Shown here: positions 1 to 64,000 of the stretch, in pieces
How positions within the stretch are numbered: position 1 is the first letter of the stretch
Layout of the letters: every line of letters starts with the position of its first letter
NCBI GenBank assembly: GCA_902618205.1
Contig: CACMZL010000001.1
Location: forward strand, 62,001 to 126,000
DNA from: an uncultured Pelagibacteraceae bacterium
GTDB taxonomy: Bacteria > Pseudomonadota > Alphaproteobacteria > Pelagibacterales > Pelagibacteraceae
Direction of reading: 5' to 3'
Length of the DNA: 64,000 bases
Made by a program: the position numbers and the translations under genes
Notes under the pieces: model-generated
Told to the model about the DNA's origin: nothing
The model's input: the letters and a program-made list of their open reading frames with translations, nothing else
The model's database searches: none

Positions 1-1
1 T

Positions 2-478
2 TTAAAATTAAAAGACGGTGTTGTAAAAATTGAAATGTATCCTGATGTTGCACCAAATCACGTTAAAAGAATTCAAGAGTTAGCAGACTCAGGACAATAT
101 GATAATGTTGTTTTCCATAGAGTAATTGATGGGTTTATGGCACAAACAGGTGATGTAAAATTTGGAAATTCATCCTCTAAAGATTTTGATTTAAGAAGAG
201 CAGGTATTGGTGGATCTGATTTACCAGATTTAAATCAAGAATTTAATAATCTACCTCATGAAAGAGGAACTGTATCTATGGCAAGATCTTCAGATCCTAA
301 TAGTGCTAATAGTCAGTTTTTTATTTGTTTTAAACCTGCACCTTTTTTAGATAGGCAATATACTGTTTTTGGAAAAGTAATCGAAGGTATGGAATTTGTT
401 GATATGATTGCAAAAGGTGATGGTGACAACGGAGCAGTTTCAAATCCTGATAAAATTATTAGTTTTAAAACTCAATAA
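2..478 (+). CDS. ppiB: Peptidyl-prolyl cis-trans isomerase, cyclophilin type (5' truncated)
   Basis: Cyclophilins catalyse cis-trans isomerisation of X-Pro bonds during protein folding. The reading frame is open from base 2 through to the stop at 478, so the true start lies before the window; the ATG at 35 is internal because the in-frame codons before it (LKLKDGVVKIE) match the first beta strand of the family. Core motifs are visible: FHRVIDGFMAQTGD, SMARSSDPNSANSQFFI and the YTVFGKVIEGM segment. A signal peptide, if present, is outside the window, so cytoplasmic or periplasmic location cannot be decided. tgt follows after 11 nt, suggesting cotranscription. Confidence 0.93.
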   Translation, partial: LKLKDGVVKIEMYPDVAPNHVKRIQELADSGQYDNVVFHRVIDGFMAQTGDVKFGNSSSKDFDLRRAGIGGSDLPDLNQEFNNLPHERGTVSMARSSDPNSANSQFFICFKPAPFLDRQYTVFGKVIEGMEFVDMIAKGDGDNGAVSNPDKIISFKTQ

Positions 479-489
479 TTAAATAATGA

Positions 490-1602
490 ATGTCATTAAA
501 AGATTTCAATTTTAATGTCCATCATACTCAAAATTATGCAAGAGTAGGAGTTATAGAGACCCATAGAGGTAATATTAATACTCCTGCATTTATGCCTGTG
601 GGTACACAAGCAACTGTTAAAGGTGTTTTTTTAGATGATATAAAAAAAACAGGTAGCGAAATCATCTTATCAAATACGTATCATCTAATGATAAGACCTG
701 GTGTTGAAAGAATTGAAAGTGTTGGAGGACTTCATGAATTCATGAATTGTGATCTACCAATTTTGACTGACTCAGGTGGTTTTCAAGTAATGTCTCTGTC
801 GAAATTAAATAAAATCGATAGAGATAAAGGCGCAATTTTTCAATCACATATTGATGGTAAAACTTTTATTTTAAGTCCAGAAGAAAGTATAAGAATTCAA
901 AAAGGTTTGAACTCTGACATAGTCATGGTTATGGATGAATGCCCAAAAAATACAAAAGACTATGATAAAATTAAAAAATCAATGGAATTATCATCCGATT
1001 GGGCAAAAAGATCAAAAGATGCATTTGGAATAAATGAACACAAAGGTTTATTTGGAATAGTACAAGGTGGTTTATTTAACGATCTAAGAAAAAAATCCCT
1101 AAACAACCTCATTGACATTGGTTTTAATGGATATGCTCTTGGAGGATTAGCTGTTGGGGAAACACAAGATGAAATGTTTGACGTTCTTGATGGAATAAAA
1201 GATCATATGCCTAAAGATAAACCAAGATATTTAATGGGTGTTGGCACACCATCTGATATACTTGGAGCCGTAAAGAGGGGTGTTGATATGTTTGACTGTG
1301 TAATGCCCACAAGATCTGGCAGAACTGGTTTAGCTTTTACATGGGATGGTCAAATACAAATTAGAAATTCAAAATATAAAAATGATAATACTCCACTGGA
1401 CAAAAATGTCACAAAATTCAATTTAAACAAATATTCTAAAAATTATCTAAATCACTTGTTTAATACAAATGAAATGCTTGCTTCAATGATTCTAACCCTT
1501 AACAATATCAATTTTTATCAAAATTTAATGAGTAATATTAGAGATAATATAAAACAAGGAACTTTTGATGAATTTCACAACAAGTACATCAATAAATTGT
1601 AA
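490..1602 (+). CDS. tgt: tRNA-guanine transglycosylase (Tgt), zinc site apparently lost
   Basis: Tgt exchanges guanine 34 of GUN-anticodon tRNAs for a queuine precursor (preQ1 in bacteria). The 370 aa protein has the usual length. The general acid/base region DSGGFQVMSL (Asp94), the GGLAVGE loop and DCVMPTRSGR with the nucleophile Asp269 are intact. The C-terminal zinc site is not: where family members have PLD-x-x-C-x-C-x-x-C this protein has PLDKNVTKFNL, and the distal His (26 residues after the last Cys) is Asn338. The flanking sequence (YLNHLFNTNEML) still aligns, so this is substitution and not a frameshift. queA, often found between a cyclophilin gene and tgt in relatives, is not here. 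Confidence 0.95.
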   Translation: MSLKDFNFNVHHTQNYARVGVIETHRGNINTPAFMPVGTQATVKGVFLDDIKKTGSEIILSNTYHLMIRPGVERIESVGGLHEFMNCDLPILTDSGGFQVMSLSKLNKIDRDKGAIFQSHIDGKTFILSPEESIRIQKGLNSDIVMVMDECPKNTKDYDKIKKSMELSSDWAKRSKDAFGINEHKGLFGIVQGGLFNDLRKKSLNNLIDIGFNGYALGGLAVGETQDEMFDVLDGIKDHMPKDKPRYLMGVGTPSDILGAVKRGVDMFDCVMPTRSGRTGLAFTWDGQIQIRNSKYKNDNTPLDKNVTKFNLNKYSKNYLNHLFNTNEMLASMILTLNNINFYQNLMSNIRDNIKQGTFDEFHNKYINKL

Positions 1603-1652
1603 ATTTTTAACATTGATTAATAAAAAAAAATCAATATAAAAACGCTTCTTGG

Positions 1653-1728
<76 letters not shown>

Positions 1729-1757
1729 TTAATCAATAAAACCGTCCTTAATATTCA

Positions 1758-1820
1758 GTGTGTAAAAACTTTTTTATTAAAAATATTGATTTTATTCGTG
1801 CACATTCTTTGCACATTTAT
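1758..1820. repeat. Left-end repeat block of the tRNA-Lys element
   Basis: Contains GTGTGTAAAAACTTTT (1758-1773) and, about 25 nt later, a tandem pair TGCACATTCTT / TGCACATTTAT (1799-1820) with an 11 bp period. Related blocks lie at the other end (2378-2454). An 11 bp period places each copy on the same helix face, as in integrase arm-type sites; that role is inferred. The motifs also put the reverse complement of GTGTGCAAA-like words at both ends. Confidence 0.55.
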
Positions 1821-1900
1821 TGAAATATAATTTGATGTGAAATAGCTAATTTTTATTAAAGTTAATTATAAATAATTTTTGTATGTTTAATATATATTTT

Positions 1901-2275
1901 ATGAAAAAGTTATTAAATGTGCTCTTAATTTTTTTTCTTCTCACAAGCAATGTTTATGCTGACATAAAAGGTGTAGGAAGATGTATTGGTTATCTTGTAA
2001 ACAAATTTAAGACTGAGGGCCAAAGTTCACTTACTGAATCTAATTTGAAATGGATGAAGGCAAACAATAGCACTATTCAAGCTGTTAATAAAATTAGCAA
2101 CGAACAAAAAAATTGTATAGTGCCAAATCAACCGATTGATCCCTGTTTGAGTGGTTACTCAAATTATGATGCTCAATTATTCACTTATTACTATGAAGGT
2201 CTTTATATATTTAAAAAAGATAGATATGATAAAGCTGCTAGAGCTTTGAACGAAGTGGCTTGTAGTGAATATTAA
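1901..2275 (+). CDS. Hypothetical small exported protein, cargo of the tRNA-Lys element
   Basis: I do not recognise the family. The ORF track starts at 1883, but the ATG at 1901 gives a clean signal peptide (MKKLLNVLLIFFLLTSNVYA) cleaved after an Ala-containing site, leaving about 104 residues. The mature part has four cysteines (GRCIG, KNCIV, DPCLS, VACSEY), compatible with two disulfides in the periplasm, and an aromatic stretch FTYYYEGLYIF. It is the only gene between the tRNA-Lys gene and its partial copy, so it is probably the element's cargo. The C-terminal third, with DKAARALNEVAC, could be one helical hairpin of a repeat fold, but this is weak. Confidence 0.7.
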   Translation: MKKLLNVLLIFFLLTSNVYADIKGVGRCIGYLVNKFKTEGQSSLTESNLKWMKANNSTIQAVNKISNEQKNCIVPNQPIDPCLSGYSNYDAQLFTYYYEGLYIFKKDRYDKAARALNEVACSEY

Positions 2276-2377
2276 ATCTTTACTAGATTTAATATTCAAA
2301 GACCTGTTTACAATAAATTTCTCAGTAATTAATCGCACACCTTACAATTTTATTAAATTTTTATATGCGTGCATAGA

Positions 2378-2454
2378 GTGTGCAAAAAAGTGTGTAAACT
2401 TTTAAAAAGACTCCATGAAATGAACTTGATTTTTGTGCACATTTTTTACACACC
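2378..2454. repeat. Right-end repeat block of the tRNA-Lys element
   Basis: GTGTGCAAAAAA and GTGTGTAAACTTTT sit in tandem (2378-2403, 12 bp period), followed about 32 nt later by TGCACATTTTTTACACACC (2436-2454), which is largely their inverse. Left-end counterparts are at 1758-1820. A further CGCACACC lies near 2334. The non-coding stretch 2276-2598 otherwise holds only this block and the duplicated tRNA 3' part; I see no further gene in it. Confidence 0.55.
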
Positions 2455-2497
2455 ATAAAAAATTCCATAAAAAGGGAACTTCACGTCGTAATTACCA

Positions 2498-2546
2498 CTT
2501 TTAAGGAATGGGTCGATGGTTCGAACCCATTAAGGCTCACCATTAA
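2498..2546 (+). repeat. Partial tRNA-Lys duplicate (putative attachment-site copy)
   Basis: A 27 bp stretch starting cttttaaggaatgggtcg is identical to tRNA-Lys positions 1684-1710; the following 22 bases match with four differences and include the ...ggctcaccattaa end beyond the CCA. There is no D-arm or 5' acceptor strand, so it is not a working tRNA. It marks the right boundary of the inserted segment. The mismatches suggest the insertion is old. Confidence 0.85.
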
Positions 2547-2598
2547 ATTTCTTTTTACTATTGATTTAAAATAAAAATAGATAAAGAATTATATTTAA

Positions 2599-3366
2599 AT
2601 GAAATCTATCAATGTTCTTGTAATAGGAAAAAATAGTCTACTAGCTAAATGTTTTAAAAAGTATACAAAAATTTCAAATGTAAAATATATAAATTATAAT
2701 GATTATAGCAAAATAAACATTAATAAATTTACTCACATAATTAATTTTAGTATTGATAAAAAAAATTTTACGCATGATTACTCTTTAACAAATAAGATTG
2801 ATAGAAAAATTTGTAAAAAAATTAAGAATAAAAATTCTATATATATTTTTCCATCTTCTAGATTGGTTTATGATAAATCAAAAAAAAATATATATGGAAG
2901 AAATAAAAAAAAAACTGAAAATGATATTAAAAGTTTAAAAGAAAAATATTTAATATTAAGAATAACAACACTCCTTACCTACGACACGTCTAATAGAAAT
3001 TTATTTATATCACGAATTTTAAGATCTTTAAGAAAGAATAATACAATACAGCTAGACATATCAAAAAAAACTTACAAAGATTTTATAACTTCTGAGGACC
3101 TAATTTATATAATTGATAATTTGATAAATCATAAAATAACTGGAATTTACAATATTTCATCAAATATTAAAATTAAAGTTATCGACATACTAAAAAATAT
3201 TATTAATGGCTACGGTAGTGGTAAAGTAATTTATTTAAAAAAAAATAAAAAAAGAAACTCTTTTTTAGTAAATAATGATAAATTAAAAAATATAATTAAA
3301 TTTAAAACTACAAAAAAAAAATTATTAAATTATTGTGTCAAATTGGGAATTAAACTAAATGCATAA
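2599..3366 (+). CDS. NAD-dependent epimerase/dehydratase-like protein (divergent, RmlD-like)
   Basis: A 255 aa protein with the outline of an extended short-chain dehydrogenase: an N-terminal strand-turn-helix VLVIGKNSLLAKC, a strand ending in FPSSRLVY, and IYGRNKKK as a possible Y-x-x-x-K pair. The glycine-rich nucleotide motif is degenerate (GKNSLLA in place of GxxGxxG), so catalytic competence is uncertain. It is very rich in Lys, Asn and Ile. It overlaps the next gene, a better preserved nucleotide-sugar dehydratase, by 8 nt, which suggests joint work on an activated sugar for surface glycans. The substrate cannot be told. Confidence 0.7.
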   Translation: MKSINVLVIGKNSLLAKCFKKYTKISNVKYINYNDYSKININKFTHIINFSIDKKNFTHDYSLTNKIDRKICKKIKNKNSIYIFPSSRLVYDKSKKNIYGRNKKKTENDIKSLKEKYLILRITTLLTYDTSNRNLFISRILRSLRKNNTIQLDISKKTYKDFITSEDLIYIIDNLINHKITGIYNISSNIKIKVIDILKNIINGYGSGKVIYLKKNKKRNSFLVNNDKLKNIIKFKTTKKKLLNYCVKLGIKLNA

Positions 3367-4315
3367 AATTTTTATTACTGGTGGATGTGGATTCATTGGA
3401 TCACATTTGACAGAATATATTTATAGAAAGTATAAGAAATCTCAAATTTTTGTTTATGATAAAATAACTTATGCCGCTAGTGTAAAGAACCTAGATAAAA
3501 TAAGAAAAGATAGAAGAGTCAAAATTATAAAAAAAGATTTAAATAATTATAAGTCATTAGAAAAATTCACAAAAAATACAGATATACTAATTCATGCTGC
3601 TGCTGAAAGTCATGTGGATAATTCATTTAATTTAACCAATGAATTTATTACAACAAATGTTCTTGGAACAAAAAATGTTTTAGATGCATGTAAAGCAAAC
3701 AATATTAAAAAAATTATTCATATTAGTACTGATGAAATTTATGGTGAAATTCATAAATCTAGTTTCAATGAACAATCAAATTTTAATCCATCAAATCCTT
3801 ATTCTAGTTCAAAAGCTGCTGCTGAAATGATTATTAATGGATATATCCACTCATATAAATTACCAGTTATAATAATTAGGGCAAATAATATTTTTGGCAC
3901 TCGTCAACATCCTGAAAAATTATTACCAGGTTCGTGCTGGTCACTTTTAAAAAAAAAACATTTTACATTGCATGGAAATGGTATGCAGAAAAGATCATTT
4001 CTTTATGTTGAAGATTTTTGTAAAGCAATTTATTTAATTTTACAAAAAGGTAAATTAAATGAAATTTATAATATTGGTTCTAAATTTGAGTATAAAAACA
4101 TTGATGTCTTTAAAATTGCTGCCAAAGAAAATAAATTAAATTTCAGAAAATACGTTAAATATGTGAAAGACAGACCATTTAATGATTATAGATATAGTTT
4201 AAATTTTAATAAGATAAAAAAGATAGGTTGGAAACCAACAACTAAAATTGAAGATAAAATATTTGAAATAAATTCTTGGTATAAAAAAAATATAAATAGA
4301 TTTAAAAAAAGATAG
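3359..4315 (+). CDS. NAD-dependent nucleotide-sugar dehydratase/epimerase (RmlB-like)
   Basis: Extended SDR enzyme of 318 aa. GGCGFIGSH near the start is the NAD-binding motif; HAAAESHVDNSF, STDEIYGE and the YSSSKAAAE motif (Tyr-x-x-x-Lys) match the dTDP-glucose 4,6-dehydratase group, in which the Thr-Asp-Glu triad drives dehydration. The later segment GNGMQKRSFLYVEDFCKA is also typical. The start codon lies inside the end of the upstream epimerase-like gene, so translation is probably coupled. Likely role is making a deoxy sugar nucleotide for cell-surface polysaccharide; the exact nucleotide sugar is not determinable. Confidence 0.87.
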   Translation: MHKIFITGGCGFIGSHLTEYIYRKYKKSQIFVYDKITYAASVKNLDKIRKDRRVKIIKKDLNNYKSLEKFTKNTDILIHAAAESHVDNSFNLTNEFITTNVLGTKNVLDACKANNIKKIIHISTDEIYGEIHKSSFNEQSNFNPSNPYSSSKAAAEMIINGYIHSYKLPVIIIRANNIFGTRQHPEKLLPGSCWSLLKKKHFTLHGNGMQKRSFLYVEDFCKAIYLILQKGKLNEIYNIGSKFEYKNIDVFKIAAKENKLNFRKYVKYVKDRPFNDYRYSLNFNKIKKIGWKPTTKIEDKIFEINSWYKKNINRFKKR

Positions 4316-4367
4316 TTTAATTTGTATTTATTTAAAAATTTAATTTTTTTTCAAAATTAATTTTAAA

Positions 4368-5189
4368 TTAAACTAGTGGCGGATATTTAATAATAATTTC
4401 GTTTATCCAATTTGTAATATTATTAATTCTATTTGTTGATGATGGGTGAGTAGACATAAATTCTGGTGGTTCTTTCCCTTTTTTTGCCTCTTTCATTCTT
4501 TCCCAAACCTTAATTGTTTCCCTAATGTCATAACCTGATAGTGATGCAAAAATTAGTCCAAGATAATCAGCTTCACTCTCTTGTTTTCTATTAAATGGAT
4601 TCATGATCCCTATCTGTGATAATAAACCAACAGCATTCATCCCTGTAGTTTTGTTAATATTTGAAACTGCACCTTTTGTTGCAATATCTAATATAGCTGT
4701 ACCAGTATTTAATAGAACACCTCTACTTGCTCTTTCTACAGAGTGTTTAGCAACTGCATGAGCTATTTCATGACCCATTACTGCCGCTAAACCATCTTCG
4801 TTTTTAGTTATATCTAATAGACCAGTATAAACGGCAATCTTACCTCCAGGCATACACCAGGCATTTTTAACTTTCTGTTTATCAATAAGTATATATTCCC
4901 AATCAAAATTTACTGTTGGGTCAGGAATATTGTTACGATCAAAGTATTCAGATATAGAATATTCAATTTTAGATCCAATTTCTTTTATTTGATCTAATGT
5001 TTTAGTATCATCACTTAAAGTTTCTTTCTCTTTTACTTTTTCATATAATTGAGCAGCTTTTGCATTAAGGTTAGATTCGGGAATTAATTTTAGTTGTTTT
5101 CGATCCGTTATCGGCGCACTACCACATGCAGATAGGCCAAAAGATAAGCAACTACAACCAAATAAATGTATGAAATTTCTTCTATTCAC
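4368..5189 (-). CDS. M48-family metalloprotease, lipoprotein
   Basis: Zinc metalloprotease of the M48 (Ste24/LoiP/BepA-like) family, acting on envelope proteins. The zinc motif HEIAHAVAKH is present, with the third ligand probably in the QESEADYLG segment. The N-terminus MNRRNFIHLFGCSCLSF has a twin-arginine-like start and a lipobox (LSAC), so the protein is probably anchored in a membrane facing the periplasm. It has no C-terminal TPR tail, unlike BepA. The start codon is GTG. The gene is monocistronic and convergent to the epimerase pair. Confidence 0.88.
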   Translation of the reverse strand: MNRRNFIHLFGCSCLSFGLSACGSAPITDRKQLKLIPESNLNAKAAQLYEKVKEKETLSDDTKTLDQIKEIGSKIEYSISEYFDRNNIPDPTVNFDWEYILIDKQKVKNAWCMPGGKIAVYTGLLDITKNEDGLAAVMGHEIAHAVAKHSVERASRGVLLNTGTAILDIATKGAVSNINKTTGMNAVGLLSQIGIMNPFNRKQESEADYLGLIFASLSGYDIRETIKVWERMKEAKKGKEPPEFMSTHPSSTNRINNITNWINEIIIKYPPLV

Positions 5190-5231
5190 TTTTTTTAGGT
5201 AATATATTACACCTTTTTTATAATAATTTAT

Positions 5232-5309
5232 ATGATACTTAATAACAAAATTTTAATAGTACTTTTTATACTAGCAGTCATGTTTGTTTTATATGCAAGT
5301 TATAATTAA
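5232..5309 (+). CDS. Possible 25-residue single-span membrane peptide
   Basis: An ATG-to-TAA frame too short for the ORF track encodes a peptide beginning MILNNKILIVLFILAVMF and ending YASYN. The hydrophobic core would span a membrane once. It ends 3 nt before the DUF502 gene, so it could be a small leader gene of that transcript. No homology can be claimed, and chance hydrophobic ORFs are common in AT-rich DNA. Confidence 0.3.
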   Translation: MILNNKILIVLFILAVMFVLYASYN

Positions 5310-5312
5310 TTT

Positions 5313-5936
5313 ATGGCAAAATTAAAAAGGAAAGGAATTTCAATTCTTGGAAGACTTAGAAACTATTTTATAGCAGGAATAGTTGTTCTTGTTCCTATAG
5401 GGATTACATTATATTTAACTAGATTTTTTATATCCATATCCTCAAAATTAATACCTAACGAATTAAATCCAAATAGCTACTTGCCTTTTGCAATTCCAGG
5501 TTTGGAAATATTATTAGCTATAATTTTTATCACAATTATTGGAAGTTTATCTCTTTCATTTATTGGAAAAAAAATACTCAAAATATTTAATGATATATTA
5601 AAAAGAATACCAATTCTTAGAACAATATATTCAGCAATTGGTCAAATGACTGAAACATTAGCGCCAAAAAAAGGATCAAAAAAAAGTGTAGTCTTAGTTG
5701 AGTATCCTAGAAAAGGAAGTTGGGCAGTGGGATTTGCGACAAGAGAAAATGATGGCGAAATATCAAAAAAAACAAACACAAATCTTATTAATGTATTTGT
5801 TCCAACAACACCAAATCCTACAAGTGGTTTTTTATTAATGTTCCCCAAAGAAGAAGTTATTTATTTAGACATGACTTTTGAAGAAGCATCTAAATTCATT
5901 GTTTCAGCTGGTACTTCAGATCCAAAAAAAATTTAA
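5313..5936 (+). CDS. DUF502 family inner-membrane protein
   Basis: A 207 aa protein with two predicted membrane spans (around residues 17-38 and 50-72) and a C-terminal soluble domain. Family signatures include GIVVLVPIGITLY, RIPILRTIYSAIGQ, VLVEYPRKGSWAVGF and VFVPTTPNPTSGFLL. The family is widespread in bacteria; its function is not established. The 3' end overlaps the convergent recG gene by 4 nt. Confidence 0.9.
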   Translation: MAKLKRKGISILGRLRNYFIAGIVVLVPIGITLYLTRFFISISSKLIPNELNPNSYLPFAIPGLEILLAIIFITIIGSLSLSFIGKKILKIFNDILKRIPILRTIYSAIGQMTETLAPKKGSKKSVVLVEYPRKGSWAVGFATRENDGEISKKTNTNLINVFVPTTPNPTSGFLLMFPKEEVIYLDMTFEEASKFIVSAGTSDPKKI

Positions 5937-7972
5937 GTAATTTCGTTAATTATTGAGGCACGATCGTATAATTTTAATAATTTATTATATTTACTGAAAT
6001 TATCTCCTTTCATTTCTAATTTTTTTACTTCTGCCTCAGCAAGTAAAAATAGATCTTCATTTAATATGGGATCAGCTAATCTAAAATTTTTAATCCCACT
6101 TTGCTTAAAGCCTAGCAAATCTCCATATCCTCGTAATTTCATATCTTCCTCAGAAATTATAAAACCATCATCTGAACTTTTCAGAATATTAATTCTTTTT
6201 TTTGCATTTTCGCTTAGAGAGGATTTAAACATTAATATACAGTAAGATTCTTTACTACCACGCCCGACACGACCTCTTAACTGATGTAATTGAGACAAAC
6301 CATACTTATCAGCATTTTCAATAACAATTACGTTAGCATTAGGAAAATCAATTCCAACTTCAATAACGGTTGTTGAAACCAATATATCTAACTTTCTATC
6401 TAAGAAGTTATTTAAAATATTATTTCTCTCATCCTTGTCAAGAGAACCATGTATTAATCCTATTCTATTTTTAAAATATTTTTCTAAATACTTAAATTTA
6501 TTTACAACAGATTGTTGTTCGACTTTTTTTGACTCTTCTATCAAAGGACAAACCCAGAATATTTGATTTTTATTAGAAATTTCTTTTTTAACAAATCTAA
6601 TTATTTCAGATATTTTATCTTCTAACTTGCTGTATGTTACAATTTTTTTTCTATTTTTTGGTTTTTCTTTAATTAAGGTTAAATCCATATCTCCATAAAC
6701 CGTCATCATCATTGTTCTTGGTATTGGAGTTGCAGACATGACTAGAACATCGCAGTTATTTCCACCTTTTTCTGATAACTCTTTACGTTGACGAACACCA
6801 AATTTATGTTGTTCATCAATTATTATTAATCCTAGTTTATTATATTCAACTTTTTTTTGGAATAACGCATGTGTTCCTATCAGAAAGTCTATTTTACCAA
6901 GTTTAAGATTTTCTAAAATTTTCTTTCTATCAGCATATTTTGACTTACCTGTTAACATTTCAATTTTTACATTTTTGGGTAGATATTTTTTAGCAAATGA
7001 AAAATGTTGCTTTGCTAGAATTTCAGTAGGCACCATATAGCTAGTTTGATATCCAGCATTTATACAATTTACCGCTGCTATCATTGATACAATTGTTTTA
7101 CCCGATCCAACATCTCCTTGTAAAAGTCTAAACATTCTACTTTTTGATTTAAGATCTTCGTTTATAATTTTTATTGCTGCTTCTTGATCATTTGTTAATT
7201 TAAAATTTAAATCTTGTATCAATTTTTCCTTACAATCTTTAAAAATTTTTTGTGATTTCTTTATTTTTTTTATTTTAGTTCTTATTTTTGAGGATAATAA
7301 AAAATGAGCAAACAATTCGTCAAAAACTAACCGTTTATAATACTTAGATTTTAAAATTTCTTTAGTATCAAGACTGTGAATTTTTAAGATTGCGTCTTTC
7401 CACTTAATATTATTAAATTTTTTCTTTATATCGTCATTTAGCCACTCATCTAAATCTGGTAATTCCTTTAAAACTTCATTAATTATAATATTGTATTTAT
7501 TGATAGTAAGACCATCTGTAAGACTATATTTATTTTGAATCTCTAGGATATTTTCATTGCTTTCTTTAACCTGGGTAGGATTAGTGATTTGATATTTATT
7601 TCTAAAAAAATTAATTTTTCCACTTATTATTATTTCAGTATTTAATGGTAAGATTTTTTTTATATATCCTTCATATGAATTAAAAAAAACACAATCAATT
7701 TTTATATCATTACTTTGACATACAACTCGGTTAGGTAATCGTCTTATTCTAGGAAAATTATATTTTAAGGGTGTTAATTTAATTGTTTGTAATTTACCTA
7801 TTTGTATGTCACCAATATTTGTTACTTTTGAATTTTCAATTTTACTGGTAGGTAGATGCCACAATAAATCAAAAATTGTATTTATATTTTTTCTTTTAAA
7901 TAATTGGCCTGTTTTTTTCCCTATACCTTTAATATTCTGAATATTTGACAATAAATATTCGTGATCATTCAT
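5933..7972 (-). CDS. recG: ATP-dependent DNA helicase RecG
   Basis: RecG reverses stalled replication forks and branch-migrates Holliday junctions. The 679 aa length is normal. An N-terminal wedge domain (KGIGKKTGQLFKRKNI, IWDLLWHLP-like FDLLWHLP) precedes the helicase core: Walker A GDVGSGKTIVS, DEQH (IIIDEQHKFG), motif III VMSATPIPRTM, VSTTVIEVGIDFP and the QLRGRVGR motif. The C-terminal MKLRGYGDLLGFKQSG segment is also characteristic. It is divergent from sdhE, an arrangement found in other Alphaproteobacteria. Confidence 0.97.
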   Translation of the reverse strand: MNDHEYLLSNIQNIKGIGKKTGQLFKRKNINTIFDLLWHLPTSKIENSKVTNIGDIQIGKLQTIKLTPLKYNFPRIRRLPNRVVCQSNDIKIDCVFFNSYEGYIKKILPLNTEIIISGKINFFRNKYQITNPTQVKESNENILEIQNKYSLTDGLTINKYNIIINEVLKELPDLDEWLNDDIKKKFNNIKWKDAILKIHSLDTKEILKSKYYKRLVFDELFAHFLLSSKIRTKIKKIKKSQKIFKDCKEKLIQDLNFKLTNDQEAAIKIINEDLKSKSRMFRLLQGDVGSGKTIVSMIAAVNCINAGYQTSYMVPTEILAKQHFSFAKKYLPKNVKIEMLTGKSKYADRKKILENLKLGKIDFLIGTHALFQKKVEYNKLGLIIIDEQHKFGVRQRKELSEKGGNNCDVLVMSATPIPRTMMMTVYGDMDLTLIKEKPKNRKKIVTYSKLEDKISEIIRFVKKEISNKNQIFWVCPLIEESKKVEQQSVVNKFKYLEKYFKNRIGLIHGSLDKDERNNILNNFLDRKLDILVSTTVIEVGIDFPNANVIVIENADKYGLSQLHQLRGRVGRGSKESYCILMFKSSLSENAKKRINILKSSDDGFIISEEDMKLRGYGDLLGFKQSGIKNFRLADPILNEDLFLLAEAEVKKLEMKGDNFSKYNKLLKLYDRASIINEIT

Positions 7973-7998
7973 AATTTATATATATAAAGATTTAATTA

Positions 7999-8259
7999 AT
8001 GGATTCAAATAAACAAAATTTAATTAATAAAATTTTATACAGAGCTCAATATCGTGGAACTAAAGAAATGGATATCTTTGTCTCTAAATTTGTTAATTCA
8101 ATTATTGACAATCTCGACCATCAGGAATTAGTTTCTTTAGATAAGTTAATTAATTTTGATGACAAAACTTTAGTCAACTTAAGTTTAGGTAAAAATTCAA
8201 AAGATTTTGAAGATAAAATCATCTTAGAAAAACTTATAGAATTTAAAAATAAATATTAG
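7999..8259 (+). CDS. sdhE: Succinate dehydrogenase FAD assembly factor SdhE
   Basis: SdhE promotes covalent attachment of FAD to the succinate dehydrogenase flavoprotein. The 86 aa helical protein carries the family's RGxxE motif as YRGTKEMDIF near residue 16-24. It lies 26 nt from the divergent recG start, matching the alphaproteobacterial neighbourhood. Its stop codon touches the 3' end of the convergent tRNA-Ser gene with no spacer. Confidence 0.9.
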   Translation: MDSNKQNLINKILYRAQYRGTKEMDIFVSKFVNSIIDNLDHQELVSLDKLINFDDKTLVNLSLGKNSKDFEDKIILEKLIEFKNKY

Positions 8260-8349
8260 TGGCGGAGAGACTGGGATTCGAACCCAGGAAAGAGTTGCCC
8301 CTTTGCCGGTTTTCAAGACCGGTGCTTTCAACCGCTCAGCCATCTCTCC
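8260..8349 (-). tRNA. tRNA-Ser (anticodon TGA)
   Basis: Read on the minus strand: acceptor GGAGAGA pairs with TCTCTCC; the anticodon loop CTTGAAA gives TGA; a long variable arm follows, as expected for a class II serine tRNA; T-arm CTGGG-TTCGAAT-CCCAG; encoded CCA. Its 3' end abuts the sdhE stop codon. Confidence 0.97.
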
Positions 8350-8409
8350 TAATTTGTAATAATTAAAATTCTATATTTCATAAACAAAATAGTTTAATTG
8401 ATCAATATA

Positions 8410-9294
8410 ATGTTAAGCAAAAATCAATTTAATAAAGGTATAATTTTAACGGCATTTGGTTCTTTCTGGTGGGGTTTTATCGGAGTTATATATTTTAAGT
8501 ATATTGCTTTCGCTGGCCATATTGAAGTTGTCCTACATCGAAGTGCATGGACAACTGTTATGCTAATTTTAACAACAATCATTTTATCAAAGTGGAAAAA
8601 ATTTAGCTCAGTTTTTAAAGATAAAAAAAAAATTATGATGCTGTTTTTATCTGGATTATTAATTTTTACGAATTGGGCTGTTTGGATTTATGCAATAGGG
8701 AATGATCAAGTTATTGATGCTAGTTTTGGATATTTTATAATGCCTATAATAAGTGTTTTTTTAGGTTATTTTTTTTTAAAAGAGGAATTAAGTTTTAAAA
8801 CTAAAATTTCACTTTTAATCGTAACTATATCAATTTTGTATTTAGTAATATCTAGTTTCCAATCAATACCATGGGTTGGATTAATAGTAGCTTTAAGTTG
8901 GAGTTTTTATAATTTAGTAAGAAAAAAAATTGATGTAGAAACAGATATTGGTTTATTAGTTGAAAGTTTATTTATTTTTCCAGCAGTAATATTTGCTTTT
9001 TATTTAATTGTACAAAATGATTTAAATGATTTTGATATATCGAATGTTAAATTAATGTTAATATTCATGCTGGCAGGCCCTATGACCGTGATTCCTTTAT
9101 ATTTATATGTTAGAGGTGTTGAATTATGTGGTTTAGGTCCGACTGGCATGGTTTTTTATATAACCCCAACATTGCAATTTTTATTGGGTTATTTTTTATA
9201 TAATGAGGAATTAAATATACATAAATTAATCAGCTTTATTTTGATATGGATTGCTGTATCGATATATTTGAAAGATCTATATGAAAAAAATTAA
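8410..9294 (+). CDS. rarD: RarD-type EamA/DMT membrane transporter
   Basis: About ten hydrophobic segments and the N-terminal signature GSFWWGFIGVIYFKYI with EVVLHRSAW identify the RarD branch of the drug/metabolite transporter superfamily; the end has GPTGMVFYITPTLQFLLGYF. The substrate is unknown; the name comes from a chloramphenicol-sensitivity phenotype in other bacteria. The track start at 8398 is a TTG; I prefer the ATG at 8410, which leaves 294 residues. It overlaps mltB by 14 nt. Confidence 0.88.
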   Translation: MLSKNQFNKGIILTAFGSFWWGFIGVIYFKYIAFAGHIEVVLHRSAWTTVMLILTTIILSKWKKFSSVFKDKKKIMMLFLSGLLIFTNWAVWIYAIGNDQVIDASFGYFIMPIISVFLGYFFLKEELSFKTKISLLIVTISILYLVISSFQSIPWVGLIVALSWSFYNLVRKKIDVETDIGLLVESLFIFPAVIFAFYLIVQNDLNDFDISNVKLMLIFMLAGPMTVIPLYLYVRGVELCGLGPTGMVFYITPTLQFLLGYFLYNEELNIHKLISFILIWIAVSIYLKDLYEKN

Positions 9295-10276
9295 ATTATT
9301 AATTATATCGATATTAATTATATTTAATTCTTCAATTCTAATTGCTGATGATTTCAACAATTGGAAAGCCAAATTTAAAAAAAGAGCAATTAAAGAAGGT
9401 GTTAGTAAATCAACAGTTAATAATTTAATAGATAATTCAAAGTTTTTACCTGATGTAATAAAGTATGACAGATACCAACCTGAATTCTATGAAGACACAA
9501 AGACATATATTTCAAAAAGGACCTCATCCAAAAAAGTAAAATTAGGAAAAATTATATTAAATAAAGAAAACAATACTATTAATAAAGTATCTTCCGAATA
9601 CAAAGTAGATAAAAATTTGCTATTAGCACTTATGGGTATTGAAACTAATTTTGGAAACTATTTAGGTAAAATGGATATTGTTTCTTCACTTGCAACATTA
9701 AGCTACGATCAAAGAAGAAGTGAATTTTTTACTAAAGAATTAATTACTCTTTTAAAATTAGTAGATACAAAAATTATTGATCCGAGCACATTATTTGGAT
9801 CTTGGGCAGGAGCATTTGGAAATTTTCAATTTATGCCATCCACAATTAAAAATCATGCCATTGATTACAACAAAGATGGATCAATTGATCTAAAAAATAT
9901 TGAGGATTCTTTTGCATCTGCAGCTAACTATTTAAGTAATCTTGGATGGAATGATAATACTCCATGTTTTTTTGGAATTAATCTAAATGAAAATATTCCT
10001 GATAAATATTTAAATACATCAGCAAAAAAAATTAAAAATGAGAGAAAAGTAAAATATTTAAAAAATTATATAAATAATTCATCTTTTTTGGATAAATATG
10101 ACAATATGACAGCAGCAATAGTTACTCCTGATGCTGAAATAGTTGAAAATGCAAATAAACTTAAACCAGCATATATTATTTTTAATAATTATAAGCTAAT
10201 CTTAAAGTGGAATAGATCATTAAGATTTAGTTTAGCGGTATGCACATTAAAAAATAGTTTTGAAAATGAAACTTAA
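9281..10276 (+). CDS. mltB: Membrane-bound lytic murein transglycosylase B-like
   Basis: GH103-family enzyme that cleaves the MurNAc-GlcNAc bond of peptidoglycan with anhydro-sugar formation. Seen: signal peptide (KLLIISILIIFNSSILIA), the catalytic glutamate in MGIETNFGNYLG, GSWAGAFGNFQFMPST and the segment FASAANYLSNLGW. No lipobox is visible, so it is probably periplasmic and soluble. It leads a run with rlpA-like and dacA genes, all dealing with peptidoglycan, and overlaps its neighbours on both sides. Confidence 0.92.
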   Translation: MKKIKLLIISILIIFNSSILIADDFNNWKAKFKKRAIKEGVSKSTVNNLIDNSKFLPDVIKYDRYQPEFYEDTKTYISKRTSSKKVKLGKIILNKENNTINKVSSEYKVDKNLLLALMGIETNFGNYLGKMDIVSSLATLSYDQRRSEFFTKELITLLKLVDTKIIDPSTLFGSWAGAFGNFQFMPSTIKNHAIDYNKDGSIDLKNIEDSFASAANYLSNLGWNDNTPCFFGINLNENIPDKYLNTSAKKIKNERKVKYLKNYINNSSFLDKYDNMTAAIVTPDAEIVENANKLKPAYIIFNNYKLILKWNRSLRFSLAVCTLKNSFENET

Positions 10277-11018
10277 GATAATAATTTTTTTAGCAATAAT
10301 TTTAACATCATGTGAAACTACTAATAAAAAGGTAATTACTAATAAAGATTTCAAAAATTATTCAAATGATGGTTTTGCTCTTATATTTAATAATGATATT
10401 TTCAAAAAACGTATAGTTTCAAAGAAAATTGATCAAAGATCATTAATTATTTTCAATAATAAACTTAAAAAAGATACAGATATAAAAATAACTAATTTGT
10501 TAAATGAAAAATATTTGATTGCTAAAGTAGGAAAAAATTCAAAATATCCAATATTTTATAATTCTGTAATTTCTGAAAGAATAGCAACTGAACTTGATAT
10601 AGATCCTGATCAGCCTTATGTGCGTGTAGAAACAATAAATTCTAATAATACATTTGTTGCAAATAAAGCAAAAACTTTTGATGAGGAAAAAAAAGTAGCT
10701 AATAAAGCTCCTGTAGACAGTATATCAATTCAAAATATATCCCTTGAAAAAAATAATAATACAAAAGTTAAAAAAGCAAAAAATACAAAATTTGAATTTA
10801 TAATTAAATTTGCTGATTTATTTTTTGAAGAATCTGCTATTACATTGAAAAAAAGACTTGAAGATGAATACAATTTAAAAGACATAAATATCAAAAAAAT
10901 GTCTAAAAATTTATATAGGGTTTATAAGGGCCCTTTTTATAATTTAGGATCAATTAAAAATGTATATAATGAGATATCTGATATAAATTTTGAAAATATT
11001 GAATTAATAAAATTATGA
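10266..11018 (+). CDS. RlpA-like lipoprotein with C-terminal SPOR domain, probably catalytically altered
   Basis: The ATG at 10266 gives a lipoprotein signal (MKLKIIIFLAIILTSCETT). Residues about 60-130 align with the RlpA double-psi barrel (KITNLLNEKYLIAKVGKN, ISERIATELDIDPDQPYV), and the last 70 residues resemble a SPOR domain that binds denuded glycan at the septum. The His and Asp needed for glycan cleavage in active RlpA appear replaced (NNKLKK and GKNSKYPIF at those places), so it may only bind. The position between mltB and dacA matches alphaproteobacterial order and supports the RlpA assignment. Confidence 0.75.
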   Translation: MKLKIIIFLAIILTSCETTNKKVITNKDFKNYSNDGFALIFNNDIFKKRIVSKKIDQRSLIIFNNKLKKDTDIKITNLLNEKYLIAKVGKNSKYPIFYNSVISERIATELDIDPDQPYVRVETINSNNTFVANKAKTFDEEKKVANKAPVDSISIQNISLEKNNNTKVKKAKNTKFEFIIKFADLFFEESAITLKKRLEDEYNLKDINIKKMSKNLYRVYKGPFYNLGSIKNVYNEISDINFENIELIKL

Positions 11019-12169
11019 AAATAAATTCACTATTAAGTTTTGTCCTATCTTTTTTAATAGTTACTAATATTTCTTATGCAAAATTTAACATAAATGCACG
11101 AACTGCAATTTTACAAGACTTCTTATCTGGTGAAATTTTATATGAAAAAAATCCTGATGAGCGAATATTTCCTGCTTCTATGACAAAAATAATGACTTCA
11201 ATCGTTGCTTTTGATTTATTGAAAAGTGGTGAAATCACATTAGATGAAAAATTTATTGTTTCTGAAAATGCCTGGAGATTATCCTCATCTGGTTATTCAT
11301 CAATGTTTATAATGGTTGGAGATGAAGTTTCGGTAGAAGATTTATTATTAGGTATAATTGTTGCTTCGGGTAATGATGCTTGTGTAGCTCTTGCTGAAGG
11401 TATTGCAGGAACTGAGGATGAGTTTGCTTTATTAATGACTGAGAAAGCTCAAGAAATTGGGATGGAAAATACTAATTTTTCAAATTCGTCAGGGATTAAT
11501 GATGACAACAATTATTCAACTGTTAGAGATATTTTAATTATGTCTAATTATTTAATCAAAGAACACCCTAAATATTATGAGTATTTTAAAATTAAAGAAT
11601 TTACTTGGAGTAGGACAGGTGGGGATCCAATTACACAAGGAAATAGAAACCCATTATTATATAAAAATATGGGTGTAGATGGAATTAAAACAGGCTACCT
11701 TGGTTCAGAAAAATATTCACTTGCTTCGTCTATATTAAGAAAAAAAAGAAGATTAATTGCTGTTGCAAGTGGTTTTGAAACAAAAAACTCTAGATCAAAG
11801 CAATCACAAAAATTGTTAACATGGGGAATTACAAATTTTGATACAATAAAAATAAGCAATGATAACGAATATCTTTATGAACTAGATGTTTGGCAGGGAA
11901 ATAAAAAAAAAGTAAAGGTTAATACTAAAGATATAATTTATAAGACCATTCCAAAAGCTAAAAAAAAATACATGAAAGTGAAGATAGTTTATGAAGGTCC
12001 TATACAAGCACCTATAAAAAAGGGAGAAAAATTAGCAGAAATAAAAGTATTATATAAAGATGAAGTTATATCTAATCATGACTTATTTTCTACAGAAAAT
12101 ATCAAACAGCAAAATGCAATATCAAGATTGATAACTTCTATCAATTTTTTGATATGGGGCGATGTCTAA
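11015..12169 (+). CDS. dacA: D-alanyl-D-alanine carboxypeptidase (penicillin-binding protein 5/6 family)
   Basis: Trims the terminal D-Ala from peptidoglycan stem peptides in the periplasm. The serine-peptidase triad of motifs is present: S-x-x-K as ASMTKIM, SGN in VASGNDAC, and KTG in IKTGYLG. There is an N-terminal signal peptide and a C-terminal beta-rich domain after about residue 270. It overlaps rlpA by 4 nt and tmk by 8 nt. Naming as dacA or dacC cannot be separated here. Confidence 0.93.
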   Translation: MKINSLLSFVLSFLIVTNISYAKFNINARTAILQDFLSGEILYEKNPDERIFPASMTKIMTSIVAFDLLKSGEITLDEKFIVSENAWRLSSSGYSSMFIMVGDEVSVEDLLLGIIVASGNDACVALAEGIAGTEDEFALLMTEKAQEIGMENTNFSNSSGINDDNNYSTVRDILIMSNYLIKEHPKYYEYFKIKEFTWSRTGGDPITQGNRNPLLYKNMGVDGIKTGYLGSEKYSLASSILRKKRRLIAVASGFETKNSRSKQSQKLLTWGITNFDTIKISNDNEYLYELDVWQGNKKKVKVNTKDIIYKTIPKAKKKYMKVKIVYEGPIQAPIKKGEKLAEIKVLYKDEVISNHDLFSTENIKQQNAISRLITSINFLIWGDV

Positions 12170-12776
12170 ATATCCAATTATTATATTTGAAGGCATTGAG
12201 GCCTCAGGAAAAACTACAAATTTTAAAATTGCAGCAAATTATTTAAAAAAACGAAAAAAAAGTTTTGTAAAATTAAGAGAACCTGGTGGATCAATTTTTT
12301 CAGAAAAAATAAGGAAATTGATTTTAAATAAGAAACTAAGTTTAAATAATAAAACTGATCTATTATTATTTTATGCTGGAAGATCAGAAAATTTTGAGAA
12401 AATTATTAAAAAAAATTATAAAAAAAAAATAATACTAATTGATCGTTTTACAGACTCTACTATTGCGTATCAACATTATGGAATGAAAATTGATTTAAAA
12501 GTAATCAAAATGCTGAATAAGTTTATAATTGGAAATTTTAATCCTAATATAGTTTTTTTAAGCACTGTAAATTCTAAAAATTTACAAAAAAGACTTAGAA
12601 ATAGATCTAAATTAAATAGATATGATAAATTTAAAATTAAATTTTATAATAAAGTTCAAAACGGATATGAAATAATATCAAGAAATAAGAGCAAATATAT
12701 TAAAATTAATTCAAATACCAATACTATTAACGAAGTAAAAAAAATCATAATAAATAAACTTGAGAAATTAATATAA
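12162..12776 (+). CDS. tmk: Thymidylate kinase
   Basis: Phosphorylates dTMP to dTDP. The 204 aa protein has the P-loop EGIEASGKTTN, the DRF-like motif IDRFTDSTIAYQHYG, and REPGGS in the substrate loop. It begins inside the end of dacA and is followed directly by holB, matching the conserved dacA-tmk-holB order. Confidence 0.94.
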   Translation: MSKYPIIIFEGIEASGKTTNFKIAANYLKKRKKSFVKLREPGGSIFSEKIRKLILNKKLSLNNKTDLLLFYAGRSENFEKIIKKNYKKKIILIDRFTDSTIAYQHYGMKIDLKVIKMLNKFIIGNFNPNIVFLSTVNSKNLQKRLRNRSKLNRYDKFKIKFYNKVQNGYEIISRNKSKYIKINSNTNTINEVKKIIINKLEKLI

Positions 12777-13646
12777 ATGTCTGAACATAAATTAATAGGA
12801 CATGAAACATTTTTAGAAAAATTTATAACACTTTACGAAAATAACAATCTTCCAAATAAAATTTTATTATCTGGTAAGAAGGGAATAGGAAAATTTTTAC
12901 TTACTGAAAAATTTTTATATAAAATTTTTAATTCTAATAACGATTACGAGCTAATAAAAAACAAATCTCATCCTAATGTTTTAAATATTAAAAAAATTAA
13001 TGATAAAAAAAATATAGAAATTGATCAAATTAGAGAAATCGTAAAGTTTACAAATCAATCTTCCTTTAATAATAAATCAAGATTTATAATTCTCGACGAT
13101 GTTGAATTTTTAAATATTAATTCATCAAATGCTTTATTAAAAAATTTAGAAGAACCAAATGAAAATGTTTTTTTTATTTTAATTTTTAATTCAGAGAAGT
13201 TTTTAATAGATACAATAAAATCCCGATGTATAGAATTTAAATTAAGTCTATCTAATGAGAATACTAGATTGATTATCAATAATCACTTTAATGAAAATAT
13301 TTATGAACAAATAAATTCAAATTTAATAAATTATTACTCAACACCTTTTTTTTTAATATCCTTAATAAACTATATGAATGAATTTGAATTATCAGTATCC
13401 GAAACCACAGTTGATGATTTATTAGTTAATTTAATTAATAATAAGCACTATATTAAACAAGAATTTATAAGAGATAATTTAAATATGATTATTGAATTAT
13501 TTTTTTATAAACATATAAACACAACAAAAAAATTGTCATATAAAGTTAAAGAATATTATTATTCAAAATTATCTAATGTAAAAAAATATAATCTTGATTA
13601 TGAAACTTTTTTTTTAGAATTTAAGGATAAATTATTAAGTGAATAA
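12777..13646 (+). CDS. holB: DNA polymerase III subunit delta'
   Basis: Clamp-loader subunit of the replicative polymerase. Seen: a P-loop-like GKKGIGKF near residue 34, the DDVEFLNINSSNALLKNLEEP segment (AAA+ sensor region) and the SRC motif (KSRCIEF) that supplies the arginine finger. At 289 aa it is a little short, with a divergent C-terminal collar domain. It lies between tmk and metG with 0 nt and 8 nt contacts, as in other Alphaproteobacteria. Confidence 0.87.
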   Translation: MSEHKLIGHETFLEKFITLYENNNLPNKILLSGKKGIGKFLLTEKFLYKIFNSNNDYELIKNKSHPNVLNIKKINDKKNIEIDQIREIVKFTNQSSFNNKSRFIILDDVEFLNINSSNALLKNLEEPNENVFFILIFNSEKFLIDTIKSRCIEFKLSLSNENTRLIINNHFNENIYEQINSNLINYYSTPFFLISLINYMNEFELSVSETTVDDLLVNLINNKHYIKQEFIRDNLNMIIELFFYKHINTTKKLSYKVKEYYYSKLSNVKKYNLDYETFFLEFKDKLLSE

Positions 13647-15165
13647 AAATTATTATATAACAACACCAATTTACTATCCTTCCGCAAAACCTCATATGGG
13701 ACATGCATATTCAAGTATAATTGCTGATTTTTTTGCTCGTTTTAAAAAAATTGATGGTTTTAATGTCTATTTTTTAACAGGTACAGATGAGCATGGTTTG
13801 AAAATACAAAGATCTGCTGAAAAGTTAAATAAGGATCCAAAATCTTTTTGTGATGAAATAAGTAAAACATTTGAGGATTTAACTAAAACATTAAACTTAT
13901 CTAATACAGATTTTATTAGAACGACAGAAGATAGACATAAAGTATCTGTACAAAATTTATGGAATATACTTGAAAAAAATAATCAAATTTTTTTGTCTAA
14001 ATATTCTGGTTGGTATTCTGTATCAGATGAGGCTTTTTATAATGAAGATGAGGTCGAAGAAAAAGATGGTTTAAAAGTTGCTAAATCATCCGGTTCAGCT
14101 GTTGAGTGGGTTGAAGAAGAATCTTTTTTTTTTAAACTTTCAGAATGGGAAAAACCGTTATTAGATTTTTATGAAAAAAATAAAAATTTCATATTACCTG
14201 AAAGTAGAAGAAATGAAGTAATAAGCTTTGTCAAAAGTGGATTAAAAGATTTATCTGTTAGTAGAAAAACATTTTCTTGGGGTGTAAAAGTACCAAGTGA
14301 TGAAAATCATGTCGTTTATGTATGGTTAGATGCATTAACAAATTATTTAAGTTCCTTAAAATATCCCGATGAAAATAATGAATTATATAAAAGTTTTTGG
14401 CCAGCAGATTTACATATTATTGGTAAAGACATATTAAGATTTCACGCTATTTATTGGCCAGCATTCTTATTGGCTGCAAAAATAGAACCGCCAAAAAGGG
14501 TATACGGACATGGATGGATACTCTCTGGTGACGAGAAAATGTCAAAATCAAAAGGAAATATTTTAGATCCATTAGAAATAATAAATATTTATGGTTTAGA
14601 TCCATTAAGATATTATTTACTTAAAGAAGTTTCTTTTGGTAATGATGGTAATATTTCTGAGGAAAAATTAGAAAATTGTATTAATAGCGATTTGGCAAAT
14701 AATTTTGGAAATCTCTGTCAAAGAGTACTTTCTTTTGCTGAAAAAAATTGTTCTTCTTTAATACCTGATCACAAATTTACTGATGATGATTTAGAAATTT
14801 TAAAACCATTAAATAATCTAGATAAAATAAGATCATTTATAGATAATCAAGATATAAACCAATATATGAGTTTTATTGTTGATAGATTGTTTTCTGCAAA
14901 TAAATATTTTAATGATCAGGAACCTTGGAAGAAGAAAGACGATAGATTAAGGTTGAATACGATTGTTTATACTGCATTAGAATTAATTAGAAAAATTACT
15001 ATTTTGCTTTATCCAGTAATGCCAGAAACATCAGTAAAAGTCCTAAATGTTTTTAATGAAACAGAAAATTCTATTGATTTTACATCAATTGATAATAATG
15101 AAATTTTAAAAAAAGATTTAAAAATAAATAAATTAGATATTTTGTTTAAAAAAATTGAAAAATGA
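13639..15165 (+). CDS. metG: Methionyl-tRNA synthetase
   Basis: Charges tRNA-Met. The class I HIGH motif appears as HMGHAY and KMSKS as KMSKSKGN; TGTDEHGLKIQ and WVEEESFFFKLSEWE are typical. The connective peptide lacks cysteine knuckles, fitting the zinc-free short MetRS subtype seen in Alphaproteobacteria, and there is no C-terminal dimerisation domain. The start codon is GTG and overlaps holB by 8 nt. Confidence 0.96.
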   Translation: MNKNYYITTPIYYPSAKPHMGHAYSSIIADFFARFKKIDGFNVYFLTGTDEHGLKIQRSAEKLNKDPKSFCDEISKTFEDLTKTLNLSNTDFIRTTEDRHKVSVQNLWNILEKNNQIFLSKYSGWYSVSDEAFYNEDEVEEKDGLKVAKSSGSAVEWVEEESFFFKLSEWEKPLLDFYEKNKNFILPESRRNEVISFVKSGLKDLSVSRKTFSWGVKVPSDENHVVYVWLDALTNYLSSLKYPDENNELYKSFWPADLHIIGKDILRFHAIYWPAFLLAAKIEPPKRVYGHGWILSGDEKMSKSKGNILDPLEIINIYGLDPLRYYLLKEVSFGNDGNISEEKLENCINSDLANNFGNLCQRVLSFAEKNCSSLIPDHKFTDDDLEILKPLNNLDKIRSFIDNQDINQYMSFIVDRLFSANKYFNDQEPWKKKDDRLRLNTIVYTALELIRKITILLYPVMPETSVKVLNVFNETENSIDFTSIDNNEILKKDLKINKLDILFKKIEK

Positions 15166-15926
15166 TAGACTCTCATTGTCATCTTGATCACGAACCTCTT
15201 TATTCAAATATCTATGATGTTATAAAACGTTCCAAGGAAAATGGATTAAAGAAAATTTTAACTATTTCAACCAATTCAAAAAGCTTTGAAAATATTAAAG
15301 AGATTATAAATCTTGATGAAATAATTTATGGAAGTATAGGTATTCACCCCCACGAGTCTAGCAATGATAAGATGGATAAAAAATTCATTGTTGAAAATGC
15401 TAATAAATTTAAAAAGATAATTGGGGTAGGGGAGACAGGATTAGATTTCTATTATGAAAATAGTCATAAAGATGATCAAATTAAAAGTTTTGAGACACAT
15501 ATAGAAGCCTCTATTGAACTTAAATATCCTTTGATAGTTCATTCTAGAAGTGCTGAAAGAGAAACATTTGATATTTTAAATAAATATAAAAATAGCGATA
15601 TTAAAATACTCATGCACTGTTTTACAGGTTCAAAAGAGTTTGCTAAAAAAATGATGACATTAAATTCGTATTTTTCTGCAAGTGGAATAATAACATTTAA
15701 AAATAGTATTGATCTTCAAGAAACATTTAAAATGATTGAAAATGATAAAATTTTAATTGAAACAGATAGTCCTTTTTTAGCACCTATACCAATGAGAGGT
15801 AAAAAAAACGAACCCTCTTTTATTAAATATACATTGGAAAAACTTTCAGAATTAAAATCAAAAACTTTTGATGAATTAGAAACTATTACAAATGATAATT
15901 TTGAACGATTATTTTTTCAAAAATGA
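15162..15926 (+). CDS. tatD: TatD family metal-dependent hydrolase/DNase
   Basis: TIM-barrel hydrolase; family members have 3'-5' exonuclease activity and are linked to DNA quality control. Metal and catalytic motifs are visible: DSHCHLD at the start, GVGETGLDFYY, IVHSRSAE, LMHCFTGS and IETDSPFLAP. It overlaps metG by 4 nt and the next gene by 4 nt. Confidence 0.93.
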   Translation: MIDSHCHLDHEPLYSNIYDVIKRSKENGLKKILTISTNSKSFENIKEIINLDEIIYGSIGIHPHESSNDKMDKKFIVENANKFKKIIGVGETGLDFYYENSHKDDQIKSFETHIEASIELKYPLIVHSRSAERETFDILNKYKNSDIKILMHCFTGSKEFAKKMMTLNSYFSASGIITFKNSIDLQETFKMIENDKILIETDSPFLAPIPMRGKKNEPSFIKYTLEKLSELKSKTFDELETITNDNFERLFFQK

Positions 15927-16699
15927 CTATAAAATTTATAATATTAGGTTGTGGAAGCTCAATGGGTGTGCCAAGACCTGATGGTTTTTTTGGAAATTGC
16001 GATCCCAAAAATAAGAAAAACTATAGAACAAGATGTTCTGCACTTATTAAAACAACTGATGAAAATATTTTAATTGATACATCTCCTGACTTAAGACAAC
16101 AGTTACTGCGTCATAAAATTAAGAAAATTGATAAAGTATTCTACTCACATATGCATGCTGATCAAACACATGGAATAAATGATTTAAGATCTTTTTTTAT
16201 TAATAGTAGAAAACAAGTTAATGTTTATGCTGATAATGAAACATCCAAATATTTAAAACAAAGTTTTTCATATTGTTTTGAAAGTTTCTCAAAAGAATAT
16301 CCAGCTACTTTAAAATTAAATAAACTAAAAAAAAATTCGTTTATTAAACATAAAAATAAAAATTTAAAATTTAAATCGATTGTTGTTCAACATGGTTCAG
16401 TCAAATCTAATTGTTTTATAATTGACAAAAAACTTGCATACATTACTGATGTAAGTGATATTCACAAAAAAGATTATTTTTATTTTAAAAATCTTAAGTA
16501 TTTAATAATTGATTGTCTTTGGTACAATTTTCATCCATCACACTTCAATTTAGATAAATCTTTACACTTCATCAAAAAATTTAAACCGAAAAATGCTATT
16601 CTTTCAAATTTATCACCAGTGTTAGATTATAATCAGTTAAAGAAAGTTATACCTAAAAATGTTATACCAGCACATGATGGTTTAACTGTAGAACTATAG
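15923..16699 (+). CDS. MBL-fold metallo-hydrolase (PhnP-like)
   Basis: Metallo-beta-lactamase-fold hydrolase related to the PhnP / RNase Z group. The metal motif HxHxDH is present as SHMHADQTHG, with further ligands in HGSVKS, ITDVSD and PAHDG. It follows tatD in the same order as in many Alphaproteobacteria. The natural substrate is unknown; cyclic phosphodiesters are a guess from PhnP. The 3' end overlaps the convergent peroxidase gene by 6 nt. Confidence 0.85.
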   Translation: MTIKFIILGCGSSMGVPRPDGFFGNCDPKNKKNYRTRCSALIKTTDENILIDTSPDLRQQLLRHKIKKIDKVFYSHMHADQTHGINDLRSFFINSRKQVNVYADNETSKYLKQSFSYCFESFSKEYPATLKLNKLKKNSFIKHKNKNLKFKSIVVQHGSVKSNCFIIDKKLAYITDVSDIHKKDYFYFKNLKYLIIDCLWYNFHPSHFNLDKSLHFIKKFKPKNAILSNLSPVLDYNQLKKVIPKNVIPAHDGLTVEL

Positions 16700-17239
16700 T
16701 ATTTCTTCAATTTTATTTATGATTTTATTTGATGTAGGTTTTGTAAAAGAAGCATATGTTTCCTCTACATTTCCCTGTTTATTGATTAATATTTTATGAA
16801 AATTCCACTTAGGAATTGCAGATTTGCCAAAATTATTTTGTGCCCACACAAAAATCTCATGAGCATCCCTTCCTTTTACTTCAGTAATAGTTGTTAATGG
16901 AAAATTTATTTCAAAATTGACCTCACAAAATTCTTTTACTTCACTATTGGTTTTTTTTTCTTGATTGAAAGAGTCTGAGGGCACTCCAAGAACAATAAGA
17001 CCCTTAGATTTGTATTCATCCCATAAATCTTGCAAATCTTGGTATTGTTTTGTGAAACCACAATAGCTGGCAGTGTTTACTATAAGTATAACTTTATCTC
17101 GATAATCTTTTAGTTTAATGATTTCTCCACTAATGCTCTCAATTTCTAGATCGTATAAACTTTTCTGATCGTTGCTGTTTGCTGAATTTTTAAAAAAAAA
17201 CATTATTATTGTTAAACTTATTATTATTAATCTTTTCAT
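16694..17239 (-). CDS. Glutathione peroxidase-like thiol peroxidase, exported
   Basis: Thioredoxin-fold peroxidase that reduces hydroperoxides. The active-site segment NTASYCGFTKQYQDL has cysteine instead of selenocysteine, with the Gln (GVPSDSFNQE) and Trp (IPKWNFHK) of the catalytic set. The first 22 residues (MKRLIIISLTIIMFFFKNSA) look like a signal peptide, so it probably works in the periplasm. It sits downstream of nhaA on the same strand. Confidence 0.9.
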   Translation of the reverse strand: MKRLIIISLTIIMFFFKNSANSNDQKSLYDLEIESISGEIIKLKDYRDKVILIVNTASYCGFTKQYQDLQDLWDEYKSKGLIVLGVPSDSFNQEKKTNSEVKEFCEVNFEINFPLTTITEVKGRDAHEIFVWAQNNFGKSAIPKWNFHKILINKQGNVEETYASFTKPTSNKIINKIEEIL

Positions 17240-17246
17240 AAACTAC

Positions 17247-18419
17247 TTACTTATTTGGTGTAAGTAGTATTAAGAAGTAACCAAATAAAGTGGATAATAA
17301 TGACCCAGTCAAAACTCCAATTTTAACTCCATCCATGTATTGCATATTTTCAACAAATGCTAAATTTCCAACAAATAGACTCATTGTAAACCCAATACCT
17401 GTTAATACTCCAACACCGTAAAAATTAAACCAGTTAGAGTTATTGGGCATTTGGGCTATTTTCATTTTTATTGAAACATAAGAAAACACAAATACACCTA
17501 ATTGTTTTCCAACAAACAATCCTAACAATATTCCCAATGGAACTTTATCAAGTAATGATGCAAAAGATAAACCTTCTAATGAAACACCTGCATTTGCAAA
17601 AGCAAATAATGGCATAATACCAAATGCAACATATGGACTAATCGCATGTTCAATTTTTATTAGTAGCGAAAAGTCTTTGTCTTTTTTTCTATGAGGTATA
17701 GTCATTGCTAGCAAAACACCAGCAATCGTTGCATGAATGCCAGAATTGTGAGTGAAGTCCCAAAGAAATATTCCAACAATTAAATAAGGTAAAAATTTCT
17801 TTATATTAAACTTATTTATTACTAGAAGAACAATAAAGGCTAAAAGCATTAAGCTTAGATATTTAATACTCAGATCACCTGAATAGAATAATGCAATAAT
17901 TACTATAGCTCCTAAATCATCTATAATAGCTAAAGCAGTTAAAAAAACTTTTAAAGATAATGGAACTCTTTTACCTAATAATGAGAGCACTCCTAAAGAA
18001 AAAGCGATATCAGTTGCAGATGGAATTGCCCAACCATTCATTGTTTCACCATCTCCAAAATTAATAAAAACATAAAATAATGCTGGTACTAACATTCCTC
18101 CAACTGCAGCGATAATCGGAAGAAGGGCTTGTTTTATATTTGAAAGTTCACCTTGTAAGAATTCTCTTTTAATTTCCAATGTTACAAAGAAAAAAAATAT
18201 TGCCATTAAGGCATCATTTATCCAGTGTAAAACAGATAATTTTAAACCAAAATTATTTATGCCTAAAAATAAATATTTATTCAATGTAGAAAAATATAAT
18301 TCTGATAAATTAGAATTACTTACAATCAAAGCTATTATGGCTGCAAAAAGTAAAACGAGACCACTAGCGGCTTCTAATTTAAAAAACCATCTAAATGGTT
18401 TTGTAATTATTTGAATCAT
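17247..18419 (-). CDS. nhaA: Na+/H+ antiporter NhaA
   Basis: Electrogenic sodium/proton antiporter of the inner membrane. The 390 aa protein has about 12 membrane segments, the PSATDIAFSLGVLSLLG motif and the paired aspartates in LAIIDDLGAIVIIALF that bind the ion. GFTMSLFVGNLAF near the end is also typical. It lies 2 nt downstream of the zinc-ribbon gene and 7 nt upstream of the peroxidase gene. Sodium handling fits a marine organism. Confidence 0.96.
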   Translation of the reverse strand: MIQIITKPFRWFFKLEAASGLVLLFAAIIALIVSNSNLSELYFSTLNKYLFLGINNFGLKLSVLHWINDALMAIFFFFVTLEIKREFLQGELSNIKQALLPIIAAVGGMLVPALFYVFINFGDGETMNGWAIPSATDIAFSLGVLSLLGKRVPLSLKVFLTALAIIDDLGAIVIIALFYSGDLSIKYLSLMLLAFIVLLVINKFNIKKFLPYLIVGIFLWDFTHNSGIHATIAGVLLAMTIPHRKKDKDFSLLIKIEHAISPYVAFGIMPLFAFANAGVSLEGLSFASLLDKVPLGILLGLFVGKQLGVFVFSYVSIKMKIAQMPNNSNWFNFYGVGVLTGIGFTMSLFVGNLAFVENMQYMDGVKIGVLTGSLLSTLFGYFLILLTPNK

Positions 18420-18421
18420 TT

Positions 18422-18937
18422 TTATCTGACTAAATCTTTAATAAATAATTTCAAGTCATTTATTACTAGATACAAACTATCTGACATTTGCACTATGCCA
18501 GGAAATATAACTGATATCTGATTTTTAAATGTGTCTATAAGCAAAATAAAGGCAATAATTGAAATAAGTATTAGAAATATTTTTTTAATAATTTTGTTTT
18601 CAGTAAATTCTGGTTCCTTTTTAACAGATATTAACTCTTTAGACTTGCTTTCAGTTTTTTTATTATATTTTCTGGTTTTTTTTGTCTTAGTTTCTTCTTT
18701 AATAAGATCAATATCTTTATTTTTTATTGGCAAATAATCATTATTTTTATCTGGAGTAAAATTTGGTTCATTAGTTTCTAAATTATTTATTTCATTTATT
18801 ATTTTTTGCTCTGAACTAGGAACTTTATAGTGCCATACCTCACTACAACTGCCACACTTCAATAAACGACCGTCTGCAGGTATTAAGTTAATATCAAGAT
18901 TAAATTTTTTTTTTCCACATGGACAATCTACGATCAT
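18422..18937 (-). CDS. Zinc-ribbon (MJ0042-type) protein with one membrane span
   Basis: A 171 aa protein with an N-terminal zinc-ribbon-like module, a charged Lys/Glu-rich linker, one hydrophobic span around residues 118-138 and a short C-terminal tail. Family members usually start CPxCxxxF; here the first knuckle is DCPCGKKKF, a C-x-C pair, while the second (KCGSC) is normal C-x-x-C. Function is unknown. In many Alphaproteobacteria such genes sit near cell-division genes, which is not the case here. Confidence 0.75.
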   Translation of the reverse strand: MIVDCPCGKKKFNLDINLIPADGRLLKCGSCSEVWHYKVPSSEQKIINEINNLETNEPNFTPDKNNDYLPIKNKDIDLIKEETKTKKTRKYNKKTESKSKELISVKKEPEFTENKIIKKIFLILISIIAFILLIDTFKNQISVIFPGIVQMSDSLYLVINDLKLFIKDLVR

Positions 18938-19029
18938 AACTTTTTATATAGCATAAATGCTAAAATTTACCTCTAAAATTGGTTTTTTATACTTTAATTT
19001 TTTTTTATCTACTGTATTAGTACTGCTTT

Positions 19030-19106
19030 CGGGGTGTAGCGCAGCCTGGTAGCGCACTTGGTTTGGGACCAAGGGGCCGTAGGTTCGAATCCTACCACCC
19101 CGACCA
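19030..19106 (+). tRNA. tRNA-Pro (anticodon TGG)
   Basis: Acceptor CGGGGTG pairs with CACCCCG; D-arm GCGC/GCGC; anticodon stem CTTGG/CCAAG with loop TTTGGGA giving TGG; T-arm GTAGG-TTCGAAT-CCTAC; CCA encoded at 19104-19106. An ORF starts 4 nt after the CCA, so the tRNA and that gene are probably cotranscribed. Confidence 0.97.
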
Positions 19107-19110
19107 TTTT

Positions 19111-19392
19111 ATGAAAAAAGCTAAAATTTATAAACCGTCTAAGACCGCAATGCAGTCAGGGCTAAAGAAATTTGATAAATGGATAATTGAATTCATTACA
19201 GATGATCCTGGCACCAATCCTTTGATGGGGTGGGAGAGTTCCACAGATACTTATGGTGAATTAAAATTAGAATTTTCCACAAAAGAATTAGCAATTGAGT
19301 ACGCAAAAAAAAATAATATTGATTTTGAAATAATTGAACCTAACAAAAGAAAAATTACTTTAAAGTCTTACGCTGATAATTTTACAAAATAA
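19111..19392 (+). CDS. ETC complex I subunit-like protein (NDUFS4 family)
   Basis: The track start at 19063 lies within tRNA-Pro; the first ATG after it (19111) gives 93 aa beginning MKKAKIYKPSKTAMQSG. The segments NPLMGWESSTDT, LEFSTKELAIEYAKKN and KSYADNF match the family of bacterial proteins related to the NDUFS4 accessory subunit of NADH dehydrogenase, found in Alphaproteobacteria and mitochondria. It probably stabilises respiratory complex I at the membrane. Only 4 nt separate its start from the tRNA 3' end, so after tRNA processing the mRNA would have almost no leader. The next gene begins at its stop codon. Confidence 0.88.
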   Translation: MKKAKIYKPSKTAMQSGLKKFDKWIIEFITDDPGTNPLMGWESSTDTYGELKLEFSTKELAIEYAKKNNIDFEIIEPNKRKITLKSYADNFTK

Positions 19393-20390
19393 TGTTTAAA
19401 TTTTTTACAGAAAGAAGATGGTACGGTTGGAGTATATTTGGATCAATCTTCATTTTAGTTTCAACTTGGTATCAAGTTCAATTAGATGTAAAAATTAACG
19501 AATGGTTTGGTGAATTTTACGATACTCTTCAAAAAGCTTTAACAGAACCTGGTTCAGTCACAGAAACTGAATTTATTGGATATTTGTTTACATTTGCAAA
19601 AGTTGCAGGTCTTTGGATTATAATTGCAATTATAACAGGATTTTTTGTATCTCATTGGGTTTTTAGGTGGAGAACTTCAATGGCTGAATATTATCACTCT
19701 CAATGGCTAAAAGCTCGTTTAACAGAAGGAGCTTCGCAGAGAGTTCAAGAAGACACTTTAAAATTTGCAAGAATAATGGAAGGTCTCGGTGTTGGGCTTT
19801 TAGATAGCATAATGACTCTAGTAGCCTTCCTGCCAATTTTATGGGGACTATCTAAACAAGTCGATGTACTTCCATGGATTGGTGAAGTTGATCATGCTTT
19901 AGTTTGGGTTGCAATAATATCTGCGCTTGGTGGAACAGTTTTACTAGCAGCTGTAGGTATAAAATTGCCTGGTATTGAATATGATATTCAAAAAGAAGAA
20001 GCTGGTTATAGAAAAGAATTAGTTCATGGAGAAGATGATCCTATAAGGGCAGCTCCACCAACTATAGGTCAATTGTATGATAGAGTAAGAGGTATTCACT
20101 ATAAATCATATTTTCACTACTTATATTTTAATGCTGTAAAATGGAGTTATTTCCAAGGTATGGTTATAGTTCCATATTTAGCACTTGCACCAACTATAGT
20201 ATCAGGTGCAATTACATTAGGTTTCGTTCAACAAATAACTAGAGCATTTGGAAGAGTTGAAAATTCATTACAGTATTTAGTTAGAAGCTGGTCTACAATA
20301 GTAGAATTGATTTCAGTTTGGAAAAGATTAAGTGAATTTGAAGCAAGATTGAAATATAATTCAGAAGAATCCACTGTTGAAAATATTTAA
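19392..20390 (+). CDS. SbmA/BacA-like family transporter
   Basis: Inner-membrane protein of 332 aa with the SbmA/BacA-like signature: INEWFGEFYDTLQKAL near the start, FRWRTSMAEYYHSQWL, a long region around GASQRVQEDTLKFARIMEGL, and a C-terminal helix AFGRVENSLQYLVRSWSTIV. SbmA and BacA import peptides and affect cell-envelope lipids, powered by the proton gradient. There is no nucleotide-binding domain, so it is not a full ABC transporter. Actual substrate here is unknown. It overlaps the flanking genes by 1 nt. Confidence 0.87.
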   Translation: MFKFFTERRWYGWSIFGSIFILVSTWYQVQLDVKINEWFGEFYDTLQKALTEPGSVTETEFIGYLFTFAKVAGLWIIIAIITGFFVSHWVFRWRTSMAEYYHSQWLKARLTEGASQRVQEDTLKFARIMEGLGVGLLDSIMTLVAFLPILWGLSKQVDVLPWIGEVDHALVWVAIISALGGTVLLAAVGIKLPGIEYDIQKEEAGYRKELVHGEDDPIRAAPPTIGQLYDRVRGIHYKSYFHYLYFNAVKWSYFQGMVIVPYLALAPTIVSGAITLGFVQQITRAFGRVENSLQYLVRSWSTIVELISVWKRLSEFEARLKYNSEESTVENI

Positions 20391-21334
20391 TGTCTTTAGA
20401 TAAAGATCTGATTAATAAACTTGTAAAAGTTACCTCCAGAGCTGCAATTAATTGTTATCAATTTCTAGGCAAAGGAAATAAAAAAATAGCTGACAAGGCG
20501 GCAACAGACTCAATGAGAAATGATTTAAATAATCTAGAAATAAACGGAAAAGTAGTGATAGGTGAAGGTGAACTTGATGAAGCACCAATGTTATATATAG
20601 GAGAAAGACTAGGAAACGGTAATGGACCGAGTATTGATATAGCTGTTGATCCTCTTGAAGGAACAAATTTTGCTGCAAAAAATATTCCAGGTGCCATATC
20701 GGTTTTAGCAATTTCAGAAAAAGGAAATTTATTTAATGCTCCAGAAACGTATATGAATAAAATTGCTGTTGGTAAAGATGTTCCATTTGATGCTACTGAT
20801 TTAGATTATCCTCTAAAAAAAAATATTTCTAATATAGCAGAAGCCAAAAATAAAAATATCAAAGAACTAACAGTGTGCATTCTTGATAGGCCAAGACATA
20901 AAGAGATTATTGAAGAATTAGAATCGTTAAAAGTAAATTTAAAATTAATTTCAGATGGAGATATTTTCGGGGCTCTCTTAGTTACTGATAACAAGTATAA
21001 TATTGACCTATTTTTAGGTATTGGAGGAGGTCCTGAGGGAGTTATTTCTGCAGCAGCTTTGGATGCTTATGGATGTAAATTTCAGGGTAGATTTATATTT
21101 GCAACCGATAAAGACAAAACTAGGGCTAAAAAAATGGGAATATCTGATCTAAATAAGAAATATGAATTAAATGAAATAGTTAAAGGGGATAGTATTTTTT
21201 GTGCGACAGGAATTACCAGCACTGAAATAGTTGGAGCTGTAAAAAAAGAAAATAAAAAATTTATTACAGAAACTCTTGTCACACACAAAGAATCTACAAT
21301 AGAAATTATAAAAAGTGAGGAACCTATAGCTTGA
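20390..21334 (+). CDS. glpX: Fructose-1,6-bisphosphatase class II
   Basis: GlpX hydrolyses fructose-1,6-bisphosphate in gluconeogenesis. The 314 aa protein has the family motifs GEGELDEAPMLYIGE, DIAVDPLEGTNFAAKNIPG with the metal-binding acidic residues, and GIGGGPEGVISAAALD. The gene starts at the last base of the preceding stop codon. The ORFs listed on the minus strand across it are shadows. Confidence 0.95.
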   Translation: MSLDKDLINKLVKVTSRAAINCYQFLGKGNKKIADKAATDSMRNDLNNLEINGKVVIGEGELDEAPMLYIGERLGNGNGPSIDIAVDPLEGTNFAAKNIPGAISVLAISEKGNLFNAPETYMNKIAVGKDVPFDATDLDYPLKKNISNIAEAKNKNIKELTVCILDRPRHKEIIEELESLKVNLKLISDGDIFGALLVTDNKYNIDLFLGIGGGPEGVISAAALDAYGCKFQGRFIFATDKDKTRAKKMGISDLNKKYELNEIVKGDSIFCATGITSTEIVGAVKKENKKFITETLVTHKESTIEIIKSEEPIA

Positions 21335-21369
21335 TTATTTTTAATAATTGCAATAGAAACTCCATCTCT

Positions 21370-21444
21370 GGTCCCTTCGTCTATCGGTTAGGACACATGG
21401 TTTTCATCCATGAAAGAGGGGTTCGATTCCCCTAGGGACCGCCA
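21370..21444 (+). tRNA. tRNA-Glu (anticodon TTC)
   Basis: Acceptor GGTCCCT pairs with AGGGACC; D-arm GTCT/GGAC; anticodon stem CATGG/CCATG with loop TTTTCAT giving TTC; T-arm AGGGG-TTCGATT-CCCCT; discriminator G; CCA encoded at 21442-21444. The last 27 bases recur exactly at 23012-23038, marking this as the attachment site of an inserted element. Confidence 0.97.
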
Positions 21445-21486
21445 TATTAAGGATGCATATTCAACCTTAATTTAATCACCATTATC

Positions 21487-21508
21487 TCTGGGCACCTTCT
21501 GGGCACCC
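21487..21508. repeat. Left tandem arm-like repeat of the tRNA-Glu element
   Basis: TCTGGGCACCT followed by TCTGGGCACCC, an 11 bp period tandem pair 42 nt after the tRNA CCA. An identical pair in the same orientation lies at 22922-22943. These are GC-rich islands in AT-rich DNA. An integrase arm-binding role is inferred from position, period and duplication at both ends. Confidence 0.65.
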
Positions 21509-21523
21509 TGATATAATTAAATT

Positions 21524-22918
21524 ATGAAAAAATTCTTCATGATCATAGTTCTGAGTTTGTTAATAAAAGGAAGTGTTTACGCAGAACAATATAGAGTTGC
21601 AGTATCAGGTTATTATGATCAAACTAAATCTACATTAAATGGTAAGAGCAAAATTTCTTTAGAGGATGCAAAAAATCAAGCACTAAGGCTATGCAAAGAC
21701 TCAAAGCTAATGAATAAAGTAAAGCCAGAGTCTTGTTTAGTTTATAGAATAGTTATTCATGAAGATGGATTTTTTGGTAAATTAATCAAAGATGAAATTG
21801 TATGGAGTAAAGAGGTTGCTAAATTTGAAAAAAAATTAAAACAAAAAAAAATTGCTGAAAAGCCAAAGAAGCAAGAACCAAAAAATAATCAAAAAGAAAA
21901 AGGCTTAGAATTAAAACAAACTTTGCTTCAATCAACTTTGGTTATGAAATCTAAAAAGAACACTCATACTATTGAATTTAATAGAAATGGAACAGGTACT
22001 TGGTCAATGGGTAATTATTCCGCAAAAATTGTTTGGGAAGTAATAGACAATAATACTTTTAAAGCACATCAACCAAAATACAATTATTCATTAGCAAAAA
22101 TTAATTGGAAAAATTTAACACTAAAATATGAAGATAGTAGAGGAGAAATTTGGGACTATAAAATAATTAGTCCTAAAAAATTAGTAACACTAATTGCAGA
22201 AAAACCGAAAAAGAAGGAACCAAAGGTGAGTATAGATGACGATAAAATTGTTCCTGCTGGTTCTGGATCAGGCTTTTTTGTATTAAAAGATGGAACTGTA
22301 ATTACAAATTATCACGTTATAGAAGGTTGTGAGCTTAATAAAGTTTCTTATAAAGGATCTCAATCAGAAGCTAAAGTCCTATCAATTGATAAAGTTAACG
22401 ATATTGCAATTTTAAAAACTAATATTAAACCACTAACTGCTTTTGCTGTATCTAATGAGGATGTTTCTTTATTAGAAGATGTGGTTGTTGCTGGGTATCC
22501 TTTAGGTAAACAAATAAGCTCAGCAATCAAAACCCATAAAGGTGTTGTAACTGCTCTTGCAGGTGCTGGTGATAATTATTCATATTTTCAAACCGATGCA
22601 GCAATTAATCAGGGTAATAGTGGTGGACCAATTATAAATCAAAAAGGGAACGTAGTTGGTATTGCAGTTCAAACATGGGTAGAGGAGGGTGTTCAAGGAG
22701 TTCATTTTGGAATTAAATCATCAACACTTAAGACTTTTGCAAATGCGAATGGTTTGAAATTCTTAACGCCAAATAATAGAGATTTATCTAATAAGGAACT
22801 TGGTAAATTAATTACTGAAAGTACAGTTTATGTTGAGTGTCATATGACTATAGCTCAAATAAAAAAAATGATCGCACAAAGTGAAAACAAGAAAGCTTTA
22901 TATGAGAAATATCGCTGA
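21524..22918 (+). CDS. Secreted trypsin-like serine protease (S1C type) with N-terminal extension
   Basis: A signal peptide (MKKFFMIIVLSLLIKGSVYA) sends this 464 aa protein to the periplasm. Residues about 25-105 form a small module with NQALRLCKDSK and ESCLVYRI (two Cys); a Lys/Pro/Glu-rich linker follows, then a beta-rich module with TIEFNRNGTGTWSMGNYSA, a second KPKKKEP linker, and the protease domain from about residue 245. The catalytic triad is present: His in TNYHVIEG, Asp in NDIAILK, Ser in NQGNSGGP. There is no PDZ domain, so it is not a standard DegP/DegQ. It is the sole cargo of the tRNA-Glu element. Confidence 0.85.
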   Translation: MKKFFMIIVLSLLIKGSVYAEQYRVAVSGYYDQTKSTLNGKSKISLEDAKNQALRLCKDSKLMNKVKPESCLVYRIVIHEDGFFGKLIKDEIVWSKEVAKFEKKLKQKKIAEKPKKQEPKNNQKEKGLELKQTLLQSTLVMKSKKNTHTIEFNRNGTGTWSMGNYSAKIVWEVIDNNTFKAHQPKYNYSLAKINWKNLTLKYEDSRGEIWDYKIISPKKLVTLIAEKPKKKEPKVSIDDDKIVPAGSGSGFFVLKDGTVITNYHVIEGCELNKVSYKGSQSEAKVLSIDKVNDIAILKTNIKPLTAFAVSNEDVSLLEDVVVAGYPLGKQISSAIKTHKGVVTALAGAGDNYSYFQTDAAINQGNSGGPIINQKGNVVGIAVQTWVEEGVQGVHFGIKSSTLKTFANANGLKFLTPNNRDLSNKELGKLITESTVYVECHMTIAQIKKMIAQSENKKALYEKYR

Positions 22919-22921
22919 TTA

Positions 22922-22943
22922 TCTGGGCACCTTCTGGGCACCC
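22922..22943. repeat. Right tandem arm-like repeat of the tRNA-Glu element
   Basis: An exact second copy of the 22 bp tandem pair (TCTGGGCACCT, TCTGGGCACCC), starting 4 nt after the protease stop codon and ending 68 nt before the duplicated tRNA end. Both copies are preceded by an attat-like word. The 1.4 kb separation and perfect identity argue for selection or recent duplication. Confidence 0.65.
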
Positions 22944-23011
22944 TTGAATTAAATTTTTGAATTTTAATGATAAAAATAGCTAATAAACACAACGTTCATG
23001 ATCACAGAAAT

Positions 23012-23038
23012 GGGGTTCGATTCCCCTAGGGACCGCCA
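23012..23038 (+). repeat. Partial tRNA-Glu duplicate (putative attachment-site copy)
   Basis: The 27 bases beginning ggggttcgattcccctaggg are identical to tRNA-Glu 21418-21444, covering the T-arm, 3' acceptor strand and CCA. Upstream bases resemble the anticodon arm only loosely. It cannot fold as a tRNA. It forms the right boundary of the inserted segment and lies 2 nt before the next start codon. Confidence 0.9.
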
Positions 23039-23040
23039 CA

Positions 23041-23292
23041 ATGAAATATATTGTTTATTTAATCATATCTAAAAATAAGCAAAAACACCTTAGCTACGTT
23101 GGATATACTAATAATTTGAAGAATAGATTGGCTAAACATAATGCTTCGAAAGGAGCAAAATTTACCAGAGGTAGAAAATGGATATTAGCCTATAGTATGA
23201 GTTATGATACAAAATCTAAGGCCATGAGTGAGGAATACAAACTTAAAAAAAACTATAAACTTAGAAATAAGATAAAATCTAATTTTTTATAA
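23041..23292 (+). CDS. GIY-YIG nuclease domain protein (UPF0213-like)
   Basis: An 83 aa single-domain protein. The motif pair is visible as YIVYLI near the start and SYVGYTNNLKNRLAKHN, with KGAKFTRGRKW and SMSYDTKSKAMSEEYKLK following, matching the short GIY-YIG proteins related to YhbQ. The Arg in the first helix and the Glu in SEEYKLKK are candidates for the active site. Cellular role is not established. The ATG lies 2 nt after a tRNA-Glu 3' end copy, with no room for a Shine-Dalgarno site outside it. The next gene starts immediately after the stop. Confidence 0.85.
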   Translation: MKYIVYLIISKNKQKHLSYVGYTNNLKNRLAKHNASKGAKFTRGRKWILAYSMSYDTKSKAMSEEYKLKKNYKLRNKIKSNFL

Positions 23293-24330
23293 ATGAAAAT
23301 CTCAATTCTACTTCCTTATAAAGAAAATTTTACCCCAAATTATGCAGGTGCAGTTTCCCTTTTTCTAAATGATACAATCAAATTAAGTAAATACAAAAAA
23401 AATATTGAAGTGTATGGAAATACTTCTTTTAAAAATAAATTATTACCCAATTATACTAATTTAAATTTTTCAAAAATATTCTTCAGAAGTAGTAGTAAAG
23501 AATATGTAAAAAAATTTCTGGATATTGAAAAAATAAAAAAATCAAATTTAATAGAAATCCATAACAGACCAGATTATATAAATTCTATTTATGGAGTAAA
23601 TAATAATATTGTTCTATATTTTCATAATAATCCACTAGAAATGAAATCATCAAAAACTGTGAAGGAAAGAATTGATATATTTAACAAAACAAAAAAAATA
23701 ATATTTAATAGTAATTGGACTCTAAGAAAATTTACGAAAGGTTTAAATAAAAAATACAATACAGATAAACTTCAAGTTATTAATCAGTCAACAAGTAAAA
23801 AAATAATTAATTTTAAAAATAAAAAAAAAATAATTTTATTTGTTGGTAGATTAAATGCTTCTAAAGGTTATGATCTATTTGGAAAGGCTATTATAAATGT
23901 ATTAAACAATAATCCTGATTGGAAAGCTATAGTTATTGGTGATGAACCTAGAGAAAACCATGTTTTTGAACATAAAAATATGAAAATTTTGGGTTTTCAA
24001 AAATATAACGTTGTAACAAAATGGTTTATAAAGTCTGATATTTCAGTTGTTTGCTCTCGATGGGATGAACCTTTTGGTAGAACTGCTTTAGAAGCTTCAA
24101 GTGCAGGATGTGCTGTAATTATTACAGATAAAGGTGGACTTAGTGAGGCATCTCCAAAAGCTATGATAATAAAGTCTTTAACTGTTAAAAATATTGAAAA
24201 TTCAATCGAAAAACTAATTAAAAACGAGTCTTTAAAGAAATCATTACAAAAAAGGATTTATAAACATTTTTACTTAACTAATAATTATATTTCAAAAAAA
24301 ATTGATAGATACAGAGATAAACTAATTTAA
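23293..24330 (+). CDS. Glycosyltransferase family 4 protein
   Basis: A 345 aa GT-B fold glycosyltransferase using an activated sugar donor. Seen: IILFVGRLNASKGYDLFGKA (donor-domain start), and the acidic pair motif around CSRWDEPFGRTALEASSAGC followed by ITDKGGLSEA. Probably cytoplasmic and involved in lipopolysaccharide or other surface glycan assembly; acceptor and donor unknown. The gene touches the GIY-YIG stop codon and faces the recombinase gene. It belongs to an accessory-looking region. Confidence 0.88.
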   Translation: MKISILLPYKENFTPNYAGAVSLFLNDTIKLSKYKKNIEVYGNTSFKNKLLPNYTNLNFSKIFFRSSSKEYVKKFLDIEKIKKSNLIEIHNRPDYINSIYGVNNNIVLYFHNNPLEMKSSKTVKERIDIFNKTKKIIFNSNWTLRKFTKGLNKKYNTDKLQVINQSTSKKIINFKNKKKIILFVGRLNASKGYDLFGKAIINVLNNNPDWKAIVIGDEPRENHVFEHKNMKILGFQKYNVVTKWFIKSDISVVCSRWDEPFGRTALEASSAGCAVIITDKGGLSEASPKAMIIKSLTVKNIENSIEKLIKNESLKKSLQKRIYKHFYLTNNYISKKIDRYRDKLI

Positions 24331-24335
24331 GATTA

Positions 24336-25289
24336 TTATATTTTGATTTTATTTAATGCATTGTTTTTAAATATATTTGCCTCTCTAATATATCTTCTAA
24401 CCATTTGTGTTGTTTTGTGACCTGTCATAGCCATTATGCTCCGCTCATCAGCGCCTGAATCAGCAGCTACTGTTGCAAAACCCGACCTTAAACTATGACC
24501 TGCAAAATTTTTGTTTTCGATACCTGCTAATTTTAAATATTCTTTCATTAATAAAACTACAGATTGATCAGTTAATCTTTTATCTGTTAATGATAAACCT
24601 TTAGAAAATCTTCTAAAAATAGGTCCAGACTTAATTTTAGAAATTTCTAACCATTTTTTTAGATTTGTAACAGGACAGTAAATTTCATTATCGAAGTAGG
24701 GTATTCCTTTAGTCATTCCTTCGCCAAATTGGTCAGTTTTTGATCTTTTAATAGTGATTTTTATACCCTCTGGAACAAACTCTAAATCCTCATGATCAAT
24801 TGAAATGAGCTCCGTTCTTCTAAAGCCTCCTCCAAAGCCAACTAAAATTATTGATTTATCTCTATGTTTTTTTACTTTCTCAGTTTTTTGTTCATCTATT
24901 ACATTAATAATTGATTTTAAATGATTGATTAATATTGGTTTTTTACCTTTCTGAATACTTCCTTTGACTCTTCTTATTCCCATTAAATTTTCAACGATGA
25001 TTGGATGTTTTGTATCTAGATAATGCCCTTTCAATTTGTGAACCATGCCTATTGATACTAATCTTCGTCTTAAAGTACTTATTTTTGAATTTTTAGAGAG
25101 ATGGGTTAGGTATAAAGAGACTATTTTTGGCTCTGTCGGCAAACAGTCTAATCCATGCTTAGCGCAAAAAGCACCAAAGTCTTTAAAGTCGGATTTATAG
25201 GCTCTTAAAGTATTATTTGCTTTTGAGCTTTTAAGGTTATTTAAAGTTGCCTCATGAAGCGATTTTAGGTCTGTTGTCAGCTCATTCAT
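24336..25289 (-). CDS. Tyrosine recombinase/integrase
   Basis: A 317 aa site-specific recombinase with an N-terminal SAM-like core-binding domain (about residues 1-110) and a catalytic domain containing all expected residues: Arg157 in GGGFRRTEL, Lys184 in KRSKTDQ, His265 and Arg268 in AGHSLRSGF, His291 in MTGHKTTQ, and the nucleophile Tyr300. It lacks an obvious arm-binding domain, so it looks more like a simple XerC/Cre-type enzyme than a lambda-type integrase. A near-perfect 14-7-14 palindrome lies directly before its start codon. It may serve the local elements in trans; that is inference. Confidence 0.93.
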   Translation of the reverse strand: MNELTTDLKSLHEATLNNLKSSKANNTLRAYKSDFKDFGAFCAKHGLDCLPTEPKIVSLYLTHLSKNSKISTLRRRLVSIGMVHKLKGHYLDTKHPIIVENLMGIRRVKGSIQKGKKPILINHLKSIINVIDEQKTEKVKKHRDKSIILVGFGGGFRRTELISIDHEDLEFVPEGIKITIKRSKTDQFGEGMTKGIPYFDNEIYCPVTNLKKWLEISKIKSGPIFRRFSKGLSLTDKRLTDQSVVLLMKEYLKLAGIENKNFAGHSLRSGFATVAADSGADERSIMAMTGHKTTQMVRRYIREANIFKNNALNKIKI

Positions 25290-25292
25290 ATA

Positions 25293-25327
25293 ATTACTAT
25301 TGATAACAATTAATTATCGATAGTAAT
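25293..25327. promoter_or_regulatory. Lox/dif-like inverted repeat upstream of the recombinase
   Basis: ATTACTATTGATAA and TTATCGATAGTAAT are inverted copies with one mismatch, separated by 7 bases (CAATTAA). This is the geometry of a tyrosine-recombinase core site (two 11-14 bp arms around a 6-8 bp crossover region). It lies 3 nt from the recombinase ATG. It could alternatively be an operator for autoregulation or a hairpin in the mRNA leader. Confidence 0.5.
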
Positions 25328-25369
25328 ATAACATTAGCAAATTAATGTCAAATAAAATAAATTAAAAAA

Positions 25370-25861
25370 ATGACAATCGGAACATGGCAGCTTATTGCAC
25401 TTTTAGTAATTTTAAGTCCAACAATCATTGCATTTTTTTGCTGTTTATTTTTAATTAATAAGAAAAGTTATACGAAATTACCAAAAGGATTGGCATTTGC
25501 AGGTTTTTGGTACAGATTAATTGCGGGTGTTATAGATACTGTAATAGTTGCTATTATCACTTTCATTTTAGCTTTTATACCGGTAATTGGCTGGATATTC
25601 GGAATATTCGTAAGTTGGTTATATTATGCTTTACTACAATCATCAAAAAAACAATCTACTTTTGGAATGAGAGCGGTTGATATGAGAATTTCAGACGAAA
25701 ATTACAAAAAAATTAGTTTTTGGAGAGCTTCAGGCAATTATTTTGTATTACCTATATCTATTATGATTATTTTCATTGGTTTATTAATGATTGCTTTTAC
25801 TGAGAGAAAACAAGGACTACATAACTTTATATCAAGAACTTTATGTGTAAGAGATAAATAG
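25370..25861 (+). CDS. RDD family membrane protein
   Basis: A 163 aa protein with about four hydrophobic segments. The family hallmark is the Arg/Asp pair in the first conserved segment, here FWYRLIAGVIDTVIVA, with later GMRAVDMRI and LHNFISRTLCV. Function is unknown; some relatives influence ion homeostasis. It is divergent from the recombinase, so the palindrome region also contains its promoter. Confidence 0.85.
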   Translation: MTIGTWQLIALLVILSPTIIAFFCCLFLINKKSYTKLPKGLAFAGFWYRLIAGVIDTVIVAIITFILAFIPVIGWIFGIFVSWLYYALLQSSKKQSTFGMRAVDMRISDENYKKISFWRASGNYFVLPISIMIIFIGLLMIAFTERKQGLHNFISRTLCVRDK

Positions 25862-25953
25862 TTTGTTAACGCTATTCACAGCTGTTAAAAACTCATAATT
25901 ATCAACTATAAAGTGATACTAATATAATTTGCACTGTGATAATCTCTTAAATG

Positions 25954-26140
25954 AATTAAGAGGCAACTCTTAACTGACCATCTGGGGAAAAATCGAGAGA
26001 TTCAAGCCCAGAGGGCAGAAAACCACGCAGAGTAGCGCTAAAATTGCGGGGTGGAAGGCATGGCGGTAGCGCATACAACGACGTGCCAAAAAACTACTGA
26101 TCTTTGTACCTGAAAAGGTACAGAGATACAGGGTTTTTTT
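25954..26140 (+). ncRNA. Structured RNA candidate of unknown family
   Basis: From 25981 to 26100 I count 62 G/C in 120 bases, against roughly 30% nearby. Three hairpins end in GNRA tetraloops: TTAAGAG-GCAA-CTCTTAA (25956-25973), AATC-GAGA-GATT inside a TCTGGG/CCCAGA helix (25981-26012), and a 12 bp stem capped by GAAA (26100-26127). GCGCTA/TAGCGC (26035-26040, 26067-26072) closes another domain. A T7 run follows at 26134-26140. I could not match it to RNase P, SRP, 6S or tmRNA. The strand is chosen because the T-run follows the last hairpin. It could be an independent RNA or the leader of the next gene, whose ATG lies 6 nt after the T-run. Confidence 0.65.
26100..26140 (+). terminator. GAAA-capped hairpin plus T-run, possible terminator
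   Basis: ATCTTTGTACCT pairs with AGGTACAGAGAT (one G-U pair) around a GAAA loop, and TTTTTTT follows six bases later at 26134. The gap between stem and T-run is longer than in a textbook intrinsic terminator, so it may be only the last domain of the structured RNA. Confidence 0.45.
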
Positions 26141-26146
26141 CTTTAT

Positions 26147-26422
26147 ATGATTCTTAAAGGTACAAAATTTCAAATTAAAGTCTGGAAATACTTAAAAACA
26201 ATTAAAAAAGGTAGTGTTTTAACCTATTCTGACGTTGCAAAGGGTATTAAAAAGCCTAGAGCTGTTAGGGCTGTAGCTAATGCAATTGGAAAAAACCCAT
26301 ATGCTCCTAAAATACCTTGCCATAGAGTAATCAGGTCTGATGGATCTTTAGGAGGATATTCTGGAAAAGGTGGTATAAAAACCAAGAAAAAACTGCTCAA
26401 ATCCGAAGGAATTTTGCTCTAA
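26147..26422 (+). CDS. Methylated-DNA--cysteine methyltransferase C-terminal domain protein
   Basis: A 91 aa protein consisting only of the DNA-binding/active-site domain of O6-alkylguanine-DNA alkyltransferases. The acceptor cysteine is present in KIPCHRVIRSDGSLGGYSG, so it is not an alkyltransferase-like protein with Trp at that site. The helix-turn-helix with the Arg finger is in KPRAVRAVANAIGKNP. The N-terminal RNase H-like domain is absent; short forms exist in other bacteria. The start codon lies 6 nt after a T-run that ends the structured RNA, so its expression may depend on read-through. Confidence 0.87.
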   Translation: MILKGTKFQIKVWKYLKTIKKGSVLTYSDVAKGIKKPRAVRAVANAIGKNPYAPKIPCHRVIRSDGSLGGYSGKGGIKTKKKLLKSEGILL

Positions 26423-26952
26423 AAGCTAGAAATACCAACGTTTTTTTTAAATTTAACAACATTTAGTACTACAATTTTAAATTCCCCTATTGGTTGCAGC
26501 TTATAAATTGAAATCTCTAAATTAGCCCTATATTTGGGGCATTAAACGCTATATTCATAAATTGCATTACTTAGGCAATTATTAAGAAAAAAATTATTTT
26601 TTTTTATATTTATAGCAATTAATATTAAGAATTTTCCATATCAAATTAAAACTAATTTTTATTATCAATAGATTTATTTTAAAATTTCTTCAAAATAGAT
26701 GATTTTATTGAATTATTGTCCCCTATCTTATAATCCAATTTTATTGTCTATTTTTTAATTTAAATAACTGCATATTTATTGATAATTTTTAATTTACTGC
26801 TTTTATTTAATTTAAAATTTTATGATTTTACTCCATTCTTTCTGTATTTTATATAAATATATTTGTGGTTAAGATATTTAATAAAATAATGTAATTACAG
26901 TAGTTTACACATGTTAATTAAAGTATTATATTAATATATAGTACATATATAT
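26423..26952. other. 530 bp AT-rich stretch without recognisable genes
   Basis: No ORF of useful length, no tRNA and no strong hairpin series was found. A short GCCC-TATATTT-GGGGC hairpin lies near 26526, and the 3' end (26930-26950) is a run of TA steps. The size is unusual for this otherwise compact window. It separates the alkyltransferase gene from the end of the minus-strand hom operon, so part of it may be 3' untranslated sequence. Confidence 0.5.
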
Positions 26953-27801
26953 TTACTTGTATTTATGATAATATTCCCTTTTAAAAACATATAAACCTGA
27001 CGAAACAATTATGAAAAGTCCAATAAAAGTATATTTATCAGGAAAGTCCGAAAACACATAGTACCCTAAAATAAGGTTAGTAATTATCTCGAAATAACCA
27101 AATGGTGCTAGTTTTGAAGCATCAGCGTAACGAAGAGATAAAATGATTAATATATGGCCTAAACAGGCAAATATACCCATCAGAGCCATCCAAGACCATT
27201 GAATTGGAGTAGGATTAATCCAAACAATTGGAACAAAAAAAGATGCGATAATGGCCCCTACTACGCCCGTAATCAGCAATGTGAGCAAAGGACTATCTGT
27301 TAAATGTAATTTTCGAGTTATTATTAGATAAAAACCGTAAAAACAGCCTGTTCCAACTGCTGCTAAACTAGCAAGATTAATCTCTATAATTCCAGGTCTT
27401 ATGACAACTAAAATACCAAAAAAACCGACTAATACAGCAGTCCACCGTCTATATCCGACTTTTTCTTTGAGTAAAAATGGAGAAAGAGCAGTTGTAACCA
27501 ATGGAGCAACGAATGCCAATGTTAACGCTTTTGCCATTGAGATTACAGAAATGGAGTAAAAAAAACATATATTTGCAAAAAATAAAGACAAACCTCTAAT
27601 TATTTGTAATTTTATATTTTGAGAAAACTTCAATTGTTTCCTAAAAAATAAAAACATAAAAAAAATTGTGAATACAACTGTAAAAAAATATCTAGCCCAC
27701 GTTATTTGAAAGAAAGATAAATCGGATGACAAATATTTTGCAATGGCATCCATAAAGGGCAAAACCATCCATGCGGATAAATTTAAAAATATTGCTTTCA
27801 T
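26953..27801 (-). CDS. EamA/DMT family transporter
   Basis: A 282 aa protein with about ten membrane segments in two EamA repeats; FVAPLVTTALSPFLLKEKVGYRRW ends the first and FGYFEIITNLILGYYVFSDFP lies in the second. Substrate unknown; some relatives export amino acids such as threonine or homoserine. Being last in an apparent transcript behind hom and an AEC transporter makes amino-acid efflux a reasonable guess. It abuts the upstream gene without a gap. Confidence 0.85.
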   Translation of the reverse strand: MKAIFLNLSAWMVLPFMDAIAKYLSSDLSFFQITWARYFFTVVFTIFFMFLFFRKQLKFSQNIKLQIIRGLSLFFANICFFYSISVISMAKALTLAFVAPLVTTALSPFLLKEKVGYRRWTAVLVGFFGILVVIRPGIIEINLASLAAVGTGCFYGFYLIITRKLHLTDSPLLTLLITGVVGAIIASFFVPIVWINPTPIQWSWMALMGIFACLGHILIILSLRYADASKLAPFGYFEIITNLILGYYVFSDFPDKYTFIGLFIIVSSGLYVFKREYYHKYK

Positions 27802-28701
27802 TTAAGCAAAATATTTAAGGGCGATAAATACTGTAATTGGCACTGTAACCAACGACATTAAAGTAGAAACAACAATTGTGCTGGAAATATTATCTACATT
27901 TTTTTTTGGTGAATACATTGAAGCAACCAAATAACATAATATTGCACTAGGCATAGAGGATTGAATTAGCAAAACTCCAGCTGCAAAACCAGATAAATTA
28001 AAAAATATTATAATAAAAAAACCTACAATTGGACCAAGAATTACTCTACCAATTGATGTTATAATTGAGTCTCTCAAAGAAAATACTTTCATTTGGGTTA
28101 AAGCAATGCCTAAAGACATTAAAATCATTACAATCATTGCATAAGATAAAAGCATTGTTGTATTAATCACAAAAACTGGCATTTCTTTGCCATAGTATAA
28201 AAAGATAACGGTCAAAATAATTGTATAGAAGGAAGGACTTTTTGCGATTATTGAAAAATCAAATTTTCTTTTTGCAAGAAATATATTAGCAGTAAAATGT
28301 AAGAGTATTACCAAAGATGATATAGCTGCAGCTACACCCATACCCAATTTACCATAAGCAAAAAGACATATTGGTATACCCATATTACCTGTATTAGGTA
28401 AAAAAAAAGTAGGTAATTCTCTAATATAATCTTTTTTCATAAGAATTAAAAAAACAAGACCAATTAAAGCAAATGATGAAAGCAATATTAATGCGTAGAT
28501 AAAATATTCAGCAAATATATCAAATGTAACACCTGTAGAAGTAAGAGAAAAAATTACTAAAGCTGGAGTTCCAAAATTTCCAGCATAAGATGTTATAAAC
28601 GAAGTATCGAAATTTGGATTTTTTTTCCCTAATAAAAAACCAATTCCAACAATAAAAAATACAGGAAATAGAACTTCAAAGAGCTTTAAATAAAGTTCCA
28701 T
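27802..28701 (-). CDS. AEC family transporter (auxin efflux carrier type)
   Basis: A 299 aa protein with about ten membrane spans and the AEC features FLPNTGNMGIPICLFAYG in the first half and a long spanning C-terminus with LLIQSSMPSAILCYLVA. Bacterial members move malonate, malate or amino-acid-like organic anions. The gene is exactly adjacent to both hom (upstream) and the EamA gene (downstream), so it is probably in the same transcript. Confidence 0.87.
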   Translation of the reverse strand: MELYLKLFEVLFPVFFIVGIGFLLGKKNPNFDTSFITSYAGNFGTPALVIFSLTSTGVTFDIFAEYFIYALILLSSFALIGLVFLILMKKDYIRELPTFFLPNTGNMGIPICLFAYGKLGMGVAAAISSLVILLHFTANIFLAKRKFDFSIIAKSPSFYTIILTVIFLYYGKEMPVFVINTTMLLSYAMIVMILMSLGIALTQMKVFSLRDSIITSIGRVILGPIVGFFIIIFFNLSGFAAGVLLIQSSMPSAILCYLVASMYSPKKNVDNISSTIVVSTLMSLVTVPITVFIALKYFA

Positions 28702-30000
28702 TTAAAAAAGTCTTAATAATGTAGGGTTTTTAATGATATTTTTATTTGATTTAAAAGATTTAATACATTTCTGATAATCCTTTTCTAAGGATTTGTGAGT
28801 TATAATCACAATAGAAGCGGTTTTATTTTTATTATTTGGTATTTGTATTAATCTTTGAACAGAAATTTTATGTTTTGCAAATTTTTTAGTGATTTCAGAT
28901 AGTACACCCGGTTTATCTTTAACTTCAAGCCTAATATATAAAGCATTGGAATAATTATCCGAATTATAAATTGATGGAGATTTTCTTTTATTATCAGAAA
29001 TCCCAAAAGGGTATTTGATATTTCCACGTAAAATTGACAAAAGATCAGACATTAAAGCAGATGATGTTGGACCTGGTCCAGCACCTTCTCCTTGTAAAAC
29101 ACTCTCCCCTACTGGATTGCCTTCAATTATAACAGCATTCATAACACCATTTACATTTGCGATGTAAGTATTTTTTTTAATTAAACACGTATGAACTCTT
29201 TCAAATAATTTATTATTAACAATTTCTGTTATTCCCAATAATTTAATTTTATAATTTAATTGATTTGCAATTTCTAAATCTTTGTATTCTATATTTTCAA
29301 TGCCCTCCATTAAACATTTTGAATTTGAAACTTTATTATTAAATGCTAAAGCAGAAAGAATTTTAACTTTAGCTAAAGCATCGTAACCATTTAAATCTAA
29401 TTTTGGATTACCTGGTTCAGCATAACCTAATAGTTGAGCTTTTTTTAATACAGTTGAAAAGCCAGACTTAGTTTCTTCCATTTCAGATAATATATAATTA
29501 CAAGTGCCATTTAATATTCCATATACTTTGCTTATCTTATTAGTTGCTAACCCTTCTTTAATAGTTCTTAATACAGGGATTCCACCACCAACTGACGCTT
29601 CAAATTCTAAATTAACTTTATTTTTTTCAGCAAGTTTAGAAAGATTATTACCGTGTTTAGAAATTAATGCCTTATTAGGAGTTACAACATGAATTTTATT
29701 CTTAAGTGCAAATTCAACAATTTTTTTTGATATACCATCAGATTGACCAATGGCTTCAATTAAAATATCAATTTTATTATTTTTAAAAATTTTAAAGGGA
29801 TCTTTATAAAATATTTTCTTATTAATTCTAAATTTTCTTTTTTTATTAATGTTTTTAGCTGAAATTGCAGAAACAGAGATAATTTTTCCAGTTTTTTTTA
29901 GAATATCTTTTTTTTTTGTATTTAATTCATTATAGAGATAATTACCAATCTGCCCTAATCCAACAATTGCTATATTAAGCTTTTTAGTCATATCAATCAT
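28702..30000 (-). CDS. hom: Homoserine dehydrogenase
   Basis: Reduces aspartate semialdehyde to homoserine for threonine and methionine. NAD(P) motif GLGQIGNYL at the N-terminus; catalytic-domain motifs EASVGGGIPVL, GILNGTCNYIL, GYAEPGNPKLDLNGYDALAK and GEGAGPGPTSSALMSDLL; a C-terminal ACT domain (ALYIRLEVKDKPGVLSEITK) suggests feedback control by threonine. Two ATGs compete: 30000 overlaps the upstream lipoprotein gene by 8 nt, while 29991 (MTKKLNIAIVG) leaves a 1 nt gap and fits family N-termini better. Confidence 0.96.
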   Translation of the reverse strand: MIDMTKKLNIAIVGLGQIGNYLYNELNTKKKDILKKTGKIISVSAISAKNINKKRKFRINKKIFYKDPFKIFKNNKIDILIEAIGQSDGISKKIVEFALKNKIHVVTPNKALISKHGNNLSKLAEKNKVNLEFEASVGGGIPVLRTIKEGLATNKISKVYGILNGTCNYILSEMEETKSGFSTVLKKAQLLGYAEPGNPKLDLNGYDALAKVKILSALAFNNKVSNSKCLMEGIENIEYKDLEIANQLNYKIKLLGITEIVNNKLFERVHTCLIKKNTYIANVNGVMNAVIIEGNPVGESVLQGEGAGPGPTSSALMSDLLSILRGNIKYPFGISDNKRKSPSIYNSDNYSNALYIRLEVKDKPGVLSEITKKFAKHKISVQRLIQIPNNKNKTASIVIITHKSLEKDYQKCIKSFKSNKNIIKNPTLLRLF

Positions 30001-30196
30001 CTAAACTTGGAAAACTACTATTTTTTCCATAATTAATAATTTTATTTTTAAAATCCTCGAAAGAAATATTTTTATCAATATCTAAATTTGGTTTTTCAAC
30101 CATATCTTCATTTTTTTTCTTTAAAAAAGAACCAAATTTTTGGTTAGAACAATTATTTAAAAATAAAAAAATTAATAAAATTATCAGTATTTTCAT
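29993..30196 (-). CDS. Small lipoprotein
   Basis: 67 aa from the ATG at 30196; the track start one codon earlier is TTG. MKILIILLIFLFLNNCSNQ is a lipoprotein signal with Cys at the cleavage site, followed by a charged tail with no recognised domain. The ATG overlaps the argC stop (TGATG) by one base, so it is translated with argC. Small lipoproteins beside amino-acid genes (LptM/LysA-neighbour type) occur widely, but sequence similarity is too weak to name it. Confidence 0.75.
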   Translation of the reverse strand: MKILIILLIFLFLNNCSNQKFGSFLKKKNEDMVEKPNLDIDKNISFEDFKNKIINYGKNSSFPSLDD

Positions 30197-31218
30197 CAAT
30201 TTAATCCTTCGTCAGACTTATATCCAAATAAAATATTCATATTTTGAACAGCTTGTCCACTACCACCCTTAATCAAATTATCTATTGCTGACAATATAAT
30301 AATTTTATTCTTATATTTACTCTCACACACAGAAATATGACAGTTATTTGTGTTTATTACTTCATTAGTTCCTAAAAAAGTATTTGGTTTCAAAATTTTA
30401 ATGAATTTATTATTTTTGTAATATTTTTTTAGAAAAGAATAAATTTTTTCAAGAGAATCATTTCTTTTTAGATCTAAATACATAGTAGTTAATATTCCTC
30501 TAAACATTGGTGAAAGATGAGGTGTAAATTGAAATTTTACTTTTTTGCCAGTTTTTATTTTTAGTTCCTGATCAATTTCTGAATTGTGCCTGTGAAAGGC
30601 TAAACCATAAGCACTCAATGTCTCATTTAAAAATTTGTTGTTATATTTTTTATGAATATTTCTGCCTGCACCTGAGTAACCAGATTTTGAATCAATTATG
30701 ATATTGTTTGATTTAACAATATTTTTATTAATTAATGGTACTAAGGGTAATAAAATTGATGTTGGATAACAGCCTGGACAAGAAATTATTTTATATTTCT
30801 TAATACTTTTATTATTTAACTCAGGTAAAGAATAAATACTTTTTTTGATTAATTTAGGAGCATTGTGTTTGATTTTATACCATTTCAAATAATCACTGGC
30901 TGATTTAAGTCTAAAATCTGCCGCTAAGTCAATTAAAATATTTTTATTTTGTAAATTTTTTGAAATTTTTTGAGCCTCTCCATTAGGTAATGCGGTAAAT
31001 ATAACATCAACATTTTTTAACAACTCTTTATTAAATTTAACAATATTTGGTAGTTTATATTTATTAAAGTATTTATCATAAAAGCTAATTTTCTTACCTA
31101 CAGAGGTATCACCACAAAGATATTTAATTTTAACTCTTTTATGTTTAGTTAATAATTTGACCAATTGAATACCTATGTATCCAGTAGCTCCAGCAACTAA
31201 TGCATTAATCTTAGACAT
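30196..31218 (-). CDS. argC: N-acetyl-gamma-glutamyl-phosphate reductase
   Basis: NADPH-dependent reductase of arginine biosynthesis. GATGYIGIQLVKLL is the nucleotide-binding start; the active-site cysteine lies in ISCPGCYPTSILLPL; SGYSGAGRN and FTPHLSPMFRGILTT are also characteristic. The 340 aa length is normal for the long form. It follows rpsI by 33 nt, the order rplM-rpsI-argC being common in Alphaproteobacteria. Confidence 0.96.
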   Translation of the reverse strand: MSKINALVAGATGYIGIQLVKLLTKHKRVKIKYLCGDTSVGKKISFYDKYFNKYKLPNIVKFNKELLKNVDVIFTALPNGEAQKISKNLQNKNILIDLAADFRLKSASDYLKWYKIKHNAPKLIKKSIYSLPELNNKSIKKYKIISCPGCYPTSILLPLVPLINKNIVKSNNIIIDSKSGYSGAGRNIHKKYNNKFLNETLSAYGLAFHRHNSEIDQELKIKTGKKVKFQFTPHLSPMFRGILTTMYLDLKRNDSLEKIYSFLKKYYKNNKFIKILKPNTFLGTNEVINTNNCHISVCESKYKNKIIILSAIDNLIKGGSGQAVQNMNILFGYKSDEGLN

Positions 31219-31251
31219 ATTGTAATATAACAGTTGTTTAATAAAATGATA

Positions 31252-31683
31252 TTATCTTTTAGAGAATTGATAACTTCTTCTAGCTTTTGCACGACCAGGT
31301 TTTTTTCTCTCAACTGATCTAGAATCTCTCGTGGTAAGTTTTTCTTTTCTAAGTGTTGGTTTCAGATTTTCATCAAATTGTAATAGTGCTCTTGATATAC
31401 CATGTACTAATGCTCCTGCTTGACCTGTGTGTCCACCACCAACAACTTGGGATCTAACATCGTATTCTGTAGATTGATTGATAATTTCAAAAGGTCTTAG
31501 TATTTGCATTTTATGTGTAGCTCTAGTGAAATAATCATCTAGATTTTTACCGTTAACGTAAATTTTACCAGTCCCCTTTTTTAACCAAACTTTTGCAATT
31601 GAAGTTTTTCTTCTACCTGTTGCATATTTTGCATCTTTAAAATCTAATTTTAATTTTGAAGATGTTGATTGATTTATTTCCAT
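31252..31683 (-). CDS. rpsI: 30S ribosomal protein S9
   Basis: ATGRRKTSIAKVWLKKGTGK at the N-terminal part, GGGHTGQAGALVHGISRALL in the middle and the invariant C-terminal RRSYQFSKR that reaches the ribosomal P site. 143 aa. One nucleotide separates it from rplM upstream, the standard pairing. Confidence 0.97.
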   Translation of the reverse strand: MEINQSTSSKLKLDFKDAKYATGRRKTSIAKVWLKKGTGKIYVNGKNLDDYFTRATHKMQILRPFEIINQSTEYDVRSQVVGGGHTGQAGALVHGISRALLQFDENLKPTLRKEKLTTRDSRSVERKKPGRAKARRSYQFSKR

Positions 31684-31684
31684 T

Positions 31685-32143
31685 TTAATTTCTTGCTATA
31701 TTTTTTGAATTAAGTTTTCCAATCTCAATTACTTCAGGGTTTTGTGCTGAGTGAGGATGATCCGATCCTGAATAAACTTTAAGTTTAGTTAATTGTTTTT
31801 TAGCTAAAGGACCGCCAGGTAACATTCTTTTTACTGCCATTTTTAAAACTTCACCTGGTTTTGCAGATTGTAATATTTCAGGTGTTGTTTCTTTAATTCC
31901 ACCAGGGTGACCTGTGTGTCTGTAATATTTTTTGTTTGAAAACTTATTTCCTGTAAATTTTAATTGATCTACGTTTTTAACAACAACAAAATCTCCACTA
32001 TCCATATGAGGAGTAAATGTTGCTTTATTTTTTCCTCTAAGAATTTTTGATACAACAGTTGCTAGTCTTCCAACTACAGCTCCAGTTGCGTCAATTTCAA
32101 ACCATTTGCTATTTAGGTCGTCTTTTTTAAGAAATTTAGTCAT
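31685..32143 (-). CDS. rplM: 50S ribosomal protein L13
   Basis: GAVVGRLATVVSKILRGKNK, KYYRHTGHPGGIKE and VKRMLPGGPLAKKQL are L13 signatures. The track start at 32182 adds 13 residues not seen in the family; the internal ATG at 32143 (MTKFLKKDDLN) gives the usual 152 aa. It is the first gene of a minus-strand transcript with rpsI and is divergent from metY. Confidence 0.95.
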   Translation of the reverse strand: MTKFLKKDDLNSKWFEIDATGAVVGRLATVVSKILRGKNKATFTPHMDSGDFVVVKNVDQLKFTGNKFSNKKYYRHTGHPGGIKETTPEILQSAKPGEVLKMAVKRMLPGGPLAKKQLTKLKVYSGSDHPHSAQNPEVIEIGKLNSKNIARN

Positions 32144-32250
32144 AATTGCGGGATTAATACTTATAAATCGATATATTGTCAAACGATATACAGTGAGAAC
32201 TTAAGTCATTTTTAATAGTTTTAACTAATAAATAAGCTATAAATAAGCGA

Positions 32251-32290
32251 TAATATTTGTTTATAATAAAATCTTAAAAATTTAAACAGG
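32251..32290 (+). promoter_or_regulatory. SAM-V/SAM-II-like pseudoknot leader of metY
   Basis: An H-type pseudoknot can be drawn: GATAATAT (32251-32258) pairs with ATAAAATC (32268-32275) around two A-A mismatches, and the loop TTTGTTTA (32258-32265) pairs with TAAACAGG (32283-32290), with two G-U pairs. The second helix covers part of the AGGAG ribosome-binding site 7-12 nt before the ATG. SAM-V riboswitches of this type are known upstream of metY in marine SAR11 bacteria; they shut translation when S-adenosylmethionine is bound. Class assignment is by context and shape, not by a covariance-model search. Confidence 0.6.
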
Positions 32291-32299
32291 AGAAACTAA

Positions 32300-33628
32300 A
32301 TGTCAGACAAAAAAGGAATGGATCCTAAAACATATAAATTCGATACCCTTAGTTTACACGCAGGCTATCAGCCTCATAAAAATGCTGGTTCAAGACAAGT
32401 ACCAATATACCAAACAACTTCATATCTATTTGATGATGTAGATCATGCGGCAGCATTATTTAATTTAGAAAGAGGTGGACACATTTATAGTAGGATATCA
32501 AATCCAACAGTTGCAGTTTTAGAAGAAAGAGTTGCTTCATTAGAGGGAGGAACAGCTGCACTTGCTACTTCGTCTGGCATGAGTGCGATATTTCTTGCAG
32601 TAATGACACTTTGCGAAGCAGGAGATCATTTAGTTGTATCATCCCAGCTTTATGGTGGAACTGTAAATCTATTTAGACTAACGCTTCCAAAATTTGGTAT
32701 CAAAACAACTTTTGTAAAACCAAGAGATACAGAAGGATTTAAAAAAGCAATTCAAAAAAACACAAAAGGTATTTTTGGAGAACTTGTTGGTAATCCAGGT
32801 AACGAAATAATGAATATGCCTGAGATCGCTAAAATAGCTCACGACGCGGGTATTCCTTTAATGGTAGATGCAACTTATCAAACACCTTATTTATGTAAAC
32901 CTATAGAGCACGGTGCTGATATTGTCGTTCATTCACTCACTAAATGGATGGCTGGTCATGGATCTTCAATGGCTGGTATAATTGTTGAGGGTGGTAAGTT
33001 TGATTGGATGCAAAATGATAAATTCCCAACAATGACACAACCATATGAAGGTTATCATGGATTATCTTTTGCAGAAGAATTTGGACCAACAGCATTTACG
33101 ATGAAAGCAAGAGCAGAAGGAATGAGAGATTTTGGACCTTGTCTAAGTCCTCAGAATGCATGGAATGTATTACAAGGTATCGAGACACTTTCTGTCAGAA
33201 TGAAAAAGCATTGTGAGAATGCTGAAAAAATGGTCGAGTATTTATTAGGTCACGAAAGTGTTGCTTGGGTTTCTCACCCTAGTGTACCAGATCATCCAGA
33301 TCATGATTTAGCAAGCAAATTATTACCAAATGGCAAAGGATCAATGATAGCATTTGGTATTAAAGGAGGAAAGGCTGCAGGTGAAGCATTTATTAATAAC
33401 GTTAAACTTGCATCTCATTTAGCAAATGTTGGAGATACACGTACATTGGTAATTCATCCAGCATCAGCTACACATTCTCAAATGGACGAAGCTACACTAA
33501 AATTTGCGGGATTATCCCATGATATGATCAGATTATCAGTTGGTATAGAAGATATAGATGATATTAAAAACGACTTTGAAAATGGATTTAGAGCTGCTAG
33601 GAAACCTAGGCTCGTATCCAATCAATGA
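32300..33628 (+). CDS. metY: O-acetylhomoserine (thiol)-lyase
   Basis: PLP enzyme that makes homocysteine (or methionine with methanethiol) from an O-acylhomoserine. 442 aa. The start has DTLSLHAGYQPHKNAGSR; YSRISNPTVAVLEERVASLE is the subunit-interface motif; the PLP lysine is Lys215 in VHSLTKWMAGHG. Homoserine for the pathway can come from hom in the same window. The leader carries a SAM-riboswitch-like pseudoknot, which fits feedback by S-adenosylmethionine. The next gene starts within its stop codon. Confidence 0.96.
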   Translation: MSDKKGMDPKTYKFDTLSLHAGYQPHKNAGSRQVPIYQTTSYLFDDVDHAAALFNLERGGHIYSRISNPTVAVLEERVASLEGGTAALATSSGMSAIFLAVMTLCEAGDHLVVSSQLYGGTVNLFRLTLPKFGIKTTFVKPRDTEGFKKAIQKNTKGIFGELVGNPGNEIMNMPEIAKIAHDAGIPLMVDATYQTPYLCKPIEHGADIVVHSLTKWMAGHGSSMAGIIVEGGKFDWMQNDKFPTMTQPYEGYHGLSFAEEFGPTAFTMKARAEGMRDFGPCLSPQNAWNVLQGIETLSVRMKKHCENAEKMVEYLLGHESVAWVSHPSVPDHPDHDLASKLLPNGKGSMIAFGIKGGKAAGEAFINNVKLASHLANVGDTRTLVIHPASATHSQMDEATLKFAGLSHDMIRLSVGIEDIDDIKNDFENGFRAARKPRLVSNQ

Positions 33629-34437
33629 AGTTTCAAGTAAATAATAACGAAGTTTATGCTTCTACGGGAGGCAGACCTTTTGATAAAGATAAGCCATTAA
33701 TAATATTTGTCCATGGTAGTGGACTAACTCATATGACATGGGTTTTGCAAACAAGATATTTTGCATTCCATGGATATAGTGTTTTAGCTTTAGATATGCC
33801 AGGTCATGGATTATCAGGTGGCGAAAGTTTAAAATCAATTGAGGATATGGCTGATTGGGTCAGCGATGTTATTGATGCAGTTGGATATAAAGAAGCTTCG
33901 TTAGTTGGTCATTCTCAGGGTTGTTTGGTTACTGTAGAGTGTACAGCGAGAAATCCTGATAAAATAAAAACTTTAAGTTTAATGGGTGGAGCTGGTGCAA
34001 TTCCGATGAATCCTGAATTATTATCTTTAGCTGAAAATAATGATCCTAAGGCCGTTGAACTAATGATGGACTGGGCACATGGGCCAGCTGGCCATTTTGG
34101 CGGTCATCCTGTACCGGGATTATATCATATTAATACTGGTTCAATGTTAGCTAAAACTAGAACAATAAAAAATACCCTCGGTGTAGATTTTAGAGCATGT
34201 GATAATTATAAAAATGGTTTTGAAGCTGCAAAACAAATTAAGATACCTACCCTTTCTATACTTGCCACTGACGATAAAATGTGTCCAGTAAAAGAAGGTA
34301 AAAAACTAGCTAATTTAATCGAAGGAAGTCAAATAGATATAATAGATAATTGCGGACATATGATGTTATTAGAGGAAGCAGATCGAGTATTAAATGTTTT
34401 GAAAAAATTCATAACAACAAATTATCCAGCAAATTAG
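33625..34437 (+). CDS. Alpha/beta hydrolase in the metY transcript
   Basis: A 270 aa alpha/beta-fold hydrolase. FVHGSGLTHMTWVLQ holds the oxyanion region, the nucleophile elbow is GHSQGC, the acid is probably in LATDDKMCP, and the His in IDNCGHMMLLEE. It overlaps metY by 4 nt (ATGA type), so it is translated with it. The substrate is unknown. MetX acyltransferases share this fold but have a different elbow and a lid domain, so this is more likely an esterase or lyase-type accessory enzyme. Confidence 0.82.
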   Translation: MKFQVNNNEVYASTGGRPFDKDKPLIIFVHGSGLTHMTWVLQTRYFAFHGYSVLALDMPGHGLSGGESLKSIEDMADWVSDVIDAVGYKEASLVGHSQGCLVTVECTARNPDKIKTLSLMGGAGAIPMNPELLSLAENNDPKAVELMMDWAHGPAGHFGGHPVPGLYHINTGSMLAKTRTIKNTLGVDFRACDNYKNGFEAAKQIKIPTLSILATDDKMCPVKEGKKLANLIEGSQIDIIDNCGHMMLLEEADRVLNVLKKFITTNYPAN

Positions 34438-34456
34438 TAATTGCAAATTTGTATTT

Positions 34457-35566
34457 ATGAAAAAAAATTTTAGATTTTTTGATAATAGACAAAAATATTT
34501 ACTTTTCGTTACAACAACTAACGAAAAGAACAAAATTGCAGATGCGTTAAAACCTATTGTTCAAAAATTAAAACCAAAATTTCCAGCATTAAAAATATTT
34601 GATGCAGGTATGGGTGATGGATCATTATTGATGAATGTGATGAGACAATGTCATCAGAAAATGCCTCAAATTCCACTACTAGTAAGCACAAAGGAAATAA
34701 GCATGGAAGATGTTAGATTAGGACTTGAAAAACTTCCAGATCGATTTGTCGAACATAAAAATACAGTATTTGTTATCTCAAATCTAAATTATATTGAATC
34801 AACATCACTCAAATCAAATGACAAAAATAAACAAAAAAAAATGAATTGGAAAATAGTTAAACTTAAAGGAGATTCATCACTAGATTTTTCAAATCAATTA
34901 AGGAGACTAAATCAGGAATTTCTTAGTAAAAAATGGCAAATCGAGAGAAACCCTAAAAATGGAAATCCCACATACAAAGAGCCATCAGTAATTGTAATTT
35001 ATAGAAAAGATCAGGAATTTTCATTGAAAAATGTTATTCCAAAAAAAAATAATGGAAAAAATAGTTATGACTTGATCATTGCATCTCAACCTTATAGATC
35101 AAGAATACCTGCAGAGAAAAAAGTAAAGTATGTTATCGATCCAATGATAAAATCATTAGATAATAGAGGTAAATTAGTGGTAGTTCATGCATGTGGAAAT
35201 GATCCAGGAAGCAAAATTATTAAGAAAATCTGGCCAAAAGAAAAACCATTTCCATCTCTATACGGATCAATAATTAAATATATAAAAAATAATACTGAAA
35301 AAGAAATTTTAAAAAAATTAAAATTTAATAAAAAACAAACGATTAAATATGTTTTGAGAGCATTACCAAATGAAATTAGTGGAGGTATTGCTACTTCATT
35401 AATATTTTCAGCATGGAATGCTGCAGTATATGTTAATCAGATATCAGATGAGCAAATAATGAGCGCAGAAAGAAAAAAATATTACCAAAAAGTTGTTAAA
35501 GACATAGTTAATAAGAATAAAGGACTATATTTTAACAATGAGTTATTTGTAATTGAAAAAAAATAA
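34457..35566 (+). CDS. Predicted SAM-dependent methyltransferase in the metY transcript
   Basis: A 369 aa protein with a Rossmann-like motif KIFDAGMGDGSLLMNVM near residue 46-62, which resembles SAM-binding motif I (E/DxGxGxG). After a basic middle section, the second half has SYDLIIASQPYRSRIP and GKLVVVHACGNDPG, which could be late strands of the same fold. I do not recognise a precise family. Its place 19 nt after the hydrolase and behind a SAM-responsive leader supports a SAM-linked role. Confidence 0.6.
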   Translation: MKKNFRFFDNRQKYLLFVTTTNEKNKIADALKPIVQKLKPKFPALKIFDAGMGDGSLLMNVMRQCHQKMPQIPLLVSTKEISMEDVRLGLEKLPDRFVEHKNTVFVISNLNYIESTSLKSNDKNKQKKMNWKIVKLKGDSSLDFSNQLRRLNQEFLSKKWQIERNPKNGNPTYKEPSVIVIYRKDQEFSLKNVIPKKNNGKNSYDLIIASQPYRSRIPAEKKVKYVIDPMIKSLDNRGKLVVVHACGNDPGSKIIKKIWPKEKPFPSLYGSIIKYIKNNTEKEILKKLKFNKKQTIKYVLRALPNEISGGIATSLIFSAWNAAVYVNQISDEQIMSAERKKYYQKVVKDIVNKNKGLYFNNELFVIEKK

Positions 35567-36583
35567 TCAACTAAACCTATTTTTGTATAAAAAATACAAT
35601 GATGATGTTATTAGTAATATTGAACTAAACTGATGCAAAGAAGCTGTTAAAATACTGGCACCAGATAAAACAGTAAGAATTCCCAATATAATTTGTAATA
35701 AAATAATAAAACCCAAAATAGATACAGCTTTAAATAAATAAAAAATTTTATACCGATAAGTTATGTATGAAATTAATATGAAAATAATAAATATTAAATA
35801 AGCTAAATTTCGATGTAAATATTGAACTAGTGATGGATCGCTAAAAGCAGATAATTTAAATAAACTTATAAATTTATTGTCGTCTGGAAAATAAGAATTA
35901 CCCATTAGTGGCCAAGTGTTATATATTTTTCCTGCATCCATGCCTGAAACGAATGCTCCAATAATAATTTGTAAAAAAATTAATAATAAAAAGAATTCAG
36001 GTATATAATTGTTAATTTTTCTATCCTTTATATTTAAATTTACTAAACTTAAATAATTCCAATAAATTAACGATAAAATAATAAATGCAAATAAAAGGTG
36101 AACTGATAACCTAAAATGACTTACATCTATATTATTAACTAGACCACTCTGGACCATGTACCATCCTAAAAGTCCCTGAAAACAAATCAAAAGAAAGATA
36201 AAATAAAAATTATAAAGTTTTTTAACGCCTAATTTGATAGAAAAGAAAATTAGAGGTATCAAAAAAGCCAAGCCAATAATGCGTCCAAAAAATCTGTGTG
36301 CCCACTCCCACCAAAATATTACCTTGAATTCACTTAAAGTCATTGAATAATTTTGAAGTTTAAATTCAGGTATTTGCTTATAAGCATCAAAATAAGCTAT
36401 CCAAGAATCATTGTTAATAGGTGGAAACAAGCCTTTAAAAAATTCCCATTCGGTAATTGATAGTCCAGAATCTGTAAGTCGTGTTAGACCTCCAACAACT
36501 ATCATTATTGAGATCAAAATAAACATAATTAGTAACCAATTAGATATGTATATTCTGTATTTTGTATTTATTTCGGTATACAT
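35567..36583 (-). CDS. ctaA: Heme A synthase (COX15/CtaA)
   Basis: Oxidises the heme O methyl group to formyl for cytochrome aa3 oxidase. The 338 aa protein has about eight membrane spans and the type-2 signatures GGLTRLTDSGLSITEW, FWWEWAHRFFGRIIGL, SHFRLSVHLLFAF and YLHRNLAYLIF, which supply heme-ligand histidines; a further His is in TASLHQFSS. It is convergent with the methyltransferase gene, with adjacent stop codons. Confidence 0.95.
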   Translation of the reverse strand: MYTEINTKYRIYISNWLLIMFILISIMIVVGGLTRLTDSGLSITEWEFFKGLFPPINNDSWIAYFDAYKQIPEFKLQNYSMTLSEFKVIFWWEWAHRFFGRIIGLAFLIPLIFFSIKLGVKKLYNFYFIFLLICFQGLLGWYMVQSGLVNNIDVSHFRLSVHLLFAFIILSLIYWNYLSLVNLNIKDRKINNYIPEFFLLLIFLQIIIGAFVSGMDAGKIYNTWPLMGNSYFPDDNKFISLFKLSAFSDPSLVQYLHRNLAYLIFIIFILISYITYRYKIFYLFKAVSILGFIILLQIILGILTVLSGASILTASLHQFSSILLITSSLYFLYKNRFS

Positions 36584-36626
36584 AATTGTCTAAATATAAT
36601 ATTTATTTATAATTCCAATTGATCAA

Positions 36627-36917
36627 ATGTCGCCTGATAAAAGAAAAAAATTAAACATACTAAGGAAGAAATTAGATCTACTTGATAATAGGCTTATTAA
36701 ATTGATAAAAATTAGGACTAATATAGTTAAAGAGGTTCTTAAACTTAAAACCTACAAGCATGAAATTATTGACAAGAAAAGAATTTCAGTAATTCTTAAA
36801 AATATAAAAAAAAAATCAATTAAAAATAAGATTGACCCAAAGATAACTAATCGAATATGGAAAAATATGATTATGTCTTATATTGATTTTGAGAAAAGAA
36901 ATTTCAAAAAAAAATAA
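36627..36917 (+). CDS. Chorismate mutase (AroQ type)
   Basis: Converts chorismate to prephenate for Phe/Tyr. The 96 aa helical protein has LRKKLDLLDNRLIKLIKIRTNIVKEV, in which the first Arg, the second Arg and Lys correspond to active-site residues, and DKKRISVILKN, matching the D-x-x-R-E segment with serine in place of the usual Glu neighbour. It ends 1 nt before the convergent rpmG stop codon. Confidence 0.85.
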   Translation: MSPDKRKKLNILRKKLDLLDNRLIKLIKIRTNIVKEVLKLKTYKHEIIDKKRISVILKNIKKKSIKNKIDPKITNRIWKNMIMSYIDFEKRNFKKK

Positions 36918-37109
36918 TTATTTACTGTGAGGTGGAAGTTTTTTTTCTACAAAAACCTCGTGTTTTCTTGTTGAGGGATTATATTTTTTTGCTTTTAATT
37001 TAACTTTTGCTTTCTCACCACCAGCTGGTTTTTTTACGTAATAAAAAAAAGGACTATCAGGTTTTGCCTCTGGCACAAGTCTTACTTTAATATGAGTTTT
37101 TTTTGCCAT
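36918..37109 (-). CDS. rpmG: 50S ribosomal protein L33
   Basis: 63 aa; AKKTHIKVRLVPEA at the start and KKYNPSTRKHEVFVEKKLP at the end match L33. It has no cysteines, so it is the zinc-free form. A Pro/Gly/Lys-rich insertion (KKPAGGEKAKVKLK) makes it slightly longer than usual. Its start overlaps the end of the merR-like gene by 23 nt. Confidence 0.9.
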   Translation of the reverse strand: MAKKTHIKVRLVPEAKPDSPFFYYVKKPAGGEKAKVKLKAKKYNPSTRKHEVFVEKKLPPHSK

Positions 37110-37470
37110 TATTTTTTATACTTTTTAATAAATTTGATATTTTGTTAATTTTTATTTTAATAATCTTTTTGTTTATAGTTTTATTATCATTTAGGTCAAG
37201 TTTAGAATTTTTATCATTAAGATATTTTTTTACACCATTAATTGTCATTCCTTTGTTTTTTAATAAAAATTGAATTTTTTTAAGTATTTCAATTGATTTA
37301 TCATCATAATATCTTCTTCTACCAGCAAATATTTTAGGCTTAACCTGTTTAAATTGTTTTTCCCAAAATCTTATAGTGTGCGTAGATAATTTGCCAGTTT
37401 TTTTATCAATTAAATTTAGTATTTTTGCAACTTCACCAATTGTTTTATAAAATTTGTTATTTTCATTCAT
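37087..37470 (-). CDS. MerR-family transcriptional regulator
   Basis: 127 aa; the N-terminal winged helix-turn-helix is clear: YKTIGEVAKILNL...LSTHTIRFWEKQFKQVKP and GRRRYYDDKSIEILKKIQFLL. The C-terminal part is short and lysine-rich, with no metal-binding cysteines. A MerR gene right after ihfA is a standing alphaproteobacterial arrangement; its target is not known. It overlaps ihfA by 8 nt and rpmG by 23 nt. Confidence 0.88.
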   Translation of the reverse strand: MNENNKFYKTIGEVAKILNLIDKKTGKLSTHTIRFWEKQFKQVKPKIFAGRRRYYDDKSIEILKKIQFLLKNKGMTINGVKKYLNDKNSKLDLNDNKTINKKIIKIKINKISNLLKSIKNNGKKNSY

Positions 37471-37750
37471 TTATAAAGTTTTTGAATTCTTTGGATGGTT
37501 TAAATAAAATGACATTTCTTTCAGATATAATACTTTGTTTCAAAGTTTTGGGATTTCTTCCTAATCTACTTTTTTTAAATCTGAGAATAAAAGTTCCAAA
37601 ATTTGATATTTTAACTTTTTTATTTTGGATCAATTCCTCAATAACTATTGAAAAAAAATCTTCCAGCAAATTTTCACAAACTTTTTTTGAAAAACCTAAT
37701 TGCATATAAATAGAATTAACAATTTCTTTTTTAGTTAAATTTACTCTCAT
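37463..37750 (-). CDS. ihfA: Integration host factor/HU-family subunit alpha
   Basis: DNA-bending nucleoid protein of 95 aa. VNLTKKEIVNSIYMQLG at the start, VKISNFGTFILRFKKSRLGRNPKTL in the beta arm and VILFKPSKEFKNFIN at the end match IhfA. The ATG overlaps the plsX stop by one base (TAATG). fabH, normally between plsX and ihfA in relatives, is absent at this place. Confidence 0.92.
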   Translation of the reverse strand: MRVNLTKKEIVNSIYMQLGFSKKVCENLLEDFFSIVIEELIQNKKVKISNFGTFILRFKKSRLGRNPKTLKQSIISERNVILFKPSKEFKNFINE

Positions 37751-38757
37751 TATATTATATTTTTTTTTATTTTATCAATCAGATTACCTTTTATAATTTT
37801 TTCAGAGACTTTTAAAGAATTAGCAAATCCTACTTCATCAGTAGATCCATGACTTTTTATTACCGGTTTATCTAAACCAAGTAGAATTGCACCATTGTAA
37901 AGTCTTGGATCAAGTTTATTTTTAAATTTTTTTAAGTTTTTCATATTTAATAAAGCTGAAATTTTTCCCATTAAGGTTGAATTAAGAGCATTTCTAAGTT
38001 CAGATGTAATAAAATTAGCTGTACCCTCTGCAGTTTTTAAAGCTACATTTCCTGTAAAACCATCAGTCACAATTACATTTATTTTACCATCCATAATATG
38101 ATTACCCTCTATATAACCTTCGAATTTAAAAAGTGGATTTTTTTTATCATTTAAAATTTGGTATGTATTCTTTATTACGTTATTACCTTTTAATTCTTCT
38201 GATCCGATATTTAATAAAGCTACTTTTGATTCCTCATTTTCAAACAACGATTTATGTAATGCTGAACCCATCAAACTAAAATCTACTAAGTTTTTTTCAC
38301 TACATTCAATATTTGCTCCTAAATCTAAAACTATATTCATACCATTTTTGTTTGGCCATAACGCTGAAAGAGCTGGTTTATCTATTTTCTCTATCATTTT
38401 TAGATTTAGTTTAGCTATAACAAATAAAGCCCCTGTATTACCTGCAGATACTATTGCATCTGACTCATTTTTTTTTAAACTTTCAATAGAAAGCCACATG
38501 CTGGTATCTTTACCTTTCTTGGCTGCAGATAATGGACTATCAGAGTCTTCTATAATATTTTTTGTATGTATAATTTTATATGAGTTATTTGATATTTTTG
38601 TTTTTTTAATTATTGGTTCAATTTGTTTTTGATCTCCAAATATATTATAAAATACATCCTTTGTGCTTAAACTATGTATTTCAATACCTTTGATTATTTT
38701 TGTAGGAGAGTTTTCACCACCCATTGCATCAATTGCAATAATAATTGGGTTAGTCAT
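37750..38757 (-). CDS. plsX: Phosphate acyltransferase PlsX
   Basis: Makes acyl-phosphate from acyl-ACP at the start of phospholipid synthesis. IAIDAMGGENSPTKIIKGI, DSPLSAAKKGKDTSMWLS, AIVSAGNTGALFVIAK and IVTDGFTGNVALKTAEG are characteristic. 335 aa is a normal length. It follows rpmF by 7 nt and overlaps ihfA by 1 nt. Confidence 0.96.
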   Translation of the reverse strand: MTNPIIIAIDAMGGENSPTKIIKGIEIHSLSTKDVFYNIFGDQKQIEPIIKKTKISNNSYKIIHTKNIIEDSDSPLSAAKKGKDTSMWLSIESLKKNESDAIVSAGNTGALFVIAKLNLKMIEKIDKPALSALWPNKNGMNIVLDLGANIECSEKNLVDFSLMGSALHKSLFENEESKVALLNIGSEELKGNNVIKNTYQILNDKKNPLFKFEGYIEGNHIMDGKINVIVTDGFTGNVALKTAEGTANFITSELRNALNSTLMGKISALLNMKNLKKFKNKLDPRLYNGAILLGLDKPVIKSHGSTDEVGFANSLKVSEKIIKGNLIDKIKKNII

Positions 38758-38764
38758 AATTTGA

Positions 38765-38944
38765 TTACTCTTTAGGATCTAGTACTTGTCTTCCCTTGTA
38801 AAATCCTGTTTTTAAATCCATGTGATGAGATAATCGGTATTCACCAGATTTTTTATCTTCAATTATATTTTTTGAACTCATTTTTATATGAGATCTTCTT
38901 TTTCCAGCTCTAGATTTAGTTGTTTTTCGTTTTGGTACAGCCAT
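38765..38944 (-). CDS. rpmF: 50S ribosomal protein L32 (too short for the ORF track)
   Basis: Reading the minus strand from the ATG at 38944 gives 59 aa starting [19 protein letters not shown] and ending GRQVLDPKE, a standard L32. It lies 7 nt before plsX, the usual rpmF-plsX pairing, and 7 nt after the cytochrome chaperone gene. It has no zinc-binding cysteines. Confidence 0.95.
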
Positions 38945-38951
38945 AATTATT

Positions 38952-39416
38952 TTAAGGGCTTATTATATCTTTTGTAAGATTATTGAAAGTATTATTTCTC
39001 AAAAAAAGTACATATTTTTCGAAATAATCAACAATATTTTGAAAATTAGAGTTTTCATCAATATAATATTTAATAATTTTGATTTTTTGCTCTTCATTTT
39101 TTGAATCCCAGCTATCTATATTGTCGATTATTGAAAAAAGTAAATTTACATAATCTTTCATTTTTTTATTAATTGTAGCATCGCCATAACCAATTTCTCT
39201 AATTGAAAGTTCGATTTGTCTTACACAAAAATCAAAAAATTTTTGTAAATTTTCTTTATCCTCTGATTTTTTAAATTCTTTTAATAGAAATCCCAAATGA
39301 AAGAAAAAAATTATTATTCGATCATAAAAAGTATCACCTTTATCGGTATTATATAATATTTTATTTCTGGTTAGTTTAATCAAATTGTTATAAATATTTA
39401 AATATAAGTTATTCAT
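38952..39416 (-). CDS. Ubiquinol-cytochrome c chaperone family protein (CBP3-like)
   Basis: 154 aa helical protein. [54 protein letters not shown] and [12 protein letters not shown] match the CBP3 family needed for assembly of the cytochrome bc1 complex. In other Alphaproteobacteria the gene is likewise divergent from bamE, followed there by a DUF177 gene that is missing here. Its start codon shares two bases with that of bamE on the other strand. Confidence 0.87.
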
Positions 39417-39873
39417 GAAATATATTTTTATTATATTATTTATTTTTATTATTAACTGCTCAGGAAATAAAGTATCAAATTACCATGGTATAAAATCTCT
39501 TGAGGCAAAATATGAGAAAATTGAAATAAAAAAAACCAATAAAAACGATTTAATTAAAATGATAGGGCCACCCTCTACAATAAGTGATTTTGATAAAAAT
39601 AAATGGTTTTATTTTGAAAGGTTAAAAACTAATCAATCTTTACTTAAATTTGGTAAACAAAAAATAAAAAGAAATAATATATTAGTTGTAGAACTTGATC
39701 AAAAAGGGATTGTAAAAAGTAAAAATATTTTAGATTTAAATAATATGAACGATATAAAATATGTTAAACAAATTACAGTTAAAGATTTCAAAAGAGATAG
39801 TACAATGTATAATGTATTATCAAGTCTAAGAGAAAAAATTAACTCTCCAGTAAGAAATAGATCAAAAAATTAA
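39415..39873 (+). CDS. bamE: Outer-membrane assembly lipoprotein BamE (SmpA/OmlA family)
   Basis: BamE is a small lipoprotein of the BAM complex that inserts outer-membrane proteins. The signal [17 protein letters not shown] has a lipobox Cys. The domain has [24 protein letters not shown], matching the conserved GxPxxxx...W-Y segment, followed by [17 protein letters not shown]. 152 aa. Divergent from the CBP3-like gene and convergent with hppA. Confidence 0.87.
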
Positions 39874-41969
39874 CCAGCTATAACTGCCAATAATAACAAA
39901 GCAACTATATTTGTAATTTTTATCATTGGGTTAACTGCAGGTCCAGCAGTGTCTTTGTAGGGATCTCCGACAGTGTCTCCAGTTACAGCAGCTTTGTGAG
40001 CTTCTGATCCTTTTCCACCAAACTTACCATCCTCAATATATTTTTTTGCATTATCCCAAGCTCCACCACCTGCTGTCATTGAAACTGCAACAAATAATCC
40101 AGTAATTATTACTCCTAACAGCATTGCTCCAACAGATGATAATGCTGCGACTTGACCTCCAATTGGCAAAATAATTAAATATAAAACAATTGGTGATAAA
40201 ACTGGCAATAATGATGGGATTACCATTTCTTTAATTGCTGCTTTTGTAAGTAAATCTACAAGCTTACCATAATCAGGCTTTGCTTTACGTTTCATAATAC
40301 CAGGAATTTTTTTAAATTGCCTTCTAACTTCAATAACAACTGCACCGCCTGCTCTACCTACAGCTTGCATTCCCATAGATCCAAAAAGATATGGTAACAT
40401 TCCACCAATTAATAAACCAACTACTACAAATGGATTTGATAAATCAAAAGTAACAACAATACCTTCCAATTTAGATCCTGCTTCTTTTGAGAAATGTTTA
40501 ATATCCTCAGTATATGCAGCAAACAAAACTAATGCTCCTAATCCTGCTGAACCTATTGCATAACCTTTTGTAACTGCTTTTGTTGTATTTCCAACAGCAT
40601 CCAAGGCATCCGTAGTTTTTCTTACATTTTTTGGAAGATTTGACATTTCGGCAATTCCACCAGCATTATCTGTTACAGGACCATATGCATCAAGTGCTAC
40701 AACCATTCCAGCCAATGCAAGCATAGTAGTCACTGCAATAGCAATACCAAATAATCCAGCAATAGAATTAGTTAATAAAATTCCTGCTACAATTATTATC
40801 GCAGGTATTGCTGTTGCTTCCATTGATATAGCTAAACCTTGAATTACATTAGTACCATGCCCAGTAGTAGACGACGCTGCAACACTTTTAACAGGTCTAT
40901 AATCTGTACCAGTGTAATATTCAGTAATCCAAATTAACAATCCAGTGATAATTAAACCTATAACACCACAATAATATAAACTCATACCATTAAAAGAAAC
41001 TCCATTTACAGAATAATTAGTACCTAATCCAATAACGTAATCTGTTATAGGATATAAAATAATTAAAGACAAAATAGCTGTAGCAACAAAACCTTTATAT
41101 AATGCATTCATTATATTTTTTGATTGTCCAAGTTTTACAAAAAAAGTACCCACTATAGATGTTAAGATACAAGCCGCACCAATACTTAAAGGGTAAACCA
41201 TCATATTTAAATCTGATACAAAGAAAATTGATGAAAGAACCATAGTTGCAACAATCGTAACAGCATATGTTTCAAAAAGATCCGCTGCCATACCTGCACA
41301 ATCGCCAACATTATCACCAACATTATCTGCTATAACAGCAGGATTTCTAGGATCGTCCTCTGGAATTCCAGCTTCAACTTTACCAACTAAATCTGCACCA
41401 ACATCAGCACCTTTTGTGAAAATTCCACCACCTAATCTTGCGAAAATAGATATTAAAGAAGCACCAAAGCCTAATGCAACTAGTGCATTTACAATTTCTC
41501 TTTCATCAACACCAGCTGATAATAATATATAGTAATAAACTGCAATTGCTAACAAAGCTAAACCTGCAACCAACATTCCTGTAATTGCTCCAGATTTAAA
41601 CGCTATTGAAAGACCTTGAGATAAACCTTTTCTTGATGCCTCAGCAGTACGAACATTGGCTTGAACAGAAACTAACATTCCAACATAGCCAGCTATACCG
41701 GATAAAGCTGCTCCAATTAAATATCCAATTCCAACCAATAATGAAAATGCAAAACTAATTATAACTAAAACAACAACACCAACAATAGCTATTGTTTTAT
41801 ATTGCCTGTTTAAATATGCTTTTGCCCCTATTTGAATAGCAGAAGCAATTTCTTGCATCTTTGCATTTCCTGCGCTTGCATTCAAAATTGAAGATCCTGT
41901 TACAAATCCATATACAATGGATAATATTCCAGCGAAAATTGTGTATAATAAAATGGTATCAACAGACAT
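39870..41969 (-). CDS. hppA: Membrane proton-pumping pyrophosphatase (K+-independent type)
   Basis: Couples pyrophosphate hydrolysis to proton export. 699 aa, about 16 membrane spans. Substrate-binding motifs: [39 protein letters not shown] and [15 protein letters not shown]. The position that decides potassium dependence is Lys in [15 protein letters not shown], which marks the K+-independent proton-pumping subtype. It would save ATP in a slow-growing oligotroph. It stands alone on the minus strand. Confidence 0.96.
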
Positions 41970-42051
41970 ATAATTCCTTAAATAAGTGTTTTAGTTATTT
42001 TTTAAAATGCGGACATTACAAAAAAGATTATAAAAGGCAATATTTAACTTA

Positions 42052-43011
42052 TTAGAATATATGAGAATAACCTTGGTATTTGAGGTTTTTTATTGGAATT
42101 TTCCTATTATCTAATAGGTAATTTTTTGATTTAGTATTAATTTGCCCAATAATTGAAATTTTTTGATTCATTTTAGAGGATAAAGTTTTTATATATTTTC
42201 TTTTTGACTTAGAAGCTGTAAATAAAATTTGATAATCATCACCATTAAATAAATAGTCTAATGTCTTCAATTTTTTCTGTTTAATTAATTGCTTTAAATG
42301 ATTAGATATCGGGATCTTATCTATATCTATTAGATAACCAAGATTTTGTTTATTTATTAATTTATTCAGATCAATTACCAATCCATCTGATACATCCATA
42401 GAGCAGTTTGCAATTTTAAAAAGATGTGAACTGAATTTTATAGGTAGATTAGGTGAATAATATTTATCAATAAAATATTTTTTTTGATTTGAGTTTAAAT
42501 TAATTTTCTTTTTAAGAACTTTTAAACCAATGTGACTATCACCTAAATTGCCAGTTAAATAAATGTCATCTCCAATTTTTGCTTTATTTCTATAAACGAT
42601 TTTATTTGAATATCCTAAAGATATAACTGTAAAACTTAGATTTTTTGATGATGTGGTATCGCCACCTGATAATTTTATATTAAATCTATTTTGTTCATTA
42701 GACAAAGATTTTTTAATTAATAACAAATTTTTTTTTGTAAAATATTTTTTGTTTCCTGAGCCGGCTAAAAAGAAATAATTTGGTTTTACCCCTTTAGCAT
42801 AAATGTCTGATATAGATGATCTTATTATTTTTCTTACAACAAGATCTGGTTTATTAAAATTTAAAAAGTGTACACCCTCATTGTAAGTATCAACAGAAAT
42901 AACTAATTTTTTAGTTTTATCAAAAAAAACATCATCATTTAAATTAAGCGAAGATGGATTATTTTTTGCTAATTTTTTTAAATAACTATTTATTAATAAT
43001 TCTTCATTCAT
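42052..43011 (-). CDS. thiL: Thiamine-monophosphate kinase
   Basis: Phosphorylates thiamine phosphate to thiamine diphosphate. LNLNDDVFF and VISVDTYNEGVHF near the start, SDIYAKGVKPNYFFLAG, KLSGGDTTSS and SMDVSDGLVIDLNKL are ThiL motifs. 319 aa. The start abuts nusB; it is the last gene of a long minus-strand run. Confidence 0.93.
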   Translation of the reverse strand: MNEELLINSYLKKLAKNNPSSLNLNDDVFFDKTKKLVISVDTYNEGVHFLNFNKPDLVVRKIIRSSISDIYAKGVKPNYFFLAGSGNKKYFTKKNLLLIKKSLSNEQNRFNIKLSGGDTTSSKNLSFTVISLGYSNKIVYRNKAKIGDDIYLTGNLGDSHIGLKVLKKKINLNSNQKKYFIDKYYSPNLPIKFSSHLFKIANCSMDVSDGLVIDLNKLINKQNLGYLIDIDKIPISNHLKQLIKQKKLKTLDYLFNGDDYQILFTASKSKRKYIKTLSSKMNQKISIIGQINTKSKNYLLDNRKIPIKNLKYQGYSHIF

Positions 43012-43406
43012 TAGTTTCTTAATTTCTTTGAAATTTTATCAAGCAAAGCATTCAAATATTTTGTTTGTGATAAATCAATAAAGAAATTAGAAGCATTAAG
43101 GTATTCTTTAATAATTATTTTTGAAGATATTTTTGGTTTATACATTAATTCAAAAATTGCGCTTTTAATTATTACTTGAAAAACTTTATCTAGGTTTGAT
43201 ATTTTTAAATCATCATTTAAATGATTTGTTATTTCTTCAAGAATTACATCATCTCTTTCAATTGTGCCATTAACTACATCTTTTATAAATTTTTTGAAAC
43301 GATGTTTTGGAAAATTTAATTCTACTTCATTATTATAATATTTACTGTAAAGCTTCTGTATTATAATAACTCTTGGGTTATTTTTTTTACTAAAATGAAG
43401 TGGCAT
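43011..43406 (-). CDS. nusB: Transcription antitermination protein NusB
   Basis: 131 aa all-helical protein. IQKLYSKYYNNEVE at the start, VIIKSAIFELMYKPKISSKIIIKEYLNASNFF in the second half, and KYLNALLDKISKKL at the end match NusB, which binds boxA RNA with NusE to aid rRNA transcription. It sits between ribH and thiL, a common bacterial order. Confidence 0.92.
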   Translation of the reverse strand: MPLHFSKKNNPRVIIIQKLYSKYYNNEVELNFPKHRFKKFIKDVVNGTIERDDVILEEITNHLNDDLKISNLDKVFQVIIKSAIFELMYKPKISSKIIIKEYLNASNFFIDLSQTKYLNALLDKISKKLRN

Positions 43407-43407
43407 T

Positions 43408-43794
43408 CTATAAAGATAATATTGTTTTTACTGCATTAGCTGCTTCTCTGCCCTTTTTTCCTCGTGCCACTGCTTGCTTTTTATTTAAACAAGTAATTAT
43501 TCCATTGCCAACAGGTTTCTTTGATTCTACAGATATATTCATAATTGCATCAGTTGTTGATTTAGATATAAAGTCGAAATGAGGAGTTTGACCTTTAATT
43601 ACACATCCAAGTGCTACAAAACCATCATATTTTTTTAAATTTTTAGAAATAACTACAGGTATCTCAAATACACCTGGAACAGAGACTATATTGATCTTTG
43701 CAAAATTCTTTAATTCATTCTTAGCACTTTTAAGAAGAGCAGTTGAAATATCTTTATAGTAGTTTGCTTGTATAATTAATACTTTATTTTTCAT
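43408..43794 (-). CDS. ribH: 6,7-dimethyl-8-ribityllumazine synthase
   Basis: Condenses the ribityl-amino-uracil with dihydroxybutanone phosphate. VPGVFEIPVVISK, GFVALGCVIKGQTPHFDFIS and VGNGIITCLNKKQA contain the substrate-binding motifs, including the catalytic His in TPHFD. 128 aa is short: the N-terminal strand that helps form the 60-mer shell is reduced. It overlaps ribBA by 4 nt. Confidence 0.94.
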   Translation of the reverse strand: MKNKVLIIQANYYKDISTALLKSAKNELKNFAKINIVSVPGVFEIPVVISKNLKKYDGFVALGCVIKGQTPHFDFISKSTTDAIMNISVESKKPVGNGIITCLNKKQAVARGKKGREAANAVKTILSL

Positions 43795-44894
43795 TTTATT
43801 ATTTCTTGTTTAATAATCTTGATACCATAACCATCTAACCCAACAACCTTTTTCAGAGTTCTAGTTACTAATATCATTTTCTTTATTTTTAAAGATTTAA
43901 TTATTTGAGCTCCAATACCATAACTTTTTATTAATTGATCCTTTTCCTTGGTTTTAGGCTTTTTATCTTTAAATTCTTTAAGTGTTTGAGTAACAGATTT
44001 TAAATTTGGATCTCTTATAAAAATCATAACGCAATTACTGTATTTTTTAAAATATTTTAAAGTTTTTTCAAATGAGTTAGGAAGTTTTTGATTAATTAGA
44101 TAATTTTGAACCACATTAGATGAAATAACTCTAACTCTCGGTGATTTACTTTTATTAAATTTACCCTTAACTAATGCAAAATGTTCAGAACCATCAATTG
44201 AGTTCTCAAAAACATAAATTTTGAATTTTTGATTATTTAAATTAATTGTGGATGTTTTTTTTAATTTAATAAGATTTTCTTTTCTTAATCTGTATGAAAT
44301 TAAGTCTTCAATTTTTGCAATATGAAGTTTATGTTTACTCGCAAATTTTAATAAATCATCTCCTTTTGCCATTGATCCATCTTCATTCATAATCTCACAT
44401 ATTACAGCAGCTGGAATTTTGTTGCCTAGTCTAGCTATGTCAACAGATGCTTCTGTATGACCGGCTCTGACTAACACTCCTCCTTCTCGTGAAATAATTG
44501 GAAATACGTGACCAGGAGAAACTATTTCTTTTTTTAATACATTTTTTTTTGTAGCAACTTTAATAGTTCGTGATCGGTCTTTAGCTGAAATACCTGTGGT
44601 TATACCCTTCTTTGCCTCTATTGAAATGGTAAAAGCTGTTTGATTTCTCGATTGATTAACAGGAGCCATAAATGTTAGCCCAAGCTTATTTGCCTGATTC
44701 TTATTTAGTGTTAGACAAATTAAACCTCTACCATTTTTTGCCATAAAGTTAATTTTTTTAGAATTAACATCACTGGCATTAAATACTAAATCACCCTCAT
44801 TTTCTCGATTTTCATCGTCAACAAGAATATACATTCCCCCCTTTTTTGAGATAGAAATAATCTTTTCTATTGGGCTAAATTTATTTTTTATCAT
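43791..44894 (-). CDS. ribB: 3,4-dihydroxy-2-butanone-4-phosphate synthase with degenerate GTP cyclohydrolase II domain
   Basis: The N-terminal half (to about residue 205) is a complete DHBP synthase: VDDENRENEGDLVF, the GISAKDRSRTIKVA segment and VRAGHTEASVDIARL. The C-terminal half resembles GTP cyclohydrolase II but lacks the cysteine cluster that binds zinc (the region reads VRVISSNVVQNYLINQ), so it is probably inactive, as in RibBX proteins described in other Proteobacteria. The track start is TTG; the ATG at 44894 is preferred. GTP cyclohydrolase activity must come from another gene. Confidence 0.92.
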   Translation of the reverse strand: MIKNKFSPIEKIISISKKGGMYILVDDENRENEGDLVFNASDVNSKKINFMAKNGRGLICLTLNKNQANKLGLTFMAPVNQSRNQTAFTISIEAKKGITTGISAKDRSRTIKVATKKNVLKKEIVSPGHVFPIISREGGVLVRAGHTEASVDIARLGNKIPAAVICEIMNEDGSMAKGDDLLKFASKHKLHIAKIEDLISYRLRKENLIKLKKTSTINLNNQKFKIYVFENSIDGSEHFALVKGKFNKSKSPRVRVISSNVVQNYLINQKLPNSFEKTLKYFKKYSNCVMIFIRDPNLKSVTQTLKEFKDKKPKTKEKDQLIKSYGIGAQIIKSLKIKKMILVTRTLKKVVGLDGYGIKIIKQEIIK

Positions 44895-45474
44895 CAATAA
44901 ATTTTTTTACATATTTAGATAGAATATCTATTTCAATATTAACTAATTCATTTTTTTTTATGTTTGCTAAATTTGTAAGTTTTAAAGTATGTGGAATAAC
45001 CCAAATTTCAAATTTATTCTTCTTTATCTTGGCTATAGTTAAGGACACACCATTTATCAAGATCGATGCTTTCTCAACTAAATATTTGTAAAATTTTTTT
45101 TCGATACTGAATTCGTAAATTGTAGATTTGTCTACGTTTGTTAAATTTGTGACTTTACTTACTGTATCTACATGACCTTGACAAATATGACCTGAAATAT
45201 TTTGTCCATACTTTAAAGGTAATTCTAAATTAACATAGTCACCAAGATTAGATTTCTTAAATTTTGACTTTCTAATAGTTTCATTTGATAAATAAAATTC
45301 AGATATACCCTTTTTATATGATATTAATGTTAAGCAGACACCATCACAGGAAATAGATATACCTAATTGCTTATTAGTTAATTTTAATTTTGACTTGATA
45401 AAGATATTTATTCCTTTAGCTCTTTTGATAATATTTGTAATTTTACCTTTATTAAAAATTATTCCATTAAACAT
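44881..45474 (-). CDS. ribE: Riboflavin synthase subunit alpha
   Basis: Dismutates two lumazines into riboflavin. Two repeated barrel halves are visible: MFNGIIFNKGKITN with ISCDGVCLTL, then NISGHICQGHVDTVSKV with ILINGVSLTIAKI. 197 aa, normal length. It lies between ribD and ribB in the riboflavin run and overlaps ribB by 14 nt. Confidence 0.94.
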   Translation of the reverse strand: MFNGIIFNKGKITNIIKRAKGINIFIKSKLKLTNKQLGISISCDGVCLTLISYKKGISEFYLSNETIRKSKFKKSNLGDYVNLELPLKYGQNISGHICQGHVDTVSKVTNLTNVDKSTIYEFSIEKKFYKYLVEKASILINGVSLTIAKIKKNKFEIWVIPHTLKLTNLANIKKNELVNIEIDILSKYVKKFIDDKK

Positions 45475-46569
45475 TTACTGATACCTAAAAAGTTTTTCTT
45501 TATCTAAAAAAGTATTAATTTGTGACCTTTTTTTAAATTTTTTAGATAATAAATCAATAAAAGAATTCAGAGCAACTGAATTTTTTAAATTAATTTTATT
45601 ATCAGCTTTGAATAAATAGAAATCATTTATTAAATTATTGTTTAAAAAAGATTTTAAAAGATTTGGACCCGACTCAACTAATAAATTTGCATAACCTAAT
45701 GAGTATATTTTTTTTAAAATGGTATTTAAATCAAAAATATTATTTTCTATTTTCATAAAAATAAGTTTTGCATTTTTATTTTTAAATTTATTAATAATAT
45801 TTTTATCTTTTTTATTATGAAAAATATAAGTTTTATTTGAGTTAGGTTTTAACACTTTGGAATTTATTTTAGTCTTCAAATCTTTATCAATAATAAATTT
45901 TACTGGTGAAAACTTTTCTAAACCTTGAATTCTACAATTTAAATTAGGATTGTCAGAGTTAATAGTTTTATAAGAAGTTAAGATTGCTTGATTTCTATAT
46001 CTTAATAAATGAGATACTTTATGAGAATGTTCATTTGTAATTTTTTTTTTAAATAAATAAATTTTATTATTTTTAGAAACAGCTAATTTTCCAGTAACGT
46101 ATGGAATATCATTGAATTTTGAGAATTTATAATCTTTGTAAAAATGATTTGCCTCATTTTTAATTAAACCAATTTTAGCCAAAATATTATTTTTTTTTAA
46201 AACATTTTTTGTTTTTTTTGCTGTTCGTTTATCAAAATCTTCAATCGAATAATTAACTAATTTAATCTTTTTTTTTATAATAATGTTTGTGCAAGGTGGC
46301 GTTTTTCCATAATGGATACAGGGTTCTAAAGTTACATACATATTTGAATTTTTGAAATTTATTTTATTATTTTTTAAAGCTACTACTTCAGCATGAGGTC
46401 TACCTTTAATATCTGTCTTTCCGTAAGAAATGATTTCATCTTTGTGTGTTACTACACATCCGACCGATGGATTTAGTCCTGTTAGTCCTTTATTTTGACG
46501 GGCAAGATCTAGTGCCAATCTCATGAATGCTTTATTTTTTTCTGATAATTTATCTTTTCTTAAAGACAT
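45475..46569 (-). CDS. ribD: Bifunctional riboflavin deaminase/reductase RibD
   Basis: The N-terminal deaminase domain has the zinc motif [10 protein letters not shown] with [14 protein letters not shown]; the C-terminal reductase domain from about residue 145 has [19 protein letters not shown] and [15 protein letters not shown]. The track start at 46632 gives an unlikely 83 nt overlap with nrdR; the ATG at 46569 ([16 protein letters not shown]) reduces it to 20 nt and fits the family. 364 aa. Confidence 0.92.
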
Positions 46570-47008
46570 CGATTTTATCAACAAATTGAACGAAGTCTTT
46601 TTCTTCTCTAAAATTTCTATATACTGATGCAAATCTTACATATGCTACAGGGTCTAATTCTTTTAATCCGTCCATTACCATTGTGCCTATTGTGTTTGAA
46701 GAAATTTCACTTTGACCAAATTCTTCTAGTGATCTAGAAATTTTAGAAATAAATTTTTCTACTGTTTCAGTGTCAAGAGGTCTTTTTTTTAGAGCTACAT
46801 AAATGGATTTAGATAATTTATCCCTATCAAATGGTGATTTTCTTCCATTTTTTTTTACAATTGTTAGCTCACGAAATTGAACTCTTTCAAATGTAGTAAA
46901 TCTTTGTCCACAGCTACAAAGCCTCCTTCTTCTTATAGCTGTTCCATCTTCAGTTGGTCTGGAATCTACAACTGAAGTTTCACCTTTTTTATCACAGGGA
47001 CAAATCAT
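46550..47008 (-). CDS. nrdR: Transcriptional repressor NrdR with unusual zinc knuckles
   Basis: NrdR represses ribonucleotide reductase genes in response to nucleotide levels. The ATP-cone domain is normal ([20 protein letters not shown]). The N-terminal zinc ribbon is odd: family members have C-x-x-C twice, but here both pairs are C-x-C (MICPCDKK and RLCSCGQRF). The rest ([23 protein letters not shown]) matches well. 152 aa. It follows glyA by 6 nt, the order glyA-nrdR-ribD being common. Confidence 0.93.
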
Positions 47009-47014
47009 AATTCA

Positions 47015-48325
47015 TTATCCCAAATTTTTATAAATTGGGAAATTTGAACATAAATCAACAACTTCTTTTCTTACTTCGTCTTCTATTTTTGTATTATCGT
47101 CAGGGTTTGATGACAAACCTTTAATTACTTTAGTAATTAGTTCACCAACAATTTTAAATTCATTTAAACCAAAACCTCTAGTAGTTGCGGCCTGAGATCC
47201 TAGTCTTATGCCAGAAGTTACCATTGGACTTTCTGTATCGAAAGGAATTCCATTTTTATTACATGTTATGTTGGCTCTTGATAAACTTTCAGCTGCAGCA
47301 TTACCTTTTACACCAAAAGGTCTTAAATCTACCAACATTAAATGAGTGTCAGTTCCTCCAGAATAAATCTTAAAACCATTTGTTTTTAAAGTTTCTGCAA
47401 GAATTTTTGCATTAGCTAAAACATTAGATATATATTCTTTAAAGCTAGGTTCTAATGCTTCTTTAAATCCAACAGCTTTTGCTGCTATTATATGCATCAG
47501 AGGGCCACCCTGATAACCAGGAAATACTGCTGTATTAATTTTTTTATAAATATCTTCGTGATTTGTTAAAATAATTCCACCTCTGGCGCTTCTAAAAACT
47601 TTATGAGTTGTAGATGTAACAACATGAGCATGATCAACAGGATTTGGATATCCTTTACCAGCAACAAGACCTGAAAAGTGAGCCATATCTACCATAAAGA
47701 ATGCTCCTACCTTTTCAGCAATTTCTCTAAACCTTTTAAAATCAATTATCCTAGAATATGCACTACCTCCAGCAATTATAAGTTTGGGTTTATTTTCAAT
47801 TGCTAATCTTTCAACTTCGTCATAGTCGATTAATTCAGAGGTCTTATCTACATCATAACTTATTGCATTAAACCATTTACCCGACATTGCAATTTTAAGT
47901 CCATGAGTAATGTGACCACCAGAATTTAAACTCATTCCCATAAATGTATCACCTGGCTTTAATAACGCTAAAAAAACTGCTCCGTTAGCTTGCGCACCAG
48001 AATGAGGTTGAGAATTAGCAAATTTACAATTGAAGAGTTTTTTCAATCTATCATTAGCTAGAGACTCAGCAACGTCAACGTGTTCACAGCCGTTGTAATA
48101 TCTTTTACCTGGGTAACCTTCGGCATACTTATTTGTTAGAACGGAACCTTGTGCTTCTAAAACAGCTTGTGAAACTATGTTTTCTGATGCAATTAATTCG
48201 ATATGATTTTGTTGTCTAATTAATTCTTTATTTACTGCATCAAATATTTCCGGATCAGCTTCAAACAATTTCTTTTCAAAAAAATTTTCATATTGTGTAT
48301 TAATATATTTTTTTTCACTCGACAT
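47015..48325 (-). CDS. glyA: Serine hydroxymethyltransferase
   Basis: Interconverts serine and glycine with tetrahydrofolate. 436 aa. [48 protein letters not shown] and the PLP-lysine motif [15 protein letters not shown] are present. In organisms depending on external glycine or serine this enzyme is central to one-carbon supply. It lies 8 nt after rpiB in a long operon. Confidence 0.97.
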
Positions 48326-48333
48326 TTGTTTTC

Positions 48334-48759
48334 CTATATTTTTTTAATTCTTTTTAAGTGTCTTCCACCTTCAAATTCGGTTTTCAAAAAGTTTTCAACA
48401 CATTTTAAAGCTACAGTTTTTTTAATTAACCTTGCACCTAATGTTATAACATTTGCATCATTATGCAATCGCGATAATTTGGCATTTCTTACTGAATAGC
48501 ATAAAGCAGCACGTATTCCCTTATTTTTGTTTGCTGCAATAGACATCCCTACACCTGAACCACATACCAGTATTCCAACATGATTCTTATTTTTTGCTAC
48601 TTGTTTACAAAGTTTATGAGCAAAATCAGGATAATCAACTGGCTTATTATTTTGTTTTGGTCCTAAATCTTTAATAGGATAATTTTTATTAAGATATTTA
48701 AAAATATTCTTTTTTAAATTAAAACCACCATGATCTGAAGCAATAAAAATTTTTTTCAA
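48334..48759 (-). CDS. rpiB: Ribose-5-phosphate isomerase B
   Basis: Interconverts ribose 5-phosphate and ribulose 5-phosphate; the product also feeds riboflavin synthesis downstream. [14 protein letters not shown] at the start, the catalytic-cysteine motif [17 protein letters not shown] and [13 protein letters not shown] are RpiB features. 141 aa. The start codon is TTG, one base after the stop of the upstream gene. Confidence 0.94.
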
Positions 48760-48760
48760 T

Positions 48761-49351
48761 TTAATTAAATTTATAATTTAAAACACAAGCAACAAGATGA
48801 ACTCTATTTTCTTCGCCCCCATTAAATGCATTGTGGTATTTAGTATTATTAGTAATCCAAACAGAACCATCTGCAGGCATATGCTTTGCAACACTATCAA
48901 CAACCATTATCGCACCTGGATTTGTATATATAGGTATATGTAGTCTTGGTTCAGGATCTCTATGCCAACTCAATGTTGATCTTGGTTCTTTAAGAAGAAG
49001 TCTCATTCTACCTAATTTATATTTCTTTGTTAACCTATCATAAACTTCTTTGAAATAAGTATTTTTAAAGTCGTCAACAAATTCTGTATATTTATGTTCA
49101 TCAATTTTACTTTCCCTTTGTACCTCAACACCTGTGCTATCAGGTTTGGTCCAATAAATGCCTCTTACATTATTTCCTTTAACAGAATCTGGATCACCTG
49201 GAATTTGATTAAGAGGTATACCGGCGAAGTGAGGTATGCCAAGACTTGTATCAAAACCTTTTATTTTTAATACTTCATCACAAGCTTGTTTTAATTTTAA
49301 GATATCAAATTTTACATCTTGTTTTTGGAAATCATTGAATAATTGTGACAT
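48761..49351 (-). CDS. Aspartyl/asparaginyl beta-hydroxylase-like 2OG-Fe(II) oxygenase
   Basis: 196 aa. The segment STLSWHRDPEPRLHIPIYTNPG supplies the metal His-x-Asp and a later His; the second metal His and the 2-oxoglutarate Arg are probably in AFNGGEENRVHLVACVLN. This matches the aspartyl/asparaginyl beta-hydroxylase fold. The natural substrate is unknown. It heads a ten-gene minus-strand run through rpiB and glyA to thiL, and is divergent from hemB. Confidence 0.82.
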   Translation of the reverse strand: MSQLFNDFQKQDVKFDILKLKQACDEVLKIKGFDTSLGIPHFAGIPLNQIPGDPDSVKGNNVRGIYWTKPDSTGVEVQRESKIDEHKYTEFVDDFKNTYFKEVYDRLTKKYKLGRMRLLLKEPRSTLSWHRDPEPRLHIPIYTNPGAIMVVDSVAKHMPADGSVWITNNTKYHNAFNGGEENRVHLVACVLNYKFN

Positions 49352-49421
49352 CGGTGCTCTACTATCTTATAGACTATTATATTAAATATTACTATTGTCG
49401 CATCAAAAAAACTAATTGATA

Positions 49422-50408
49422 ATGATTATCACAGGTAGCTATCCTAATTTGAGATTGAGAAGATCAAGAAAATTCAGTTGGTCTAGAAGATTGGTTCAAG
49501 ATAATGATCTATCTTACAATGATTTTATTTTACCTATCTTTCTTACTGAAGGAAAAGCAAAAAAAGTTCCGATTAATTCAATGCCAAATGTTTTTAGGTA
49601 CTCTATTGATAAATTAAAAAGTGTAGTTGATAAAGCATTAAAATTGGGAATACCAATGGTAGCTTTATTCCCTTATACAAATCCAAGAAAAAGAGATGAA
49701 TATGGAAATGAAGCATTAAATGAAAATAATTTAGTTTGCCAAGCAATAAAATTCATCAAAAAAAATTATAAGAACGAAATTGGAATAATGTGTGATGTTG
49801 CATTAGATCCATATACATCACATGGTCATGATGGAATAATTAAAAAAAATGAAATTTTAAATGATGAAACATTAGAAATATTGATTAAACAATCAATATT
49901 GCAGGCAAAAATGGGTTGCGATGTGATTGCCCCATCAGATATGATGGATGGTAGAGTTTTAAAAATTCGTAAAGCTTTAGATAAAAATAATCTTAAAGAT
50001 GTTCAAATTTTATCTTATGCTGTTAAGTATGCATCAAGTTTTTATGGCCCATTCAGAAATGCTGTTGGATCAAGAAGTCTCTTAAAAGGAGACAAAAAAA
50101 CTTATCAAATGGATTTTAAAAACAATTATGAATCATTAAGAGAAGTTGCATTGGATATAAAAGAAGGAGCAGACATGATTATAGTAAAACCAGGGATGCC
50201 TTATCTTGATATAATTAGGGAAGTTAAGAATAATTTTAAAATTCCAGTTATCGCATACCAAGTATCGGGAGAATATAGTCTCATACAAAATGCAATTTCA
50301 AAGAATATATTAGATAAAAAATCGATATATGAAAGTCTAGTTTCCTTTAAAAGAGCTGGAGCAAGTGCAATTATAACCTATTTTGCTGATCAAATAAAAC
50401 TAGATTAA
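49422..50408 (+). CDS. hemB: Delta-aminolevulinic acid dehydratase (porphobilinogen synthase)
   Basis: Joins two aminolevulinates in heme synthesis. LRLRRSRKFSWSRRLV at the start; the catalytic lysines lie in VKYASSFYGPF-near and MIIVKPGMPYLDI segments. The metal site reads CDVALDPYTSHGHDG, with Asp where zinc enzymes have Cys, so it is the zinc-independent, magnesium-type enzyme typical of Alphaproteobacteria. The track start at 49416 is TTG; the ATG at 49422 is preferred. It overlaps the convergent recO end. Confidence 0.95.
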   Translation: MIITGSYPNLRLRRSRKFSWSRRLVQDNDLSYNDFILPIFLTEGKAKKVPINSMPNVFRYSIDKLKSVVDKALKLGIPMVALFPYTNPRKRDEYGNEALNENNLVCQAIKFIKKNYKNEIGIMCDVALDPYTSHGHDGIIKKNEILNDETLEILIKQSILQAKMGCDVIAPSDMMDGRVLKIRKALDKNNLKDVQILSYAVKYASSFYGPFRNAVGSRSLLKGDKKTYQMDFKNNYESLREVALDIKEGADMIIVKPGMPYLDIIREVKNNFKIPVIAYQVSGEYSLIQNAISKNILDKKSIYESLVSFKRAGASAIITYFADQIKLD

Positions 50409-51080
50409 TTTTAAAGAATTTTGAAAACTAAATCTTGTTTTGGGAAAATTAAGATTGTTCGGTTTAACTATTGTTTTATCTAAAAAATCTCCTACAATTT
50501 TTAAAGCATCAAAAGTATCTTCAAAGCTTATATCTTCTTCATCTTTATTTATTAAAAAATTTGGAATGATTTTGTCAGAATTTTTTAATTTATAATTAAT
50601 TTTATTACCTTCAGAAACTTCTTCTACATAATCATTAAAGTCAATGTCATATCCAATTAATTTATAAAAGTTTAACTCCCAATTTACAAACTTTGAAAGC
50701 CACTCTTCATCTTTTAATATCTCAAAATAATTATCAATTAAGTAATAAATCTCTCTATTTTTTTCGTTCTCTACTGTTAAAATTTTAATCAAATTCATTG
50801 TATAAATTATACAAAGGAGTTTTTGCTTATCCTCTAAAAAATAAGGAGTTTTAAATTCATCAATTTCAACTTTTAAAGAACCAATTTTTGATTGAGATTT
50901 TGAATTATAATTTATATGCAATTTATTACCCTTAAGTAGGTAGTTTTTTATTTTTTTTGAGGTTCCTCCAAAAATAATTCCTGAGATTTTTCCATGATTT
51001 TCGGTATAAAATTCAGATATTACAGAATTTTCATTATATTTATTTTTTGAAAGTAAGTAACCTTTATCTTGCCAATTCAT
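50400..51080 (-). CDS. recO: DNA repair protein RecO
   Basis: RecO helps load RecA on gapped DNA. The OB-fold start is WQDKGYLLSKNKYNENSVISEFYTENHGKISGIIFGG. The middle has NFYKLIGYDIDF. Zinc-binding cysteines found in some RecO proteins are absent. 226 aa. It overlaps rnc by one base (TAATG); era, usually between rnc and recO, is missing. Confidence 0.88.
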   Translation of the reverse strand: MNWQDKGYLLSKNKYNENSVISEFYTENHGKISGIIFGGTSKKIKNYLLKGNKLHINYNSKSQSKIGSLKVEIDEFKTPYFLEDKQKLLCIIYTMNLIKILTVENEKNREIYYLIDNYFEILKDEEWLSKFVNWELNFYKLIGYDIDFNDYVEEVSEGNKINYKLKNSDKIIPNFLINKDEEDISFEDTFDALKIVGDFLDKTIVKPNNLNFPKTRFSFQNSLKLI

Positions 51081-51742
51081 TATATTTTAATAATTTCTAA
51101 AAGTTTCATGGCTGCAGCTTGCTCTGCATTTTTTTTTGAACTACCATCAGCGATAACTGTTTTGCTATCCTTAATCTTTACACTAATTTTAAAATTTGGT
51201 TTATGTCTTGGTCCTGTATTAGAAATAAGTTTATATATTGGCAATGCTTTAAATTTCTTTAATGAATATTCTTGTAATCTTGTTTTGGAGTCAATTACAG
51301 TAATATCTGATAAATTTAAATAATTTTTCCAGTAATTTAATATAAATTTTGACGAAACCTCAAAACCTTTATCTATATAAATTGCTCCTATCAAAGACTC
51401 ACAACAATCAGATATAATTTTTTTTTCAATATTTACTTTTTTTTTCTTTTCTGTGTTTCCTGTCAAAATATAATTATCCAATTCTAATTCCTTGCCAATT
51501 TCAAAACACTTATTTTTATTGACTAAATTTGCAAGTTTTTTGTCAATCATACCTACTTTTTCATTTGGATATAACTCTAAAAGTTTCTTTGATATAACAA
51601 ATCCTAAAACTCTATCACCTAAAAATTCCAATTTTTCATAATTATTTTTTGTATCAAAACTTTTATGCGTTAAGGCTTGTATCAATAGTTTATCATCTTT
51701 AAAGCTAATACCTATTTTCTTTTGTAGTTTGTTTAACTTCAT
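51080..51742 (-). CDS. rnc: Ribonuclease III
   Basis: Cleaves double-stranded RNA, including rRNA precursors. The catalytic helix NYEKLEFLGDRVLGFVI and the second acidic site DCCESLIGAIYID are present, followed by a C-terminal double-stranded RNA-binding domain (TRLQEYSLKKFKALPIYKL, GSSKKNAEQAAAMKLL). 220 aa. It follows lepB by 4 nt, the classic lepB-rnc pair. Confidence 0.95.
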   Translation of the reverse strand: MKLNKLQKKIGISFKDDKLLIQALTHKSFDTKNNYEKLEFLGDRVLGFVISKKLLELYPNEKVGMIDKKLANLVNKNKCFEIGKELELDNYILTGNTEKKKKVNIEKKIISDCCESLIGAIYIDKGFEVSSKFILNYWKNYLNLSDITVIDSKTRLQEYSLKKFKALPIYKLISNTGPRHKPNFKISVKIKDSKTVIADGSSKKNAEQAAAMKLLEIIKI

Positions 51743-51746
51743 TTAT

Positions 51747-52475
51747 TTAAATTATTTTATTAAAAAATCTTTCAAATCGAACTATTTCATTCCATTTGAA
51801 AATATTAAAGATACTCCCTTTCCTAGGATTAGATGAAAAAAATAAAATTTGTGCTTTTCCAACTAAATTATTTTGATTAACATAACCAACTTCAGATAGA
51901 AATCTGCTGTCTTTAGAACAATCCCTATTGTCACCTAAGAAAAAAAAGTGATTTTCAGGAACAATGTATTTATCTGAATTAGAAAAAGTTATATCGGTTC
52001 TATATGCAGCTAAATAACTTTTTCCATTTGGAAGTTTTTCTTCAAATATATTGACATCAATTTGGGATGATCCACAATATAACTTATCATTTTTGCTTTT
52101 AATTGTTTTTAATACTTGATTAGAATTTATATATAAATCACCATCAATAAATTGTATTGTATCACCTGGTAAACCAATCAATCTTTTAATATAATCTGTA
52201 CGATTATCAGCAGGTGTTTTAAAAACTATAACATCTCCTCTTTTAGGGTTTTTATTTAATATACGTCCTTTAAAAATAGGAGGACTAAAAGGAAACGAAT
52301 GTTTACTATATCCGTAAGAAAATTTTGTAACAAATAATCTGTCACCCACAAGCAAGTTAGTTTCCATTGATGATGATGGTATATAAAATGGCTGGATTAA
52401 TATTGATCTTATAAATACTGCAATTATTAATGCATAAAATAATGTTTTAGTATTATCAATTATGAAATTTTTCAT
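51747..52475 (-). CDS. lepB: Signal peptidase I
   Basis: Cleaves signal peptides at the periplasmic face. One N-terminal membrane anchor (TKTLFYALIIAVFIRSI), the catalytic serine in YIPSSSMETNLLVGD, the lysine in RTDYIKRLIGLPGD, and the later GDNRDCSKDSR box. 242 aa. Both neighbours overlap or nearly touch it. Confidence 0.95.
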   Translation of the reverse strand: MKNFIIDNTKTLFYALIIAVFIRSILIQPFYIPSSSMETNLLVGDRLFVTKFSYGYSKHSFPFSPPIFKGRILNKNPKRGDVIVFKTPADNRTDYIKRLIGLPGDTIQFIDGDLYINSNQVLKTIKSKNDKLYCGSSQIDVNIFEEKLPNGKSYLAAYRTDITFSNSDKYIVPENHFFFLGDNRDCSKDSRFLSEVGYVNQNNLVGKAQILFFSSNPRKGSIFNIFKWNEIVRFERFFNKII

Positions 52476-52858
52476 TTTTTTCTATTCAAAATAACAAATG
52501 CAATTGAGTGGTTTTTTTCATCTGATAGCGAAAGATGTATATCGTAATTCTTTAATTTAAATTTTTTTTTTAATATATCTTGTATTTTCTGTGAAATTTT
52601 AATTTTAGGTGATCCTTTCTTATTATTGTATATTTCAATATCATTAAAATTAATATTATCTCTAAAGCCTGTGCCTATTGATTTAACGAAAGCTTCTTTA
52701 GCAGCAAATCTTTTTGCAAAGTAATTCGTTTTATTTCTGTATTTTTTTGATTGTTTTATTTCATTAAATGTAAAGAGTCTTTTTTTAAAACCTTTAATTT
52801 TTAGAGATTTTTCTATTCTTTTATTATCAATAATATCAACACCGTTACCAATTATCAT
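52472..52858 (-). CDS. acpS: Holo-[acyl-carrier-protein] synthase
   Basis: Transfers phosphopantetheine from CoA to acyl carrier protein. IGNGVDIIDNKRIEKSL and AKRFAAKEAFVKSIGTGF contain the magnesium- and CoA-binding Asp and Glu. 128 aa. It lies between pdxJ and lepB, the usual alphaproteobacterial order, with 1 and 4 nt overlaps. Confidence 0.94.
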   Translation of the reverse strand: MIIGNGVDIIDNKRIEKSLKIKGFKKRLFTFNEIKQSKKYRNKTNYFAKRFAAKEAFVKSIGTGFRDNINFNDIEIYNNKKGSPKIKISQKIQDILKKKFKLKNYDIHLSLSDEKNHSIAFVILNRKK

Positions 52859-53577
52859 TAGTTTAATATTTTTCTAAAATAAGTGATTACTTTTTTCATA
52901 CCAAACATGATGGCCTCTCCAATTATAAAATGTCCAATATTGAATTCCTCTATAGATTTAATCTTTCTTAAAATTTTAGTTGATTTATAATCTAGACCAT
53001 GTCCTGCATGAACTTCCATTCCTAGTTTTTTTGCTAACGTTGCACAATTTTTTATTTTTTTGAACTCGACTAAATAATTTTTGTTATTTTTAACTTGTAA
53101 AGCAAATTTTCCTGTATGAAGTTCCACACATTTCGCATTTAATTCTTTTGATGCAAAAACATCTTTAATATTTGGATTGATGAAAAGACTTGTTCTAATT
53201 TTTTTTGAATTTAATTTACTAATTACTTTTTTAATTATTTTTTTATTTTTTGTGATATTTAAACCTCCTTCGGTGGTTATTTCATTCCTTTTTTCAGGAA
53301 CTATACAAACAAAATTAGGTTTATATTTTAATGCAATTTTAAGCATTTCATTGTTAGCAGCCATTTCTAAATTTATTGGTACTCTTTTAATTTTTGAAAA
53401 TATGGCTACGTCTTCATCTCGTATATGTCTACGATCTTCTCTTAAATGAATAGTAATAGAATTTGCACCAAAATTCATAACTTGTCTTGCATATGAAATA
53501 GGATCGGGATGCCCCTCTCCTCTGGCGTTTCTTAATGTTGCAATATGGTCTACGTTAACACCTAGTCTAGATTTCAT
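52858..53577 (-). CDS. pdxJ: Pyridoxine 5'-phosphate synthase
   Basis: Last ring-closing step of vitamin B6 synthesis. LGVNVDHIATLRNARGEGHPDP, ITIHLREDRRHIRDEDV, LEMAANNEM and GMEVHAGHGLDYKS are PdxJ motifs with the active-site His and Glu residues. 239 aa, normal length. It overlaps pyrE by 4 nt. Confidence 0.96.
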   Translation of the reverse strand: MKSRLGVNVDHIATLRNARGEGHPDPISYARQVMNFGANSITIHLREDRRHIRDEDVAIFSKIKRVPINLEMAANNEMLKIALKYKPNFVCIVPEKRNEITTEGGLNITKNKKIIKKVISKLNSKKIRTSLFINPNIKDVFASKELNAKCVELHTGKFALQVKNNKNYLVEFKKIKNCATLAKKLGMEVHAGHGLDYKSTKILRKIKSIEEFNIGHFIIGEAIMFGMKKVITYFRKILN

Positions 53578-54164
53578 TTTAAATATCTACTTCCAGGTTT
53601 TGTAATTGGAATTTTTTTTAACTCAATTGGTAAATCATTTTTTTTATAAGTTGGTATTTCTAATTTAATTTGCGAAACAATATTTTTATCTTTAATTTTT
53701 AAACTTGGTTTACTAGATCTATTAATCAAACACGCATATCCAACTACTTTTGATTTATATTTTTTTACAAGTCGAGCACATTCTAAACTTGACTTACCTG
53801 TAGTAATTACGTCTTCTACTATCAAAACTTTAGAATTTTTTTTAATTGAAAAACCTCTTCTTAAAATAAATTTCCCATTAACTCTCTCACAAAATATTGT
53901 CTCCTTGTTCAATAAATTTCCAACAATATAACCTATTACAATACCGCCCATAGCTGGTGACAAAATTATATCAATTTTTTTGAATTTTTTTTTTATTTTA
54001 GTGCTTAAGGATTTACAAAATTCTTCTGATTTTTTTGGATAACTTAATAATTTAGCACACTGGACATACTGAGGTGAATGTAAACCTGAGGATAAAACAA
54101 AATGTCCTTCTAAAAGTGCCTTAGTTTTTTTTAAAACCGCTAAAGAATCTTTTAAAGAAAGCAT
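53574..54164 (-). CDS. pyrE: Orotate phosphoribosyltransferase
   Basis: Makes orotidine monophosphate from orotate and PRPP. ALLEGHFVLSSGLHSPQYVQ near the start, the PRPP motif VLIVEDVITTGKSSLE, and FCERVNGKFILRRGFSI are present. 196 aa. The ATG lies 44 nt inside the end of spoT, the longest overlap in this run; no later in-frame ATG fits. Confidence 0.93.
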   Translation of the reverse strand: MLSLKDSLAVLKKTKALLEGHFVLSSGLHSPQYVQCAKLLSYPKKSEEFCKSLSTKIKKKFKKIDIILSPAMGGIVIGYIVGNLLNKETIFCERVNGKFILRRGFSIKKNSKVLIVEDVITTGKSSLECARLVKKYKSKVVGYACLINRSSKPSLKIKDKNIVSQIKLEIPTYKKNDLPIELKKIPITKPGSRYLK

Positions 54165-55863
54165 ATTTTTTGTTTTTATGTCTAATTATTTTGAAGTTAT
54201 ATTCTTTCTGTTTTAGCTCACTAATAAGTTTTGTAAAGTTTTTCAAATCTTGAATAATCAGGTTGAATCTAAAATTAATGGTTCTTTTAGTCTTTTCCAC
54301 CATTTCAACACTTGAAATATTTACATTATTCGTTCCAATCATTGTTGTAACGTCACCTAATATTCCAGGTCTGTCAGGTAAAGACATCCAAAGTGTAGTG
54401 TTATATTTTTTTTCAGTAGGCTTGCTGTCTTCTTTGTATTGCCAGTATCTTCTTATAGCAGCTCTAGCTTTACCGGTTTTAGCACTTGTTATCCAATGCA
54501 AAGAAGGTGAATCTTTTTTTGATGTTAATATTTTAACTACATCTCCATTTCGCAATATTGATTGTAGAGGGCTTTCCTTTCCATTTATTTCACATCCAAT
54601 CGCAGTATCACCTACTTTAGTGTGAACAGCATAAGCAAAATCAATTGGACTTGCTTCTTTGGGTAATTTTATAACTGAGCCTTTTGGTGTAAAACAAAAA
54701 ACATTTTCTTGAAACATTTGCAGTTTTGTATACTCAAAATAATGTTCAGGATTTTCATTTTTATCAATAATTTCTACTAGATCTGCTAACCAATCATATT
54801 CCTTCCAAGTTAAAGAGTTAAACTTTTCTGAGGATTTATATTTCCAATGAGAAGCTATACCTCTTTGCGCAAATTCATGCATTTGTTGTGTTCTTAGTTG
54901 TATTTCAATAGGTCTTTTATTTGGACCGATCACTGCTGTATGAAGAGATTTATAATTATTTATTTTTGGAGATGAAATGTAATCTTTAAATCTACCAGGT
55001 ATGCAATTCCATTTATTATGAATTACGCCTAAGGTTTTGTAACAATTTTCAACATTATTTAAAATTATTCTAAAACCAATTATGTCTGTAATTTGCTCTA
55101 GTGAGGTTCTTTTTTTTTGTATTTTTCTCCAAATTGAAAAAGGTGTTTTTTCTCTAGAATAAATTTTAAAATCAATATTATTTTCATTTAATAGATTTTC
55201 AAATTCACTAAGAACTGAATTATAATTAATCAAATTATTATCTTTTATTGTGTCTAATCTATCTTTGATCATTTTTCTTGCTTCAGGATTTAAAATATCG
55301 AAAGAAAGATCTTCAAGTTCATCTCTTATTCTATTCATTCCCATTCTATCAGCTAGAGGAGCATAAATTTCCATAGTTTCTTTAGCAATTCTTTTTCTTT
55401 TTTCCTCTTTATCAATAGCCTTCAAAGTTCGCATATTATGCAAACGATCTGCAAGTTTCACAAGAAGGACTCTAATATCTTTAGAAGTTGCCAGGATGAG
55501 TTTTCTAAAATTTTCAGCTTTTGAATTAGAAATAGCTTGGTTTTCAAAAACTGAAATTTTTGTAACTCCATCAACCAAATCAGCAACTTCTTTTCCAAAT
55601 TGTTCTTCTATAGTTTTATAAGTTGCATAAGTATCTTCTATGGTATCGTGAAGTAAACCAGTTGCTATCGTTGCACTATCCAACTTAAGTTCGGTTAAAA
55701 TATTTGCAACAGCAACAGGATGAATGACGTAGGGATCTCCTGATTTTCGTTTTTGATCTTTGTGAACTTTCACTGCAAAATCATATGCTTTGCTTAGAGT
55801 TTCTGGATTAAGAAACTTATTGTATGATTTAACCTTATTTATTAATTCGTCAGAATTTAGCAT
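54121..55863 (-). CDS. spoT: Bifunctional (p)ppGpp synthetase/hydrolase with shortened C-terminal region
   Basis: Makes and degrades the stringent alarmone. The hydrolase HD motif HDTIEDTYATY and KLADRLHNMRTL are intact; the synthetase domain has IIGFRIIL, GRFKDYISSPK and NNYKSLHTAVIG; a TGS domain (VFCFTPKGSVIKLPKEASPIDFAYAVH) follows. Only about 50 residues separate TGS from the C-terminal ACT domain (SLPDRPGILGDVTTMIG), where longer homologues carry a helical region and a zinc-finger/CC domain of well over 100 residues. Total 580 aa against roughly 700 in other Proteobacteria. rpoZ, its common upstream neighbour, is not here. Confidence 0.95.
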   Translation of the reverse strand: MLNSDELINKVKSYNKFLNPETLSKAYDFAVKVHKDQKRKSGDPYVIHPVAVANILTELKLDSATIATGLLHDTIEDTYATYKTIEEQFGKEVADLVDGVTKISVFENQAISNSKAENFRKLILATSKDIRVLLVKLADRLHNMRTLKAIDKEEKRKRIAKETMEIYAPLADRMGMNRIRDELEDLSFDILNPEARKMIKDRLDTIKDNNLINYNSVLSEFENLLNENNIDFKIYSREKTPFSIWRKIQKKRTSLEQITDIIGFRIILNNVENCYKTLGVIHNKWNCIPGRFKDYISSPKINNYKSLHTAVIGPNKRPIEIQLRTQQMHEFAQRGIASHWKYKSSEKFNSLTWKEYDWLADLVEIIDKNENPEHYFEYTKLQMFQENVFCFTPKGSVIKLPKEASPIDFAYAVHTKVGDTAIGCEINGKESPLQSILRNGDVVKILTSKKDSPSLHWITSAKTGKARAAIRRYWQYKEDSKPTEKKYNTTLWMSLPDRPGILGDVTTMIGTNNVNISSVEMVEKTKRTINFRFNLIIQDLKNFTKLISELKQKEYNFKIIRHKNKKYAFFKRFFSGFKKN

Positions 55864-55883
55864 AATTTTATTATATCACTTAT

Positions 55884-56411
55884 TTAGATAACTTTAATAC
55901 TTCTTAAATTAATTTTTTTTAAAGAAGTTAAGAGTTTTACTATATTTTTTTTTAATTTTGGGTGAGACCAATTTTTGCATATTTCAAACAGTGGCATAAG
56001 TACAAAGTTTCTATTATGCATTCTTGGATGCGGAATCTCTAGATTGATCAATTTTTTATTTAATTTAAAAATCTTTCCATTAAAATCTAATATATCAATA
56101 TCACAATTTCTTGGATGATTCTTAGGAGCTATTTTTCTGCCTAATTTTTTTTCTATAGACTTAATTATTTTAAACAGCTCAAATTGATTTAATTTTGTTT
56201 TTATCAGTAATACAGCATTAATAAATTTTGGAAAACTAGGATCAGGCCATGACTCAGTTTCATAATAACTAGATGTTTTGATAATTTTAATATCATGGGT
56301 TTCCAATAGATATTTAGATTTTTCTAAAAAATGTATTCTATTTCCTAAATTAGAACCTATTGATAGATATACTTTTTTAACTTGAGCGTCTGAAATATCT
56401 CGCTTTTTCAC
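55884..56411 (-). CDS. folK: 6-hydroxymethyl-7,8-dihydropterin pyrophosphokinase
   Basis: Transfers pyrophosphate to the pterin in folate synthesis. [37 protein letters not shown] and [14 protein letters not shown] are FolK motifs. The track start (ATG 56471) would overlap smpB by 95 nt and add about 30 residues without family support; an in-frame GTG at 56411 gives [19 protein letters not shown] and a 35 nt overlap, which I prefer. It lies 20 nt before spoT. Confidence 0.87.
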
Positions 56412-56847
56412 GGTTCCAATCTTTAGTTTTTTTGGTTTGTCGCTTATCGTATTGTTTTTTGCCCTTTGCAATTGCTATTTCAACTTTAGCTTTACCTTTT
56501 TTAAAATACATTTTAGTTGGAACTAAAGTTAGACCATCTTCATTTATTTTGCCTATTAGTTTATTAATTTCCCTTTTGTTAAATAGTAATTTTCTTTCTG
56601 AGTAAGGATTGTGATTTGAATAACTGGCTTGTTTATATATGGGTATATGTGAATTAATTAAAAATATTTCTCCTTCTTTTTCTATTGCATATGACTCTGC
56701 AATATTTATTTTTCCATCTCTTACAGATTTTATTTCAGAACCTTTTAGTACAATTCCTGCTTCTAAGATTTCCTTGAAGAAAAAATTAAAAGATGCTTTT
56801 CGATTTATTGTAATTATCTTGATGCCAGATGTAGATTTATCACTCAT
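56377..56847 (-). CDS. smpB: SsrA-binding protein SmpB
   Basis: Binds tmRNA for rescue of stalled ribosomes. [57 protein letters not shown] and [20 protein letters not shown] match the family. The track start is TTG; the ATG at 56847 is preferred (156 aa) and overlaps the dapA stop by 8 nt, the common dapA-smpB order. The tmRNA gene itself was not found in this window. Confidence 0.95.
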
Positions 56848-57727
56848 CAATAAGTTTTGCTACTTTCAATGCTTTCTCGACTTCCTTTTTTGTATTTTCA
56901 GTTATTTTTACCAAAGGTAATCTTACAGTATCATCGCATAGACCAAGTAATTTAGCGGCATACTTAACTGGTGAAGGATTGCTTTCTATAAATAAATTTT
57001 TATGCAACGGTTGCAACATATCATCAAGTTTTTGAGCTTTTTTTAAATCATCCTCATTTGAAGATTTTGATAATTTTTGAAATTCAGAACATAATTTAGG
57101 TGCTATGTTTGCTGTAACACTAATTGTTCCGACACCTCCTCTTTTATTAAATTCAAAAGCATTATCATCGTTTCCTGTAAGTTGAATGAAATCATTACCC
57201 ATTTTTTCTTTTTGTTGATCAACACGGTTAAGATCACCAGTTGCATCTTTAACTCCAACTATATTTTTTAATTCATATAATCTAGCCATTGTTTCAACGG
57301 TCATATCAATCACTGAACGGCTTGGAATATTATAAATTATAATTGGAATTCCACAGTTATCATTGATTGATTTATAATGTTGATATAATCCTTCTTGAGT
57401 AGGTTTATTATAATATGGTGTAACAACTAAAGCACCATCTGCACCAGCTTTTTCAGCGTGTTTAGTTAATGATACAGCTTCTTCTGTAGAATTAGATCCA
57501 GTACCAGCTATTATAGGGAGTTTACCAGTAGCTTCTTTTATACATAATTCAATTGTTCTCTCATGTTCATCATGTGATAATGTTGGTGACTCACCTGTTG
57601 TTCCAACTGGAACTAACCCATTTGTTCCATTTTCCAGATGATGATTTATTATTTTTATGTAACTTTCTTCGTCAAGCTTGTTGTCTTTAAACGGTGTAAT
57701 TAATGCTACATTTGATCCTTTAAACAT
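56840..57727 (-). CDS. dapA: 4-hydroxy-tetrahydrodipicolinate synthase
   Basis: First committed step of lysine and diaminopimelate synthesis. [35 protein letters not shown], the Tyr of [13 protein letters not shown] and the Schiff-base lysine in [12 protein letters not shown] are seen. 295 aa. It heads the minus-strand run dapA-smpB-folK-spoT-pyrE-pdxJ-acpS-lepB-rnc-recO. Confidence 0.96.
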
Positions 57728-57762
57728 AATTATTTATAACATAAGTTGTTTGATTTAATAAA

Positions 57763-59964
57763 ATGTATTTAAAATTATTAACAACAATTATCCTTTTTTT
57801 CTTATCGTTTCAATCTGCTTTTTCAAATGAAACTATACTTCCTATTAAAAAACCAGATTTAAATGAAAAAAATACAACAAAAAAAATAGCTGAAATCATT
57901 CCTCTACCAAAACCATCTGAAAAAGAAGATGAAATTCAAAAGGAAATAAAAATTACTACCACGGAAATATTTAAGAAAATTGATGGTGTAATAATTCCAA
58001 AAAATAAGCCTCTAATAGTTAAAGAAAAATTAAGAAAGATAAAAAAACAAAAATTTTATAGCGATAGAGATTTGAGATATGCAAAACAAGCTATTTCATT
58101 TATGGAGAAAAGTAATTGGAAGGATGCAAAAAAAGCTGCAAGTAAAGCAAGAGCAAAATCTATTTATGATTTTATTCAATGGAGACATCTACTTACAACC
58201 GGTAACAGGGCTACTTTTACAGAATATAAACAGTTTATCGAAAGAGTAAAAGATTATCCAAGAATAGATAGAGTTCGTTACTTAGCAGAGCATAAAATAA
58301 ATTCTAAAAATCATACTAAAAATGAAATTATACAGTGGTTCGATAAACACCCACCTTTAAGTGGATTTGGAAAAATGATGCTAGGCGATGCTTTGTTATC
58401 AAAAAATAAAGAGACAGCTATAAATTTAATAAAGGAAGGATTTATAACGGCTGATTTAAATAAAAATGATCTTATTTTTTTTAGAAAAAAATTTAAAAAA
58501 TATTTGAACAGTAGTGATTATATTAAAAGAGCTGATTATTTAGCTTGGGAGAATAAATATTGGGACCTTAAAAGAATGTTAAGATATCTACCAAAAGATT
58601 ATCAACTTTTATATACAGCAAGGCAATTGTTAATGAGTAGATCTTATGGAGTTGATAGCGCTATCTCAAATGTGCCTACAAGTTTAAAAAAAGATGCAGG
58701 TTTAAATTATGATAGACTCAAATGGAGAAGAAAAAGAGGAAGAGTTGATAGTTCTCTAGAAATTTTATTAAGTATCAAAAATAATAAAGACTATATGGTT
58801 CGCCCAGATAAATGGTGGGTTGAAAGATCAATAATTGCGAGATCACTTATTTATAAGAAAAGATATGAGCAAGCTTATAAAATTACAAGTAAACATGGTC
58901 TATCAGAGGGTGCTGAATTAGCTGAAGCTGAATGGATGAGTGGATGGATTGCTTTAAGTTTCTTAAAAGATCCAATTTTAGCAAAAAGTCATTTTAATAA
59001 ATTTTATAATAATGTTGGATATCCAATTAGTTTATCAAGAGGTGCTTATTGGCTTGGAAAAGCAAATTTGGCACTAAATAATAAAGAAGAAGCAGATAAA
59101 TGGTTTAAAGAAGGTTCAAAATATCTAACAACCTATTACGGTCAATTATCTCATATGAAAATATATCCAAATAAAACTTTTGAACTTAAAGAAAGTACAC
59201 AGGTTGATAAAAATTATGCTGCAAGTTTTTACAAAAAAAAATTAGTTGCTATAGTACACTTATTAGATGAAGTAAAAAAAGATAAATATACTAAACATAT
59301 TTTAAGATTTCTAGCAAATGACAATGTTTCAGCAGGGAGTGAAATATTGGCAGCAAAACTAGCAACTGACATCTCTAGATTTGATTTTGCTATTCAGGTT
59401 TCTAAAATAGCATCTTATAAAAAAAGATTTCATAACAAATATAATTATCCAGTAATAAGCACACCAAATAAAGTTGGATCAAGAAAAATCCCAGAACAAG
59501 CTTTAATATTATCTATTATAAGACAAGAAAGTGAGTTTGATATATCTGCAAGAAGTAGAGTTGGAGCACAAGGCTTAATGCAGTTGATGCCTTACACTGC
59601 AAAGACAGTTGCTAAGCAGGCAAAAGTTTCTTATTCAAAATCTCGTTTAACAACAAGTCCTGAGTATAATATAAATTTAGGATCTTTTTATATCGCAGGT
59701 TTAATTCTTGATTATGATGGATCCTACCCTTTCGCTGTAGCAGCATATAATGCAGGACCAAAAAGAGTGAAGTATTGGAAAAAAATAAATAAAGATCCTC
59801 AAAAGAAACAAATCGATTATGTTGATTGGGTAGAACTTATTAAGTTTAAAGAGACCAGAAACTATGTTCAGAGGGTTATGGAGAATTACAATGTCTATAG
59901 ATACATTTTGTCTCAAAAACCAATATTTTTAAAAGATTTTTTTAGAAATAATCCGCTCTATTAG
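57763..59964 (+). CDS. slt: Soluble lytic murein transglycosylase (Slt70-like)
   Basis: Periplasmic enzyme that cuts glycan strands of peptidoglycan. A signal peptide (LTTIILFFLSFQSAFS), a Lys/Pro-rich segment, a long alpha-solenoid of about 450 residues, then the GH23 domain: IIRQESEFDISARSRVGAQG with the catalytic Glu, LMQLMPYTAKTVAK and AVAAYNAGPKRVKYWK. 733 aa. Its stop codon touches the CCA of the convergent tRNA-Ser gene. Confidence 0.94.
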   Translation: MYLKLLTTIILFFLSFQSAFSNETILPIKKPDLNEKNTTKKIAEIIPLPKPSEKEDEIQKEIKITTTEIFKKIDGVIIPKNKPLIVKEKLRKIKKQKFYSDRDLRYAKQAISFMEKSNWKDAKKAASKARAKSIYDFIQWRHLLTTGNRATFTEYKQFIERVKDYPRIDRVRYLAEHKINSKNHTKNEIIQWFDKHPPLSGFGKMMLGDALLSKNKETAINLIKEGFITADLNKNDLIFFRKKFKKYLNSSDYIKRADYLAWENKYWDLKRMLRYLPKDYQLLYTARQLLMSRSYGVDSAISNVPTSLKKDAGLNYDRLKWRRKRGRVDSSLEILLSIKNNKDYMVRPDKWWVERSIIARSLIYKKRYEQAYKITSKHGLSEGAELAEAEWMSGWIALSFLKDPILAKSHFNKFYNNVGYPISLSRGAYWLGKANLALNNKEEADKWFKEGSKYLTTYYGQLSHMKIYPNKTFELKESTQVDKNYAASFYKKKLVAIVHLLDEVKKDKYTKHILRFLANDNVSAGSEILAAKLATDISRFDFAIQVSKIASYKKRFHNKYNYPVISTPNKVGSRKIPEQALILSIIRQESEFDISARSRVGAQGLMQLMPYTAKTVAKQAKVSYSKSRLTTSPEYNINLGSFYIAGLILDYDGSYPFAVAAYNAGPKRVKYWKKINKDPQKKQIDYVDWVELIKFKETRNYVQRVMENYNVYRYILSQKPIFLKDFFRNNPLY

Positions 59965-60059
59965 TGGCGGAAGGAGAGGGATTCGAACCCTCGGTACACC
60001 TTTTCAAGCGTACGGCGGTTTAGCAAACCGCTGGTTTAAACCAGCTCACCCATCCTTCC
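59965..60059 (-). tRNA. tRNA-Ser (anticodon GCT)
   Basis: On the minus strand, acceptor GGAAGGA pairs with TCCTTCC; the anticodon stem-loop CGGTTTGCTAAACCG gives GCT; a long variable arm and T-arm GAGGG-TTCGAAT-CCCTC follow; CCA is encoded and begins directly at the slt stop codon. 95 nt, as expected for a class II tRNA. Confidence 0.96.
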
Positions 60060-60123
60060 ACGATAATATGTGTAACTTGAAATCATTGAATATTCAATCA
60101 TATTCAAGTAATTTCTCCAAAAT

Positions 60124-61377
60124 ATGAAAAACAAATATTCAGTATTCTCTCTTATAAAAAATGCTTTATCACAGCATGAGAATTGGCAACAAGCTTGGGG
60201 AAATCCAGAGCCAAAAAAAGAATACGATGCTATTATTGTGGGTGGTGGCGGACACGGTTTAGCTACTGCTTATTATTTGGCAAAGAAACATAATTTAAAA
60301 AATATTGCAGTTTTAGAAAAAGGTTGGATTGGTGGTGGAAATACAGGGCGTAACACTACAATCATTAGATCAAATTATTTATGGGATGCTAGTGCTGGTT
60401 TATACGATCATGCGCTTAAACTATGGGAAAATTTATCTCAAGAGCTAAACTACAATGTGATGTTCAGTCAAAGAGGTGTAATGAATTTAGCTCACAATCT
60501 TCAAGATGTAAGAGATTTAAAAAGAAGAACACATGCTAATAGACTAAACGGAATTGACGCTGTTTGGTTAAATACTGAGGAAGTTAAAAAATTTTGCCCA
60601 ATTATAAATACATCACCTGATATCAGATACCCAGTTTTGGGCGGAACATTACAAAGAAGAGCAGGAACAGCAAGACATGATGCTGTTGCCTGGGGTTATG
60701 CAAGAGGCGCAAGCGATATGGGTGTTGATATAATTCAAAACTGTGAAGTTAAAGGAATAAAAAGAAATGGTGATAAAGTTGAAGGATTAGAAACAACTAA
60801 AGGATTTATAAAAACTAATAAAATTGGAGTTGCTGCTGCAGGTCACTCAAGTGTAATTGCAAATATGGCTGGATTAAAACTGCCTCTTGAAAGCAAACCA
60901 TTACAAGCGTTAGTTTCAGAACCAGTAAAACCAATTATTGATACTGTTGTAATGTCAAATGCAGTTCATGCTTATGTAAGTCAATCGGATAAAGGCGAAT
61001 TAGTTATAGGTGCGGGAACAGATTCATATGTTTCATACACTCAAAGAGGTAGTCATAATATTGTTGAAGAAACTCTAAAGGCTATTTTAGAACTCTACCC
61101 TATTTTTAGTAGAATGAAGATGTTAAGACAATGGGGAGGAATTGTTGATATATGTCCAGATGCAAGCCCTATTATAAGTAAAACTAATATAAAAGGTTTA
61201 TATTTTAATTGTGGTTGGGGTACCGGTGGTTTTAAAGCTACTCCAGGATCGGGAGATTTATTTGCTCACACAATCGCAAATGATGAGCCACATAAATTAA
61301 ATGCAGCATTTAATTTAAATAGATTTGTAAGCGGTGATCTTGTTGATGAACATGGTGCTGCAGCAGTTGCACATTAA
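60124..61377 (+). CDS. soxB: Sarcosine oxidase subunit beta
   Basis: FAD subunit that oxidises sarcosine to glycine and, with tetrahydrofolate in the alpha subunit, yields methylene-THF. [22 protein letters not shown] is the FAD-binding motif; [23 protein letters not shown] contains the flavin site; [18 protein letters not shown] and [14 protein letters not shown] lie near the end. 417 aa. It is the first gene of a soxB-soxD-soxA run with 2 nt and 1 nt contacts. Confidence 0.95.
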
Positions 61378-61379
61378 TA

Positions 61380-61661
61380 ATGTTTTTAATTAATTGTCCA
61401 TTTTGTGGAGAGAGAGATCAAAGTGAATTTTCTTCAGGTGGCGAAGCTCATATAGTTAGACCAAAACAACCAACTGAACTTAGCGATGATGAATGGGCAG
61501 AATATCTATTTATGAGGAAAAATATTAAAGGTATTCAATTTGAAAGATGGAATCATGTTCACGGATGTAGGAAATGGTTCAACGTTGTTAGAGATACATC
61601 TAATGATAAAATATTATCTGTTTATAAAATGGGTGAAAAACCTCCTGTAAATTATAAGTAA
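61380..61661 (+). CDS. soxD: Sarcosine oxidase subunit delta
   Basis: 93 aa zinc-binding subunit. INCPFCGERDQSEFSSGGEA gives the C-x-x-C pair and HVHGCRKWFNVVRDT the further His and Cys. DDEWAEYLFMRKNIKG is a family segment. It sits between soxB and soxA; its stop overlaps the soxA start codon. Confidence 0.94.
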   Translation: MFLINCPFCGERDQSEFSSGGEAHIVRPKQPTELSDDEWAEYLFMRKNIKGIQFERWNHVHGCRKWFNVVRDTSNDKILSVYKMGEKPPVNYK

Positions 61662-64000
61662 TGCCCAATTATAGAATACATAAAACTGAATATATTGATG
61701 AAACTAAAAGAGTTTCATTTAAATATGATGGTAAGACTTATTTTGGATATGAAGGTGATACCTTAGCGTCAGCACTTTTAGCAAATGGTATCCATTTAGT
61801 CGGTAGAAGTTTTAAATATCACAGACCAAGAGGCATAGTTTCTTGTGGAGCAGAAGAACCTAATGCAATTTGTCAAATTGGTAGTAAAAAAGACTTAACT
61901 GAACCAAATGTAAGAGCAACTGAGTTAGAATTGTATGAAGGATTAGAAGCAAGTTCTCAAAATTGCTGGCCTAACGTAAAATTTGATATTGGGGGAATTA
62001 ATAACTTTATATCACCGTTAATTCCTGCTGGCTTTTATTATAAAACATTTATGTGGCCAAAGAGTTTTTGGAAAAAAGTATATGAACCATTAATACGATT
62101 ATCTGCAGGTTTAGGAAAATCTCCTACAGAACCAGATCCTGATATATATGATCACAAACATGTTCACTACGATGTATTGGTAATCGGTGGTGGAGTTTCA
62201 GGTATTATTGCTGCAAAAATGGCTGCAAAAAATAATTTAAAAACTTTATTAGTAGATGATAAAAAAATACTAGGTGGTTCTACAATTTATCAAAATAATG
62301 AAAATATTAAGATTGATGATAAATTATCAAGTGAATGGTTAAAAAATGAAATTCAAGAAATTAAAAAACTAAGTAATTTAACAATTAAGACAAGAACAAG
62401 TATTGCAGCTTATCATGGATACAATTTTCTTTTAGCTAAAGAAAATTTAACAGATCATTTACCAGAGGAAAAAAAGAAAAATAAGATTAGACAACGATTA
62501 TGGAAAATAAGAGCAAAGAAAGTTGTAATTGCAACTGGATCAATTGAAAGACCACTTGTATTCAACAATAATGATAGACCAGGAATATTATTATCTAATT
62601 CTATAAACAAATATTTGGATTATTACGGCGTTACCTGTGGAGAAAATATAATATTATTTACAAATAATGATAGTGCATACGAAACTTCAATTTCACTTCA
62701 TAAAAAAGGTATAAAGAATATAATTGTTGATTTAAGGAAATCTGCTAGCTCTGAATTAATCAAACAAGCAGAAAGTCTAGGAATAAAAATCTACTTTAAT
62801 CATGTAGTAACAAATACTTTTGGATACAGAAAAATAAATTCATTAGAAATCATGAAACTATCAGAAGATGGAAATACTACTGTAGGCAATAAAATTAGAT
62901 TAAGTTGTGACTGTTTAGGAATGAGTGGTGGATGGACACCTATGGTGCATATGCACACTCAATCTGGAGGTAAATTAGATTTTAGAGATGAAGACCAAGT
63001 ATTCTTACCAAAAGAAAAAAGTGAGGATCAAATTTCTGTTGGTTCATGCAATGGAGATTTTGATTTAGAAAATATTATAGATAAAACAGTCAATAAAATT
63101 AATAAATTCTTAGATATAGATAATCAAGATTACCAAGAAACAAATATAATTTGCTCTAAAGAAAATGATAAAAGAAATATATGGCTTTTACCAAATAAAA
63201 TACCTTTAGGTAAAACAAAATGCTTTATAGATTTTCAAAACGACTCAACTGCAAAAGATATTAAATTAGCCTTAAAAGAAGGCTTTAGATCAATTGAACA
63301 TGTAAAAAGATATACAACGACTGGTATGGCAACAGATCAGGGAAAGTTATCTAATATGCACGCACTTGGGATTATAGCTGATACAGCTGGTGTAAAAATG
63401 GGTACATTGGGAACAACTACATTTAGGCCTCCATTCACACCATTAACTTTCGGAACACTAGTTGGGAGAAATGTTGGAAAATTTTTTGAAGTAGTAAGAA
63501 AAACATCCATGCATGAATGGCATGTAGAAAATAATGCAGAATTTGAAAATGTTGGTCAGTGGAAAAGACCCTGGTACTATGCAAAAAATGGAGAAAATAT
63601 GCATGATGCTGTTCAAAGAGAAAGTAAAGCGGCACGTGACAGTGCAGGTATCTTAGACGCATCAACTCTAGGAAAAATTGATATCCAAGGAACAGATGCA
63701 TCAGAATTTTTAAATCGAGTTTACACAAATGCTTGGTCAAAACTTGCAATCGGAAAATGTAGATACGGACTTATGTTAAACGAGGATGGTATGGTTTATG
63801 ACGACGGTGTTACTACAAGAATATCTGAAAATCATTATCTTATGACAACTACTACTGGGGGAGCCGCAAATGTATTAAGCAAACTTGAGGATTATTTACA
63901 AACGGAGTGGCCAGAGTTAGATGTTTATTTAACATCAGTGACAGATCATTATTCTACAGCAAGTATTTGTGGTCCAAATTCAAAAAAAATTCTTAACAAA
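61661..64000 (+). CDS. soxA: Sarcosine oxidase subunit alpha (3' truncated by window end)
   Basis: 780 codons are open from the ATG at 61661 to the window edge; full-length homologues have about 1000 residues. The N-terminal ferredoxin-like part has GDTLASALLANG and GRSFKYHRPRGIVSCG, the NAD domain VLVIGGGVSGIIAAKMAA, then TTGMATDQGKLSN and the start of the GcvT-like folate domain (DSAGILDASTLGKIDIQG, GLMLNEDGMVYDDGV). It is absent from the ORF track because no stop lies in the window. The minus-strand ORF 63435-63749 is its shadow. Confidence 0.94.
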   Translation, partial: MPNYRIHKTEYIDETKRVSFKYDGKTYFGYEGDTLASALLANGIHLVGRSFKYHRPRGIVSCGAEEPNAICQIGSKKDLTEPNVRATELELYEGLEASSQNCWPNVKFDIGGINNFISPLIPAGFYYKTFMWPKSFWKKVYEPLIRLSAGLGKSPTEPDPDIYDHKHVHYDVLVIGGGVSGIIAAKMAAKNNLKTLLVDDKKILGGSTIYQNNENIKIDDKLSSEWLKNEIQEIKKLSNLTIKTRTSIAAYHGYNFLLAKENLTDHLPEEKKKNKIRQRLWKIRAKKVVIATGSIERPLVFNNNDRPGILLSNSINKYLDYYGVTCGENIILFTNNDSAYETSISLHKKGIKNIIVDLRKSASSELIKQAESLGIKIYFNHVVTNTFGYRKINSLEIMKLSEDGNTTVGNKIRLSCDCLGMSGGWTPMVHMHTQSGGKLDFRDEDQVFLPKEKSEDQISVGSCNGDFDLENIIDKTVNKINKFLDIDNQDYQETNIICSKENDKRNIWLLPNKIPLGKTKCFIDFQNDSTAKDIKLALKEGFRSIEHVKRYTTTGMATDQGKLSNMHALGIIADTAGVKMGTLGTTTFRPPFTPLTFGTLVGRNVGKFFEVVRKTSMHEWHVENNAEFENVGQWKRPWYYAKNGENMHDAVQRESKAARDSAGILDASTLGKIDIQGTDASEFLNRVYTNAWSKLAIGKCRYGLMLNEDGMVYDDGVTTRISENHYLMTTTTGGAANVLSKLEDYLQTEWPELDVYLTSVTDHYSTASICGPNSKKILNK

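Follow-up and report, generated by a model that had tools for sequence, protein, structure and literature searches.

What is the GC-rich, apparently structured element that lies beside a recombinase gene in this uncultured Pelagibacteraceae bacterium, does it belong to its neighbouring genes, and what might control it? We addressed these questions in a window of 64,000 nt, the whole stretch of DNA analysed here. An earlier note, made from the letters alone, had described a compact structured RNA at 25954-26140 that it could not assign to a family.

The structured element is a copy of IMES-2

A cmscan search matched window positions 25949-26089 on the forward strand to the Rfam family IMES-2 (RF02035). 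The match covered the complete model (1-141) and scored 162.9 bits (E 5.8e-43), about three times the RF02035 gathering score of 54.7 bits, and the consensus helices of the family covary in relatives, as detailed below. Since RF02035 matches over its whole model, the question of family is answered. With a significant Rfam match the RNA can no longer be called a new family, as the earlier note had itself allowed, but its view that this is not RNase P, SRP, 6S or tmRNA was right. The RNA at 25949-26089 is a real copy of a known family, already catalogued in Rfam. IMES-2 was reportedly described from environmental sequence and is said to be an abundant transcript in marine metatranscriptomes. No function for it was found described in the literature searched.

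The feature begins at approximately 25949, slightly earlier than first proposed, and its control region extends back to approximately 25863. G+C content was 46-53% in 100-nt windows at 25950-26100 compared with 12-35% in most flanking windows, in line with the GC-rich block in AT-rich DNA that had been reported. The predicted fold of 25949-26142 (-71.6 kcal/mol) was more stable than all 200 dinucleotide shuffles (-42.5 kcal/mol; z -7.1), confirming a compact structured RNA, and the core alone gave a z of -4.0. A 67-aa ORF without a Pfam match lies antisense to IMES-2 (25970-26173, reverse strand) and is probably due to chance.

Covariation supports four hairpins and a loop-loop pseudoknot

Secondary structure was assessed in an alignment of 35 diverse IMES-2 copies, in which 45 base pairs were scored. 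Standard pairs filled 94.5% of base-pair cells and 32 of the 45 pairs had changes on both sides, a count that none of 500 shuffles reached (mean 17.1). As a control, the partner column was slid by 1-3 columns, which lowered pairing to 33-41%. The helices thus pass the covariation check that had been suggested for them.

Hairpin P1 (25956-25973) comprises 7 bp closed by a GCAA loop (25963-25966), with 100% of cells paired across the 35 sequences and compensatory changes in five of its seven pairs. Hairpin P2/P2b (25974-26018) carries a GAGA loop (25995-25998) and a 4x4 internal loop; P2 was paired in 94.5% of cells and P2b in 90.6%, and 11 of their 15 pairs showed compensatory changes. In P3 (26022-26052; strands 26022-26029 and 26045-26052) all eight pairs were compensatory and 96.4% of cells paired. 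P4 (26057-26087; strands 26057-26065 and 26079-26087) had compensatory changes in five of nine pairs and a constant G.A mismatch at 26063/26081. Three hairpins with GNRA loops had been noted originally and all three loops are present, but the third, GAAA, caps the terminator hairpin and is not conserved in relatives.

The loops of P3 and P4 are also paired with each other, GCGCTA (26035-26040) in the P3 loop matching TAGCGC (26067-26072) in the P4 loop. This pairing, previously taken for a separate domain, is real and covaries, but it forms a loop-loop pseudoknot spanning 26035-26072. Across the alignment 96.7% of its cells were paired, and diverged copies keep it as GTACTA/TAGTAC, TCGCTG/TAGCGA or GCACTT/TAGTGC. 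Helices P1-P4 and a marine bacterial host are common to our copies and RF02035, whereas the pseudoknot is absent from the RF02035 structure line, and its novelty is judged against that model line alone. The model also stops 5' of the terminator, and the promoter and tandem 9-mers described below lie outside it. A homodimer formed through the palindromic P3 loop (UAGCGCUA) was considered as a conserved feature and rejected, because diverged copies lose the palindrome yet keep loop-to-loop complementarity.

IMES-2 has its own predicted promoter and terminator in changing gene neighbourhoods

The terminal T-run reported earlier belongs to an intrinsic terminator at 26094-26140 (forward strand), in which a long hairpin (-23.7 kcal/mol, z -5.9) is followed by T7. 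A hairpin with a run of at least four T was found in 115 of 140 distinct 3' flanks of IMES-2 copies. Upstream, a promoter is predicted on the same strand at 25913-25943, with a -35-like GTGATA (25913-25918) and a -10-like TGATAAT (25937-25943). A AGTGATAC block and a TGATAAT/TATGAT-like block precede IMES-2 in all gene contexts. A generic scan for sigma70 promoters and terminators did not pick out the conserved promoter or terminator.

At least three such contexts were found. In genus g1, IMES-2 is flanked by a recombinase and an alkyltransferase gene, the latter lying directly 3' in most copies. In the window itself a tyrosine recombinase gene occupies 24336-25289, and the alkyltransferase start codon follows the T-run by 6 nt. 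In genera g5 and g6 IMES-2 lies downstream of mnmA, and in genus g2 between a nuclease gene and an SRAP-like gene. In g2, g5 and g6 the next gene differs from that in g1 and, for most of the copies inspected, lay on the opposite strand. Gene names in the window come from Pfam, and those of the g2, g5 and g6 neighbours from reading their protein sequences. Promoter and terminator thus accompany the RNA through unrelated gene neighbourhoods, and on sequence grounds IMES-2 is therefore a stand-alone RNA gene of Pelagibacteraceae (SAR11), approximately 190 nt long, with a sigma70-like promoter and an intrinsic terminator.

The position of the alkyltransferase gene directly after most g1 copies, with the terminator just before it, could instead suggest that IMES-2 is a cis-acting leader, either riboswitch or attenuator, of that gene. 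We hold this to be highly improbable, and the changing neighbourhoods appear already to have largely refuted it: neighbours differ among genera, so that no one downstream gene or function is constant across g1, g5/g6 and g2, and the other next genes are mostly on the opposite strand. Several IMES-2-negative genomes also keep the recombinase and alkyltransferase at this locus while lacking any RNA in the interval. Furthermore, the hairpin of the terminator forms a module of its own and no conserved competing antiterminator was seen. The link to RDD or alkyltransferase genes that the earlier note had drawn fails for the same reason, as the RNA occurs in contexts with neither gene. Its recombinase neighbour is indeed there, but it stands in RNA-less genomes too.

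The RDD-family gene that precedes IMES-2 in the window (25370-25861) seems to be peculiar to this genome. In relatives its place is taken by a short membrane ORF or by other genes, so that the interval from recombinase to RNA varies.

IMES-2 is patchily distributed within Pelagibacterales

IMES-2 was present in 126 of 248 Pelagibacterales genomes, each at least 80% complete, and never in more than one copy per genome. Among 241 genomes sampled across Alphaproteobacteria, matches were restricted to two, both already known Pelagibacteraceae. A pattern scan of named genomes returned at least 118 matches, and all among the matches listed were Pelagibacteraceae or Pelagibacterales. Hidden diverged homologues in the negative genomes were also considered and rejected: a wider model, R2, built from 35 sequences, found the same genomes positive and added only one doubtful match at 16.6 bits, and no RNA was found in the syntenic interval of the negative genomes. 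Since roughly one in two genomes of the order lacks the RNA, its distribution indicates that IMES-2 is not essential in the Pelagibacterales genomes without it.

Presence is patchy even within a genus, requiring six changes on a tree built from a single core protein, at least four of them forced by well supported branches. Together with the recombinase that adjoins IMES-2 in g1, this single-gene tree could be read as evidence that the RNA is cargo of a mobile element, tied to the recombinase or to phages. Such an origin is very unlikely, however. No match was found among 50,697 phage or 72,556 plasmid records, pattern matches in viral contigs proved not to be IMES-2, the recombinase remains where the RNA is absent, and the RNA is always single copy.

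We also checked for 6S RNA (RF00013), a stand-alone RNA of similar length. None was matched in the 248 Pelagibacterales genomes, whilst the Caulobacter control was positive; either Pelagibacterales have lost 6S or they hold a form that the model cannot see. It is tempting to regard IMES-2 as the SAR11 replacement for 6S, but we give this hardly any credence. IMES-2 does not match RF00013 and consists of four short hairpins and a pseudoknot rather than a single long stem interrupted by a central bubble, and half of the genomes lacking 6S lack IMES-2 as well. IMES-1 was likewise rejected as a partner or replacement, with no match over the cutoff in 80 genomes. One weak IMES-1 match (G000:C1:261532-261621; L216) scored 27.4 bits against a cutoff of 81.

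A tandem 9-mer resembling paired DnaA boxes precedes the promoter

Two adjacent 9-mers, [TTATCCMCR][YTATTCACA], precede the promoter by a constant distance in 47 of the 49 distinct IMES-2 copies. In the window they lie at 25863-25880 (forward strand) as a degenerate TTGTTAACG followed by CTATTCACA. This pair is a weak example of a family-wide motif, with four mismatches in the first box and two in the second, only the latter being well kept. The boxes resemble the DnaA box TTATCCACA, which is matched with at most one mismatch in 33 of the 49 distinct upstreams (shuffled words: mean 0.65, max 26) and with at most two in 47 (mean 5.4, max 38). The high maxima come from a few near-anagrams of TTATCCACA. 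The canonical box is identical in 10 of the 49 distinct copies. Matches are confined to 24-nt windows that, counted from the -35 element, span approximately -58 to -22, with almost none in other upstream windows. A DnaA-regulated promoter would be expected to have boxes similar to TTATCCACA in a constant position, as is seen here, although they are weak in the window copy. To our knowledge, zero spacing between two DnaA boxes is not a typical layout.

The element is present in every context, whether after mnmA, after a small ORF by the recombinase or after other ORFs, and also precedes the most diverged IMES-2 copies (genus g2, score 15.3). In g5 and g6 the 9-mers share sequence with the mnmA stop region, yet their conservation is not a by-product of protein coding, because three copies with a shorter mnmA keep them after the stop codon. 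In 15 IMES-2-negative genomes the element was absent upstream of the alkyltransferase (best score 6.6, against a median of 23.4 at real sites). We did not find this conserved control element described in the literature searched, and it is new here.

The full 18-mer is close to unique in genomes. Strict TTATNCACA was not enriched in the window's own genome (47 occurrences against 45 for control words), and the strict DnaA-box count showed no tight cluster there that would locate the origin.

A related site lies upstream of hemE

One extra 18-mer match pointed to the region before hemE. Using a matrix learnt from IMES-2 upstream sites only, the best match fell 56-62 nt before hemE in 20 of 22 genus-g1 genomes (L268-L289), and 15 of these 20 had a p of 0.02 or less against Markov shuffles. 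In the window's own genome the copy upstream of hemE is weak, as is that upstream of IMES-2. In Caulobacter, hemE marks the site of the origin, which contains DnaA boxes (PMC8959179). The 9-mers upstream of hemE in g1 are candidates for the SAR11 oriC or for a site that controls hemE, and they may serve hemE regulation instead of marking oriC.

DnaA is the leading candidate for binding the tandem 9-mers. It is not proven, because strict TTATNCACA is unenriched in the genome and the genome's own copies at IMES-2 and hemE are weak. We consider it fairly probable that IMES-2 is a stand-alone structured RNA that acts in trans and whose transcription is linked to DnaA or a factor like it. Binding of the 9-mers by DnaA, or by another factor that recognises the same site, would couple transcription of IMES-2 to the state of replication initiation. 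The folded RNA would then work in trans, either as a structured scaffold or by binding protein, a role suggested by its conserved positions, which are mostly structural, and by the lack of an evident exposed conserved antisense stretch; a protein partner is probable.

It is also conceivable, if rather unlikely, that IMES-2 acts in trans but the 9-mers bind an unrelated transcription factor that regulates hemE too, conveying a metabolic signal and not replication. The element occupies a position 5' of the promoter that would suit an activator, a related site precedes the hemE start codon, and TTATNCACA is unenriched genome-wide. Against this, the 9-mer is the canonical DnaA box in a number of the distinct copies, and the alphaproteobacterial origin lies at hemE.

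A bolder version of the DnaA-linked reading is possible but tentative: IMES-2 as a replication-coupled regulatory RNA of SAR11, with DnaA setting its transcription and the RNA reporting or adjusting replication state in trans. If true, this would be a replication-coupled RNA in a lineage with few known cell-cycle regulators. IMES-2 is now placed in closed and near-complete genomes, all from a single family among the most abundant bacteria of the ocean. Its gene boundaries are set, a covarying pseudoknot is added to the structure of the Rfam model line, and its conserved control element is new here; the last gives an orphan RNA a concrete hypothesis of replication-linked expression, a first clue to its role.

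A parallel, short of demonstrated homology, may be drawn with CcnA of Caulobacter crescentus (PMC8959179), likewise a stand-alone RNA of an alphaproteobacterium and, at 182 nt, similar in size, with DnaA boxes and hemE associated with its locus; DnaA-box-like sites are found at IMES-2 too. CcnA is situated within the origin and responds to CtrA (PMC8959179), whereas IMES-2 is far from hemE in the closed genomes G001, G007 and G015. In G015, IMES-2 lies at 1338870 and hemE at 604979 on a chromosome of 1378805.

The recombinase/alkyltransferase locus, which spans 24336-26422 in the window, is approximately half a chromosome from hemE in closed g1 genomes; in G003 the locus is at 674923 and hemE at 67118, of about 1.2 Mb. 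At such a distance the locus may coincide with the terminus of replication, and the presence of the recombinase may be connected with this position.
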